This document shows, piece by piece, positions 1 to 46,594 of a stretch of 46,594 nucleotides of DNA (position 1 is its first letter; each line of letters starts with the position of its first letter). A program made the translations under genes and the position numbers. The stretch comes from a virus. Location: positions 1-46,594 of the IMG/VR virus record IMGVR_UViG_3300046796_000189; one strand, given 5' to 3'. The notes beneath the pieces were generated by a model. That model made no database searches. It was not told the DNA's origin and saw only the letters and a list, made by a program, of their open reading frames with translations.

Positions 1-58
1 CTTGATGGCGCGTTCCGGCCTATTTTTCCGCCAAAAATAAACGAATGCGACTCGACAA

Positions 59-616
59 ATGACCAACCGACTCCACGTGAAGTCCCGACCCGCGCGGGTA
101 TTAGTTGCGGACCCGCCGTGGAAGTTTGGGGACAAGCTGCCCGGACGCGGACGCGGAGCAGCGAAGCACTACCCGTGCATGACAACGCCGGAGCTCTGCG
201 CGTTCGCGCTGCCACCGTTAGCGGATGACGCGCTTCTGTTCATGTGGCGCGTCGCCGCGATGCAGCAAGATGCGTTCGATGTTGTTGAAGCGTGGGGCTT
301 CAAAGTGAAAGCTGAACTCGTGTGGGTGAAGCTGACCTCGACCAGCAGCGCGCTGCACTTCGGCATGGGGCGCTACACGCGCGCAGCGCATGAGACGTGT
401 TTGATTGCGACGCGTGGACGCGCGAAGGTGCGCGTGCACGACCAGCGTTCGATCTTCTTCGCGCCCGTAGGCCGCCACAGCGCGAAGCCGGACGCGTTCT
501 ATTGGATCACGATGCGCCTAGCGGAGGGACCGTACGCGGAACTGTTCGCGCGCCGTCATCGCGTCGGCTGGCGCTGCTACGGAAACGAACTGCAGCCGCA
601 ACGAAAGGCGGGATGA
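59..616 (+). CDS. MT-A70 family DNA adenine N6-methyltransferase
   Basis: This 185-residue protein is a likely S-adenosylmethionine-dependent N6-adenine methyltransferase of the MT-A70 family. The catalytic DPPW motif is at residues 18-21 (VLVADPPW), followed by a family-like central region (LLFMWRVAAM, ELVWVKLT) and a C-terminal FARRHRVGWRCYGNEL segment, which matches the usual R-x-GW-x-x-x-GNE ending. The length is normal for the phage versions. It sits 4 nt upstream of the small terminase gene and would be co-transcribed with the packaging genes. Phage MT-A70 enzymes are usually thought to protect phage DNA from restriction or to mark it; that role is inferred here. The ATG has no clear Shine-Dalgarno sequence. 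I kept it because the conserved core begins 17 residues later. Confidence 0.88.
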   Translation: MTNRLHVKSRPARVLVADPPWKFGDKLPGRGRGAAKHYPCMTTPELCAFALPPLADDALLFMWRVAAMQQDAFDVVEAWGFKVKAELVWVKLTSTSSALHFGMGRYTRAAHETCLIATRGRAKVRVHDQRSIFFAPVGRHSAKPDAFYWITMRLAEGPYAELFARRHRVGWRCYGNELQPQRKAG

Positions 617-620
617 CGTC

Positions 621-1040
621 ATGGGTGGACCGGGTTCAAGTCGCAGGCCGAAGTACAGCCTCGAGATACATCGCAGGATCGTCGAAGCGCTCAAACGCGG
701 AGCGCTGAAGCCGCACGCTGCGCAGTCAGTCGGCATCGCAGCGCTCACGCTGGAGAACTGGATCGACGCCGGCAACGCAGGCGATGAGCGCTACGAAGCA
801 TTCGCGATCGATGTCGAGCGAGCGATCGCGGATGATGCGCTGCGCAACCAAAACATCATCTCGATGGCAGCGATCGGCCCCATCAAAGGCGACTGGAAGG
901 CTGCAGCGTGGAACCTCGAGCGCAAGTTCCCGCGCTTGTACGGAGCGCGTATCGCAGCGGCACTCGGCCCGCAGACCGAGCGGCCGTTCAGTCCATGGAA
1001 GACGCCCGACACGAAGCGAGATCCGAAAGTCCTATCGTAA
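621..1040 (+). CDS. Probable terminase small subunit
   Basis: The 139-residue product starts with a helix-turn-helix-like segment (residues about 13-40, with the pattern YSLEIHRRIVEALKRG then AAQSVGIAALTLENWI). An alpha-helical region follows that contains AAWNLERKFP, a motif often seen in phage terminase small subunits. The small subunit recognises the packaging site on phage DNA and loads the large subunit. Family resemblance and position two genes before the large terminase support the call. The next gene begins directly after the stop codon (TAAATG), so translation is coupled. The gene at 1041-1718 also has a DNA-binding domain, so the split of roles between the two is uncertain. Confidence 0.7.
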   Translation: MGGPGSSRRPKYSLEIHRRIVEALKRGALKPHAAQSVGIAALTLENWIDAGNAGDERYEAFAIDVERAIADDALRNQNIISMAAIGPIKGDWKAAAWNLERKFPRLYGARIAAALGPQTERPFSPWKTPDTKRDPKVLS

Positions 1041-1718
1041 ATGGCGAAGCGTCCGCACAAGGCGACGCCCGCCTCGAAGGCGCGCACCTTCACTTCCGAG
1101 CAGCGCACGGAAGACTCGAACGCGTTCACCGAGCCCGTGCCGTTCATCCCGAGCGGCATAGTCATCCGCACGGAGGGCCAGCGCATGTTCCTTCACGTGA
1201 CTGGCTCGTACGCTGCGATCGCTCAAGAGATCCAGTGCCGCACTATCAGTTCGATCCACGACTGGAAGACTGGGAAGCGACAGCCGAACGCGGACGCGCG
1301 CGCCAAGATGCACTACGCGTTCGGCATCCCGATCGAAGCATGGGACATCGAGCCGAAAGGCACGAAGCTTCCGGACGCGCTGCCCGTCACTGCGCCGCGC
1401 CGACTGTCCACGCTCGATCACTGCATCACGCTACTCGACACGATCTCGAAGCAGCGCGTGCACCCAGCGCTGACCAACGCGGAGCGAACGAAGCTCGCGC
1501 TTGCGGAGGCGCAGATCCTCGCACTGCGCGCGCGCCTCGAGCAGTCCGCCGAGCTCGCGGAAGATCGCTACATCCGAGAGCACCCCGGCTGGATCAAGTT
1601 GCGCGATGCGCTCACGCGCGCGCTGCTTCCGTACCCGATCGCCGCCAAGGCTGTGCTCGATGCGCTCGCGAAGCTGAACATGGGCGACGAGGCGCCGACC
1701 AATGGTGCAGCTGGTTGA
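1041..1718 (+). CDS. HTH DNA-binding protein in the terminase operon
   Basis: This 225-residue protein has a Cro/C1-like helix-turn-helix at about residues 55-95 (SYAAIAQEIQCRTISSIHDW, then KTGKRQPNADAR and IPIEAWDIEP). A charged helical region rich in ERTKLALAEAQ-type sequence follows, perhaps for oligomerisation. The HTH pattern W-x-x-G-[KN]-[KR]-x-P is shared with the short protein at 3342-3572 on the other side of the large terminase. The gene overlaps the start of the large terminase by 17 nt. It could be a second terminase small-subunit component or a regulator of late genes. I cannot assign a function beyond DNA binding. Confidence 0.6.
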   Translation: MAKRPHKATPASKARTFTSEQRTEDSNAFTEPVPFIPSGIVIRTEGQRMFLHVTGSYAAIAQEIQCRTISSIHDWKTGKRQPNADARAKMHYAFGIPIEAWDIEPKGTKLPDALPVTAPRRLSTLDHCITLLDTISKQRVHPALTNAERTKLALAEAQILALRARLEQSAELAEDRYIREHPGWIKLRDALTRALLPYPIAAKAVLDALAKLNMGDEAPTNGAAG

Positions 1719-3354
1719 TCGCTCGCTCTCGAAGCCGCTCGCGCGCGGGGCTCAGCTGCGCGCGCCGCGCGTGTCGTTCAGCGAAGCGTTCTTCGAGCAC
1801 TTCGCGTTTGAGTTCTCGATGTCGACCCGGATCCGTTTTCCGAATCCGGCGTTTCAACGCGACCCCGTAGACTTCTTCCGGAAGATCCTCGGCGTAGAGC
1901 CGTGGCACCGCCAAGTGGAAGTACTCGAAGCGGTGCGCGATCACTCTCGCGTTGCGATCTGCTCGGGCCACAAGGTCTCGAAGTCGCACAGCGCAGCGGG
2001 GCTCGCGCTCTGGTTCTTCTGCTCGTTCGAAGACGCGCGTGTCGTGATGACGTCGACCACTTCGCGACAGGTCGACCAGATCCTCTGGCGCGAACTGCGC
2101 ATGCTGCGCTCGCGCTCTGGGCGTTGCATCGCGTGCAAGCTCGAAGACCCGGACGGGCTCATCATCCGCAAGCCGTGTCCGCACTCGACCATCATCGAAG
2201 GCGAGCAGGGCGAGCTTGCGCGAACCGGACTGAAGACGCCCGACTTTCGCGAAGTGCTGGGCTTCACGGCGCGCGAAGCAGAGGCCGTGTCCGGCGTGAG
2301 CGGCCGTCATCTTCTCTACATCGTCGATGAAGCTAGCGGCGTCGCTGAAGAGATCTTTCAAGCGATCGAAGGCAACCGCGCAGGCGGCGCGAAGATCGTG
2401 ATGTTCAGCAACGGCACGAAGAACGAAGGCGAGTTCTACGAAGCCTTCTACGGCAAAGCGCACCTGTACAAGACGCTCCGCATATCGTCGGATGAAACGC
2501 CGAACGCAGTGAGCGGAGAGCTGCTTATCCCCGGGCTCGCCACGCGTGAGTGGGTCGAAGAAAAAAAACTCGAATGGGGCGAGACGTCCGCGCTCTATCG
2601 CGTTCGCGTGAAGGGCGAGCACGCGCTGCACGAAGAAGGCCGGATATTCACCATCCACGCGATCGGCCAAGCGGAGGCACGCTGGGCTGACACTGCAGAG
2701 TCGGGCCGCTTGTACATCGGGCTTGACCCCGCCGGCGAGAGCGGCACCGGCGATGAGACTGTGCTCGTGGCGCGTCGCGGGCTGAAGATGCTCGAACTGA
2801 TCGCGCAGCGCGGCCTCAACGATGAAGCACACAAGGCGCTCCTGCTTCACGTCATCAAGCGCTTGCGACTTCCGCGCGAGACTCCGGTCGTTGTGATCGA
2901 TCGCGAAGGCTCGATCGGAGCGCAGCTCTCCGGAGCGCTCAATGCGCACGTCGCGCTGCACCCGAACGACTTCGAGCTCGTGTCGCTGCGCGCAAGCGAC
3001 GGCGCGATCCGCCAGCCGCAAGTCTACGACCGCGTCCGCGATGAGCTCGCCGCGAACCTCGAGATCTGGTTCCGCGACGGCGGCGCCATCCTCGAAGACG
3101 CGAAGCTCGCGCGTGAGCTGCACGTACTCGAGTGGCTCTTCACGCAGCGCGGCCGCGTCAAGCTCATCGCGAAGGACAAGCTCCGCAAGATCCTCGGCCG
3201 CTCGCCCGATCGCTACGATGCGCTTGCGATGTCGTGTTGGGAGCCGCTCTCGCTCGCCGACGTGCCTGCGAGCATGCAAGCGGACACTGAAGACTCCGAC
3301 CGCATGGAGCACGTGCTCGACCCCTACGAAGGGATGAAGGTATGGGAAAGCTGA
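1702..3354 (+). CDS. Terminase large subunit (packaging ATPase/nuclease)
   Basis: This is the DNA-packaging motor that translocates DNA into the prohead and cuts it. The ATPase half carries a degenerate Walker A-like segment (CSGHKVSKSHSAA, near residues 86-98) and a clear Walker B motif (LLYIVDEAS, near 204-212). A coupling-type segment, IVMFSNGT, comes later. The nuclease half begins with YIGLDPAGESGTGDETVL at about residue 337, which supplies the first RNase H-fold acidic residue, followed by VVVIDREG. The length of 550 residues is typical. The start overlaps the previous gene by 17 nt. A later ATG at 1819 is possible, but both lack a good ribosome binding site. The protein resembles terminases of Mu-like and related siphoviral or myoviral heads. 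Confidence 0.93.
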   Translation: MVQLVDRSLSKPLARGAQLRAPRVSFSEAFFEHFAFEFSMSTRIRFPNPAFQRDPVDFFRKILGVEPWHRQVEVLEAVRDHSRVAICSGHKVSKSHSAAGLALWFFCSFEDARVVMTSTTSRQVDQILWRELRMLRSRSGRCIACKLEDPDGLIIRKPCPHSTIIEGEQGELARTGLKTPDFREVLGFTAREAEAVSGVSGRHLLYIVDEASGVAEEIFQAIEGNRAGGAKIVMFSNGTKNEGEFYEAFYGKAHLYKTLRISSDETPNAVSGELLIPGLATREWVEEKKLEWGETSALYRVRVKGEHALHEEGRIFTIHAIGQAEARWADTAESGRLYIGLDPAGESGTGDETVLVARRGLKMLELIAQRGLNDEAHKALLLHVIKRLRLPRETPVVVIDREGSIGAQLSGALNAHVALHPNDFELVSLRASDGAIRQPQVYDRVRDELAANLEIWFRDGGAILEDAKLARELHVLEWLFTQRGRVKLIAKDKLRKILGRSPDRYDALAMSCWEPLSLADVPASMQADTEDSDRMEHVLDPYEGMKVWES

Positions 3355-3572
3355 AGACGTCCACGCGTGGCCGCCGTTCGCTGCTCGCGCTCTTACAGCT
3401 CGCGAGCGAGACCGACATCGCTGGGCGCTGCCGCGTCGCGCAGCAATCCGTAAGTGACTGGGCCGCGGGCAACAAACGCCCGTCCGAACGTGCGCGCGCC
3501 GCCCTTGAGCACTGCTACGGCATCACGCGCGCGCACTGGGATCAGCCGCTTCGTGGACATACGAACAGGTAG
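3342..3572 (+). CDS. Small HTH protein downstream of terminase
   Basis: The 76-residue protein is essentially one helix-turn-helix domain (TDIAGRCRVAQQSVSDWAAG, then NKRPSERAR and YGITRAHWDQP). It overlaps the end of the large terminase by 13 nt, so it is read by translational coupling. Its domain has the same layout as the HTH in the protein at 1041-1718, including a Trp-x-x-Gly turn and a final W-D-x-P, which suggests duplication. It could regulate late transcription or assist terminase DNA recognition. The function is unknown. Confidence 0.6.
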   Translation: MGKLKTSTRGRRSLLALLQLASETDIAGRCRVAQQSVSDWAAGNKRPSERARAALEHCYGITRAHWDQPLRGHTNR

Positions 3573-3613
3573 ACACTGCACACGTGACCAGTCTCTTGTG
3601 AGACATCGGCCGC

Positions 3614-5308
3614 GTGGCGAGCATCACTCAGCGGATAAGTCAGTCTGCGCGCGCTGCCCTCATGGGCATCTCGACCTACGCGCCCGACGACAATCCGACT
3701 TACGCCTACGACATCGATAGCGACAACGTTCGCCAGATGCGCGAAGCGCTGGGCGGCCAGTTGGTGCCCGCCACGATCTCGAAGATCCGTTGGTACATGA
3801 GCGATCTCGAGGTCGCGGAGCGCCTCGCGGATTCAGGTGACTTGAGTCAAGCGGGTCGCTTGATGCTCGCAGCGCGCAAGGATGGCGTGCTCTCCGGCGT
3901 TCTCTCCACGCGCACAAGCGGCCTCGTTCGGCTGCCCAAACACTTCCGCGGCGACCCGAAGATCGTCGGCGAGCTCGAGGCAGGTCACGAGTCTGTGCGC
4001 TCGCGCTTCGATGAGATGTGCCCGCCGAGCGAGCTCGCTCTCATGGCCGCGGACGGCATCTTGTGCGGCGTCGCAGTGGGCGAGCTGCTCCCAGTGCAGG
4101 GCCGCGATTACCCCGTGCTCGTACGTCTCGACCCGCAGTATCTGCAATACGTTTGGAATGAGAACCGCTTCTACTATCGCAGCGCTGTTGGCCGTCTTCC
4201 TGTCACACCTGGAGATGGTCGCTGGGTGCTTCACGTTCCCGGAGGTCGTGTCGCTCCGTGGCAGCACGCGCTGTGGCGTTGCATCGGCCGCGCGTACATC
4301 CGCAAGGAACACGCGAATCTCCAAAAGGACAATTGGGAGTCGAAGCTAGCGAACCCCGCGCGCGTCGCGACAGCACCGCAAGGCGCAGCGGAGGCGCAGA
4401 AACAAAGCTTCTTCCAGCAAGTGATGGCGTGGGGCATCAACTCTGTTTTCGGGATGACGCCCGGATACAGCGTGCAGCTGCTCGAAAGCAACGGGCGCGG
4501 CTTCGACTCGTTCAACAAGACGATCGCGCAACAGAACGAAGAGTTCATCATCGCGATCGCCGGCCAGGTCGTGACCACGACGGGCGGCACTGGCTTCTCG
4601 AATCAGGACATCCACAAAGCGATCCGCGCGGACCTGATCAAAGACACTGCGGACGGCCTCGCGTACACGGTCAACACGCAGATCATCCCTGTCTACATCG
4701 CGCTGCAGTACGGCGAAGACGCCATCGAGACGATGAGCGCCGCGATGGAATGGGACGTTACTCCGCCGCAAGACCTCAACGCGCAAGCGAACAGTGTTCT
4801 CACGCTCGCGAACGCGATGATCCAGATGCAGCAAGCGCTCGCCACTGCGGGCTTCGCGCTCGATGTCAGCACGATGGCGGAGCGCTACGGCGTGCCGCTC
4901 GAAGGCGACTACGACGGCGACGGCGTACCCGACGCGGGCACCGAGAAGCAGCCGACCAAGCTGCGCGTCATCGAAGGCGGCAAGTCCACGTCGACCAGCG
5001 ACACGGGCACGGTGGGCGACGTCGCCCCGACTGACAACGCAATCGCATCCGACAAAGCAGCGCAGGACACCGCACTCAACGGAGCGCAGATCGCGTCGCT
5101 ACTTGAGATCATCCAAGCCGTCGCGGATGGGCTCATCCCGCGCGATGCAGGCATCGCAGTAATCAAACGCGCGTTCCTGGTCGATGAAGCTGGCGCGGAA
5201 GAGCTCATGGGCAGCGTGGGCCAGGGCTTCGTGCCCGCGTCCGCAACTCCGCCCGCCGCGCCCGCAGCACCTCCGCAGCCACCAGCTGCACCCGCGGAGG
5301 CAGCATGA
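3614..5308 (+). CDS. Portal protein, Mu gp29-like (DUF935 type)
   Basis: The portal forms the dodecameric ring at one head vertex through which DNA enters and leaves, and to which the neck is attached. The 564-residue protein shows the features of the Mu-like DUF935 family: an N-terminal VPATISKIRWYMSDLEVAER region, VLSGVLSTRTSGLVRL, then the membrane-proximal-looking core with HVPGGRVAPWQHALWR, and the late segment QNEEFIIAIAGQVVTTTGG, which is the family's conserved tunnel-loop region. The C-terminal tail is Ala/Pro-rich low complexity (PPAAPAAPPQPPAAP). The start is a GTG at 3614 without an obvious Shine-Dalgarno sequence. The end overlaps the protease gene by 4 nt (ATGA). Confidence 0.88.
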   Translation: MASITQRISQSARAALMGISTYAPDDNPTYAYDIDSDNVRQMREALGGQLVPATISKIRWYMSDLEVAERLADSGDLSQAGRLMLAARKDGVLSGVLSTRTSGLVRLPKHFRGDPKIVGELEAGHESVRSRFDEMCPPSELALMAADGILCGVAVGELLPVQGRDYPVLVRLDPQYLQYVWNENRFYYRSAVGRLPVTPGDGRWVLHVPGGRVAPWQHALWRCIGRAYIRKEHANLQKDNWESKLANPARVATAPQGAAEAQKQSFFQQVMAWGINSVFGMTPGYSVQLLESNGRGFDSFNKTIAQQNEEFIIAIAGQVVTTTGGTGFSNQDIHKAIRADLIKDTADGLAYTVNTQIIPVYIALQYGEDAIETMSAAMEWDVTPPQDLNAQANSVLTLANAMIQMQQALATAGFALDVSTMAERYGVPLEGDYDGDGVPDAGTEKQPTKLRVIEGGKSTSTSDTGTVGDVAPTDNAIASDKAAQDTALNGAQIASLLEIIQAVADGLIPRDAGIAVIKRAFLVDEAGAEELMGSVGQGFVPASATPPAAPAAPPQPPAAPAEAA

Positions 5309-6789
5309 GCCCGCAGAAGATCGCCATGCGTTACGAGCGCCGCGGGTATCTCGCGATCGCGCCGAAAGCGTTCTTCGAACTGTTCTTCATGGATAGTTCG
5401 CCGCCGCCGAACTCCGAGATCGGCGACGCGGTCATCGTGGACATCCGCGGCCCGCTCGAACAGCACGCGCACTACTGTTACGACTCGTACGAAGCGATAA
5501 GCGCGCGCGTCGCAGAGGCGTGCAAGACCGCAGCGCGTTCGGTGATCTTGCGCTTCGACAGCCCAGGCGGTGAAGTCGCTGGCTGCTTCGAGACTGCGCG
5601 CGAGCTCCGCACGATGTGCAGCGCAGCGGGCAAGCGGCTGCTCGCATTCGCGGAAGGCGATTGCTGCAGCGCAGCGTACGCGCTCGCGAGCGCAGCGGAG
5701 TGCATCGTGTTGGGCGACTCCGCTCTGATCGGTTCGATCGGCGTGCTGGTCGAGCGCTGCGACGTGAGCGCGCGCAACGCGCAGAACGGCGTGCGTGTGC
5801 AGTTCATCACAAGCGGCGCGCGCAAAGCGGACGGGCACCCCGAGCAAGCGATCACCGACGCGGAGCTCGAACAGATGCAAGGCATCGTCGACTCAATGGG
5901 CGCGAGCTTCTTCGAGCTCATCGCGGAGCTGCGTCCGCGCTTGAGCACGGAAGCGATTAGCGGCCTGCAGGCCAAAGTTTTCCACGGCGCAAGTGCCGTG
6001 GGTGTGGGGCTCGCCGACCAGCTCGGAAGCCTCTCGAACGTGCTGGCGCTCGCGAGCGCGAACGCAACAGGAGACACCATGGCGGACAAATCACCGTACG
6101 AGGTTGCGCGCGCTGCGCTCGAAGATGCAGCGAAGGGCGAAGACGCAAACGCATCGGCCGCGAAGCGCGCGCTTGCTGCGCTGAACGCCGTGGACGGCGG
6201 AGGCGAAGAAGAGCCGGAAGCTGCAGCGGAGCCGGATCCAGATGCCGAAGCGGGCGACGATGAGCCCGAAGCTGAAAGCGATGTCGAGCCGGATGATGAT
6301 GATCCGCCGCCCGCCGCTGCGCCGAAGAAAGAGAGCAAAGCTGCAGCCGCGTATCGCGTCGCGATCGCAGCGCAGAAGACCTCGGAAGCAGTGCGCGCGG
6401 AGCTGCAGAAGCGCGACGATAAGGAAGAGCGCGCGCGCTTGCTCGCATCGCGGCCGGACCTGTCCGCGGAGATGACCAAGCTACTGCAGAAAGCGCCACT
6501 CACGTTGGTGCGCGATCACATCGCGAGCATGCCGAAGCTGACGGGCAAGCTCGCCTCGAACCCGCGCGCGAGCTCCGCAGCTGGCGGCGGCAACGACACG
6601 CCCACCCCTACGCGCGGCGAAGCAGAGGGCGATCCGAACGTGTCGCGCCTTCCGCCGGGCGAGAAAGAAGCGCTCGACCGCCGCATGGGTTTGGTCGGTG
6701 ACGCAACAGGCGTGCAGAGCAGCACCTACAAGCTGCAGCTCGGCGTCACCAAGCCCAAGTCTGTCGCTGGCTCTACCCCCGCAACCTGA
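5305..6789 (+). CDS. Prohead protease (S49/ClpP-like) fused to scaffold
   Basis: The N-terminal half (residues 1 to about 255) is a serine protease of the phage S49/SppA-like group, which matures the prohead by cleaving scaffold and capsid proteins. It shows RFDSPGGEVAG, the nucleophile segment GDCCSAAYALASAA (Ser near residue 122) and SALIGSIGVLVE, in the usual order. The C-terminal half is acidic, Ala-rich and predicted helical (residues about 259-494), as in scaffolding proteins. A strong internal ribosome binding site and ATG at 6079 in the same frame probably give the scaffold alone. This matches the nested protease/scaffold arrangement of Mu gpI/gpZ and lambda C/Nu3. The gene starts with an ATGA overlap with the portal. 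Confidence 0.87.
   Translation: MSPQKIAMRYERRGYLAIAPKAFFELFFMDSSPPPNSEIGDAVIVDIRGPLEQHAHYCYDSYEAISARVAEACKTAARSVILRFDSPGGEVAGCFETARELRTMCSAAGKRLLAFAEGDCCSAAYALASAAECIVLGDSALIGSIGVLVERCDVSARNAQNGVRVQFITSGARKADGHPEQAITDAELEQMQGIVDSMGASFFELIAELRPRLSTEAISGLQAKVFHGASAVGVGLADQLGSLSNVLALASANATGDTMADKSPYEVARAALEDAAKGEDANASAAKRALAALNAVDGGGEEEPEAAAEPDPDAEAGDDEPEAESDVEPDDDDPPPAAAPKKESKAAAAYRVAIAAQKTSEAVRAELQKRDDKEERARLLASRPDLSAEMTKLLQKAPLTLVRDHIASMPKLTGKLASNPRASSAAGGGNDTPTPTRGEAEGDPNVSRLPPGEKEALDRRMGLVGDATGVQSSTYKLQLGVTKPKSVAGSTPAT
6079..6789 (+). CDS. Nested scaffold protein (internal start in protease gene)
   Basis: An in-frame ATG at 6079 lies 258 codons into the protease gene and is preceded by ACAGGAGACACC, a good Shine-Dalgarno sequence (AGGAG) with 7 nt spacing. 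Translation from here would give a 236-residue protein (MADKSPYEVARAALEDA...) that is acidic (DPDAEAGDDEPEAESDVEPD region) and helical, the profile of an internal scaffold around which the capsid assembles. The nested layout is known from lambda and Mu. That this start is used is inferred from the ribosome binding site and the domain boundary. Confidence 0.75.
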   Translation: MADKSPYEVARAALEDAAKGEDANASAAKRALAALNAVDGGGEEEPEAAAEPDPDAEAGDDEPEAESDVEPDDDDPPPAAAPKKESKAAAAYRVAIAAQKTSEAVRAELQKRDDKEERARLLASRPDLSAEMTKLLQKAPLTLVRDHIASMPKLTGKLASNPRASSAAGGGNDTPTPTRGEAEGDPNVSRLPPGEKEALDRRMGLVGDATGVQSSTYKLQLGVTKPKSVAGSTPAT

Positions 6790-6841
6790 GCCCTCACAAC
6801 GTCGCAAGTCTAACAACTAACAACTCATATCCGAGGGCAAC

Positions 6842-7240
6842 ATGGCAGAGCGAACGATTCGAGAGGCTCACTGGGGCTACTACAGCTTCGTGGTGAAGTC
6901 CGGACAGGTCTGCGAAAAGGGCAACGTCGCAGCCTTCAACGCAACAGGCGAAGTCATCAACGCGCCGGGCGCCGTGCAGATCGGCTACTGGCACGAGTCG
7001 AAGATCGCGGACGGCATCATCAAGGTGCAAGTGAAGATGTGGCGCGAGATCCAGCTGCAGTGGTTGGACAACGACACAGGCACGCCAGTTGCGATCACCG
7101 ACCGCGGGAAGATCTGCAACATGAAGGACAACCACACCGTGACGATGGACGGTGCAGTCACCACCAAGGCCGGGATGGTCTTCGACGTGCAGGCCGCCAA
7201 GGGCGTCTTGGTTTACTTCGCGTACGACACGGCGGCTTGA
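6842..7240 (+). CDS. Probable head decoration (capsid cement) protein
   Basis: The 132-residue protein lies between scaffold and major capsid, the usual position for a capsid-stabilising decoration protein. It is beta-rich, with GQVCEKGNVAAFNATGEVIN and NHTVTMDGAVTTKAGMVF segments suggesting a small beta-barrel, as in phage cement proteins. There is no catalytic motif. A GAGGGCAAC sequence precedes the ATG. The assignment rests on location, size and fold impression rather than a strong motif. Confidence 0.65.
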   Translation: MAERTIREAHWGYYSFVVKSGQVCEKGNVAAFNATGEVINAPGAVQIGYWHESKIADGIIKVQVKMWREIQLQWLDNDTGTPVAITDRGKICNMKDNHTVTMDGAVTTKAGMVFDVQAAKGVLVYFAYDTAA

Positions 7241-7280
7241 GAGCGCGCGCGTCTGACACAACCGGAAGGACACAACACAG

Positions 7281-8318
7281 ATGGCAACGCTCACCCCGTC
7301 ATTCCTTTGGGATCTCGAGTCGAATATGCGCACGATCACCGCGCGCGAATACGAACGACTCACAAGCAGGCTCTGGTGGCAAACGGTCTGCAAAACAGGC
7401 CCGACGTCCGGAGCGAAGAAAGAGCGCGTTACGTGGCTGCTCGACACCGCGCGCATCCAGAAGACCGGACGCGGCGGTAACGTTGAGTTCGAAGACATCG
7501 TGTCTCAGACCACCGAGGTCGAGCATGAGAACGCAGCCGCTGGTCTGAAGATCAAGAAAGAGCAGCTCGAAGACGTCGATGGCAACGGCATCGACTTCGC
7601 CACGCACTGGTCGCGCCAGATGGGCGCGTATGCTGCTTACTGGCCGCAGAAGATGACGGCTCAAGCGCTGCTCGCGAACGCGAACACCTACGACGGGCTT
7701 TCGTTCTTCAACGCGTCGCACAAGGTCAATCCCTTCAACGTCAACGCTGGCGTTTACGCGAACATCTTTACGGGCGCTGCGTCGGGCATCTACCCCGGAG
7801 CAGTTCCGATCGATTCGAGCGTGAGCGTGGAAGCTGCAGTAGCGAACGTCGCGAAAGCGATCGCGTACATCTCCGGCGGACTGAAGATGCCGAACGGAGA
7901 GGATCCGCGCTTCCTTCGCGTTGCAGCGATGCTCATCCCGCCCGCCCTCGTGGCGCGCGCGCAGCAAATCACAAACGCGAAGTTCATCGCGCAGCTCGCA
8001 GCTGCGGGCGCTGCCGGCAGCGGCGACGTCGAAGCAGTCGTGCGCAACTTCGGCCTGGGGCAGCCCGTCGAAGCGCCCGAGCTCGGGAGCGCGTTCGGCG
8101 GCAGCGACACGACCTACTACCTCGCAGTGGAAGAGATCACCAACAACGAACTCGGCGCGTTCGCCTACATCAATCGAGAGCCGTTCTCCGTGCTGTACTA
8201 CGGCCCGCAGAACGACGGGCAGCTCGCGCGCATCCGCGAGTACCAGTGGCTCACTGAAGGCCGCAACTCGATCATGAACGGCCACCCGTATCTGCTCTTC
8301 AAGTGCTCCGCGACTTGA
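7281..8318 (+). CDS. Major capsid protein, Mu gpT-like
   Basis: This 345-residue protein should form the head shell. It matches the Mu-like major head subunit in style: an early AREYERLTSRLWWQTVCKTGPT, a central TYDGLSFFNASHKVNPFN (the common YDG..FF...H motif), the helix-rich MLIPPALVARAQQITNAKF segment and a C-terminal NREPFSVLYYGPQNDGQLARIREYQW. The start has a GGAAGGA ribosome binding site 10-13 nt upstream. It is slightly longer than Mu gpT (about 305 residues). A GC-rich hairpin follows the gene and may limit read-through. Confidence 0.9.
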   Translation: MATLTPSFLWDLESNMRTITAREYERLTSRLWWQTVCKTGPTSGAKKERVTWLLDTARIQKTGRGGNVEFEDIVSQTTEVEHENAAAGLKIKKEQLEDVDGNGIDFATHWSRQMGAYAAYWPQKMTAQALLANANTYDGLSFFNASHKVNPFNVNAGVYANIFTGAASGIYPGAVPIDSSVSVEAAVANVAKAIAYISGGLKMPNGEDPRFLRVAAMLIPPALVARAQQITNAKFIAQLAAAGAAGSGDVEAVVRNFGLGQPVEAPELGSAFGGSDTTYYLAVEEITNNELGAFAYINREPFSVLYYGPQNDGQLARIREYQWLTEGRNSIMNGHPYLLFKCSAT

Positions 8319-8363
8319 ACGCTTGAGCGCGCTCGCGCTCGCAACTCCAACACGCATCCGGAA

Positions 8364-8393
8364 GCACGACGCCGCATAGGGGCGGCGTCGTGC
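8364..8393 (+). terminator. Hairpin after the major capsid gene
   Basis: A perfect 12-bp stem (GCACGACGCCGC at 8364-8375 and its complement at 8382-8393) encloses the 6-nt loop ATAGGG. No T-tract follows, so it is better seen as a partial terminator, attenuator or mRNA-stabilising structure that helps keep capsid transcript levels above those of the downstream genes. It also argues that the next gene starts at the ATG at 8429 and not at the GTG at 8390 inside this hairpin. Confidence 0.65.
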
Positions 8394-8428
8394 GCTTGCG
8401 CCGACGCTCGTTCGAAGACTGCTCCGCC

Positions 8429-8920
8429 ATGACGACCGCTTACCTCGATCTCGCCGCATTCAAGCTCACGACGGACATGCCTTCGGCATTCGTCGATGAG
8501 ATCGAGCTGCGTGAAACGGGATGGGTCGACAAGGCGCTCGAGATGGCATCCGCGTACATCGACTCGCGGCTCGCGAAGCGTTACGCCGCGCCGTTCGAAG
8601 CGCCGTATCCGATCGCAGTCACCCGCTGGCTCACTGACCTCGTGACGCTCCGCTGCTGGCGTAAGCGCGGAGTTGTGTCGACCGATGAGCAGATGATCGA
8701 CTACCGCGCTGCAGCCGATGCTGCGATGCGCGAGCTCACAGAAGCAGCGAACAGCAACGAAGGACTGTTCGATCTGCCGCTGCGCGCGGACACAGATGCA
8801 AGCGGCATCGTGCGCGCGTTCCCGCAGAGCTACAGCGAGCAGTCGCCTTACGTTTGGTACGACATCCAAGCGGACATTGGCCACGATGAAGACTCCGCCG
8901 GGGAAGGCACGTTCCGATGA
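8429..8920 (+). CDS. Head completion protein, gp36/DUF1320 family
   Basis: The 163-residue protein starting MTTAYLDLAAF matches the Mu gp36-type family (DUF1320), an adaptor between head and tail. The key pattern is MASAYIDSRLAKRYAAPF followed by a long helix with TRWLTDLVTLRCWRKRG, typical of these helical head-completion proteins. I chose the ATG at 8429 because the upstream in-frame GTG at 8390 lies in a stable hairpin. It overlaps the next gene by 4 nt (ATGA). Confidence 0.75.
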   Translation: MTTAYLDLAAFKLTTDMPSAFVDEIELRETGWVDKALEMASAYIDSRLAKRYAAPFEAPYPIAVTRWLTDLVTLRCWRKRGVVSTDEQMIDYRAAADAAMRELTEAANSNEGLFDLPLRADTDASGIVRAFPQSYSEQSPYVWYDIQADIGHDEDSAGEGTFR

Positions 8921-9324
8921 CTACGTCGCCGGAAAACGCGGCCGCGATGGCGGAGCTGCAAGGCATGATCGACAAGATCTATGCGCTCACGGATCTCGGC
9001 AAGGAAGCTGCGCCGAGCGTCGCGAAGGTCGTGCGCCGCGACATCGAAGGAACGATCGCGCGCGGCGTGAGCTCCGAGGGCCACCCGTGGAAGCCCACGC
9101 TGGACGGTAAGAAGCCGCTGCAGCACGCAGCTCAAGCGCTGCGCGTCGCTTCGGTCGGCTCCGTTATCTACGCACGCGTGGTCGGCGTCGAAGCGCGCCA
9201 TCACAAGGGCCGCGTGAAGGGCGGTCAGAAGCGCACGATCCTTCCCGTTGACGGCGTGCCGCCGCGCATGGCTGCAGCGATCAAGCTCGCGCTCGATGAA
9301 ACGTTTCTCGAGGTGATGCGATGA
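8917..9324 (+). CDS. Virion morphogenesis protein, Mu gpG-like
   Basis: The 135-residue protein lies after the head-completion gene and overlaps both neighbours by 4 nt. It has a helical N-terminus, the segment SSEGHPWKPTLDGKKPLQHAAQALRVAS (the recognisable 'W.P...G..PL..ta.L' pattern of phage virion morphogenesis and neck proteins) and a C-terminal GVPPRMAAAIKLALDETF that resembles the family's 'P.R.flg' region. Such proteins complete the neck or tail connection. The assignment is by pattern and gene order. Confidence 0.62.
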   Translation: MTTSPENAAAMAELQGMIDKIYALTDLGKEAAPSVAKVVRRDIEGTIARGVSSEGHPWKPTLDGKKPLQHAAQALRVASVGSVIYARVVGVEARHHKGRVKGGQKRTILPVDGVPPRMAAAIKLALDETFLEVMR

Positions 9325-9929
9325 GCCAGATCCTCGCACTCGAGTATCTGTTCGCGGCCGTCACTGCGCGCTTCGCGCTCGATGGGCTGCCCGTCCCGAA
9401 CCTCTTCGGCTGGCGCGTGCCCGCGCAGCACATGACGACCAACACGCGGATCGCGTGGGTGCCGGGAGACCCGACGCAGAGCGCCGGCAACATCCTTCCA
9501 CCGCGCAACCCCGGTCAAGTGCCGCGCGCGCTCGCGATGCTCGATGAGTTCTTCACTGTCTACATCACGGGTCAGGATCCGAGCGACCCGGAGAACGAGC
9601 AGAAGCAGTACCACATCGCGCGCATCGTCCACGACCAGTGGTATCGCGCTGTCTATCTCGCAGCACACGGAACGTTCCAAGTGCGGAACGTGCAGTGGCT
9701 AACAGACAAGCTCGAACGTCGATGGGGCGCGACGCTGCGCGTTGTGTCCTCTATCCAGGCGCCCGTGCTCGATGCCGTCAACGGCGACAGCGGCATCATC
9801 GACGCAGCGCAAGACGCGATCGATGACGGCACAACGCTTGGCGCTGAAATCCCGGTCGAGCTGCAAGGCAATACCGAAGTCGTGAGCATCCCGCCCGGAG
9901 AGCTTCCACCTGATCCCGATGAGCCCTGA
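9321..9929 (+). CDS. Probable tail terminator/neck protein
   Basis: The 202-residue protein lies between neck proteins and sheath, where tail terminator proteins are found. Features include NLFGWRVPAQHM, TRIAWVPGDP, a long EQKQYHIARIVHDQWYRAVYLAAHG segment and a Pro-rich acidic tail. Tail terminators cap the finished tube and join it to the head. No hallmark motif proves this, so the role is inferred mainly from gene order. The gene starts with an ATGA overlap. Confidence 0.5.
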   Translation: MSQILALEYLFAAVTARFALDGLPVPNLFGWRVPAQHMTTNTRIAWVPGDPTQSAGNILPPRNPGQVPRALAMLDEFFTVYITGQDPSDPENEQKQYHIARIVHDQWYRAVYLAAHGTFQVRNVQWLTDKLERRWGATLRVVSSIQAPVLDAVNGDSGIIDAAQDAIDDGTTLGAEIPVELQGNTEVVSIPPGELPPDPDEP

Positions 9930-9971
9930 GAGCGCGCTGCAGTGTTTGCAATCTGACCAAGGAAAGAAGAC

Positions 9972-11414
9972 ATGACACAACCGAGTGTAATCATCACCGA
10001 GCTCGATGGCGCGCTCGGCGTCTTGCCTCCCAGCGCTGGGCGACTGCACGCGATCGTCGGCCCGACGTCGATGGGTACGCCGAACGTGCCCGCGACGTTC
10101 GGACGCATCCAGGACATTCAAGCGAACTTCGGCGACGGCGGCGCAATCGAATCCGCTGCGCACTACATGGGTCTCTACGGCCGCCCTGTTCTATTCGTGA
10201 AGAGCGACGCGAGCGCGCTCGCGGTTGTCGAGCCGATCGATGTCGATGGCGTCACAGGCACGTCCGTCATCACGCAGAGCGGCACCCCGGTCGACGATTA
10301 CGAGATCGTGTTCAAAGTCAAAACGGGCGGCACGATCGCGACCAGCGGGATCAAATACATCTACTCGCTCGATGCAGGCCGCACGTTCTCCGCGGAGCAG
10401 TCGCTAGGCACTGCGAGCACCGCCGCGATCGGCACGACCGGCATGACGCTGCACTTCGCCGCAGGCACGCTCATCGCGGGCGATGTCGCGCTGCTGAACG
10501 TGCTCGCGCCTTCCTCGAACGCGGCGGACCTGACGCCCGCGCTCGCTGCGCTCAAAGCGACGCAAGTGCTTTGGGAGCTCTGTCAGATTGTGCCCGCGAT
10601 CGATCCTGACATTCTCGATGCAGTCGATCTCGCGTTCGCTGGCATGGCAAGCGCGGGCAAGTATCGCGGCTGGGTCGGCAACACGCGGGTTCCAAACGTC
10701 GGCGAGACTGAGTCTGCGTACTTCGCTTCGCTCGAAACAGCGTTCGCTTCGAAGGCGTCGAAGTACGGCTCGCTGTATTCCGGCGCATGCAAGCTCACCT
10801 CGAGCATTAGTGGGCGCAAGTTCCGCCGCCCAGTGTCGTTCTCCACCGCTGCGCGCGAAGCATTCGTTTCGCAGGAGATCGATATCGCGGACGTCAACCT
10901 CGGCACGCTCGAAGGCGTTTCGATCCGCGACGTCAACGGCAATCCCGATGAGCACGATGAATCGCTGAACCCCGGGCTCGATGATCTCCGCTTCGGCACG
11001 CTGCGCACTTGGGACGGCGAGGGCGTCTATGTGAACCGCCCGCGGCTGTTCTCTCCGAACGGTTCCGACTTTCAACTCATGCCGCATCGCCGCGTCATGA
11101 ACTTGGCCATGGAGACGCTGCGCTCGTACTTCATCCGGCGCCTCAATCGGCCCGTGCTCGTGAGCTCCACCACGGGATTCATTCTCGAGTCAGAAGCGCT
11201 CGAGATCGAAGCGGGCGTGATGGCGCAGCTGCGCGCGCAGCTGCTCGCAAAGCCGAAAGCGTCGGCCGTCCAGTTCACGCTGTCGCGCACCGACAATCTT
11301 CTCAGCACGCGCACGCTCACAGGTTCCGCGCGCGTGATCCCGCTCGCGTACCCCGAAGACGTTGAGCTCGATGTCGGCTTCTACAACCCCGCGCTGCAAG
11401 TGCTGGCGGCCTGA
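9972..11414 (+). CDS. Tail sheath protein
   Basis: The 480-residue protein is the contractile sheath subunit, which makes this a myovirus. It resembles the DUF2586-type sheath group. The N-terminus is PSVIITELDGALGVLPP, where sheath subunits exchange strands with neighbours. A Rossmann-like domain follows with TPNVPATFGRIQDIQANFGDG. The C-terminus has YVNRPRLFSPNGSDFQLMPHRRVMN, then LRSYFIRRLNRPVL and the beta-rich YPEDVELDVGFYNPALQ, which is the interlocking C-terminal arm. A Shine-Dalgarno AAGGAAAGAAG precedes the ATG. Confidence 0.88.
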   Translation: MTQPSVIITELDGALGVLPPSAGRLHAIVGPTSMGTPNVPATFGRIQDIQANFGDGGAIESAAHYMGLYGRPVLFVKSDASALAVVEPIDVDGVTGTSVITQSGTPVDDYEIVFKVKTGGTIATSGIKYIYSLDAGRTFSAEQSLGTASTAAIGTTGMTLHFAAGTLIAGDVALLNVLAPSSNAADLTPALAALKATQVLWELCQIVPAIDPDILDAVDLAFAGMASAGKYRGWVGNTRVPNVGETESAYFASLETAFASKASKYGSLYSGACKLTSSISGRKFRRPVSFSTAAREAFVSQEIDIADVNLGTLEGVSIRDVNGNPDEHDESLNPGLDDLRFGTLRTWDGEGVYVNRPRLFSPNGSDFQLMPHRRVMNLAMETLRSYFIRRLNRPVLVSSTTGFILESEALEIEAGVMAQLRAQLLAKPKASAVQFTLSRTDNLLSTRTLTGSARVIPLAYPEDVELDVGFYNPALQVLAA

Positions 11415-11446
11415 TCCGAGCAACCGCGCAACAGGAGGCATGTGCC

Positions 11447-11923
11447 ATGGCTGACCAGATATTCGTCAACAACAATCAAATCTCTTGGGGGAGCATCATC
11501 CTCAAGCTCGGGTCGGAGCGCTTCTACGGCTTCACGGGCATCTCGTTCGCGGACAAGCGCGAGCGCGTGAAAGCGTACGGACAAGGCCGACATCACGCGC
11601 CGCGCGGCCGCTCCGCGGGCAAGTACTCCGTGGAGAACGTGAAGCTCACCGGCTGGAAGGCGAGCATTCAAATCCTCCGACAAGAGTTCGCGCTTCGCTC
11701 GCTCGTACCCGGCGGGTACGGCGATGTCGAGTTCGAGATCGATGTCCAATACATCGAAGCGGATGAGCTGCCGATCCAAGTCGTGATCGAGCGCTGCGTC
11801 TGGGCTGGCAACAGCACCAGCGATGAAGAGTCACCTGACCCACTGAAAGAGGAGATCGAGATCGATCCGATGCTGATCCGTCGAAACGGATTGGTGCTGT
11901 TCGACTCGCGCATAGCGATATGA
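11447..11923 (+). CDS. Tail tube protein
   Basis: The 158-residue protein directly after the sheath is the expected tail tube subunit, whose stacked hexamers form the DNA channel inside the sheath. It is beta-rich, with FVNNNQISWGSIILKLGSERF, ISFADKRERVKAYGQGRHHAPRGR and YSVENVKLTGWKASIQILR segments that fit the tube-protein beta-barrel fold. A strong AGGAGG ribosome binding site lies 9 nt before the ATG, consistent with high expression. The gene ends in an ATGA overlap with the tail chaperone. Confidence 0.78.
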   Translation: MADQIFVNNNQISWGSIILKLGSERFYGFTGISFADKRERVKAYGQGRHHAPRGRSAGKYSVENVKLTGWKASIQILRQEFALRSLVPGGYGDVEFEIDVQYIEADELPIQVVIERCVWAGNSTSDEESPDPLKEEIEIDPMLIRRNGLVLFDSRIAI

Positions 11924-12354
11924 CCGAAAACGCCAAGTCACTAATCGAGCTGCGCGCCCTGCACGCGCAGCTTCAAGACGCGCGCGAAGAAGCAGACGAG
12001 CGCGCGAAAGAGAACTTCGAGACCGCGCAGCTTGAGCAAGCGATCGCGGATGAAGAAGCGCTCGCGAAGCTCATCGCGGAGCACGGCCCGCTTGGGAAGA
12101 AGATCGAAGCCGTGCACACCGATATGGGCCTCATCGTGGTTCAGCGACCGCACACGATGAAGTTTCGACGCTTCCAGGACCGCGGTAAGTTCGACACCGA
12201 CGAGATCTCGCAGCTCATTCGGCCGTGCGTCATCTACCCGCCGCTGCCGCGCTTCGATGCGATTCTCGAAGAACTGCCCGCAACGCTCGCGCGCGTGGGC
12301 AGCGCAGTGATCGCCCTCTCGGGTCATCGCTCGAAGGAACTCGAAAAAAAATAA
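11920..12354 (+). CDS. Tail assembly chaperone, short (zero-frame) form
   Basis: The 144-residue product lies between tube and tape measure, the classic position of the tail assembly chaperone. The N-terminal half is a charged coiled coil (ALHAQLQDAREEADERAKE...), and the C-terminus contains TMKFRRFQDRGKF. The frame ends in GAA AAA AAA TAA. The A-tract just before the stop is a slippery site leading into a second frame, giving a G/GT-like pair as in lambda and most tailed phages. Chaperones of this type hold the tape measure protein during tail assembly and are not part of the virion. Confidence 0.75.
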   Translation: MTENAKSLIELRALHAQLQDAREEADERAKENFETAQLEQAIADEEALAKLIAEHGPLGKKIEAVHTDMGLIVVQRPHTMKFRRFQDRGKFDTDEISQLIRPCVIYPPLPRFDAILEELPATLARVGSAVIALSGHRSKELEKK

Positions 12355-12539
12355 CCGAGCTCCGAACGCAGGCACGCGGCAATGACGGCCTCGCGGCGCT
12401 GTGTCTGCTCGCAGCGTTCGGAGTCACGGAGAGCGATCTCGAGGGCCAAGCTGCGCGCGAATACGTCGGCGCGATTCTCCTACTTGAAGCGTTCGCTGAC
12501 CTGCACCTGCTCCGCAAAGCACTGACCAAGAAAGCGTAG
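11920..12539 (+). CDS. Tail assembly chaperone, long form by -1 frameshift
   Basis: A -1 shift on the heptamer A AAA AAA at 12345-12351 would bypass the TAA at 12352-12354 and continue as KK-ITELRTQARGNDGLAAL... to the stop at 12537-12539, giving a 206-residue fusion (144 plus 62). The extension is helical (LLAAFGVTESDLEGQAAREY, then a Leu-rich helix) and has no good start codon or ribosome binding site of its own, so a frameshift is the simplest way to make it. It then ends 10 nt before the tape measure gene. The junction is inferred from sequence; the frameshift has not been observed. Confidence 0.72.
12334..12351 (+). promoter_or_regulatory. Programmed -1 frameshift site
   Basis: Eight A residues (12344-12351) include the slippery heptamer A AAA AAA in the correct phase, directly before the zero-frame TAA. 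An AAGGA sequence at 12334-12338 lies 6 nt upstream. Internal Shine-Dalgarno-like sequences at about this distance stimulate -1 frameshifting in bacteria (the dnaX model). A-runs this long are rare in this GC-rich genome. Confidence 0.72.
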
Positions 12540-12549
12540 CCCCCCGCCC

Positions 12550-14544
12550 GTGGCAGACGATACGACCACAGCCGAGTTCATTCTCCGCCTCAAGGAAGAG
12601 ATGAGCGGCTCGGCTGCGTCCGCTGCACAAGCGCTCTCGAACTTGAAGAGCGAACTTGAAGCGGACCAGAAGGCGCTCGCCGACATGGAGAAGGCGATGC
12701 GCAACTTGAAGAAGGCTGCGAGCGTCGATGAAGGCGCGATGCGCACGCTGACCGAGGCGATGAACACGAAGCGCGAAGCGATCGGGCGCGCGCAAGCTGC
12801 TTACGTGGAACTCGGCGGCGAGTTCGGCCGCACGAAGTCAAAGGGCGGCGAACTCATCGCGCGCTTGAAAGCGATGGAGAGCGGCCTTGCTGGCATGCCG
12901 GGTCCGCTCGGCCAAGTGATCGGCTCGCTCTCGAAGCTCGCACAGATGATGGGCGGCGCGGGCTGGCTCGCACTCGGCGCAGGCCTCGCCGCTGTCGCTG
13001 CGTCCGCTGTCATCGCTGCCAAGACACTGTTCGATCTCGGGCTCGCCAACGCGGACGCGCGTCGCAACGAACTCCTGCATCTCGAAGCGCTTACGAAGAT
13101 GCGCAGCTGGTTCGGCTTCATCCCGGGCAACGCGAAGGAGATGATCAAAGGCATCGACGATATCTCCACGCGCGTGTCGATCAGCCGCGAAGAGGTCAGC
13201 CAGTTCAACGACACGCTCTACAAGTCCGGCCTGCGCGGCGCGAGCTTGAAGACCGCGCTTGAAGCGACTGCGATCAAAGCGTCCGCGCTTGGCACTGCAG
13301 CGGGCAACGCGTTCGCGGGCATGGCCGCACACGCCAACTTGATGGGCGTGTCGGTGAACCGCCTGGCGCAAGACGTCAAGAACCGTTTCGGCAACGTGGT
13401 CGCGAAGCAGATGAAGTCGCTCGAGGTGCAGTCGAAGAAGCAGAAAGAAGCGTTCTCCGCACTGTTCTCTGACCTCGACGTGGAGCCGCTGCTCGGCGCG
13501 CTGCGCGACGTGCGGCAGCTCTTCAGCCAAAACACGGAAGCAGGCAAGACGCTCAAGTTCTTATTCACGACGCTCATCCAGCCACTGTTTGACAGCGCGA
13601 CCAAAGCGCTGCCGTTCATCGAGCTCTTCTTCGACGGCATCGTCGAAGGCGCGCTCGATGTCGAGATCGCGTTTCTGACCGTGCGCAACTGGTGGCGCAA
13701 GACGTTCGGTCCCGAAACGAAGGCGACGACCGACGACTACATGAGCGCGTTCGAAACGGGAAAGAACCTGGTCGAGGGCTTCGCGGGCGCCATCGTTTCA
13801 GTGTCCGCACTCATGCTCGGCCGCTTCGCGTTCGCGACTGCCGGCATGGCCGTCGACCTGATCAAAGCGCTTGTGAAGATGACCGTGGCCACGTGGGCGT
13901 GGGTCTTCGAGACTGTCATCCCAGCGATGGCCACTGCAGCGACCGCGATCGGCGCCGTCGTGGTCGAAGCTGCGCTCATCGCTGCGCCGTTCATCCTCGC
14001 AGCTGCAGCGGTGTTCGGCCTCTTCAAGATCCTCGAACTCTTCTACGTCATCTGGCGGGAGATCGACTGGGTCGATCTCGGCCGCTCGATGTGGAAGGGC
14101 ATCGTTGACGGTCTGACTGCGGGCCTCGACTTCATCAAAAACGCGATGAGCAAGCTCGCACTCGGCGCGATGAGCGCTTTCAAAGACGTGTTGAAGATTC
14201 ATTCGCCGTCGATGGTGTTCGCAGACCTCGGCGTAGAGATTCCCAAGGGTGTCGAGCAGGGCGTCGCCCAAGGAACGCCGGAAGCGCAGCGCGCGGTCGA
14301 TGACATGGTCACCGTGCCGAAGATCGCGCCCGCCCCGGCGGCTGCAGGTCCGGGCGCTGAGTCTCCGTTGGCGGCGGCAGGCTCAGCGTCCGGCAGCGGC
14401 GCGACGATCACGATCGGAGAGATCGTCATCCACACGAATAGCGACAAGCCGCGCGAGCTCGCGACTGCGTTTCGCCGTGAGCTTGAATCCGTGCTCGAAG
14501 GCGTCGCGCTGCAGATGGGCGCGCGCGTTGCGGGTGCGCCATGA
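12550..14544 (+). CDS. Tail tape measure protein
   Basis: The 664-residue protein follows the tail chaperone, as tape measure proteins do, and sets tail length while threading the tube lumen. The N-terminal 80 residues form a coiled coil (QALSNLKSELEADQKALADM...). Hydrophobic stretches lie near residues 135-160 (ALGAGLAAVAASAVIAAKTL) and about 415-500 (Ala/Val-rich), which fits the membrane-inserting role seen in this family. The segment ALGAMSAFKDVLKIHSPSMV near residue 540 is the common tape-measure motif 'hSPS'. The GTG start has no Shine-Dalgarno sequence and is probably coupled to the frameshifted chaperone. At about 1.5 angstrom per residue the tail would be near 100 nm. Confidence 0.87.
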   Translation: MADDTTTAEFILRLKEEMSGSAASAAQALSNLKSELEADQKALADMEKAMRNLKKAASVDEGAMRTLTEAMNTKREAIGRAQAAYVELGGEFGRTKSKGGELIARLKAMESGLAGMPGPLGQVIGSLSKLAQMMGGAGWLALGAGLAAVAASAVIAAKTLFDLGLANADARRNELLHLEALTKMRSWFGFIPGNAKEMIKGIDDISTRVSISREEVSQFNDTLYKSGLRGASLKTALEATAIKASALGTAAGNAFAGMAAHANLMGVSVNRLAQDVKNRFGNVVAKQMKSLEVQSKKQKEAFSALFSDLDVEPLLGALRDVRQLFSQNTEAGKTLKFLFTTLIQPLFDSATKALPFIELFFDGIVEGALDVEIAFLTVRNWWRKTFGPETKATTDDYMSAFETGKNLVEGFAGAIVSVSALMLGRFAFATAGMAVDLIKALVKMTVATWAWVFETVIPAMATAATAIGAVVVEAALIAAPFILAAAAVFGLFKILELFYVIWREIDWVDLGRSMWKGIVDGLTAGLDFIKNAMSKLALGAMSAFKDVLKIHSPSMVFADLGVEIPKGVEQGVAQGTPEAQRAVDDMVTVPKIAPAPAAAGPGAESPLAAAGSASGSGATITIGEIVIHTNSDKPRELATAFRRELESVLEGVALQMGARVAGAP

Positions 14545-15086
14545 GTTGGAACCCGATCGATGAGCCGCGAGACTGGGTGAAGCTCGGCGGACTGCGCACG
14601 CCCGGACTGTGCGAGATCACCGGGGCGGGCTCTCCGCGGCGCTGGGATGAGCGCGAGAGCTACGGCTACAGCGGCGCGACGGTCGTCTATCACGGCTTGA
14701 AACTCGCGCACCCCGCGCTGCGCTTGCGTTTGTTTTCCACGCAGGACTGGGAAGACTGGTACGCGTTCAAGCCGTCGATCGATAAGCCGCCGCTCGGGAA
14801 GAAGCAGGGCCCACTCGACATCGAGCACCCGCTGCTGGCGCAGGTCGGGATCACTTCGGTCGTGGTGGAAGACGTGCTTTCGCCGGTCCAGACCGCGGAC
14901 GGCGAGTGGACCATCGAGATCCGGCTCATCGAATACCGCCCGCTCAAGCTCGCGCTTGCAAAGCCGGACGCGAGCGCAGCGACGCCTGTTGACCCCGCGC
15001 TGCAGAGCGCGCGCGAGAAAGCAGAGAACCGAATCAAGAATAAGCGCGAGCTCGCAGACCACCTCGCGACGGATCCGCAGCCATGA
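14541..15086 (+). CDS. Tail/baseplate-proximal protein of unknown function
   Basis: The 181-residue protein lies between tape measure and hub/spike with 4-nt overlaps on both sides, so it is very likely a tail-tip or baseplate component. Visible features are an N-terminal Trp-rich region (SWNPIDEPRDWVKLGG), a GAGSPRRWDERESYGYSG segment, a beta-rich centre (TIEIRLIEYRPLKLAL) and a charged helical C-terminus. No LysM or peptidase motif is visible. By position it could connect tube and hub, but no family is recognised with certainty. Confidence 0.62.
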   Translation: MSWNPIDEPRDWVKLGGLRTPGLCEITGAGSPRRWDERESYGYSGATVVYHGLKLAHPALRLRLFSTQDWEDWYAFKPSIDKPPLGKKQGPLDIEHPLLAQVGITSVVVEDVLSPVQTADGEWTIEIRLIEYRPLKLALAKPDASAATPVDPALQSAREKAENRIKNKRELADHLATDPQP

Positions 15087-16255
15087 GCGAAGACGTATCC
15101 ATCACGCTGTCAGGCCATGAGCTGCAAGCGCTCGCGCTGCGCGTCGGCGCTGTCGGCCCGTGGATTGCGGAGTGCGACCTGACCGACGACACGCCGCTCG
15201 CCGGGAAGCAGACGCTCAAGATCGGCGCGCAGAGCTTCGTGGGCACGGTCGTTCCACAGCAAGCGGGCACGTTCGCGCTCAAGCGCACGCTGCGACTGGT
15301 CGCGGGCGTGGGAGGGTGGAGCTCGCTGCTCGCTCCGCGCGCGTACCACAGCGACGCTGGCGTCCGCGCGCAGCTCATCGCGCAAGACGCTGCGCGCGAG
15401 TGCGGCGAGACGCTCGGCAGCTTCGAGCCCGGCGCGCTGAACGTCGGCAACGACTACGCTCGCGGGCGCGAGCTCGCATCCGCTGTGCTCGAACACGCCG
15501 CCGGCGGCGTCCCGTGGTGGGTCGACTATGCGGGAGTCACGCACGTCGGGCCGCGGCCCGCGCCCGTACTCGAAGCTGCGAGCTTCACGCTGCTCGGCTT
15601 CGACGGCCGCTCGCGCATCGCTGTGCTCTCTTCCGATGACCTGGACAAGCTACCCGTGGGCGGAGTGATCCAAGACAGTCGGCTCGATGCGCCGCAGACG
15701 ATCCGCGATCTCGAGTACTCCTTCGCGCGCGGCCAGCCCCCGCGCATCGTCGCGTGGTGCGGCGGCGGCTCGAGCTCCGCTTCGCGCCTTGCGGAGCTGC
15801 TTCGCGCGGTCATCGACCGCACGCACGATGAGCCCCTGCACGGCGTCTATCGCTATCGCGTTGTGAGCGAAGCGGGCGACACGCGCTGCGACCTGCAGGC
15901 CATCCGCAAGGGCGCAGGCCTTCCCGACCTGCGCCACATCTCGCAGTGGCCCGGCGTGGCGGGCATCGCTTCGACGCTCACGCTGGGCGCGGAAGTGCTG
16001 GTGCAGTTCATCGAAGGCGATCGCGCGCAGCCCATCGTGAGCGGCTACGCGGGCAAGGATGGAGTGGGCTTCGCGCCGATCGAAACTGTGATCGGCGGAG
16101 AGCCCGCGCCTGCAGCTGCGCGCGTCGGCGACGACGTGACTCTGCCCACTGGAGAGTTCAGCGGCACGATCGGCGGCAGCCCCGCGTCCGGAACGATCAC
16201 CTTTACGAGCGTCGGCACGATCTCGAGTGGCTCATCGAAAGTGAGGATCGGTTAG
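15083..16255 (+). CDS. Baseplate hub with spike OB-domain (gpD/gpV-like fusion)
   Basis: The 390-residue protein appears to combine a hub part (residues about 1-270) with a spike OB-fold part (about 275-335, with ITLTLGAEVLVQFIEGD-like pattern and QPIVSGYAGKDG), as in gp27-gp5 or P2 gpD/gpV-type assemblies. The C-terminal region is small-residue and beta-rich (GEFSGTIGGSPASGTITF), the likely shaft that pierces the outer membrane. It forms the central needle of the contractile tail. No lysozyme domain is present. It starts by ATGA overlap and ends directly at the next ATG. Confidence 0.72.
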   Translation: MSEDVSITLSGHELQALALRVGAVGPWIAECDLTDDTPLAGKQTLKIGAQSFVGTVVPQQAGTFALKRTLRLVAGVGGWSSLLAPRAYHSDAGVRAQLIAQDAARECGETLGSFEPGALNVGNDYARGRELASAVLEHAAGGVPWWVDYAGVTHVGPRPAPVLEAASFTLLGFDGRSRIAVLSSDDLDKLPVGGVIQDSRLDAPQTIRDLEYSFARGQPPRIVAWCGGGSSSASRLAELLRAVIDRTHDEPLHGVYRYRVVSEAGDTRCDLQAIRKGAGLPDLRHISQWPGVAGIASTLTLGAEVLVQFIEGDRAQPIVSGYAGKDGVGFAPIETVIGGEPAPAAARVGDDVTLPTGEFSGTIGGSPASGTITFTSVGTISSGSSKVRIG

Positions 16256-16741
16256 ATGCCGCTTCCACCCGACGCGCAAGCTGCGTTCGATGCAGACCTC
16301 GCGACGATGACGCGCGTGCAGGTCGTGCCCGAAGACCCGCTGAACTACGGGCGCGACCTGTCGTGCGTGCTCGATGTCACAAGCGACTTCGCGGAAGTCG
16401 ATCCGAACTCTCCGCGCGGCATTGCCGAGGCCGTTACACGCAGACTCATCACCAACCGCGGTGACTTGATCGATGACGGCACGTACGGCTTCAACATCCG
16501 CGCGCTGCTCAACCACCCGCAGACGGTGAACGAACTGCGCTCGATCGAGATCTCCTGCGTCAACGAAGCGAACAAAGAAGAGCGTGTCGAGCGCGCCGAC
16601 ATCACGGTGACCATGAACGCAACGGGTTCAGAGATCTCGGTCGCAGTGCTGATTACGCCTGCAGACCCGGAGCTGCGTCCGTTCGTTTTCGTGCTCGCTG
16701 TCACCGACGCGCAAGTGCTCATCGACCTGATCGGAGCTTGA
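16256..16741 (+). CDS. Baseplate wedge protein, gp25/gpW-like (Mu gp46 position)
   Basis: The 161-residue protein contains YGRDLSCVLDVTSDFAEVDP and AEAVTRRLITNRGDLIDDGTYGFNIR, which is the recognisable core of the Mu gp46/gp25-like baseplate wedge group (initial 'G.D......D' and 'R.LTT..G.L..dp.yG.dl' pattern). These proteins join the sheath to the baseplate. It starts immediately after the hub stop codon and is followed by the gpJ-like gene 4 nt later, the standard W-J order. Confidence 0.77.
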   Translation: MPLPPDAQAAFDADLATMTRVQVVPEDPLNYGRDLSCVLDVTSDFAEVDPNSPRGIAEAVTRRLITNRGDLIDDGTYGFNIRALLNHPQTVNELRSIEISCVNEANKEERVERADITVTMNATGSEISVAVLITPADPELRPFVFVLAVTDAQVLIDLIGA

Positions 16742-16745
16742 ACCC

Positions 16746-17927
16746 ATGGCGCTCTTCAGCCTCAGCGACCTCACGAAGCCTGCGACGCGACAAGACGTGC
16801 AGACTGCGATCTATCAAGTCTTCGGCGCGCTTGGGGTCAGCACGACTTCATGGGCCACGGGCGCGGTCGTCCGTACGATGGTCGTAGCTACGTCCGCTGT
16901 GCTCGCTGCGCTCTCGACACTGCAAGCGGAGATCGCAGCGTCCGGCTTCATGGAGCTCGCCGAGGGGAAGTGGCTCACGCTGTGCGCGCGCTACGTCTAC
17001 AAGGTCGAGCGCCTCGATGCGACGTACGCAACGGGCTTGCTCACGCTCATCAACTCCGGAGGCGGTGTCTACGATGTCGAGCCTGGCGACTTGCTCGTGT
17101 TCAATCCGGACCCGAGCAGCGGGAAGAACTACCGCAACACAGCGCACTTCATCCTGAACGCTGCGAGCTCGCTCACGATCGAGATCGAAGCGGTCGAGGC
17201 CGGCGCCGACAGCAACTCCGCGCCGGGCACCGTGACGGGCATGACCACTGTTCTGCTCAATGTCACGTGCACGAATCCCGAGCCGATCGTCGGCTCGGAT
17301 GAACAGGAAGACGAAAGCTTGCGCGAGGGCTGCCGCGAGAAGCTCGGCTCGCTCTCGCCCATGGGACCGTGGGATGCGTACGCGTACTCCGCGCGCAACT
17401 CTACGCGGCCGACCGGGGAGAACATCGGCATCACGCGAACGCGCGTGCTCAAAGACGGTTACGGCAACGTGCGGCTCATCGTCGCGAACGCGGCCGGCGA
17501 AGTCGCGCCGAGCGATGTCGACATCATCAACGAAAACATTCAGCGACAGGCAACGCCGCTTGCAGTCGCGAGCAGCACCGAGTCAGCAGTCGCGGTCTCG
17601 TTCACCGTCTCGTACGAAGCGTGGGTCTACAACACGAGCGGCAATAACGATGAGCAGGTGCGCGAGCTCATCCGCGCGAAGGTCATCAAGTTCTTCTCAG
17701 TGCAGCCGATCGGCGGCAACTTGCTTACGCCCACGCCTCCGGGGTTCATCTTCCAAGAGGCCATTCGCAGCACGATCGCATCCGCGCTGCAGCCGCAGAT
17801 CTTTCATGTGCTCGTGAGCGACCCCGCGGGCGACACGTCGCTCGCAGTCACCGAAGTCGGCGTGCTCATCGCGTTCGGCGCTGAACTGATCCACCAGGTG
17901 CCCGTGCCCGAAGGAGCATCGCTATGA
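16746..17927 (+). CDS. Baseplate J-like protein (Mu gp47/P2 gpJ)
   Basis: The 393-residue protein is a baseplate wedge component of the gpJ family. The characteristic region is SDEQEDESLREGCREKLGSLSPMGPWDAYAYSARN, with its E-D-E-x-LR-x-R-like motif followed by P-x-G-x-x-x-A-Y. A later VRLIVANAAGEVAPSDVDIINENIQ is also typical. It forms the wedge ring around the hub. Gene order (gp25-like, J, I) supports this. The end overlaps the gpI-like gene by 4 nt. Confidence 0.86.
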   Translation: MALFSLSDLTKPATRQDVQTAIYQVFGALGVSTTSWATGAVVRTMVVATSAVLAALSTLQAEIAASGFMELAEGKWLTLCARYVYKVERLDATYATGLLTLINSGGGVYDVEPGDLLVFNPDPSSGKNYRNTAHFILNAASSLTIEIEAVEAGADSNSAPGTVTGMTTVLLNVTCTNPEPIVGSDEQEDESLREGCREKLGSLSPMGPWDAYAYSARNSTRPTGENIGITRTRVLKDGYGNVRLIVANAAGEVAPSDVDIINENIQRQATPLAVASSTESAVAVSFTVSYEAWVYNTSGNNDEQVRELIRAKVIKFFSVQPIGGNLLTPTPPGFIFQEAIRSTIASALQPQIFHVLVSDPAGDTSLAVTEVGVLIAFGAELIHQVPVPEGASL

Positions 17928-18613
17928 GCAGCACCGACGAGGTCTTCGTAACCCCGACGTTCCGCGATCGCATGCGGCAGTTCTGCCCGCCGTGGCTGCG
18001 CACGGGCTGGGCGGAGAAATACCTCTACGCGTTCGGCGTGGTCGTGGACACGTTCGGAGATGCGCTCACTGCAGGCGTCAAGTTCCGTTTCCCCGGCTAC
18101 TACGCGCCCGACTCGCTTGCAGTCATCGGACGCGAGCGTCGCTTCTCACGCGGCCTCAGCGAGAGTGATGCGACGTATGCGGAACGCTTGACGGGCTGGC
18201 TCGATGGGCATCGCCATCGCGGCGGGCCGTACGCGATGCTCGAACAGATTTACGCGTACTACGCGCCTGACAACTTTCCCGTTGCGCTCATCTATCGCAA
18301 CGGCCGGCGCTTCGACATGGACGTGGCCGGCGTCATCACGCGCAGTGACTCCACGTTCTCACCCGATGGACGTCCGGAGCAGTGGGCGCGCTGGTGGCTG
18401 TTCTATGACACGGCCGCGTTTGCGAGCCCGACGCCGGAGCAAGTCGCGGAGCTGCGACTCATTCCGAACGAATGGAACGCGGCGCACTGCCAAGGAAAGC
18501 TGGTCGTGCTGCCGCCCGGAGCGGAGCTCTGGAACTTCCCCACGGGCCACATCTGGGATGACCCCGGAAAGCTTTGGGACATCCCGGGCGCCGTCACGAT
18601 CGATATCCACTGA
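17924..18613 (+). CDS. Tail protein I-like baseplate protein
   Basis: The 229-residue protein follows gpJ, the place of P2 gpI or Mu gp48. It has FCPPWLRTGWAEKYLYAFG, LAVIGRERRFSRGLSESDATY with the 'R.f.rG..E....y..rL..w......G.p..ml.qi' pattern, and a C-terminal Trp-rich stretch (ELWNFPTGHIWDDPGKLWDI). Such proteins link baseplate wedges to tail fibres. The resemblance is moderate, but context is strong. Confidence 0.66.
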   Translation: MSSTDEVFVTPTFRDRMRQFCPPWLRTGWAEKYLYAFGVVVDTFGDALTAGVKFRFPGYYAPDSLAVIGRERRFSRGLSESDATYAERLTGWLDGHRHRGGPYAMLEQIYAYYAPDNFPVALIYRNGRRFDMDVAGVITRSDSTFSPDGRPEQWARWWLFYDTAAFASPTPEQVAELRLIPNEWNAAHCQGKLVVLPPGAELWNFPTGHIWDDPGKLWDIPGAVTIDIH

Positions 18614-18625
18614 CCGGAGAACTCC

Positions 18626-19471
18626 ATGATCGATCTCATCGAAGCCGCGACATTCGACACGCCCATCACAGTGCCCGAGGGTACGGACACGCACGATCTC
18701 GCCGCGGAGAACGTGGAAGACATCGCGCAGAAGCTTGCGAACCGCACCGCGTATCTAAAGGCGCGCGCGGATGACGCAGCGCAGCGCGGCGCAGACAACA
18801 CGTTCACCGCTAACAACACGTTCAATCTGACGGTGCACTTCGGCGTGGACGTGCTCGCAGCGCATGACGTGGTGGCGTCGCACGACGTCAACGCGAGCAA
18901 CAACCAGGGCGCGGGCAACGACATGATCGCGGGCCGCGACATGCACGCCTTCCGCGACGTCATCGCAACGCGAGACTTCATCTACCCGACGCCGAAGCCG
19001 ACCACGTCGCTTATCTCGCTGAACACGGGCGTCGTATTCGGCCCAGCGCAAGCGCTGTTTCACGATGTCTTTTTCACGCTGGCGGCCTGCACTAGTTGGA
19101 TCAGCGATCAGTTCGTTGCGTGGCGGATTCTCCTGCCCACGGGCGCCGTCATCCAGAACATGCAGGTCATCCACAACCAAAGCACGGTCGATCCCAACCA
19201 GTTCAACATCGTTCGGCGTCACGGCGCTGTCTATGACTTCTTAGGCGGCGGCACGACCATCCCAACTATTACGCCGCTGATAGCTGCACCCGTCAACGGC
19301 CCAACCGTTGCAGGATTGTGGACCACGGTCATGGTCCCGTCCGCGCCGATCACCGTAGACAACTCGGTCAACGAATACTGGATCACGTGGAAGTCAACGG
19401 GGCTGCACATCGCAGATTCAATCGCCGAGATCAATGTCGGATGGAACGACAAGGGGCCGCACAACGGCTGA
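18626..19471 (+). CDS. Putative tail fibre protein
   Basis: The 281-residue protein has an N-terminal segment seen in fibre attachment regions (VPEGTDTHDLAAENVEDIAQKLANRTAYLKA), then a short repeat-like stretch with alternating DV/HDV and ASH/ASN elements (VLAAHDVVASHDVNASNN, GNDMIAGRDMHAFRDVIATRDF) that suggests a beta-helical or fibrous shaft. A beta-rich globular C-terminus follows. A GGAG ribosome binding site lies close to the ATG. Binding target is unknown. Confidence 0.6.
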   Translation: MIDLIEAATFDTPITVPEGTDTHDLAAENVEDIAQKLANRTAYLKARADDAAQRGADNTFTANNTFNLTVHFGVDVLAAHDVVASHDVNASNNQGAGNDMIAGRDMHAFRDVIATRDFIYPTPKPTTSLISLNTGVVFGPAQALFHDVFFTLAACTSWISDQFVAWRILLPTGAVIQNMQVIHNQSTVDPNQFNIVRRHGAVYDFLGGGTTIPTITPLIAAPVNGPTVAGLWTTVMVPSAPITVDNSVNEYWITWKSTGLHIADSIAEINVGWNDKGPHNG

Positions 19472-19482
19472 AGGGTGACGCG

Positions 19483-20643
19483 ATGAGCTTTCTAGACGGC
19501 ATCCTGAACGGCACGGCGTACAAGTTGAAGACGCTCTCGGGCGTGGTCGATGTGTCCGGAGCGGCCGCGCCCGTGCCGGGGCAAGTGCTGACCGCGCTCG
19601 ATGCAACGCACGCGCAGTGGTCCGACCCCACGGGCGGCGGAGATGGCGGCGCTGCGACTGCACTAGCCTTCACTGATCGCGACGTGTCGATATCCGGCTC
19701 GTCCGGTGAGAACGGCGATGTTCTCACGATCGTTGGCGGCGACCTGCAGTTGGCAACTCCTACGGGAGGCGGAGCGGCCGATGCGCTCGCCACGACAGGC
19801 GGGCCGGTCGACGTGAGCGGCGCAGCTCCGCCGACGTCGGGGCAGATCCTCACTGCAGACGATGAGACGGCTGCCGAGTGGGTGGATCCTTCGTGGCTCT
19901 CGCTGGACTTTTTCGACAGCGCGAACACTGTGATCGCTGCGCTCGATGGCGACGGCGGGCTCGGCCCGGCCGCAGTGTTTATGCCGCCGTCAACTGTGCT
20001 CATGCGCGCGGACACGGGTGACATCTTCGCGGGCAACGCAGCGGACCTCGCAGCGCTCATCGGCCCAGTGAGTGGCACGGATTCGGTCGCGCGCGACGCA
20101 GCCGCTGCAGCTCAAGCGACTGCGGATGCAGCCGTGCCCGCTGCATTGTTCGACGCAAACACGGTGCTAGTTGCCGACGTTGACAACACGCCGCACGCGC
20201 TTGCTGCGCCCGCCTCGACCGTGATGACGCGACTCGCAACGGGCGCCATCAAATGGGGTTCGATCGCAGAGCTTCAAGCGCTGCTCTCTATCAGCGTGAG
20301 CGGTGGAGGTGCCATCACGCAGTTTTCGTGGGCATCGAACGCTGCTTCGCTCGCGCTCACGACGTCGAAGAACTGGGCGACGACCAACACGCTTACAGGG
20401 AACAGCACGCTCACGCTCACGGGCGGCGTCGAAGGCGACTACGGCACGATCTATGTGAAGCAAGACGGCACGGGCGGGCGCACGCTTACGTTTACAGTTT
20501 CGGGCCGCACGATCATCCGCGACACAAACTCGATCGATGACAACCCGCAGTCAACTAACAGTGCGATCACTGCGTATAACTATCAGTTCGTAACCATCAA
20601 CGGCACGCCGTGCATTCGCCTCACAAAGGTGTTCCTCGCATGA
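19483..20643 (+). CDS. Tail fibre protein with internal repeats
   Basis: The 386-residue protein contains repeats of a short fibre module, VDVSGAAAPVPGQVLTALD and VDVSGAAPPTSGQILTADD, plus a degenerate copy between them (VSISGSSGENGDVLTIVGGD). The 'GQ[VI]LTA..........W.DP' pattern is common in phage tail fibres. The C-terminal part (TLTGNSTLTLTGGVEGDYGT, then VKQDGTGGRTLTFTVSGR) is typical of phage fibre tips that fold as beta-sandwiches. I chose the ATG at 19483, which follows the stop of the previous gene by 11 nt and has GGGTGA upstream. It ends by ATGA overlap. Confidence 0.72.
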   Translation: MSFLDGILNGTAYKLKTLSGVVDVSGAAAPVPGQVLTALDATHAQWSDPTGGGDGGAATALAFTDRDVSISGSSGENGDVLTIVGGDLQLATPTGGGAADALATTGGPVDVSGAAPPTSGQILTADDETAAEWVDPSWLSLDFFDSANTVIAALDGDGGLGPAAVFMPPSTVLMRADTGDIFAGNAADLAALIGPVSGTDSVARDAAAAAQATADAAVPAALFDANTVLVADVDNTPHALAAPASTVMTRLATGAIKWGSIAELQALLSISVSGGGAITQFSWASNAASLALTTSKNWATTNTLTGNSTLTLTGGVEGDYGTIYVKQDGTGGRTLTFTVSGRTIIRDTNSIDDNPQSTNSAITAYNYQFVTINGTPCIRLTKVFLA

Positions 20644-21485
20644 TGGGTGCACAAGCAGAGCGGATGTTGCTGCAGCGGATCAGCGCGCTGCCGCGCTTCA
20701 TCGGCGGAACGCAGCGCCTCAACGTCGGCTACGTCGGGCCGATTCTGCAGATATACAACGGGACGACCGTGCAAGACGTTGCATCAGTCAACGCGATCGC
20801 TGCGTTCTGCGGCTCGAGCAACGGTTTCGTTTCGAAGATTTACGACCAGTCCGGAAACGCCCGCGACTTCTCGCAGGCGACCGTCGCTGCGCGGCCGAAG
20901 ATTTACGACGGCGCGAGCACATCGCTACTGCGTACGAACGCAAAAGGTCCCGCAGTCATGCGCTTCGATGGCGTCGATGACTACGTACCGCGCGCAGCGG
21001 ACGGCTGCGGCCTGACAGGATCTCCTTCGCTAACGTACTGGCAACTTGCTAAGAGCGCGCACGTGAACGGCGGGTTCAGTCATTGGGGCACGACGGGAAC
21101 CACAGGCGGGGACCTCACGCCGCAGTACCAACTCAACCAGTTCATCAACGGCTCCGACGTCTGCCGCGTTACATCGGGAAGCATCGCCGACCACATCTGC
21201 GACTCTCCCAACATGCTGGCGCTTCACGATGACATCATCAACACCGTTGGCGGTTCGAGCGCCAACCTACAGTGGTTCATGAACGGCGCGATTCCGCCGA
21301 ACACGATCGAGGTCACCACGGGAACGCCAAACCTCAACAATGCGGCCGCAGGCATCGGCGCGCGCACTGCGGGGAATCTTCCGCTGAACGGTGACATCGC
21401 CTTCATAGGCATGTGGAGCCCGCAGCTGGGAGCTGCAGACATCGCGCTACTCAAGAAGTTCGGTCAGACGTGGCGATCGCAGTAA
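20640..21485 (+). CDS. Fibre protein with arabinofuranosidase B-like lectin domain
   Basis: The 281-residue protein has the pattern FVSKIYDQSGNARDFSQATVAARPKIYDG followed by GPAVMRFDGVDDYV, which resembles the N-terminal region of the alpha-L-arabinofuranosidase B catalytic family and of concanavalin A-like (LamG-type) folds. Similar domains occur in phage receptor-binding proteins. It probably binds or trims a surface glycan. I do not see enough to claim hydrolase activity. It starts with ATGATG overlapping the stop of the previous fibre gene. Confidence 0.6.
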   Translation: MMGAQAERMLLQRISALPRFIGGTQRLNVGYVGPILQIYNGTTVQDVASVNAIAAFCGSSNGFVSKIYDQSGNARDFSQATVAARPKIYDGASTSLLRTNAKGPAVMRFDGVDDYVPRAADGCGLTGSPSLTYWQLAKSAHVNGGFSHWGTTGTTGGDLTPQYQLNQFINGSDVCRVTSGSIADHICDSPNMLALHDDIINTVGGSSANLQWFMNGAIPPNTIEVTTGTPNLNNAAAGIGARTAGNLPLNGDIAFIGMWSPQLGAADIALLKKFGQTWRSQ

Positions 21486-21501
21486 TCGAAAGGACACAAC
21501 C

Positions 21502-21852
21502 ATGCCAGCAACAAACGTAAGTTCAATCTTCGCGGGGCAGAAGCAGGCCGCGAGCGAGGGCGCAGCGCTTGCTGCCGATCTCGTGTGCCCCACGCCGTGC
21601 ATGCTGCAGTGCGTCGCGGGATACAACGCAGGCGCAGCGCTGCTCTATGTGCAGCTATTCGACAAGATCACCGCGCCCGTTGCGGGTGACGTGCCCGAGT
21701 TCTCCATTCCCGTGCCGGGCGGGCGCACGCCGTTCTCGCTCTCCATGCCGTACGTCTTCACGCTCGGATGCGCGATCGGGATCAGCACGACCGAGTTTAG
21801 CTACACGACCGGCGGCGCATCGCTTGTCTACGCTGCGACGGTGCACTCGTGA
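21502..21852 (+). CDS. Small beta-rich virion-associated protein
   Basis: The 116-residue protein lies between two receptor-binding candidates. It has hydrophobic beta-strands (VCPTPCMLQCVAGYNAGAALLYVQLFD) and the segment FSIPVPGGRTPFSLSMPYVFTLGCAIGIS, a pattern often seen in small phage fibre-associated proteins whose function is unknown. A GAAAGGA Shine-Dalgarno sequence precedes the ATG. It is probably a fibre accessory or decoration protein. Confidence 0.55.
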   Translation: MPATNVSSIFAGQKQAASEGAALAADLVCPTPCMLQCVAGYNAGAALLYVQLFDKITAPVAGDVPEFSIPVPGGRTPFSLSMPYVFTLGCAIGISTTEFSYTTGGASLVYAATVHS

Positions 21853-23348
21853 GCGCCGAGCAGTTCTACGGAGGGCTGCGCGTAGGCGCGCCGGGCGGCA
21901 GCGCGAGCTTCGCTCCGGGCACTGGCCCATCGTTCGACTGGTACATCGCGCCGAGCGGCAACGATGCAGCGGCGGGCTCGTCCGGAGCGCCGTGGAAGAC
22001 GCTCGCGCGCGTGAAGACCGAGCTTGCGAAGTACAGTGCGATCGATCAGGTGCGCGTCTACGCCGCTGCGGGCACCTACACAGGCGTGAACCTCGACGGC
22101 TCCAACTTCGTTGCGGGCGGTCGCTTGTGTCTCATCGCGCAGTCTACGACCACGCTCCTAGCAGGCACGGTCGCTGCTGGCTCAACGCTCGCGCTTCTCA
22201 ACACGTCCGCGCTTGGCGGCACTAACAACTATTTCCGCAAGTGGATCCGACGTAAGAGCGCGGGCGGCGTCGTGCTCGATGAGCGGATGATCTCACTGAA
22301 CACGGCGACCACGATCACCCCGTCCGCTGCATTCATGAGCGCGCCCGTTGTGGGCGATACGTTCGAGATCTTCGAGCCGGCCTTCATCATCGATTGCAGT
22401 GCGGCCGAGGCGTTCTTCACAAACTTCGGCGGCGGCGGCGGCGGCAATGAAGGGTTCAGGCCGAACTATCTTTTCCCGCCAACTGCGCCGGCGCAGATGA
22501 AGACAGCGGGCGGCCTCTTCCTGGTCGACGTGCGGATCGTGGTGCCTCCGGGCGCAACGCCGAGCAGCTCAGTCTTCTTTCACAACACGCAGCTCTATAC
22601 GAAGTCGCTCGAGATCTATGCGCCCGCTTCGACAAGCGTGTCTGTGAATCTCTCGGGCGCGAGCATCTGGCTGTGTGGGGTGTGGAGTCGCTCGACCGGG
22701 CTCAGCATCCTCTCGCAGTTTCTGCCTGTGGCGGCCGATGACATCTGGGCCGGCTGCGGCGTGGGCGTTGCGATCGCTGCGAACTCTCCGCTCCGCGTCA
22801 ACGGCAACTTCATCGGGTACATCGGGTGCAACACCTTCTACCCGAACGTAAACTATCCATTCGACTACCTGCCGTTCTGCATCGTGTGCGGCGGGTCCAT
22901 CGTCAACAGTGGTGCGATCTGCTCCAACGGCTTCGGCCTTCTCACGTTCGGCAACAGCCACTTGCCACCGTATCCACCCACGCAGATTCAGACCAACACA
23001 AGCCCCGGCATGGCCTTTTACGGCGCGTACTACGGCAAGCAACCGGTCGTAGTTCAGTACGCAAACATCGTGGTCACTGGCGTCAACGCATGCGTGGTCT
23101 CGCGCGAAGGCGCGGACGTCACTATCTACAGCACGGTGACCGGAGTCTCGGCCGGCATGGGTGTCGATGCATTCCGCGGCGGCACGATCTGGCTCAACGG
23201 CGCACTCAACTGCTTAGGTCCCGCGGGCGCAGATGCTCGCGTAGAACTAAGCGCTTCGCCGGTCGCGGCGTCGTTCTTCTCTGCCGCGGCCGTTGGCCAT
23301 CCAGCAACCCCCGTCGCAACGGGCGCGAAGATCGTGCGCTACATCTGA
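21849..23348 (+). CDS. Tailspike-like protein with predicted right-handed beta-helix
   Basis: The 499-residue protein has a start typical of pectate-lyase-like beta-helix proteins: FDWYIAPSGNDAAAGSSGAPWKTLARV, then VRVYAAAGTYTG. This 'yv.p.GnD...G....P..Tl' signature is common to phage tailspikes and DUF1565-type repeats. Many short strands with aliphatic and Asn/Ser residues follow. It may bind or degrade surface polysaccharide. Catalytic residues cannot be assigned. It is the last of the receptor-binding block and overlaps the previous gene by 4 nt (GTGA start). Confidence 0.7.
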   Translation: MSAEQFYGGLRVGAPGGSASFAPGTGPSFDWYIAPSGNDAAAGSSGAPWKTLARVKTELAKYSAIDQVRVYAAAGTYTGVNLDGSNFVAGGRLCLIAQSTTTLLAGTVAAGSTLALLNTSALGGTNNYFRKWIRRKSAGGVVLDERMISLNTATTITPSAAFMSAPVVGDTFEIFEPAFIIDCSAAEAFFTNFGGGGGGNEGFRPNYLFPPTAPAQMKTAGGLFLVDVRIVVPPGATPSSSVFFHNTQLYTKSLEIYAPASTSVSVNLSGASIWLCGVWSRSTGLSILSQFLPVAADDIWAGCGVGVAIAANSPLRVNGNFIGYIGCNTFYPNVNYPFDYLPFCIVCGGSIVNSGAICSNGFGLLTFGNSHLPPYPPTQIQTNTSPGMAFYGAYYGKQPVVVQYANIVVTGVNACVVSREGADVTIYSTVTGVSAGMGVDAFRGGTIWLNGALNCLGPAGADARVELSASPVAASFFSAAAVGHPATPVATGAKIVRYI

Positions 23349-23359
23349 AAGGGAAACCC

Positions 23360-23590
23360 ATGGACAACCCGTGTGCGACGTGCGGCCACGATCAAACTGT
23401 TCACTACGGCAGCTTCGCTGACCACTGCATTCAGCCGCTAACGCTGGACGGTCCGCCCCTGCCAGGCGAGCCACTCGACTGTCAGTGCGAACACTTCGTG
23501 CCGCACACGGAAGGAGTGACCGACCCGCCGCCCGAAGACCCGCCCGCGGCCGATCCGCCCGCGCGCAGCGGGAAGCGCAAGCGCTGGTGA
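23360..23590 (+). CDS. Cys/His-rich mini-protein (paralogue of 32018-32284)
   Basis: The 76-residue protein starts MDNPCATCGHDQTVHYG and continues with HCIQPL and DCQCEHFVPH, a zinc-binding-like set (CxxC-x-H...H...H-C...C-x-C). A Pro/Asp/Glu-rich tail ends in basic SGKRKRW. The same pattern occurs in the minus-strand protein at 32018-32284 (CADCSHPRSMH, HCMRP, CYCAKFLDP), so the phage carries two related copies. The function is unknown; a metal-binding regulator or adaptor is possible. AAAGGGAAA precedes the ATG. Confidence 0.65.
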   Translation: MDNPCATCGHDQTVHYGSFADHCIQPLTLDGPPLPGEPLDCQCEHFVPHTEGVTDPPPEDPPAADPPARSGKRKRW

Positions 23591-23790
23591 GCGCTGCACC
23601 GCGATGGATGTTCGCGCTCGCGCTGTGCACGTGCGCGCCCGAGTTCGCGCTGCAGCGGCCCACCGCCATCCGCTGCGACTGCGTGTGCGGCCGTACGCCG
23701 TGCGATGAAGTGAAGCTCTGCATCGAGCCCGAACTCGAGTGGCTCGCGTCGCCCGACGCGGGTACGAACGACGCCCCTACCACGAGGTGA
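23587..23790 (+). CDS. Small Cys-rich, possibly exported protein
   Basis: A GTG at 23587 overlaps the previous stop codon (GTGA) and opens a 67-residue frame. The N-terminus is a short hydrophobic segment (PRWMFALALCTC) that could be a signal peptide or poor lipobox, followed by IRCDCVCGRTPCDEVKLC, with six cysteines in 18 residues. It lies where phages often encode lysis proteins, so an outer-membrane spanin-like lipoprotein is one option. No lipobox consensus is present, so this stays a guess. Confidence 0.42.
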   Translation: MSAAPRWMFALALCTCAPEFALQRPTAIRCDCVCGRTPCDEVKLCIEPELEWLASPDAGTNDAPTTR

Positions 23791-23793
23791 GAC

Positions 23794-24129
23794 ATGACTG
23801 GCCCTGGGTACAAAGACCAAAACGCGGACGCGATGCAATCGATCGGCATCGCACTGTCAGAGCTGCACCGCATGCAGGCGCTGCAGATGCTGCTCATCAC
23901 ATTCTTGATCGCGATTCAACTCGTGCTGGCAGTCTGCGTCGCGTGGCGCTGCCCGTCGCACTGTGTCTCGCTGGATGGAAAGGGAACCGCGCGGACCGAC
24001 TCGGCCGGGGGGGTGGCGGGGTCAGTCTCGCGCGGCTCACTGTCAGCACTACGCTTCTACCTGCCAGAGCGTCAAGGATATATCCGACAAGACAGCGCGC
24101 GTGCCGCGTTTTGTTCCCGCGCGCCGTGA
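23794..24129 (+). CDS. Single-pass membrane protein, candidate holin or lysis accessory
   Basis: The 111-residue protein has one clear transmembrane segment at about residues 30-52 (ALQMLLITFLIAIQLVLAVC), preceded by an amphipathic N-terminus and followed by a 60-residue tail. GAGGTGA lies just upstream of the ATG. It is the last plus-strand gene before the convergent minus-strand block, the usual position of a holin after tail genes. The tail region contains a run of seven G residues (24006-24012) and reads like weakly constrained sequence. The functional part could therefore be shorter, or a sequencing slip could have altered the frame. Confidence 0.5.
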   Translation: MTGPGYKDQNADAMQSIGIALSELHRMQALQMLLITFLIAIQLVLAVCVAWRCPSHCVSLDGKGTARTDSAGGVAGSVSRGSLSALRFYLPERQGYIRQDSARAAFCSRAP

Positions 24130-24139
24130 CGTCCGCGGG

Positions 24140-24532
24140 TCATGGAAGCAGCTCCGCCGCAGTCTTGAGGATCATCTCCGCTAACACCAGCGCGTCTTTT
24201 CGCTGCAGTCCGATCCACGTCATGCTTCGGCCGAAGTCGATGATGACAGCGTCGTGAGCCTTGTCCGCGGCGACGCGCAGCTCAATCTTGCTTTCCTGAC
24301 CCACCTCCTCTTCCGCGATCCGCCCGTTGGAATACTGCTCCGGAGGCAAGCGCTGATAGCTTCGCGACGGGTCGCTTTTGTGACTCTCCACGCGCGCGCG
24401 CGTGCACGGCGCGCACCGCTCATAGAGCAGGTCGTGTTCGCACACGCCGCAGCCCCAGTGCCCGAACTCGCCCGCACGCACGCACTGGCGCCGTATCTCT
24501 TCATTCGCTTCACGATGCTGGTCCGAGTTCAT
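24140..24532 (-). CDS. Zinc-ribbon-like protein of unknown function
   Basis: The 130-residue protein begins MNSDQHREANEE with a good AGGAGGG Shine-Dalgarno sequence 9 nt upstream. This favours the start at 24532 over an upstream one. A Cys cluster (CGVCEHDLLYERCAPC) suggests metal binding. The C-terminus, KIELRVAADKAHDAVIIDF followed by MTWIGLQRKDALVLAEMI, is a pattern I associate with conserved phage proteins lacking a known function. It is the last gene of the minus-strand block and overlaps the previous one by 23 nt. Confidence 0.6.
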   Translation of the reverse strand: MNSDQHREANEEIRRQCVRAGEFGHWGCGVCEHDLLYERCAPCTRARVESHKSDPSRSYQRLPPEQYSNGRIAEEEVGQESKIELRVAADKAHDAVIIDFGRSMTWIGLQRKDALVLAEMILKTAAELLP

Positions 24533-25256
24533 AGCCCGCGCCCTCCTGCCCTTCATCATCGTGGAACTTGTGACACTGGCCGCAGTAGCGCAGCCCGATG
24601 TCATACGGGTTGTAACTCTTGAGCCCGCACGTCTTGCACAGAATGAACGGCGGCGAGTACGGCTGCTCGCGCGTATCAGTCGATCGTCCGTCGGGCGCGA
24701 ACATCATCAACGCGAGTCGGAAGTCGGCGTAGGCGCGCTCGACATCTTGCGATCGGAACTTGTTGCCGCGCAGCGCGGCCGCGATCGTCTGCGTGTCGAT
24801 CACGGTCACGAGGTCGGTCCCGAGCCGATGCAGCGCGTTGAAGCGCGCGCGCAGCAAGTGGACCTGCACGCCCTCCGGACCCGAAGGGCGTGCAGCTCCG
24901 ACACGCGCGAGATGCAGCATGCTCAAGTGTTCGCGCATGTAATAGATCTGGTCTTCAGTTGCGTTCTGCCACTTGCCGCAGCCGCACACTGTGAGTTCCG
25001 CGGGGTCCGTTCCGTTGACCGTCATGCTCGGCAGGAACGAATCGCGCCCGTGCACCATCGTAACGTGCACGGGACCGGGCGAGCCGTCCGTACGCTTGAG
25101 CGTCTCGATGTACGAGCGGATCCAGTAGTGCCCGCGCCCAGGGCGCTCGCTGTCGCGATAGCACGTGACAGGCGGATGCGAGCGCATGACAGCCTGCACA
25201 GCGGGCGGGTGCTGTTTGATCTCTTCTTCGAGCTCCGGGGCGATGTTCGTTGACAT
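24510..25256 (-). CDS. Protein with C-terminal zinc ribbon
   Basis: The 248-residue protein ends with a clear zinc-ribbon-like module, CKTCGLKSYNPYDIGLRYCG, followed by QCHKFHDD (CxxC...CxxC spacing). This module recurs at the ends of unrelated phage proteins. An internal CGCGKWQNATEDQIYYMREHL segment may be a second metal site. The N-terminal 200 residues match no family I recognise. It lies within a run of small unknown genes read together on the minus strand. Confidence 0.62.
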   Translation of the reverse strand: MSTNIAPELEEEIKQHPPAVQAVMRSHPPVTCYRDSERPGRGHYWIRSYIETLKRTDGSPGPVHVTMVHGRDSFLPSMTVNGTDPAELTVCGCGKWQNATEDQIYYMREHLSMLHLARVGAARPSGPEGVQVHLLRARFNALHRLGTDLVTVIDTQTIAAALRGNKFRSQDVERAYADFRLALMMFAPDGRSTDTREQPYSPPFILCKTCGLKSYNPYDIGLRYCGQCHKFHDDEGQEGAGYELGPAS

Positions 25257-25268
25257 GGGTTCACCAGT

Positions 25269-25580
25269 TCAGGCGTCGATGGGTTTCTGGTCGGGGTGCA
25301 GCGCTTGCTGCAGTTTCTCTCGCAGGGCGATCACTTCGTTCAACAGCTTTAGTCCTGCGAGCGCGATGTCGGGGTGCGGCTCGAGCCCGTTCGAAAGACG
25401 CGTGAGCGTCGTGAATACGATGCTCTCCGCGTCGCAGCGTGCGACTGCTGGCAGGATGGACCGAAGGTAGTACTCCGCGCGCTCTCCTTGGTCGTGCACT
25501 GCGCGCGCCATCACAGTGCGCAGCGGCTCGGGCAAGTCGCGCAGCCACGGGAAGTCTCGCACGTTCCATTTATCCGGCAT
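25269..25580 (-). CDS. Small helical protein, unknown function
   Basis: The 103-residue protein is predicted mostly helical (LPEPLRTVMARAVHDQGERA, then IALAGLKLLNEVIALREKLQQAL). An AAAGGGA ribosome binding site precedes the ATG. No family or motif is recognised. The gene sits 12 nt upstream of the zinc-ribbon gene and belongs to the same transcription unit. Confidence 0.55.
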   Translation of the reverse strand: MPDKWNVRDFPWLRDLPEPLRTVMARAVHDQGERAEYYLRSILPAVARCDAESIVFTTLTRLSNGLEPHPDIALAGLKLLNEVIALREKLQQALHPDQKPIDA

Positions 25581-25593
25581 GGCTCGGTCCCTT

Positions 25594-26250
25594 TCAGAGC
25601 TTGATGTGATGGACGCTCACGCCCACGCGACCGCGCCCGAAGATCAATTCCGCTGCAGCGCGGATCTGCTCTTCCAGGTTGTGCTTCGCGTTGTGCCCCT
25701 TGACGCGCGGCCGGCCTTCGCGCATGCGCGCCAGCAACCCGCGCGCGTCATCGAGCGTTTTCGGATCGCCGGTCGGCTTGTCCTTGTCTTGCAGCGCAGG
25801 ATCGTACTTCGTAATCACGGCGCACATCGCGATCGCCGCGCGGTCCGCGGCGTTCCAATTGTCCACCGCGTATTGAAGCAGGACATCTTCGGCATCCGGC
25901 GGAAGCGGCAGCGCTGCAAGCCCGTTGGTCAGGCGACTGCCGTAGTCACCCGCTTCATCGTAATTCTTGATGAGCGAATCGCTGCACTGCCGAAGCAGCG
26001 TGAGCAGCTTCTCACCCGTCGCGACCGGCGACGGACGGCACTGCGCGCACTCGCACAGCCCGTCGCTCGGCGTCGCAGCGTGATCGCTGTCGCCGTCATC
26101 ATCGTCATCGTCATCATCTTCGCGCGGCTCCTTCGGTCCAGCTGCCCGCGTTCGCGCTCGCGCCTCGGAGGCAGCTCGCGCCTCCGCGTCCGCTTGTCGC
26201 GTCATCGAGCAGATCAGGCAGTCGCACAGCGCCCTTTGTTCTTCACTCAT
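25594..26250 (-). CDS. Acidic-tract protein with N-terminal cysteines, unknown
   Basis: The 218-residue protein starts MSEEQRALCDCLICSMTRQ, contains a run of eight Asp residues (PREDDDDDDDDGD), and then GLCECAQCRPSP, so it may bind metal at two Cys pairs. The C-terminal half is helical with AVDNWNAADRAAIAMCAVIT and AKHNLEEQIRAAAELIFG. A GGAGG Shine-Dalgarno sequence supports the start at 26250 rather than an upstream one. No function is apparent. The gene overlaps the previous one by 8 nt. Confidence 0.55.
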   Translation of the reverse strand: MSEEQRALCDCLICSMTRQADAEARAASEARARTRAAGPKEPREDDDDDDDDGDSDHAATPSDGLCECAQCRPSPVATGEKLLTLLRQCSDSLIKNYDEAGDYGSRLTNGLAALPLPPDAEDVLLQYAVDNWNAADRAAIAMCAVITKYDPALQDKDKPTGDPKTLDDARGLLARMREGRPRVKGHNAKHNLEEQIRAAAELIFGRGRVGVSVHHIKL

Positions 26251-26545
26251 GTTGATCCTCCGTTGAGAGGCTCGGCTCGAGCTCTCGCATCCATTCGCGC
26301 GCACGCAGCGTGCCGACGCGCCACACGAGCTTACTGAACTCTGCCCGCGTCGGCTCGTGCCCTTGCGGCAGCAGCTGCACCCGTCCGATGCTCTTCACGG
26401 TCGCGCGCGGTCGCTCCGATTGCAGCTTCGCTATGTACGATCGCGAGAGCGACATGCCCTTGGAAGCACCCGCCGCGATGATATCCGCGGGGGTCTTGTC
26501 GAGGTGACGCCTTACAAATTCTGCCTTCTTCGCTGCTCTAGCCAT
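26243..26545 (-). CDS. Small HTH-like protein
   Basis: The 100-residue protein has an N-terminal segment resembling a helix-turn-helix used in small bacterial regulators: AEFVRRHLDKTPADIIAAG followed by KGMSLSRSYIAKLQSERP. The remainder contains FSKLVWRVGTLRAREWMREL. It may be a DNA-binding regulator of its own block. GAGGA precedes the ATG by 5 nt. It overlaps its upstream neighbour by 8 nt. Confidence 0.52.
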   Translation of the reverse strand: MARAAKKAEFVRRHLDKTPADIIAAGASKGMSLSRSYIAKLQSERPRATVKSIGRVQLLPQGHEPTRAEFSKLVWRVGTLRAREWMRELEPSLSTEDQHE

Positions 26546-26996
26546 GAGTGTCCTCTGTTTCGTTGGCGGTTGTGTCTTGCAGGAGGCCGCGCCGTCCGTA
26601 GAGAACGGCGCGCACGAAAGTCGCTACATCGCGATGGCCGAGCCGCGCTTGACGCTCATAGCTCCACAGCCATTCGAGTCTGAAACCGTCGAGACTCACG
26701 ACGCCGCCCACGTCTTCGAAGACGACCGTTTCGAAGATGAGCGGCGGGCCGTCGCTTCCCCCATAGCTGCGATCGATGCCGAGCCAAATCGTGGAGACTC
26801 TCCACGGCGCGATCGTGGTCTGGCGCACTAAGCGCGCATCGTCATTGCCGAAGACGTCGCGCCACGTGTCCATGTCCATGGGCCGCGTCTTGCGATCGTA
26901 CGCTCCCATACGGGGGTAGCGTCCGGGCTGCCAGCGTTCCCTGCGTACGCGATTGAGGTAGATTGTGTCGAGCCGGAGGCTGCGCTTAGTACCCAT
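26538..26996 (-). CDS. Conserved phage protein (unknown), first gene of minus block
   Basis: The 152-residue protein contains STIWLGIDRSYGGSDGPPLIFETVVF followed by ERQARLGHRDVATFV. This 'STvWLG.d......PliFETmVF......R..t...A..GH' pattern is familiar from many uncharacterised phage proteins. No function is known. It is the first gene of a six-gene minus-strand unit. Its promoter would lie in 26997-27073, an AT-richer gap that holds two of the repeated motifs described in the findings. Confidence 0.62.
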   Translation of the reverse strand: MGTKRSLRLDTIYLNRVRRERWQPGRYPRMGAYDRKTRPMDMDTWRDVFGNDDARLVRQTTIAPWRVSTIWLGIDRSYGGSDGPPLIFETVVFEDVGGVVSLDGFRLEWLWSYERQARLGHRDVATFVRAVLYGRRGLLQDTTANETEDTHG

Positions 26997-27073
26997 AAAG
27001 AGCGCACAAGAGCCTAGAAGTCTCCAACACGCAAGGAAGCTGTAAGCGCAGCGCCAAAAATAACGGGCACAGG

Positions 27074-27670
27074 TTATATCCCTCCGTGTGCTGGCTCACT
27101 GGATGCCAGGAAAACGTCCGACGCTGAGGCGTTGCGCGCGAGATCGATCAGCCAGCGCGCGAACTCCGGAGGCGTGAGCGCTGCGATCCTCTTGTCTGCA
27201 GACGGCAATCGCGGCCCGCGCGGCCCGCTCGTTACGCGATGTGTTGCTACTCCGCCGCTGCGCATCCCGAGCCACACAAGCTCATCCGGCACGCCGACGA
27301 TGTAGAGCCACGTCGCCTTGTTGCAACAGTGACCCCAGCTGACCTGCTGGACTGCGAACGTGCGGCCGCCGTGCGCGTCCGCGAACTCACCCGGCAGCGG
27401 CAGGCGGCAGTGCCAGAAGAGCTTGCTGTAAGCGGGATGTTCGAGCACGCCGCCGAAGTGCTGCACGCTGCGCACAGCGGCCGGCCCGCACGTCGGATCT
27501 TGCTTCGTGCACAAGTGGCGCATCTTCGACCACGGTCCGCACGGCGGGTGCGCGACGACCGGGAACGGGCCTTCGTAGCGACGCGCATCGCGTTCGAGCG
27601 GCCAGCAGTCCACGTCGCGCATGCTCGTGTAAGCCCCGCGCGGGTCCACGTACAGAGCAGCGACGGTCAC
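27074..27670 (-). CDS. PPC-motif methyltransferase-like protein
   Basis: The 198-residue protein carries VVAHPPCGPWSKMRHLC with a candidate catalytic Cys near residue 44, like the PPC motif of cytosine C5 methyltransferases, and GGVLEHPAYSKLF, similar to the ENV-type motif region. N-terminal ALYVDPRGAY and WSxxCNKATWLYIVGV-type segments are typical of a widespread but uncharacterised phage family. It is much shorter than a full C5 methyltransferase and has no clear target-recognition domain or SAM-binding loop, so it may act only as part of a complex. It is coupled to the gene above by a GTGA overlap. Confidence 0.62.
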   Translation of the reverse strand: MTVAALYVDPRGAYTSMRDVDCWPLERDARRYEGPFPVVAHPPCGPWSKMRHLCTKQDPTCGPAAVRSVQHFGGVLEHPAYSKLFWHCRLPLPGEFADAHGGRTFAVQQVSWGHCCNKATWLYIVGVPDELVWLGMRSGGVATHRVTSGPRGPRLPSADKRIAALTPPEFARWLIDLARNASASDVFLASSEPAHGGI

Positions 27671-29118
27671 TGCTTTCGCAGAACGAGCAGATCCTCCGAG
27701 ATGCCCGCGGAGTTCATCTGGCCCTTGCTCGATCCGCCCACGTCAACCTTGCTGCGCGTTTCGATGAGCGCGCCCGCACCCATCGCGATACGAATCGCAT
27801 CGTCTGCGATCGCGTGCTTCCCAGCATCGGACACGTTGAGAACGAACGCGCAGCCGGGCTTGAGCGCCTCGAGCGTCTTACACACGAGTGGCTCTAAGAA
27901 GCCGTCGCGCCATGCGTCATAGGTCTTGTACCGATTGAAGCTCTGCTCGCTGTCTTGTGAGTACTGTTCAACGTCGAAGTACGGCGGCGAGGTGAACGCG
28001 AAGTCAAACGACGCTGGCTCAAGCGTCACGTCTTCGAACGCGCTGTGCCGCATGTACGCATTGCGGATGTTGAGGTCTCCGATCATCCGCTCGAAGCTCG
28101 CGAGCGTCTGCGCGGATGCGTCGAAGCCGACATAGTTTCCCGCCTGCAGCGAGCACAGCCAGCCGAGCATGCGCCCGCCCCAGCCAGCGCACGGGTCGAG
28201 CACGCGCGCGTGTTCAACGGAATATTGCCGGTAGATGTCGCGTGCGACGTCGATGGGAAACTGCCGCGCGCACTGCCGCCCGCGATAGATGAGCAGCACG
28301 GAAAGCACTGCAGCGCGCAGCGGCATCTGGCCTTGCTCCGCTGCGACGCGCACTGCACCCGCGATCGCTTCTTCGCTCGCAAGCGACTCGTTCGGAGTCA
28401 TCGGAGACTTCCCCGCTTTCACATCGTAGCGATGTGAGAACCACCGATCGGTCAGCGAGATACGCGGACGTCCGCCAGCAGCGCAGCGATTGAGCTCGAC
28501 CATCACATCCGCAACGCTCAATGCGAAGTCGCTGTAGCGCTTCCCGACCAAGCATCCCGCTTGCACGCGCGCAACCGTGTCGATGTCGAAGACGTCGAAG
28601 CGCGCTACATCCTCGCTCGCGGCTTCTTCGCCGAGCTCGCCCACGTCTTCGCTCTCGAACAGGGTGCCGAACTTGTTGAGGTCCGCGTCGCTCCATCCTG
28701 CGAGGTCAAGCTCTTCTAGTTTGAACTCGGCAAGCACCGTTCCGAGCGACTCCGACCACTGCGTGAGCTCCGCGATCCGGTTGTCCGCAAGCGCGAGCAG
28801 ATGCGCTTCGCGCTTCGAGATGTCGAGATAGCGCACGGGCACGCGCTGCAGCTCCAACACTTGCGCCGCTTTGAAGCGCGCGTGTCCAGCGATGATCTCG
28901 CCGTCCGCACGTCGCGCAAGGATCGGAGCGCCCCACCCGAAGCGCTTGATGGATCGGATGACGCGCTCGACCGTCTCGCCGTCATTGTCGCGGGGGTTCT
29001 CCTTCCAGAGCTTGAGTCGCGAGAGCTCGACCCACTCCGCGGCGGGCTGCTCGGTTTTAGGAACTGCTCGCAAGCGAGTGCGCGCAGTCTTGACTTTCTT
29101 GGCGGATGCTTTGGGCAT
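27667..29118 (-). CDS. ParB-domain/DNA methyltransferase fusion
   Basis: The 483-residue protein has an N-terminal ParB/Srx-like domain (residues about 28-125: WVELSRLKLWKENPRDNDGE, IIAGHARFKAAQVL, LALADNRIAEL) fused to a C-terminal methyltransferase domain with a SAM-binding motif (DPCAGWGGRMLG near residue 307) and catalytic TSPPYFD (near residue 375). TSPPY points to an N6-adenine or N4-cytosine enzyme of the exocyclic-amino class. Phage ParB-methyltransferase fusions are usually found with modification genes. The catalytic order (motif I before IV) and the start are clear. The target site is unknown. Confidence 0.85.
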   Translation of the reverse strand: MPKASAKKVKTARTRLRAVPKTEQPAAEWVELSRLKLWKENPRDNDGETVERVIRSIKRFGWGAPILARRADGEIIAGHARFKAAQVLELQRVPVRYLDISKREAHLLALADNRIAELTQWSESLGTVLAEFKLEELDLAGWSDADLNKFGTLFESEDVGELGEEAASEDVARFDVFDIDTVARVQAGCLVGKRYSDFALSVADVMVELNRCAAGGRPRISLTDRWFSHRYDVKAGKSPMTPNESLASEEAIAGAVRVAAEQGQMPLRAAVLSVLLIYRGRQCARQFPIDVARDIYRQYSVEHARVLDPCAGWGGRMLGWLCSLQAGNYVGFDASAQTLASFERMIGDLNIRNAYMRHSAFEDVTLEPASFDFAFTSPPYFDVEQYSQDSEQSFNRYKTYDAWRDGFLEPLVCKTLEALKPGCAFVLNVSDAGKHAIADDAIRIAMGAGALIETRSKVDVGGSSKGQMNSAGISEDLLVLRKQ

Positions 29119-29599
29119 GCGCGCGAGCGTGCCCTAGGACTGCGGTCCCTTGTATGTCTCCGCTTCGAAAAATCCCCCGCACGATCCTCGAAAAAGCCCA
29201 GCGTCACTAAACATCCGTGCGGAGACTCGCGCGCGCAGACGCTGTCTAGCAAGTCAGTCCGTAGACTAGTTGCGCTGTAGGTCCAGCGCTTTCACGCGGA
29301 GCTTGAAAACAAGCGCTTTCCGAAGTGCTCCGTGCTGCATCGTGGAGTAGGAGCGGAGGGAGCTGTAGTCTCCCATAGGACACTTTATGTCCCGCTCTCG
29401 TTTGGTGTCGCATGGTTCGGCGAGCCCGACAAGCCTGGAAAGCGTCAAAGTATCCCATCCGAACTCTCTTTCGGGATGCGATTATTGTCCTGTAGGTGCG
29501 ACGGCGCGACATCTTCGAGGTGACTTTCTGTAGATGCTCCATCATACTGACTGAAGAGAGCGGGAACACGGAACTCCCCGCCGAAGGAAGTAACGACAG
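29119..29599. promoter_or_regulatory. Non-coding divergent region, candidate attP/control region
   Basis: This is 481 bp without a convincing gene, between the minus-strand methyltransferase and the plus-strand integrase unit. It holds divergent promoters by position. The hexamer CTGTAG occurs at 29275, 29363, 29490 and 29528. Two adjacent dyads are present: GGGAG...CTCCC at 29358-29374 and GGACA...TGTCC at 29378-29392. AT content is higher than in neighbouring genes. Repeated short elements next to an integrase are what attP arm sites look like, but I cannot identify a core site. Confidence 0.45.
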
Positions 29600-29980
29600 A
29601 TGACAACGAAGCACGCGCTCCTACGGATGATCGAAGTACACAACGCGACCGACACGACCTACCCGTCGTTCAGCGTCACCACGCACAAGCTTCCGGGTCG
29701 GGACTGTCTCGCGCTCGAAGGAAGCTTCGGCGAGATCATGAGCGCGCTCTGCACTGCGCTCATGAACGCGTCCGCGATGAGCGCTCACGATCGCGCGGAC
29801 ATCAAGCGCGCGATGCACTCCGCGCGCATGCACAATATCGGGACACGCACAAGCGAGATGTACTTCACAGACGTCACGTTCAGCGTGGACGACCTGCGCG
29901 AACACGAGCACGCGAGCGCTTGCGGAGTCTGTGACGGCTGTCTGTTCGGAAAGCAGTGCGAGCTCATCTGCCACTCATGA
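29600..29980 (+). CDS. Small protein with C-terminal Cys cluster, upstream of integrase
   Basis: The 126-residue protein has a beta/alpha layout (TTYPSFSVTTHKLPGRDCLA, then EIMSALCTALMNASAMSAH) and ends CGVCDGCLFGKQCELIC, a probable metal-binding group. A GAAGGAAG Shine-Dalgarno sequence lies 10 nt upstream of the ATG. It is the first gene of the integrase transcription unit, which places it where a recombination directionality factor might be. Nothing in the sequence proves such a role. Confidence 0.55.
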   Translation: MTTKHALLRMIEVHNATDTTYPSFSVTTHKLPGRDCLALEGSFGEIMSALCTALMNASAMSAHDRADIKRAMHSARMHNIGTRTSEMYFTDVTFSVDDLREHEHASACGVCDGCLFGKQCELICHS

Positions 29981-30012
29981 AGTCAACGAACGCGAAAGGA
30001 AAGCACACGACC

Positions 30013-31347
30013 ATGGACGGATCCTTGCAGACACTCGACACGAAGAAACCCAAGCGCTCCGCCAAGCGCTTCGAGCGTGGACGCTCTCCGCACCCCGGAG
30101 TGGTCGTCATCCCGCCGAAGCTGGACGCGAAGACGCATCGACCGCTTGCGGGACATCGCTATCGCTTGCGCATCGACGGCGACTTCGCGGCCGCTCACGC
30201 GAAGGACTGGCGCGGAGCAATCCCCGATGAGTACGGACGCAGCGCGGAAGCGCGGGAAGAGTACGCGCAGCTCGCTTTCGACACGATGCGCTCACGCATG
30301 GGACTGCGGCCCGGACAAGCGCTCGTTCCCGGTCATCTGTTCCTCAGCGAAGCGATCGCGGAGTACGTCGCGAGCAAGCATCGCAACTCTGACAACACGC
30401 AAGACAACGTGCGCCGGAACCTCGCGCGCTTCGAAGCGTGGGCGAAGCAGAGCTCGCTCGTTTACGTCGAAGACTTGATCCCTGCGACGCTCGGGAAGTA
30501 TCGGACGCACCTCGACCAAGCGCCGAACCAAACGAGCGATGGGAAGTGCAGAGCGTCCACGGTCAACCAGTACATGAAGGATGTGCGCGCGTTTCTCTAC
30601 GCGCTGTCGGACGCGGGCAAGCTCATGAACATCACGCGCGATCAAGCGCGCGCTGCGCTCAAGCGCTTTGACATTCCAGACGGCGAAGACTTCGACGCTC
30701 GCGCGCTCTCCGTTCCCGAGATCACCAAGCTGCTCGAAGCAGCGCTCAAGCTGGACGCGGAACCGCTGCGCGCGCGCTCCGTTCAAATGGCGCCCTGGGT
30801 CGTGGTCGGGATCCTAGGAGGGATGCGCCGATCGGAGCAGCGCTCGCTGCTCGTGAGCGACGTCAACCTCGGGGCGGAGTTCCACGGAGAAACGCGCCAC
30901 TTCATCGCGCTGCGCATCTCGAAGACCGGCCCGCGCGCGATCGAGCTCGAAGGATACAGCGTGCTCCTACGCGAGCTGCTCGCGCGCATGTGCGAGGGTC
31001 GCGCTGCTTCCGATGCTCTGTTTCCCATCGGCCAGAAGGGTCTCGGGTACGCATGGAAGCGCTTACGCAAGCTCGGATGCCCCGCGGACGTGTCCATCAA
31101 AACGCTGCGTTCAACCTGCGCGACGTTTCAAGACTCGCTTGACGTCGGAGTGAGCGCGCGTGCTGCACGTCTCGGGCACAGCGTGCGCGTTGCGGAGCAG
31201 CACTACTTCGACCGCGGGATCCTCATCAAGCGTAAGCGCGCTGCGACGCTGGAAGAAGCGATGCAGTGCGCGGAGCTCATCAAGACAGTCATCACACGCT
31301 ACGAATGGCGCCCGATGCGCAACGATAACGAAGGAGTCTCGAAGTGA
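30013..31347 (+). CDS. int: Tyrosine recombinase (phage integrase)
   Basis: The 444-residue protein integrates and excises the phage genome. The N-terminal part has an arm-binding-like basic region, followed by a core-binding domain (residues about 115-210: LSEAIAEYVASKHRNSDNT...). The catalytic domain shows GILGGMRRSEQRSLL (first Arg near 272), RISKTGPRAI (beta-hairpin Lys), the box II region IKTLRSTCATFQDSL, GHSVRVAEQHYFD with the final His and nucleophile Tyr (near 398). In box II the usual His two residues before LR is Lys. I chose the ATG at 30013 after AAAGGAAAG. An ATG at 29977 overlapping the previous stop is an alternative. It supports a temperate life cycle. Confidence 0.9.
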   Translation: MDGSLQTLDTKKPKRSAKRFERGRSPHPGVVVIPPKLDAKTHRPLAGHRYRLRIDGDFAAAHAKDWRGAIPDEYGRSAEAREEYAQLAFDTMRSRMGLRPGQALVPGHLFLSEAIAEYVASKHRNSDNTQDNVRRNLARFEAWAKQSSLVYVEDLIPATLGKYRTHLDQAPNQTSDGKCRASTVNQYMKDVRAFLYALSDAGKLMNITRDQARAALKRFDIPDGEDFDARALSVPEITKLLEAALKLDAEPLRARSVQMAPWVVVGILGGMRRSEQRSLLVSDVNLGAEFHGETRHFIALRISKTGPRAIELEGYSVLLRELLARMCEGRAASDALFPIGQKGLGYAWKRLRKLGCPADVSIKTLRSTCATFQDSLDVGVSARAARLGHSVRVAEQHYFDRGILIKRKRAATLEEAMQCAELIKTVITRYEWRPMRNDNEGVSK

Positions 31348-31940
31348 AACACGCACACACCCTGCTCGCAGTCGCAGCGCTCACGCTCTGCACAGTCCGG
31401 ACGGCCCACGCCGAAGACGATGTCTTCGTGACTGCGGCCGCGAATGTTCGCCGCGACCATCCCGAGCTGCAGCAAGCGCAAGACGTCGCCCCGCGCGCGC
31501 ACGACTGCCGCGAAACGTTCAGCGTGCGCAACGGACACGCGAAGCTCACGGCCGAGTACCGCGCAGCGCACCAGCGCGCCAAGGCGCAATACAAAGCGCT
31601 CGCGTTCTACGCGGAGAACTGTCGGCCGCTTGAGTACGCCGAACGAGTCGTGCGCCACGAAGACAGCGAGTGGGCATTCGTGTGTCGCAAGGATCGCGCG
31701 AAGCCAGCGGGCCTCACTCCGCAGCTGCTCGAAGACCTGCACGCGTTCGGCATCGAGCCCCCTGATATGGATCCGAACGGCCGCGCTGAGCCGTGGGCGG
31801 AGTTCGAAGCGCGCTATTTCCTCGCGCTCTCTCCACGCGCGCGGAACGTCTGCGCGACGTTCGATGCCGCCGTCGATGCAGAGAGCACAGCGATCGCCGA
31901 TGAAGCAGTGCGACTTGCGGACGGGGTGCCGTCGCGCTAG
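31344..31940 (+). CDS. Secreted protein, possible lysogenic-conversion factor
   Basis: The 198-residue protein has a classic signal peptide (MKHAHTLLAVAALTLCTVRTAHAED, with cleavage likely after AHA), so it acts outside the cytoplasm. The mature part has paired cysteines (HDCRETF, ENCRPLE, FVCRKD, NVCATF), perhaps as disulfides. The GTG start overlaps the integrase stop (GTGA) and has AAGGAG upstream. Genes behind the integrase are often expressed from the prophage, so it may alter the host surface or block superinfection. The fold is not recognised. Confidence 0.62.
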   Translation: MKHAHTLLAVAALTLCTVRTAHAEDDVFVTAAANVRRDHPELQQAQDVAPRAHDCRETFSVRNGHAKLTAEYRAAHQRAKAQYKALAFYAENCRPLEYAERVVRHEDSEWAFVCRKDRAKPAGLTPQLLEDLHAFGIEPPDMDPNGRAEPWAEFEARYFLALSPRARNVCATFDAAVDAESTAIADEAVRLADGVPSR

Positions 31941-31970
31941 CACTGCGCTCCTAACCCCAGAAAGACACGA

Positions 31971-32015
31971 CGCAGAACGGCCCGCGGAGAGAAATCTCTC
32001 GCGGGCCGTTCTGCG
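31971..32015. terminator. Strong bidirectional intrinsic terminator
   Basis: A 21-bp nearly perfect stem (left arm 31971-31992, right arm 31995-32015) carries one extra G in the left arm and a 2-nt loop, and is followed on the plus strand by TTTC. It lies exactly between convergent genes (31940 and 32018), so it can end both the integrase/secreted-protein transcript and the minus-strand recombination transcript. Confidence 0.88.
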
Positions 32016-32017
32016 TT

Positions 32018-32284
32018 TCAGGGTTGGGCTTCGACGTCTTCCGCTTCGCGCTTGGGGTCCGGAGTCTCCGGCAGTTCATTGTCCGGCACATCGGGCGGAA
32101 GCACTGGGAGCAGCGCGGGCGCAGGCGGGTCGAGGAACTTCGCGCAGTAGCACGCGGGCGGAGACCCCGCGGGCGCAGGCGGCGGAACGACACCCCACGG
32201 GCGCATGCAATGCCCATCGTTGGCGCGCGCGTGCATCGAGCGAGGGTGACTGCAGTCAGCACAGATGTCGGTAGGGCTAGCCAT
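32018..32284 (-). CDS. Cys/His-rich mini-protein (paralogue of 23360-23590)
   Basis: The 88-residue protein begins MASPTDICADCSHPRSMHA and continues DGHCMRPWG and ACYCAKFLDPP, the same CxxC-x-H...H...HC...CxC pattern as the protein at 23360-23590, with a Pro/Asp-rich tail. A strong AAGGAGATGA ribosome binding site precedes the ATG. It is the last gene of the minus recombination block, just before the terminator. The pair may be metal-binding adaptors. No function is known. Confidence 0.65.
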   Translation of the reverse strand: MASPTDICADCSHPRSMHARANDGHCMRPWGVVPPPAPAGSPPACYCAKFLDPPAPALLPVLPPDVPDNELPETPDPKREAEDVEAQP

Positions 32285-32298
32285 TGTGGGTCATCTCC

Positions 32299-32751
32299 TT
32301 ATAGGTCGGGCAACGGTTTGCTGCCGCGCGTCTTCCGCCAGCCGTACAGTCTCCGGACTTCGATGCGCGCGCCAGCCTTCACCGCTGCAAGATGCGCTGC
32401 GCTCATCCCGGAAGAGAATCCCTTGTCAATGTAGAACGCGAACACAGTCGCGTGCGTGGACCACGCGAGCCCCGCTGTCATTCCCGAGCATCGTTGGTTG
32501 GGGTCCGCGTCATCGAGCAAGCCGCGACGGTCGAAGAACACGTGCGACGCGTACGGGAACTCACCTCGAGCGAGCGAGTCACGCACGCACGCGACTGCAT
32601 AACGCATGTTGCGCCAGCGATCGATGCGCTCGAACAGAGCAGCGAGCCAAGCCCAGTGCACCCACGACGGCACGCGGCCGCGCAGCGGAGACTCGATCGA
32701 CACGAGCACGCTCTCCGCGCTGCGCTCGATGATGTTGATAGGCGCGTTCAT
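32299..32751 (-). CDS. Conserved phage protein, Rossmann/SLOG-like
   Basis: The 150-residue protein has FPYASHVFFDRRGLLDDADP followed by QRCSGMTAGLAW and AFYIDKGFSSGM, a pattern typical of small phage proteins with a Rossmann-like fold (DUF7768/SLOG-type, related in shape to deoxyribosyltransferases). The family is proposed to bind nucleotides, but its role in phages is not known. It starts by ATGA overlap with the upstream gene. Confidence 0.6.
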   Translation of the reverse strand: MNAPINIIERSAESVLVSIESPLRGRVPSWVHWAWLAALFERIDRWRNMRYAVACVRDSLARGEFPYASHVFFDRRGLLDDADPNQRCSGMTAGLAWSTHATVFAFYIDKGFSSGMSAAHLAAVKAGARIEVRRLYGWRKTRGSKPLPDL

Positions 32752-33197
32752 GGCGCACTCCCCGGCAGCATCTTCTGCCGCTCGATGTGCCCGAGCACAG
32801 TCTCCCCGCTCGCGAGCATGATCTGCCCGAGAAACGCACCCTCGAAGGACACGATGCCCATCTCGACTGCAGTGATTTGCCCTTTGATCCAGTCTCGCAG
32901 GATCGAGTAAATCGCGAGCGACGCAACGCGCATCGCTTCGCGCTCATGCTCGACCCGCGTGCGACGCATCCGCCCCGACCACGGGTGCGTCCGGAGCCAC
33001 GCGGCCGCGTAGCCCTTCATGCTCGCTTCGACATGCACTAAGCGATCGCGGTGCCGGAACTGGATGATGAGCGTTGCGCGTTCGAAGTCTTGCTGCGAGC
33101 CGAACGACTGACAACCGAAGCGGTGCAGCACGCGCTCGATCTCTGCGAGCGCACGCTGCCCGCTTGTCGCGCTCTCGTATGGCAGTGAGTGAGTCAT
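32748..33197 (-). CDS. Conserved phage protein of unknown function
   Basis: The 149-residue protein contains ATLIIQFRHRDRLVHVEASM, REAMRVASLAIYSILRDWIKGQITAVEMGIVSFEGAFLGQIM and GETVLGHIERQKM. This long '..R.....R.WiKg.l.avE.Gi.sFe..Fl..m....G.tv' pattern occurs in many GC-rich-host phages without assigned function. A GGAGGAT Shine-Dalgarno sequence supports the ATG at 33197. The gene has 4-nt overlaps with both neighbours, so it belongs to the recombination operon. Confidence 0.65.
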   Translation of the reverse strand: MTHSLPYESATSGQRALAEIERVLHRFGCQSFGSQQDFERATLIIQFRHRDRLVHVEASMKGYAAAWLRTHPWSGRMRRTRVEHEREAMRVASLAIYSILRDWIKGQITAVEMGIVSFEGAFLGQIMLASGETVLGHIERQKMLPGSAP

Positions 33198-33574
33198 TGT
33201 CCATCCTCCGATCCGAGTAGCTGTAAGACTGCGTCGCGTGTGATGAGTAGCCGGCCGTGGTCGCCGTGTTGGCTCGCTGTCAGCTTGCCGTCTTCGATCC
33301 ACTTGCGGAGCGTCTTCGCGCTCACCTTCAGAACGTTCCGGACTTGTCGCGCTGTCAGCACGGGCGGCATCGCGCGCGCGATCGAGCGCAGATGAACGGG
33401 CAGACCGACAGCGGGGTCGGCCCCGTTGCCGAGTGCGCTCTGCATCTTCGCGCGCTCGCGTTCGAGCTCCGCACGTTCGCGCGTGAGCGACTGCCGCTCG
33501 CGCGTCTCTGCTTCTGATAGGAGCTGTCGGAGCGTGGCGACCGACAGCGCGTTGACGTCAATGCAGCCTTCCAT
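33194..33574 (-). CDS. Excisionase-like helix-turn-helix protein
   Basis: The 126-residue protein has a charged coiled coil (residues about 12-40) and a C-terminal helix-turn-helix of the MerR/excisionase type: PVLTARQVRNVLKVSAKTLR followed by KWIEDGKLTASQ and GRLLITRDAVLQLL. Such domains recognise short DNA sites and often regulate excision or transcription. The ATG at 33574 has GGAGG 7 nt upstream. It overlaps the RecD2-like helicase gene end by 17 nt. Confidence 0.68.
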   Translation of the reverse strand: MEGCIDVNALSVATLRQLLSEAETRERQSLTRERAELERERAKMQSALGNGADPAVGLPVHLRSIARAMPPVLTARQVRNVLKVSAKTLRKWIEDGKLTASQHGDHGRLLITRDAVLQLLGSEDGQ

Positions 33575-35828
33575 GTGCGGCCTCCGATGCAAGTTCGAGT
33601 TGCTTCGCGTTCATGCGCTCAACCAGGCGCGTGAGCCGCTGTTTGTCCGCTGTGTTCGCGATCGCGTGCTGCACACCGTCTCGCGTGCCAACGAGAATCA
33701 CACCAAGCTTCGCGCGCGTGACCGCTGTGTAGAAGAGACGCCGCGTGGTCATGCGATGCGACGGGTGACAGACGATGATCACCCACTCGTACTCGCTGCC
33801 CTGCGCTTTGTGGACCGTGAAGCAGTAAGCGAGTGTGAGGTCGACAGCCGCTTGCTTGCCCGTGTAGCGATACCTTCGCGATGGGTCTTCATCGCCGACG
33901 ACGTCGCCGACCTGCAGCTCTAGAACCACACCCTTGTCATCCGCTTCGATGTACACAACGCTGCCGATGTCGCCGTTGACCAGCCCGCGTTTTGGATCGT
34001 TGCGGGTGATCATGACGGTCGAGCCGAGTCGAATCACTTCATGCTCGGAAATCTCGAGCTGCTCGGGTGACTCGGCGTTGAACAAGTTGAGCGTGTCGTG
34101 AAGCAACTTGTTGAGCGCAGTCACGCCCGCGGGGCCTTTGTGCTGAGGGCTCAGCGCAGCGCATGTGCGGTGATGAATCCATTCGGTATCGTCATTCTCG
34201 AAGATGTGTTTCAACACGTCGCCGATCGCCGCAGCGTTGCGGCATTCGATGAACCTGAAGTCGCTACGCCGCTCGAGGTCCGGCATCTCTCCTTCTAGAA
34301 TCCGCTTCGCGTTCACCGCGATCCAGGAATCGGCGGCTGCTCGATGCAGCTTCGTGAGCCGCGACACAGGCACGTGCCCGCTTTTGATGAAGTCATTGAA
34401 CGGCTGCCCCGGCCCTACGGGCGGCAGCTGATTCGCGTCTCCGATGAGGCGCAAGCGCGCAGAGCCGAGGCGCCCGATGAGCTCCGCCATGAGCATCGTG
34501 TCGATCATCGAAGCTTCATCTACGAAGATAAAATCCGTTTCGACGCTCGGCCCCTGCGAGACGCCGCCTCCGTAGAACCAACCGTTTGACGGTCGGATCT
34601 TGAGCAGCGTGTGTAGCGTAAACGCTTTGCGGCCCGTCGCTTCGCTCATGCGCTTGGCGGCCTTGCCGGTCGGCGCAGCTAGCAGATACGTAGCGCCGAT
34701 GTCATCGAGCACATCGAGCGCAGCGCGCAAGACGCTTGTCTTGCCTGTGCCCGGTCCACCCGTGATGATCGCGAGTCGATGGCGCTGGCTCACCATGCGC
34801 TGCGCTGCCGACGTCTGGCTGCAATCGAGTTCGCGCTGCTCGCGATCGATCTCCATGCTCCAATGAAACTGGCCGCAGTCACCGCAGCCCTGCAGGCTCT
34901 CGAATGGCACATCATCGTCTTCGCGCGCTGCGACTCCGCGCGAGGCATAGTCGGCGATGATCTTCTCTGCGACGTGCAGAGCTCTGAGGTAGATGTACTT
35001 GCCCTCATCCTTCACGATGCGTTTGCGCGCCTCGAGCGCATCAAGTGCGGGCTTGAGCTGCGTCACGTAATCGAGCTTGTGAGCTGCGCATGCCAGCTCT
35101 AGCAGGCCGCGATCGCCGAAGACGTGCCCATCGTTCTCCGCTGCTTCCTTCAACGTAAGCAGCACGATCGCTTCGACTCGGCACGGATGACTCTCAGGGA
35201 TACCCATGTTCGCGCGGATCGCGTCCGCGGTCTTGAACCCGATCCGCTCGATGCGATACGCGAGCTCGTACGGATCACGCTGGATGGCGTCGATCGCCGC
35301 TGACAGTGTGGTCCACTCGGTCTGACAGCGACCGATCTGCAGCGACGTGAGGCCCCAGCCGCGCAGCGTTGCGCGATGGCTCGCCTCGTCTGCGTTCTCT
35401 GCCACTGCTTCGTGGATGCGCTCCGCGATCTCTGCACTCACGCCCGCGGCGCAAAGCTGCGCGTGCTCGTGAAGGATCGCGTGCCACAGCGCTTGCACGT
35501 CTTGCTTGAAGTGCAGCGCGAGGCGCTGCGTCGTGCTTGGTCCGACGCCCGGCACGACGTCTTCCAAGTACTTCACGGCCCCTGTCATCGAAGCGGGGCA
35601 GCAGCATTCGTAGCCGCTCACATCGAACTGCTCGCCCCATCGTTCATGCACTGTGAAGTGCCCTTCGAGTACGACGCCCACGCCCGGCCGAGGCAGGTGA
35701 TAGCCTTGCAGCTTCACTTCGCGCCCGTCCGCGGCGCGCAGCCAAGCGATGTGCCATCCGCTGTCTTCGGCGGGGTCGCCCTTCCAGCGTGAGATCTCGC
35801 CGCTCAGCTTTACGCTTGGCTGCGCCAT
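33558..35828 (-). CDS. RecD2-like ATP-dependent DNA helicase
   Basis: The 756-residue protein is a superfamily 1B helicase of the RecD2 type, which unwinds DNA 5'-3' in repair, recombination or replication. It has an N-terminal OB-like region, helix-hairpin-helix repeats (VVPGVGPSTTQRLA and ERIGFKTADAIRA), Walker A GGPGTGKTS near residue 357, Walker B FIFVDEASM near 433, motif GDANQLPPVGPG, and the C-terminal UvrD-like LAYCFTVHKAQGSEYEWVII and AVTRAK motif. All motifs look intact. It is encoded beside a nuclease and a zinc protein, so it may form a phage recombination set. Confidence 0.92.
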   Translation of the reverse strand: MAQPSVKLSGEISRWKGDPAEDSGWHIAWLRAADGREVKLQGYHLPRPGVGVVLEGHFTVHERWGEQFDVSGYECCCPASMTGAVKYLEDVVPGVGPSTTQRLALHFKQDVQALWHAILHEHAQLCAAGVSAEIAERIHEAVAENADEASHRATLRGWGLTSLQIGRCQTEWTTLSAAIDAIQRDPYELAYRIERIGFKTADAIRANMGIPESHPCRVEAIVLLTLKEAAENDGHVFGDRGLLELACAAHKLDYVTQLKPALDALEARKRIVKDEGKYIYLRALHVAEKIIADYASRGVAAREDDDVPFESLQGCGDCGQFHWSMEIDREQRELDCSQTSAAQRMVSQRHRLAIITGGPGTGKTSVLRAALDVLDDIGATYLLAAPTGKAAKRMSEATGRKAFTLHTLLKIRPSNGWFYGGGVSQGPSVETDFIFVDEASMIDTMLMAELIGRLGSARLRLIGDANQLPPVGPGQPFNDFIKSGHVPVSRLTKLHRAAADSWIAVNAKRILEGEMPDLERRSDFRFIECRNAAAIGDVLKHIFENDDTEWIHHRTCAALSPQHKGPAGVTALNKLLHDTLNLFNAESPEQLEISEHEVIRLGSTVMITRNDPKRGLVNGDIGSVVYIEADDKGVVLELQVGDVVGDEDPSRRYRYTGKQAAVDLTLAYCFTVHKAQGSEYEWVIIVCHPSHRMTTRRLFYTAVTRAKLGVILVGTRDGVQHAIANTADKQRLTRLVERMNAKQLELASEAAHGRLH

Positions 35829-35830
35829 GA

Positions 35831-36688
35831 CTAGATCTCCCGCGCGGGGCCGCTCGGGGTGTAGCCGCCTGTGGATGGTTGATCGTCATCTTCCTTGGGC
35901 GCCACGTCATCGATCTCGAACTCATTCATGAGCGGCAAGATCGTCCGCTGCAGTACGTCCGCCTCCGCTGCGTAGTCGCGGATGCGTTCGACCGACGCGA
36001 CAGCGACACGCGTGATGGTCGGAACGGCGTAACTGCTCGTCTTCGAGCGCTGGACGATCGTCGCTCCTAGCTGCACCTCGAACGTGCAGAGCGGGAGATT
36101 CGAAGCGATGCCGTTGCGTCGCAGCTGCCCGATGTGAAAGCGCTGCTGGTAGTTGCGGAGCACCTGCAGCGACGTGCGCTTGTACGTGGTCGTGAAGAGC
36201 TCGCCAGTGTCGAGGTCCTTCGCGTACATGCGATAGATCTCATCGCAGGCGACCTTGCGCTTGCCGTCGACCGACACCCACTTCGCGAACTCGCACCCCT
36301 TGCATGGGCGCTTCGTTTGCGTCGCTTGCCACATGCCCGTGATGCGGTCGCTCGAACGGCAAATCAACTCCTGCTTATCGAAGTTGGAGTAAATACGGAT
36401 CTTCTTCTCTGCGAGGAACACGCAGCGGATGCCCGCATACTGCTTCTGCGCCAGCTTGTCGTAGTAGTACTCATCGCGGACGGGGGCGCCGTCGCCGTCG
36501 ACCGCGTCTCCGCCCTGGTTGAGCAAGCGACGCGGGATGCGAATGTCATTGGGGTCGACTTCGATGCCGTCCGGTATCTGGTCGAAGACGCCAGCGCTTG
36601 AGAACTCTGCGAGCTGGTCTTCAAGTGACTTCGTGATCGCGGTCGACGCCGCTGCCTGTTCAGTCTCGGTCGGTTTCTTCGATGCCAT
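35831..36688 (-). CDS. Conserved phage DNA-metabolism protein with zinc-type Cys group
   Basis: The 285-residue protein contains IRIPRRLLNQGGDAV, a Cys group (ELICRSSDRITG, RPCKGCEFAKW, RKVACDEIYRM), YKRTSLQVLRNYQQRFHIGQ and a short acidic C-terminus. This layout belongs to an uncharacterised family that I associate with phage replication/recombination genes; single-strand binding is a possibility based on neighbours and acidic tail, not on a proven domain. The start at 36688 is the ATG before MASKKPTE. It lies 2 nt before the helicase gene. Confidence 0.6.
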   Translation of the reverse strand: MASKKPTETEQAAASTAITKSLEDQLAEFSSAGVFDQIPDGIEVDPNDIRIPRRLLNQGGDAVDGDGAPVRDEYYYDKLAQKQYAGIRCVFLAEKKIRIYSNFDKQELICRSSDRITGMWQATQTKRPCKGCEFAKWVSVDGKRKVACDEIYRMYAKDLDTGELFTTTYKRTSLQVLRNYQQRFHIGQLRRNGIASNLPLCTFEVQLGATIVQRSKTSSYAVPTITRVAVASVERIRDYAAEADVLQRTILPLMNEFEIDDVAPKEDDDQPSTGGYTPSGPAREI

Positions 36689-36724
36689 GGTCGATTCTTC
36701 TTTCGGACAATAGGAAGGAGAACG

Positions 36725-36756
36725 CGCGCGCGGACGCAGGTGCACGTCCGCGCGCG
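36725..36756 (-). terminator. GC-rich intercistronic hairpin
   Basis: A 12-bp perfect stem, CGCGCGCGGACG (36725-36736) pairing with 36745-36756, encloses an 8-nt loop. It lies between the nuclease gene and the downstream zinc-type protein gene. There is no T-tract, so partial termination or mRNA processing is more likely than full termination. Confidence 0.55.
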
Positions 36757-36808
36757 TGTGTCGGCGCAGCCCGAGCCCTATTGCCCGAGCCCGCGAACGC
36801 TTATGTCT

Positions 36809-38044
36809 TCAGTCGCCGAGCTCTTCAGCCGCGGCGAACGCTTCACCCGGCAACACGCGCAGCACTTCGCGCAAGCGCAGCTGCTCGTTCCCGCGCAGCT
36901 GATAGCCGCTGTTCAAACACGGTTGCGCGAACGGGCAGCGCTTGCAGCGCTCGCTCACGAGGTCAACGAACTGACCCATGCGCACCATCCCGATCACTTT
37001 GCGCAAGCGCCAAGCGAGACGCGCGAGATCCCACTGCGTCACACGCACGGGCAGCCACGCGGGGCCGCGCGCCTCGTCCGCGTAGTACTTCACCGACCCG
37101 CCACTCGTGTAGCGCGGCCGCTCCGGCGTGTCGGGCATCGTCGCGTAGTGCGTGATGTCTTCCGGACGCGAGAGCTTCTTCGTGCCGGCCTTCGCGTACG
37201 GCACGTAATCGGCGAGCTGCACGGTGAAGATCTCAGCGGGAAACTGGTTGAAGCGTCGGCCGTCGCGCACGCCGCCGCGCTCCATGAGACTGCAGAGCGC
37301 GAGCTCGATGCACTCGCGCTCTGCACGGAAGTGCGATGCGTGCGTGACTTCGTGCCCGAGGCACTGCGCGTGCCATCCCGCGTCGCACTTCGTGACTACG
37401 CACTCTTCACGTTCGAGGAACAGCCCCGAGTGAAGCGCTGCAGCGTAGAAGCCCGCCTCCCAGCCGTGATCCAGCGTGATCTGGTCGGGCTTCTGGCCGC
37501 CCGTTTTCCAGTCACAGAACGCAAGCGCACTCGGATCGCTGCGCGGACGATAGACGAGGTCGCAGTGCCCCGCGATCCAGTACCCGTCGATCTGCGAGAT
37601 GAACGCGCCTTCAACCATCTCGATGGATGCGACGTAGTTCGGAAGCGCAGCGAGCAGCCCGACGATCATCGCGACGCGCTCTGCGTTGACCTCGAGCGGG
37701 TCTTCGCCGCGCCACTCGACCGTGCGGCCGCCGCACTCGCGCTGCAGCTCTTCCCTGTAGACGCGTTCGATGTTGTCTCGCGAGACGCGCCCGCCGCCGA
37801 GGATGTGCGCGCGCGATGCTTCTGCTTTCAGCGCGCGATAGATCGTCTCGTGAACCGCAGTGCCTGTCGCTGCGCTCGCGTAGACAACGCGCTCCGCTGC
37901 TTCTTCAGCAGTCGCGTTCGCGAGCGCGTTCTGCTCGTACCAGAAGCGCTTCGGGCATCCGTACGGCCCAGTGAGTTGGTTCAGCTGCGACTTGTGCACC
38001 GGCTGCGCGAGCGAACCGAAGGCACGATTGTTCCACGCTCCCAT
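36809..38044 (-). CDS. PD-(D/E)XK nuclease with Fe-S type Cys cluster (Cas4/RecB-like)
   Basis: The 411-residue protein matches the RecB/Cas4/AddB-type nuclease group. Catalytic features in order are TGTAVHETIYRAL (His near residue 65), AGHCDLVYR (Asp near 161) and FCDWKTGG (D-x-K near 178-180). Four cysteines for a 4Fe-4S cluster are placed as expected: one early (YGCPKRFWYEQ, residue 30) and three late (CKRCPFAQPC near 367-376). Such exonucleases process DNA ends. The ATG at 38044 has GAGAGGT upstream. It belongs with the RecD2-like helicase and replaces a lambda Exo-type enzyme. Confidence 0.85.
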   Translation of the reverse strand: MGAWNNRAFGSLAQPVHKSQLNQLTGPYGCPKRFWYEQNALANATAEEAAERVVYASAATGTAVHETIYRALKAEASRAHILGGGRVSRDNIERVYREELQRECGGRTVEWRGEDPLEVNAERVAMIVGLLAALPNYVASIEMVEGAFISQIDGYWIAGHCDLVYRPRSDPSALAFCDWKTGGQKPDQITLDHGWEAGFYAAALHSGLFLEREECVVTKCDAGWHAQCLGHEVTHASHFRAERECIELALCSLMERGGVRDGRRFNQFPAEIFTVQLADYVPYAKAGTKKLSRPEDITHYATMPDTPERPRYTSGGSVKYYADEARGPAWLPVRVTQWDLARLAWRLRKVIGMVRMGQFVDLVSERCKRCPFAQPCLNSGYQLRGNEQLRLREVLRVLPGEAFAAAEELGD

Positions 38045-38156
38045 GCGCGACCTCTCGCGCGATGCTGTTGGCGGCTGTGCATCGCGGCAGGCGGCGATCT
38101 CTCGCCTGCAGGACACTGCCGCGTCAAGAGCGTTTCATCCGAAAGGAGAACTTTCA

Positions 38157-38258
38157 GTGTCTTGTACGCACGATTGCGATCCGCGCGCGGGGTATATCCT
38201 TGGCCACACGGCCACGCGTGTTGGCTATCGGCACGCTCCTACCCTCACCGCGATGTAA
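38157..38258 (+). CDS. Possible 33-residue peptide with strong ribosome binding site
   Basis: A GTG at 38157 is preceded by AAAGGAG with 8 nt spacing and opens a 33-residue frame (MSCTHDCDPRAGYILG...) with two N-terminal cysteines. It lies in the 317-bp gap between the nuclease (minus) and the 38362 gene (plus). It could be a real small protein, a leader peptide, or a coincidental site. Nothing else in this gap codes convincingly. Confidence 0.3.
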   Translation: MSCTHDCDPRAGYILGHTATRVGYRHAPTLTAM

Positions 38259-38361
38259 CCCCGATCGCACGTGTTGCGGGGCTGTTGCGCGATCTTTCAC
38301 TTTCGCCACACGTTCGATCGGCGTACTGCTCTGCGTCAGCACAGCGGGGAGAGCTTGCGAC

Positions 38362-38910
38362 ATGCACACTGGTGAGAGCTTGTATCGGGTCTTCGAGCAG
38401 CTACTGCGCAGCAAGCCGCTGCCCGTGAATGGCTGGGACTTCGTGCAGAAGCATTGCTCGCGTGTCGAATGCATTGCGCGCGCGGGCATGACGCGCGGCA
38501 TACACGAGAATCGCGAAGCGGGGCCGGACGATCATCGCTGGTCGATTCGCTGCGACGCTCGCGACTCGCACCCGAAGCAGAACCGCGACGCTATCCGCGG
38601 AGCGATTCACATCCTCTTGCGCGACCGCTTCAACATCTCGATGAAGGACATACCCGCAGAAGCCCTGACAGAGCTTGAGCTCCGACTAGAGCAGCTCATG
38701 CCGGGCGATGGCGAGTATGTGCCATTCGCGGAGCAGTGCGGAGCGACTCCGTTACTTGCGCTTGCCCCGCGACGGCTGCCGAGCGTTGCCAGCGTGCGAC
38801 CCAAGCACCCGAGCGAGCGAAGCCTCGAGCGCTGCGCTCTGACCATCACCCAGTTTCATGGCGAACTCGGCGCAAATCTCCGATACGAGATCCTCCGTTA
38901 CGGCCAGTAA
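38362..38910 (+). CDS. Unknown protein convergent with and overlapping the repressor
   Basis: The 182-residue protein starts MHTGESLYRVFEQLLRSKPL with GGGGAG upstream. It has Cys residues (KHCSRVECIA, WSIRCDA) and a helical region (ISMKDIPAEALTELELRLEQL). Its last 159 bp overlap the 3' end of the XRE repressor on the opposite strand. The upstream part looks like real protein. The overlapping part reads like a shadow of the repressor frame, so the true gene may have ended earlier in an ancestor. Function unknown. Confidence 0.45.
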   Translation: MHTGESLYRVFEQLLRSKPLPVNGWDFVQKHCSRVECIARAGMTRGIHENREAGPDDHRWSIRCDARDSHPKQNRDAIRGAIHILLRDRFNISMKDIPAEALTELELRLEQLMPGDGEYVPFAEQCGATPLLALAPRRLPSVASVRPKHPSERSLERCALTITQFHGELGANLRYEILRYGQ

Positions 38911-39300
38911 CTCAAGCTCTTCACGCTTGAGCGCTTGCTGCAGACCGACGCGTATCGGGTTCGGGATGAGCTTGCGGTCGAGGAACGCGCGCAGCTCTTC
39001 CTTGCTCATGCTCATACTCCCGCCGTTTGACTTGCCGTTAGTCGGAGCAGCATCGAGACCGAACACGAGTTCATCGAGCGTGAAGTGCGTGAGCTTCGCT
39101 ATCTTGATGAGCGGCTCGAGCCCGATGTCTTGCTCGCCGGAGAGCCAGCGCTTGAGAGATGTCCAGTGCACCCCGAGTGTCTTCGCGAAGCTCGCGTGCG
39201 TGTAGCCGCGCGCGAGCATGCATGCATGGATGCGATTGTGTCGCTCCTTCTCTGCGAGCGGATTGTCAACGTTCAGGTTCAGCGGGGCGGGCTTGGTCAT
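38752..39300 (-). CDS. XRE-family repressor (CI-like)
   Basis: The 182-residue protein has an N-terminal helix-turn-helix (residues about 18-75: RHNRIHACMLARGYTHASFA, KTLGVHWTSLKRWLSGEQDI, then LIKIAKLTHFTLDELVFG) and a helical C-terminal part without a LexA-type protease motif (no clear Ser-Lys pair). It faces a Cro-like gene at 39533 across a 232-bp control region, the standard layout of a lysogeny switch. The ATG at 39300 has AGAGGC 7 nt upstream. Without a peptidase domain, induction would need another mechanism. Confidence 0.8.
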   Translation of the reverse strand: MTKPAPLNLNVDNPLAEKERHNRIHACMLARGYTHASFAKTLGVHWTSLKRWLSGEQDIGLEPLIKIAKLTHFTLDELVFGLDAAPTNGKSNGGSMSMSKEELRAFLDRKLIPNPIRVGLQQALKREELELLAVTEDLVSEICAEFAMKLGDGQSAALEASLARVLGSHAGNARQPSRGKRK

Positions 39301-39532
39301 GTAGTGCCTCTTTTGACGCATCCGAGGATCGCATTGCAAGGAGGATATATCTCATCGACGGTACATTTAGCATCTTCTAGGTACCTTTGAGGAGTGGGCC
39401 GTGTGCGCATCGTGTGCGCAATAACCCCTTCGGTTAGCCGCATTTGGGCTAGGGCAGAATGTCCCATGCTCCTGCGAGCGAACGCGGATTGTCTTGCGGG
39501 AGACTCCGGCGCGGGTGTATCCCCGGCGGTCT
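39301..39532. promoter_or_regulatory. Divergent lysogeny-control region
   Basis: This 232-bp gap between repressor and Cro-like gene is AT-richer than its surroundings. It contains a dyad GGTAC (39360-39364) ... GTACC (39381-39385) separated by 16 nt, a candidate operator, and two members of a repeated GG-TATATC-C-like motif (GGATATATCT at 39343-39352 and GGGTGTATCC at 39513-39522). Divergent promoters must lie here, but I cannot assign -35 and -10 boxes with confidence. Confidence 0.5.
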
Positions 39533-39808
39533 ATGACGCTGCTCGAATGGATTGAACACGCCCATCACGGCAACATCTCCCGCTTCGCTTGTGCGTGCGG
39601 ATTGCCCTACGGGTTGGTCTTCAACTACGCCAAGGGGAAGAAGACGCCCGGCCCCGAGATGGCGAAGCGCCTGCGACGCATCACAGACAACGCGTGCTCG
39701 ATCGATGAGCTGCGCGCGCCCGATCGGCAGACGCTCAAGCGTCTGCAAGCGCTTCGCAACAAGCGCACGAAGCGCAAGACCAAGCTGAAGTTCGGACGCG
39801 CCGCGTAG
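39533..39808 (+). CDS. Cro-like HTH regulator
   Basis: The 91-residue protein has a helix-turn-helix resembling the YdaS/Cro group: MTLLEWIEHAHHGNISRFAC, then GLPYGLVFNYAKGKKTPGPE and ITDNACSIDELRAP. A basic C-terminus follows (RNKRTKRKTKLKFGR). It is the first plus-strand gene opposite the repressor and is expected to turn off lysogeny and drive early gene expression. The preferred start is the ATG at 39533; an upstream in-frame start at 39494 is less likely. Confidence 0.68.
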   Translation: MTLLEWIEHAHHGNISRFACACGLPYGLVFNYAKGKKTPGPEMAKRLRRITDNACSIDELRAPDRQTLKRLQALRNKRTKRKTKLKFGRAA

Positions 39809-39918
39809 CTGCTAGCTCGCTGCATCCGCGTCCGATGCGACGTGCACGCGCGAGCTCGCGCTGCGCGCAGGCCGTCGCGTCTCTCGAACCCAACCGCCAA
39901 CCCGAAGGAGGAACGGAT

Positions 39919-40305
39919 ATGCCCAACGAAGTGATCGAACGTCTGTGCCCTGTGAAGCTGACCGATGAAGAGATGCTCGAACGCGGCGCCACGATGGCCA
40001 AGGAAGAGCTGCAGATCGATGAGCTCAAGGCGGAGCGCCGCTCGCTGAACTCGAAGATCAATGAACGCGTCGCAGAGCGCGCGAAGCTCGCGCGCGTGAT
40101 CGAGTCGGGTGTCGAGTCGCGGCCCGTGCGCTGCCACTGGGAGGTCGACTCGAAGGCAGAGCTAGTGCTTCTGCTTCGCGATGACACCCGCGAAGAAGTC
40201 GAGAGTCGGCCGCTCACGGCGGCGGACCGCCAGCTCGCGCTGCCGGAGCTAGGGAGCGTCGCAGCGAAGGCCGCGAAGAAGACACGCGCGAAGAAACAAC
40301 GCTGA
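39919..40305 (+). CDS. Coiled-coil early protein, unknown function
   Basis: The 128-residue protein has an excellent ribosome binding site (GAAGGAGGAA) before the ATG at 39919. It has a coiled-coil segment (EELQIDELKAERRSLNSKIN) and a basic C-terminus (KAAKKTRAKKQR) that could bind DNA. A Cys occurs once (ERLCPVKL). It sits 14 nt upstream of the primase-helicase gene, so it may assist replication. No family recognised. Confidence 0.58.
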   Translation: MPNEVIERLCPVKLTDEEMLERGATMAKEELQIDELKAERRSLNSKINERVAERAKLARVIESGVESRPVRCHWEVDSKAELVLLLRDDTREEVESRPLTAADRQLALPELGSVAAKAAKKTRAKKQR

Positions 40306-40319
40306 ACCTGGGAGCTGCC

Positions 40320-42923
40320 ATGCGCGAAGAAGAGCTCATCCCATGGGATACGCAGGATCCCACCCAGCCATGGCAGCCCCCGCGCTCGCTTGAGCGCCAC
40401 CCGACCGACCAGCCCGATCCATTGTTCGATGACCTGACTGTGACGTCCGCGCTCGAGGTCGCGCTGCTCAACGAAGCGCGCATCACGATCGTTCGGCACC
40501 CGAAGTACATCGCGCGCATGCTCGGGTGGAAGGGCTTCAGCGGACAAGCGGCGATCGTCTTCCCGATGTTCGAGCCCGGAGCGCTGCACCCGTACGGCTT
40601 CCGCTTCAAGCCGTCGAAGCCGCGCCAGCGGAAGAACGGCGACAAGGTCAAGTACGAGCAGCCGAAGGACACGGGCATCTTCGTTTACTTCACGCCGCGC
40701 GCGTCGCTCGATGGCGGCTACGCGGACACTGCGCGCACTCTGGTGTGGGTCGAGGGCGAGAAGAAAGCGCTCGCCGCCGAGCAGTGCGGCCTGGTTCCGA
40801 TCGGCCTGACTGGCGTCAACAACTGGCACGACAAGTCCGCCAAGGATGCGCACGACGGCACGAAGCTGCACGCGCTCATCGTGAAGCACTGCGCGATCGC
40901 GGGCCGCAGGCACGTCATCTGCTTCGACGCCGACGCGCGCACGAAGGAGCAAGTGATGGCCGCGGCGCAGAAGCTCGCCGGCGCGCTGCTCGCAGCGGGC
41001 GCGCTCGAGGTGCTCTTCACGTGCCCGCCAACGCTCGAACACAAAGGCCTTGATGACTATCTCGCCGCGCACGGCGCGGACGCTGTGCGCGAGCTCATCG
41101 CGACCGCGGGCCCGATCGAAGCGACCGAGCCGAAGCAGCCCACGCAGCGACTGCGCGACTGCTTCCCGCACGCGGCGCTGAGCCCCGCGCTGCTCGTACC
41201 GGACGGCTACAGCTTCCGGAAGAACACGCTGTGCAAGGTCGAGATGGTCAAGGGCGAGGACGGCTGGGCGGAAGAAGAAGTGCCGTACTTCCCCAGCCCG
41301 ATCTTCATCACGCGCCGCTTCATGGACCTCGAGACACACGAGCAGTCCACGGAGGTGACGTTCAGAGACCCGGACGGCACGTGGCGCAGCTGCATCCTGT
41401 CACGTGACAAGACCGGCAACCGCACGCTCTCGGATGCGCTGCGCTTGCAGGGTGCCCGCGTGACCATGGGCAACAACACCAAGCTCACCGAGTGGCTTGA
41501 TGAGTTCGAAGACTTCAACACGAAGGCGCTGCCGATCGAGTGGCTCGCAGAGCGCGCGGGCTGGTTCGAGCTCAAGAGCGAGTGGCACTTCGTGTGCGGA
41601 AGCGATCTGCGCTTCGAGAGTTGCGCAGACGTTATCCACCGCTCCGAAGTGCATGAGCGCGCGTTCGCTGCGCTGGGCATGCGCGAGGGCGCGAGCGTCG
41701 CAGCGCACACGGCTGCGCTCAAGCGCGCATGGGAAGCGAGCGATGACTGCGCGCTCATGATCGCGGGCGCGCTCGCGGCGCCGCTGCTCAAGATCCTCGG
41801 CGTCGCAAACTTCGCGCTGCATCTGTGCGGCGACACATCGCGCGGGAAGACCTCGATGCTGCGCATCGCTGCGAGCATCTTCGGCGATCCGCGCAGCCAG
41901 CAGTGGGTCGCTCCGTGGCTCGGCACGATCACAGCGACCGAGCTGCGCGCGCAGTTCTATTGCGATCTGCCGCTCTGCTTCGATGAGAGCGGGACGGTTG
42001 ATCCCGAGTTCATGGCGCGCGCTGTGTACATGCTCGTGAACGGCGAGGGCCGTCCGCGCGGAACCAAAGAGCTGCACATGCGCCCGACAGCGCACTGGCG
42101 CACGGTCGTCCTAAGCACGGGCGAGGTCGAGCTCGCGGGCGAAGACGCGATGGGCGGCCAGCAGGTGCGCGTGATAAGCGTCCCGATCACGGGCTTCGGC
42201 GCGCTCGATGCTGCGGGCGTCGATGATCTGCGCGACGCATGCGCAGACAACGCGGGCGCAGTCGGCGAGCTCTGGCTGCGCGCGCTCGCTGGCTGCGATG
42301 AAGAAGACCGCGACGATCGCCGCGCGCAGTATCGAACGCTGCTCGCAGAGCTGCGCGTTATCGCGGGCGGTAACTCCACGCTCGCGCGAACTGCGATGAG
42401 CTTCGCAGTGATGGCGCTCGCAGCTGAGGGCGCGCAGTGCGAGCTCGGCTTCGGGTCGAGTCAGACCATCATCGAGATCTTCCGGAAGCGCTGCGCGAGC
42501 TCTGGCGGCGTGCGGCCTATGCATGAGCGGGTCGTCGAAGCGCTGACCGAGTGGGTCACGAGCAACCCGCGCACGTTCCCGATCACGACCAAGCATCTGA
42601 ACGGGACGCGCAGCGCGGCCGTGCAGGATGCGCCGAAGATAAACGGGTTCCGCCTCGAAGACAGCGGCGACGTGGCCTTCGTGGGCGACGCGCTACGCGG
42701 AGAGCTTGAGCGACGTCGCATCCCGTGGACCCACGCGGTGCAGTCGCAGCTCATCGAGCTCGGGCGACTTCGGCCGGAAGGCCGACACTTTGCGATGCGC
42801 GTTCGCGTCAACGGAGAGCGTCCGCGTCTCTATGTGTTCCAACTTGCGGAGGGCGGGACCACTGGGCTCTGGCTGGGTCCCGACAGTGGTCCCAGCGAAT
42901 CCAAGGCAAAAACATACAGTTAG
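40320..42923 (+). CDS. Primase-helicase (TOPRIM-like plus DUF927-type helicase)
   Basis: The 867-residue protein combines a primase part and a helicase part. The first third has a DUF3854/TOPRIM-like region: VWVEGEKKALAAEQCGLVPI (acidic Glu near residue 144), VICFDADART (near 201-209) and GLDDYLAAHGADAVRELI. The centre and C-terminus resemble the DUF927 superfamily 3-like ATPase with Walker A CGDTSRGKTSMLR near residue 504 and Walker B-like LPLCFDESGTV near 549. It should prime and unwind DNA at the origin. The putative iteron origin lies directly downstream, beginning within its last 70 bp. It starts 14 nt after the coiled-coil gene. Confidence 0.85.
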   Translation: MREEELIPWDTQDPTQPWQPPRSLERHPTDQPDPLFDDLTVTSALEVALLNEARITIVRHPKYIARMLGWKGFSGQAAIVFPMFEPGALHPYGFRFKPSKPRQRKNGDKVKYEQPKDTGIFVYFTPRASLDGGYADTARTLVWVEGEKKALAAEQCGLVPIGLTGVNNWHDKSAKDAHDGTKLHALIVKHCAIAGRRHVICFDADARTKEQVMAAAQKLAGALLAAGALEVLFTCPPTLEHKGLDDYLAAHGADAVRELIATAGPIEATEPKQPTQRLRDCFPHAALSPALLVPDGYSFRKNTLCKVEMVKGEDGWAEEEVPYFPSPIFITRRFMDLETHEQSTEVTFRDPDGTWRSCILSRDKTGNRTLSDALRLQGARVTMGNNTKLTEWLDEFEDFNTKALPIEWLAERAGWFELKSEWHFVCGSDLRFESCADVIHRSEVHERAFAALGMREGASVAAHTAALKRAWEASDDCALMIAGALAAPLLKILGVANFALHLCGDTSRGKTSMLRIAASIFGDPRSQQWVAPWLGTITATELRAQFYCDLPLCFDESGTVDPEFMARAVYMLVNGEGRPRGTKELHMRPTAHWRTVVLSTGEVELAGEDAMGGQQVRVISVPITGFGALDAAGVDDLRDACADNAGAVGELWLRALAGCDEEDRDDRRAQYRTLLAELRVIAGGNSTLARTAMSFAVMALAAEGAQCELGFGSSQTIIEIFRKRCASSGGVRPMHERVVEALTEWVTSNPRTFPITTKHLNGTRSAAVQDAPKINGFRLEDSGDVAFVGDALRGELERRRIPWTHAVQSQLIELGRLRPEGRHFAMRVRVNGERPRLYVFQLAEGGTTGLWLGPDSGPSESKAKTYS

Positions 42924-42929
42924 CTTCGC

Positions 42930-42956
42930 TGGGACCACTGGGACCACTGGGACCAC
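42930..42956 (+). repeat. Iteron cluster 1 (three tandem TGGGACCAC)
   Basis: Three perfect 9-bp direct repeats occur without spacing. Weaker partial copies occur just upstream inside the end of the primase-helicase gene (GGGACCAC at 42855-42862 and an inverted copy at 42885-42894). Confidence 0.85.
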
Positions 42957-43072
42957 CTGGATCGCGTCTCGTATGGGAATGAGTGATGAAGAATTGGGAG
43001 CATAGCCAACGCAGGGGGTGTGTGAATGGGAGGCACACCCAAACTGCGCGCGCGTACGCGAGGGCAAAACAA

Positions 43073-43099
43073 GTGGTCCCAGTGGTCCCAGTGGTCCCA
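43073..43099 (-). repeat. Iteron cluster 2 (three tandem copies, opposite strand)
   Basis: GTGGTCCCA occurs three times in tandem, the exact reverse complement of cluster 1. It faces the CT tract and AT-rich element. Confidence 0.85.
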
Positions 43100-43179
43100 C
43101 CCCCCTGCGGCTCTCTCTCTCTCTCTCTCTAACTATATGAATAAACCTAACTATATCTATCTAACAGATCCGCGCTGGC

Positions 43180-43209
43180 TGGGACCCAGCTGGGACCACC
43201 TGGGACCAC
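43180..43209 (+). repeat. Iteron cluster 3 (two copies and one variant)
   Basis: TGGGACCCA (43180-43188, one base different), TGGGACCAC (43191-43199) and TGGGACCAC (43201-43209) follow the AT-rich element in the same orientation as cluster 1. Confidence 0.82.
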
Positions 43210-43222
43210 TTACGAGGTCCAG

Positions 43223-43780
43223 ATGAGGCGGACGCGATGGAAGTCGCCCGCGCAGACTCTCCTGCCGGAGCTCGCGCCCGCCGTGACTCCACCCGTCGCG
43301 GCGGATGACGGGGCGGAACGTGAGCGCATGAGCTCGCGTTCGCTCGACCCGCTAGAGCACTTCGCGCCCATCGAGCTCGCCGTCTTCGAGGTGAGCAGCT
43401 TCCCCGCTCTCCTGCTGCCCGAGCTGCCCGCGGCGTGGCTCATCCTTGCGGAGACTCTTCCGGCCGTCCACGGGGCTGCAGAGCGCATCCGCTTCGCGTT
43501 CGCGAGCGACGCGGAGCACTATCGCGCCGCACGCGCGCTGAGCCTGCCGACGTTCAACGCGCTTGAGTGGACCACCTTCGTGCTCGCTGCAGAGCTCGAT
43601 CGTGTGAGCTACCCCACCACTGCGCGCTGGCTCGCGCGCAAAGCGGCTGAGCCGGGTCTGCTCTTCACGCCCGAGCGTTGCATCGGACTGGGTCCCGACC
43701 AGCCGGACCGTCTCCACCTCAACGTGGGTCAGGTCATGACCTCGATCGGTGCACGTCTAGTCAAAGCGGAGTGCGCATGA
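43223..43780 (+). CDS. Unknown early protein after the putative origin
   Basis: The 185-residue protein starts with an ATG at 43223 preceded by GAGGTC. The region from residue 50 has Leu/Pro-rich helices (VSSFPALLLPELPAAWLILAE) and an Asp/Glu-rich centre, with a C-terminal GPDQPDRLHLNVGQVMTSIGARL. No known motif is visible. It immediately follows the iteron array and overlaps the RuvC-like resolvase gene by 4 nt, so it may be an origin- or replication-associated protein, by position only. Confidence 0.52.
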   Translation: MRRTRWKSPAQTLLPELAPAVTPPVAADDGAERERMSSRSLDPLEHFAPIELAVFEVSSFPALLLPELPAAWLILAETLPAVHGAAERIRFAFASDAEHYRAARALSLPTFNALEWTTFVLAAELDRVSYPTTARWLARKAAEPGLLFTPERCIGLGPDQPDRLHLNVGQVMTSIGARLVKAECA

Positions 43781-44382
43781 AGAGCCACATCGTGATCCAT
43801 GCCAAGACGTCCGCGATCGGGCCGCCGCTCGCGCGTCCACTCGCTGCAGCGCTGCTCGCGATCGACGCTGCGCGCTGCAGCGGCCTCGCCTACTACCTCT
43901 GCGGGCGGTTGCACTACTTCGCCCAGTGCGACGCGGACGAGCCTGCAGAGCGCTACCGCGCAGTGCAGGATCTCATCACGATGGCGCTGCGCCTGGACGT
44001 GCCGGCCGCCATCGTCTGCGAAGCGCCGGGCGGCGGGTTCTCCCGCAAGCGACTGCGCGCAGCGATCGGCCTATCGGAGATCGTCCGGCTCTGGCGCGAC
44101 TCGTGGCGCGTGCAGATGGGCCGCCAAGAGCGGTTCTTCACGTGGACTGCAGCGGACTGGCGGCGCGAGCTATTCGGCCGCCGCACGCTGCCACGCGAGC
44201 AGGCGCGCGCCCTCGAGGCTGCGTGTGCGCGCGCCACTGTCGCGCTCGATCGTCCAGTCAATCTACGCGGCGTCATCGGCCCCGACGCTGCAGCGGCGAT
44301 CTCCATGGGCCAGGTCGCAATCCGCTCTAGCGCACTCGGTGCAGTGCTGACCCCGGAGGTGAGACATGGACGAACCCGTTAG
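43777..44382 (+). CDS. RuvC-like Holliday junction resolvase
   Basis: The 201-residue protein has the RNase H-fold signature of RuvC-type nucleases: an acidic residue in LLAIDAARCSGLAYY (Asp30), an acidic residue in AAIVCEAPGGGF (Glu82) and a C-terminal Asp in VIGPDAAAAISMGQVAI (Asp170). The order and spacing fit. It would cut Holliday junctions and branched DNA made during replication and before packaging. The start ATG at 43777 overlaps the previous stop. It overlaps the next gene by 17 nt. Confidence 0.75.
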   Translation: MKSHIVIHAKTSAIGPPLARPLAAALLAIDAARCSGLAYYLCGRLHYFAQCDADEPAERYRAVQDLITMALRLDVPAAIVCEAPGGGFSRKRLRAAIGLSEIVRLWRDSWRVQMGRQERFFTWTAADWRRELFGRRTLPREQARALEAACARATVALDRPVNLRGVIGPDAAAAISMGQVAIRSSALGAVLTPEVRHGRTR

Positions 44383-44674
44383 GCCCGCGACGGATTACGA
44401 GCAGCTCACGCGCGCGTACGAGCGTCATTCGAGCAACCCGCACGTTCGCAACGTCATGTCGGTCTACGCGGACGCGCACCTCGCGCTCGAACGCTCCGCG
44501 GCCCGACTGATTAGCTTCGGCGAGCATCGGATGGCGCACGCGCTCGCGTCGCGAGCACACGATCTCTTCCTTCAAGCGATTCGCCACCTGGACATCATCA
44601 TCCGCCGCGCAGAAGATGAATCGCCCGCCCCGCCCCCTGGAGACTCACCACATGGACCCACACCGCCACGGTGA
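44366..44674 (+). CDS. Small helical protein, unknown
   Basis: The 102-residue protein has a strong GGAGGTGA ribosome binding site 3-10 nt before the ATG at 44366. It is helical (YADAHLALERSAARLISFGE, then MAHALASRAHDLFLQAIRHL) and ends in a Pro-rich tail. It overlaps both neighbours. No function is recognised. Confidence 0.55.
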   Translation: MDEPVRPATDYEQLTRAYERHSSNPHVRNVMSVYADAHLALERSAARLISFGEHRMAHALASRAHDLFLQAIRHLDIIIRRAEDESPAPPPGDSPHGPTPPR

Positions 44675-44825
44675 TGACTGCATCTGTCACGACTGCATAA
44701 GCGACGCGCTTCGAGGCATCACGCATAAGCACGAAGCGCGGCCCGATCGGACCGACGTGCGCATGCTCTGCCTGTTCGCGATCGTGCTCGTTGGTTATCT
44801 CCTGCTCATCTGGGCGCGCCCATGA
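44652..44825 (+). CDS. Small membrane protein with Cys/His head
   Basis: The 57-residue protein begins MDPHRHGDDCICHDCISD, a His/Cys-rich possible metal-binding head, and ends with one transmembrane helix (LCLFAIVLVGYLLLIW). TGGAG lies upstream of the ATG at 44652. It overlaps the previous gene by 23 nt and the next by 4. It may anchor a metal-binding domain at the inner membrane. Function unknown. Confidence 0.5.
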   Translation: MDPHRHGDDCICHDCISDALRGITHKHEARPDRTDVRMLCLFAIVLVGYLLLIWARP

Positions 44826-45046
44826 GCTTCCGCGATGGCAACGATGACTATGAAGCCGTGACCGTCGAGAAGGTCGAGGCGCTCAAGTCGACTGCGTACG
44901 GGCTGCTCTGCAGCTTCCCAGAGCTCGGGAAGCAGTGCTGGGTGCCGCAGTCGCAGATTCACGATGACTCCGAGGTGTTCGAGGTCGGACACAAGGGCAA
45001 GCTCGTGATCCCGCGCTGGCTCGCTGAACGCGAGGGGCTCATATGA
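44822..45046 (+). CDS. Small conserved protein with WVPQSQIHDDSEV motif
   Basis: The 74-residue protein contains QCWVPQSQIHDDSEVFEVGH followed by GKLVIPRWLAEREGL. This W-[IV]-P-x-S-Q-I-H-D-D-S-E pattern, then a short beta-hairpin and a Trp-containing helix, recurs in small phage and bacterial proteins of unknown role. It starts and ends with ATGA-type overlaps, so it is part of the same transcript. Confidence 0.6.
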   Translation: MSFRDGNDDYEAVTVEKVEALKSTAYGLLCSFPELGKQCWVPQSQIHDDSEVFEVGHKGKLVIPRWLAEREGLI

Positions 45047-45237
45047 TCTGGCAGCCCGGCACGCTGCGCCTCAACTTCGAGCTGCTCACGCGCCCCAAGC
45101 GCGTCTACGTCGCGATGCTCGTTCTGCGCGGACGCATCGTGGAGATCACCGAAGCGAAGCCGTGGTGGCGCGCTGTCGCGACGCGCAGTGACGTCGGCGG
45201 GTGGATCCCTCCCGAGCGTCAGACCGACGACAGGTGA
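45043..45237 (+). CDS. Small unknown protein
   Basis: The 64-residue protein has beta-rich segments (YVAMLVLRGRIVEITEAKPW) and Trp residues. It overlaps the previous gene by 4 nt (ATGA). No motif is recognised. A GTG at 45234 overlapping its stop could start the next gene, but a better site lies at 45294. Confidence 0.48.
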   Translation: MIWQPGTLRLNFELLTRPKRVYVAMLVLRGRIVEITEAKPWWRAVATRSDVGGWIPPERQTDDR

Positions 45238-45293
45238 CCCGAGCTCGGCGCGTCTGCCGCTGGGGCATGCGTCCGCCGATGGGAGAACTCACG

Positions 45294-45674
45294 ATGCCAC
45301 GCGACAGCATCACGCAAGCGTTTGGGAACGGCTGGGCGGACCGCTACAGCTTCGGTCTGCTCCGCTGCGAGCAACTCTACGCGGACCCTCTGCGCGGCAG
45401 TCGCGCAGCGTGGCGCGTCGGCTGGGAGCTCGCGCACGTGCTCTGCTTCATCATCGGGCGGCCGTTGCGCAACTCGCCCCGACGCAGCCACGGGCAGCAT
45501 CCGCTTCCGCGCGTGCTGCCCACTGCGGACGAGGTGAACGCGTACATGGACGGGCGCGGGTCCGGCCCTCCATACGATCCGCTCGCGCGCGGGCGACGTC
45601 GCAATCGCATCATCGCGAGCGTGTTGCTTCTGCTCGCGCTCTTCTGCGCGCGATGGGTCGTGAGGCACCCATGA
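45294..45674 (+). CDS. Small membrane-anchored protein next to PLP enzyme
   Basis: The 126-residue protein starts at an ATG at 45294 with GGGAGAA 7 nt upstream. The body has Trp/Arg-rich helices (QAFGNGWADRYSFGLLRCEQ, WRVGWELAHVLCFI) and the C-terminus is a transmembrane segment (RIIASVLLLLALFCARWVV). It overlaps the PLP enzyme gene by 4 nt (ATGA). An earlier GTG at 45234 is possible. Function unknown. Confidence 0.5.
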   Translation: MPRDSITQAFGNGWADRYSFGLLRCEQLYADPLRGSRAAWRVGWELAHVLCFIIGRPLRNSPRRSHGQHPLPRVLPTADEVNAYMDGRGSGPPYDPLARGRRRNRIIASVLLLLALFCARWVVRHP

Positions 45675-46573
45675 CCGTCTGCACGTCGGTCGGCGCGCTC
45701 ACGCCGTGCGAGCAGCACGACGGCACTTGGTACAAGCGCGATGATCTCTTTATCCCATTCGATGACGTGCCGCTCTCGGGCGGCAAGGTGCGTCAAGCGA
45801 TGGAACTCCTGCGCCCCAGGGTGGGGCAGATTCGCAGTCGCTTCGGCGGCGTCGTGCTGACAGCGACGGGCGTGCACTCGCCGCAAGGGCTCATCATCGC
45901 GCGAGTCGCGCATGAGTACGGACTGCGCACCGTCATCTTCGTGGGCGCGACGACCGAAGCGCGCGCGCTGCGCCACCAGATGCTCTCCACTGCGACGCGC
46001 TTCGGCGCATCGCTCGATTGCAGCGCGCGAGTCGCGTATGAGAGCGCGCTCACGAAGTCGATCCAGCGCTGGCGTGCTGCGCACGACCATCACGGCTTCC
46101 ACGTCAAGTTCGGCATCAATCTGCGCGACGCGCCCGGAGCGATCATCGGCTCGACGGTGGGCCAGGCGCGTAACGTGCCCGCTGAGGTGACTACGGTCGT
46201 CATCCCAGTGGGCGCGGGTATAACCGCAGCTGGGATACTGCTCGGCCTTAGGAAGCACTGTCCGCAGGTGCGGCGCATCGTCCTAGTGCAGATCGCTGGA
46301 TATGACCGCAAGGCGGAGATCGATGCAGTCGCGCAGGGCCTGCCGTACGAGTATCACGCGATCAGTCGCTATCCGTATGGGCATGAGCTGCGACGCAGCG
46401 TGACATCATCCTTCACGCTGGATCCCATCTACGAAGCGAAGGCGCACCAGTACATGTGCGAGGTGCTGCGCCTCAGCGGGCCGAGCGTTCTCTACTGGGT
46501 GATCGGGAACTCCGCGCCAGTGCGCGCGAGCGCTGCGCGTCATGCGGGGGTTGTACCCAAGGCCCCCGGGTGA
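45671..46573 (+). CDS. PLP-dependent fold-type II enzyme (ACC deaminase/D-cysteine desulfhydrase-like)
   Basis: The 300-residue protein has the layout of the tryptophan synthase beta-like PLP superfamily, closest in style to 1-aminocyclopropane-1-carboxylate deaminase and D-cysteine desulfhydrase. YKRDDLFIPF and PLSGGKVRQAMELL place the PLP lysine near residue 39; ACC deaminase-type enzymes usually have GGNKxRK here. GVHSPQGLIIARVAHEYGL resembles the 'SNHa.a.A..a...G' substrate-loop region. VIPVGAGITAAGILLGLR is the phosphate-binding glycine region, and DPIYEAKAHQYM and YWVIGN follow in the usual order. It is complete and intact. The substrate is unknown; amino-acid metabolism or supply of a DNA modification is possible. 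Confidence 0.75.
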   Translation: MTVCTSVGALTPCEQHDGTWYKRDDLFIPFDDVPLSGGKVRQAMELLRPRVGQIRSRFGGVVLTATGVHSPQGLIIARVAHEYGLRTVIFVGATTEARALRHQMLSTATRFGASLDCSARVAYESALTKSIQRWRAAHDHHGFHVKFGINLRDAPGAIIGSTVGQARNVPAEVTTVVIPVGAGITAAGILLGLRKHCPQVRRIVLVQIAGYDRKAEIDAVAQGLPYEYHAISRYPYGHELRRSVTSSFTLDPIYEAKAHQYMCEVLRLSGPSVLYWVIGNSAPVRASAARHAGVVPKAPG

Positions 46574-46594
46574 ACAGTGGTGAGGATGCCAAAG

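Follow-up and report, generated by a model that had tools for sequence, protein, structure and literature searches.

A probable phage replication origin, probably read by the phage's primase-helicase, with repeat words that switch between close relatives

An array of nine-base repeats (iterons) directly downstream of a phage primase-helicase gene is very probably the phage origin of replication (ori), with the upstream primase-helicase (Rep) as its likely reader and self-loading initiator. The module is of a known Rep-ori kind; its unusual part is that the iteron word switches in a concerted way and that changes in Rep cluster at its predicted reading head. Among close relatives the word varies in step with the predicted recognition helix, which would give each phage a private replicon specificity.

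The window (the whole 46,594-base record analysed here) encodes proteins matching terminase (1702-3354), portal, head protease, major head protein, tail sheath, tape measure, baseplate, and integrase (29956-31347). From these structural and integrase genes it looks like a temperate, contractile-tailed phage; with virion genes of its own, it is not a phage-inducible chromosomal island (satellite). ORF 45188-46573 has a weak match to pyridoxal-phosphate enzymes (Pfam PALP, E=4e-9; PHROG threonine dehydratase, E=4e-14), unusual in a phage. Three relatives were found among IMG/VR contigs (L021, L022, and L023), with Rep proteins 80-82% identical to that of the window; group comparisons below refer to these four genomes. 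L021 (G001) carries a 127-base direct terminal repeat, and its map and that of L022 (G002) are circularly permuted relative to the window. Scans of genome contigs found no relative, and cultured phages gave no near match.

The iteron array and its AT-rich element

The features of the module are as follows:

40320-42923, plus strand: rep, encoding a primase-helicase and putative initiator of 867 amino acids (DUF3854, DUF927, and a C-terminal candidate DNA-reading domain)
42519-42857, plus strand: Rep C-terminal domain, residues 734-846, a predicted helix-turn-helix with beta wing
42732-42803, plus strand: Rep residues 805-828, comprising a predicted recognition helix (805-813) and the first part of the wing, hypervariable between genomes with different words
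42854-42862, plus strand: imperfect iteron CGGGACCAC, one mismatch, inside rep; position kept in all four genomes
42886-42894, minus strand: perfect iteron TGGGACCAC, inside rep
42930-42956, plus strand: direct cluster, three tandem iterons with a 9-bp period
43073-43099, minus strand: inverted cluster, three tandem iterons with a 9-bp period
43111-43130, plus strand: (CT)10 tract
43120-43169, no strand: AT-rich element, putative unwinding site, the lowest-GC 50-mer of the genome
43180-43209, plus strand: right cluster, with degenerate TGGGACCCA at 43180 and perfect iterons at 43191 and 43201

Perfect copies of TGGGACCAC number nine, all within 42886-43209 and none elsewhere in the record; shuffled sequences give an expectation of 0.16 and a maximum of three over 100 shuffles. 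They start at 42886 (minus strand); 42930, 42939, and 42948 (plus); 43073, 43082, and 43091 (minus); and 43191 and 43201 (plus). A preliminary description of this DNA had reported eight perfect repeats: the array is real, and the count was low. With one-mismatch and degenerate copies included, the array comprises about 11 or 12 nine-base sites. It begins in the last 70 bases of rep and extends 286 bases past the gene end, bearing out the earlier placement right after the primase-helicase gene. The described order of three clusters (direct, inverted, direct) likewise holds, with the addition of a divergent pair, 42854 (plus) and 42886 (minus), within the 3' end of rep.

The (CT)10 tract is present as described, as is the AT-rich stretch with its CTAACTATAT repeats, at 43129 and 43147. 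The 50-mer at 43120 has 28% GC, the single lowest value in a record of 64% GC, and the AT-rich element is flanked by the left clusters (42854-43099) and the right cluster (43180-43209). GC skew near the site shows no more than a weak local change, from +0.08 (42-43 kb) to -0.08 (43-44 kb). Exact DnaA boxes (TTATNCACA) are missing from 42601-43500, where one match with one mismatch occurs, and a DnaA-dependent origin is thus not indicated. Scans for Rfam families, tRNAs, and terminators gave no matches.

Two further elements lie between the direct and inverted clusters, both conserved in all four genomes. The spacer at 43004-43041 contains TAGCCAACGCAGG...GTGTGA...CACAC, and a similar TAGCCAATGCAGG...GTGTGA element appears again near 4035 in L022. 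An alternating GC tract, GCGCGCGCGTACGCG, at 43045-43066 adjoins the inverted cluster.

Instead of an origin, the repeats could be operators, or an autoregulatory site, to which a transcription regulator binds. The arrays do sit between two co-directional genes, with two minus-strand promoter-like matches against 0.1 expected. However, no regulator gene adjoins them, and they enter the coding sequence of rep at positions that are conserved. Moreover, 10-13 sites spread over 300 bp, in either orientation and surrounding the genome's most AT-rich stretch, immediately behind an initiator-type helicase, match the published layout of origins (PMC6092414). We consider the operator explanation very unlikely.

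The primase-helicase and its relatives

Rep contains a DUF3854 domain (residues 140-255; Pfam E=4e-18) and a DUF927 AAA+ helicase domain (residues 300-588; Pfam E=1e-36), and matches the PHROG family DNA primase/helicase (E=2e-64). The Pfam scan returned these two domains only, without P4-type primase or helicase domains; the protein is therefore not of the P4 alpha/crr type. Among solved structures it is closest to a Rep protein of a staphylococcal pathogenicity island (8tch, E=5e-18), followed by the helicase Cch (5dgk, E=4e-9). A profile of residues 294-842 matches seven other DUF927 helicases (E=3e-41), and the C-terminal domain by itself aligns with the C-termini of other DUF927 phage helicases (hhalign 92.9%, E=3.7e-7), so by profile comparison these domains are homologous.

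Within the C-terminal domain, the segment 805-828 reads PWTxAVxxQLxxLGRL, then RxRxNGxxxRxY, in all four proteins. The variable positions 805, 808, 809, 812, and 813 fall on one helix face, and a beta hairpin follows. Two AlphaFold (AF2) models of the domain, of low confidence (mean pLDDT 45 and 49) and used only for the order of secondary structure, place a helix at 805-813, with a helix before it and strands after it. Foldseek searches with these low-confidence models gave no meaningful match. A second variable block, residues 322-406 (window 41283-41537), falls into two allele classes, one shared by the window and L021 and the other by L022 and L023. These classes do not track the iteron word; such crosswise sharing looks like recombination.

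Similar arrays accompany other helicases of this kind. Among seven further DUF927 helicase genes from phage records, five (those of THSA-485A, FP_Epona, Klebsiella P12620-1, PT1028, and phiRg507T2_3) are followed within 400 bases by 9-11 iterons in mixed orientation, each array with a word of its own and an AT-rich stretch among the iterons; the arrays of Jekyll and AC844P2 are weak. Unrelated DUF927 replicons with this layout include one staphylococcal island-like element. The preliminary description held the inverted arrangement to be less common; in fact inverted clusters are usual for such origins, with mixed orientation in all nine DUF927 origins examined. Its reading of the region as an origin is well supported by the comparison, since the layout, the placement behind a DUF927 helicase, and the AT-rich element recur both in the close relatives and in unrelated DUF927 replicons.

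VapE-type primase-helicases of L020, L011, and phage PS3 also carry such arrays, whereas the VapE genes of phages Haddon and LPPA36 are not followed by any that could be found. Inverted arrays with the TGGGACC core of the window lie at L020 10178-10480, L011 4540-4930, and L017 6545-6870 (L017 is the same region as L011, reversed), behind unrelated VapE-type genes; the common core may reflect convergence or a shared origin of the motif. These arrays came from an exact 18-mer scan of viral contigs; its matches in L005, L007, L013, L014, and L015 look, by eye, like repetitive collagen-like coding sequence rather than origins.

These features are consistent with the following model for initiation. 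Copies of the predicted C-terminal winged helix-turn-helix of Rep would bind the roughly 12 nine-base iterons on either side of the AT-rich element, and two oppositely oriented helicase rings would assemble as a result. The AT-rich stretch would then melt, the DUF927 AAA+ helicase would load itself on each strand, and the DUF3854 (Toprim-like) domain would prime.

Word switches and clustered change in Rep

Each of the four genomes uses a different iteron word, changed in all copies: TGGGACCAC in the window, TGAGACCAC in L022, TGGGACGGG in L021, and TGGGACTGG in L023. The differences fall at repeat positions 3 and 7-9. Each word occurs perfectly only in its own ori region (the L021 array reaches into the next gene), and the other three words are absent from each of the four records, that of L022 being only 15 kb. 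A search for the repeat clusters in related phages, as proposed earlier, thus recovers the layout in three relatives and a different word in each. Counted back from the end of the last sense codon, the first two iterons lie at 67 and 35 bases in every one of the four genomes, and the stretch from CTAACTATAT to CTAACAGAT in the AT-rich core is identical in the window, L021, and L023.

The pair L021 and L023 is the most instructive. Position 7 is changed in 10 of 10 matched iterons, four of them inverted, and hence on both strands: nine changes are G to T, and one is G to A plus a core change. At the other iteron positions, only 2 of 80 are changed (p=1e-11). Taken over all their positions, iterons show no clear excess of divergence over spacers (12/90 versus 22/309, p=0.055); the signal is the concentration of 10 of the 12 changes at a single position, rather than iteron divergence overall. 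The spacers and AT core are nearly unchanged, which argues that the block was not replaced wholesale.

Fixed-word repeats occur in the pac and att regions of some phages, and a packaging site, a site-specific recombination site, or a repeat without function might therefore be entertained. The terminase and integrase genes sit elsewhere, however, and unless something reads the word, one would not expect dispersed and partly inverted copies to change in concert while the spacers between them are preserved. Such explanations seem scarcely plausible.

Change in Rep is also concentrated. Between L021 and L023, there are 3 differences in the 331 residues of segment 474-804, 9 in the 24 residues of segment 805-828, and none in segment 829-844. 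The enrichment in 805-828 over 474-804 has a Fisher p=1e-9 with segment boundaries that were picked after the data had been seen; a scan permutation over 474-844 gives p=5e-5 for such density. Because the codons for residues 805-828 all precede the first iteron, the repeats themselves do not account for this clustering.

Comparison of orthologous ORFs genome-wide between L021 and L023 found dense 24-residue patches of change in other products as well: the portal protein, the ParB-like/methyltransferase protein, the 15083 product, and the small ORF at 26243. The Rep patch is not unique, then; it is meaningful because it lies on the predicted recognition helix adjoining the array. (In the portal protein, window 3614-5308, 10 of the 14 differences fall in one 24-residue stretch near residue 430.)

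The ParB-like/DNA methyltransferase gene (27667-29118, minus strand) invites a further explanation, in which the repeats are a partition (centromere) or methylation-related site for its product. That protein has a ParB-like N-terminal region, and 8 of 24 residues differ between L021 and L023 in a patch from residue 325, with the protein otherwise nearly identical there. However, this patch lies outside the ParB-like part and is possibly a changed target recognition region. The best matches of the protein are ParB-methyltransferase fusions rather than a partition pair, about 14 kb separate the gene from the array, and no ParA was found among the subset of ORFs scanned. We regard this explanation as highly improbable.

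An origin might instead be read by a separate small protein, with the helicase recruited later, as in the lambda O or plasmid Rep systems. The candidates are the products of the genes at 43223 and 39835, which lie on either side of the module and are present in each of the four genomes as conserved genes; the preliminary description had proposed the same two as initiators (the second listed as 39919). Neither contains a recognisable DNA-binding domain by Pfam and PHROG searches. When L021 is compared with L023, the conserved part of the 39835 product hardly differs, and the roughly six changes in the 43223 product are scattered; Rep, by contrast, has a dense cluster of change at the predicted recognition helix of its candidate DNA-reading domain. 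This argues against the earlier proposal, and a separate reader appears quite unlikely.

With Rep as the probable reader, the four genomes bear on an old puzzle: how an initiator and at least ten copies of its binding site change specificity together while replication is kept throughout. Four phages about 80% alike in their initiator, with four words, amount to an experiment by nature in the re-pairing of a replication protein with its start site. In L021 and L023, one base per copy and few other changes in the helicase half define a small set of residues and bases to swap. Moreover, a set of poorly annotated phage primase-helicases is now linked to recognisable origins.

We tentatively suggest that this origin code turns over fast, with all copies switching by at least one base along with a few recognition-helix residues, and that the turnover may come from escape from rivals that read the old word, giving a readable specificity code for DUF927 initiators. 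The rivals may be origin-directed nucleases, satellites, or related phages that superinfect. Vibrio satellites have variants of origin and initiator that function only as cognate pairs, and origin changes permit escape from an origin-directed nuclease (PMC8263062), a precedent for a selective force of this kind.

Comparison with known Rep-ori modules

The closest parallels are the SaPIbov1-type Rep-ori modules and phage-inducible chromosomal islands (PICIs). In SaPIs, Rep uses its C-terminal domain to recognise the iterons that immediately follow the rep gene (PMC7581432), and E. coli PICI origins always have two iteron sets around an AT-rich region (PMC6092414). The window shares the DUF927 AAA+ initiator-type helicase, a probable ori directly 3' of the rep gene, iteron sets around an AT-rich stretch, and iteron words private to each replicon. 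Unlike the islands, it is a full temperate phage with structural genes, its Rep has a DUF3854 primase domain fused in front, and sequence identity to the island helicases is only distant.

The SCCmec helicases Cch and Cch2 are similar in that a self-loading helicase is proposed to bind downstream iterons; Cch (5dgk) is a DUF927 relative, and the C-terminal domain of Cch2 binds its own repeats (PMC7581432). Cch2, however, is of a different helicase family, and its iterons number just three, each of 5 nt.

Thermoanaerobacterium phage THSA-485A and Faecalibacterium phage FP_Epona have the homologous C-terminal domain and about ten iterons in mixed orientation, with words (GGTAACCGA and TAGGTGAAA, respectively) that differ from that of the window. 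The alpha protein of satellite P4 itself binds its origin; its primase and helicase belong to families different from those of the window Rep. With its ori/crr, P4 alpha resembles the window in that a primase is fused to the initiating helicase and a cognate ori goes with the fusion (PMC7145576, PMC6092414).

Finally, the RepA-ori modules of PLE, the Vibrio cholerae satellites, are likewise cognate origin-initiator pairs whose variants escape an origin-directed nuclease (PMC8263062). PLE differs in having an unrelated RepA_N initiator, and in varying through whole-module swaps or restructuring rather than through the single-base change in every copy seen in the window group.
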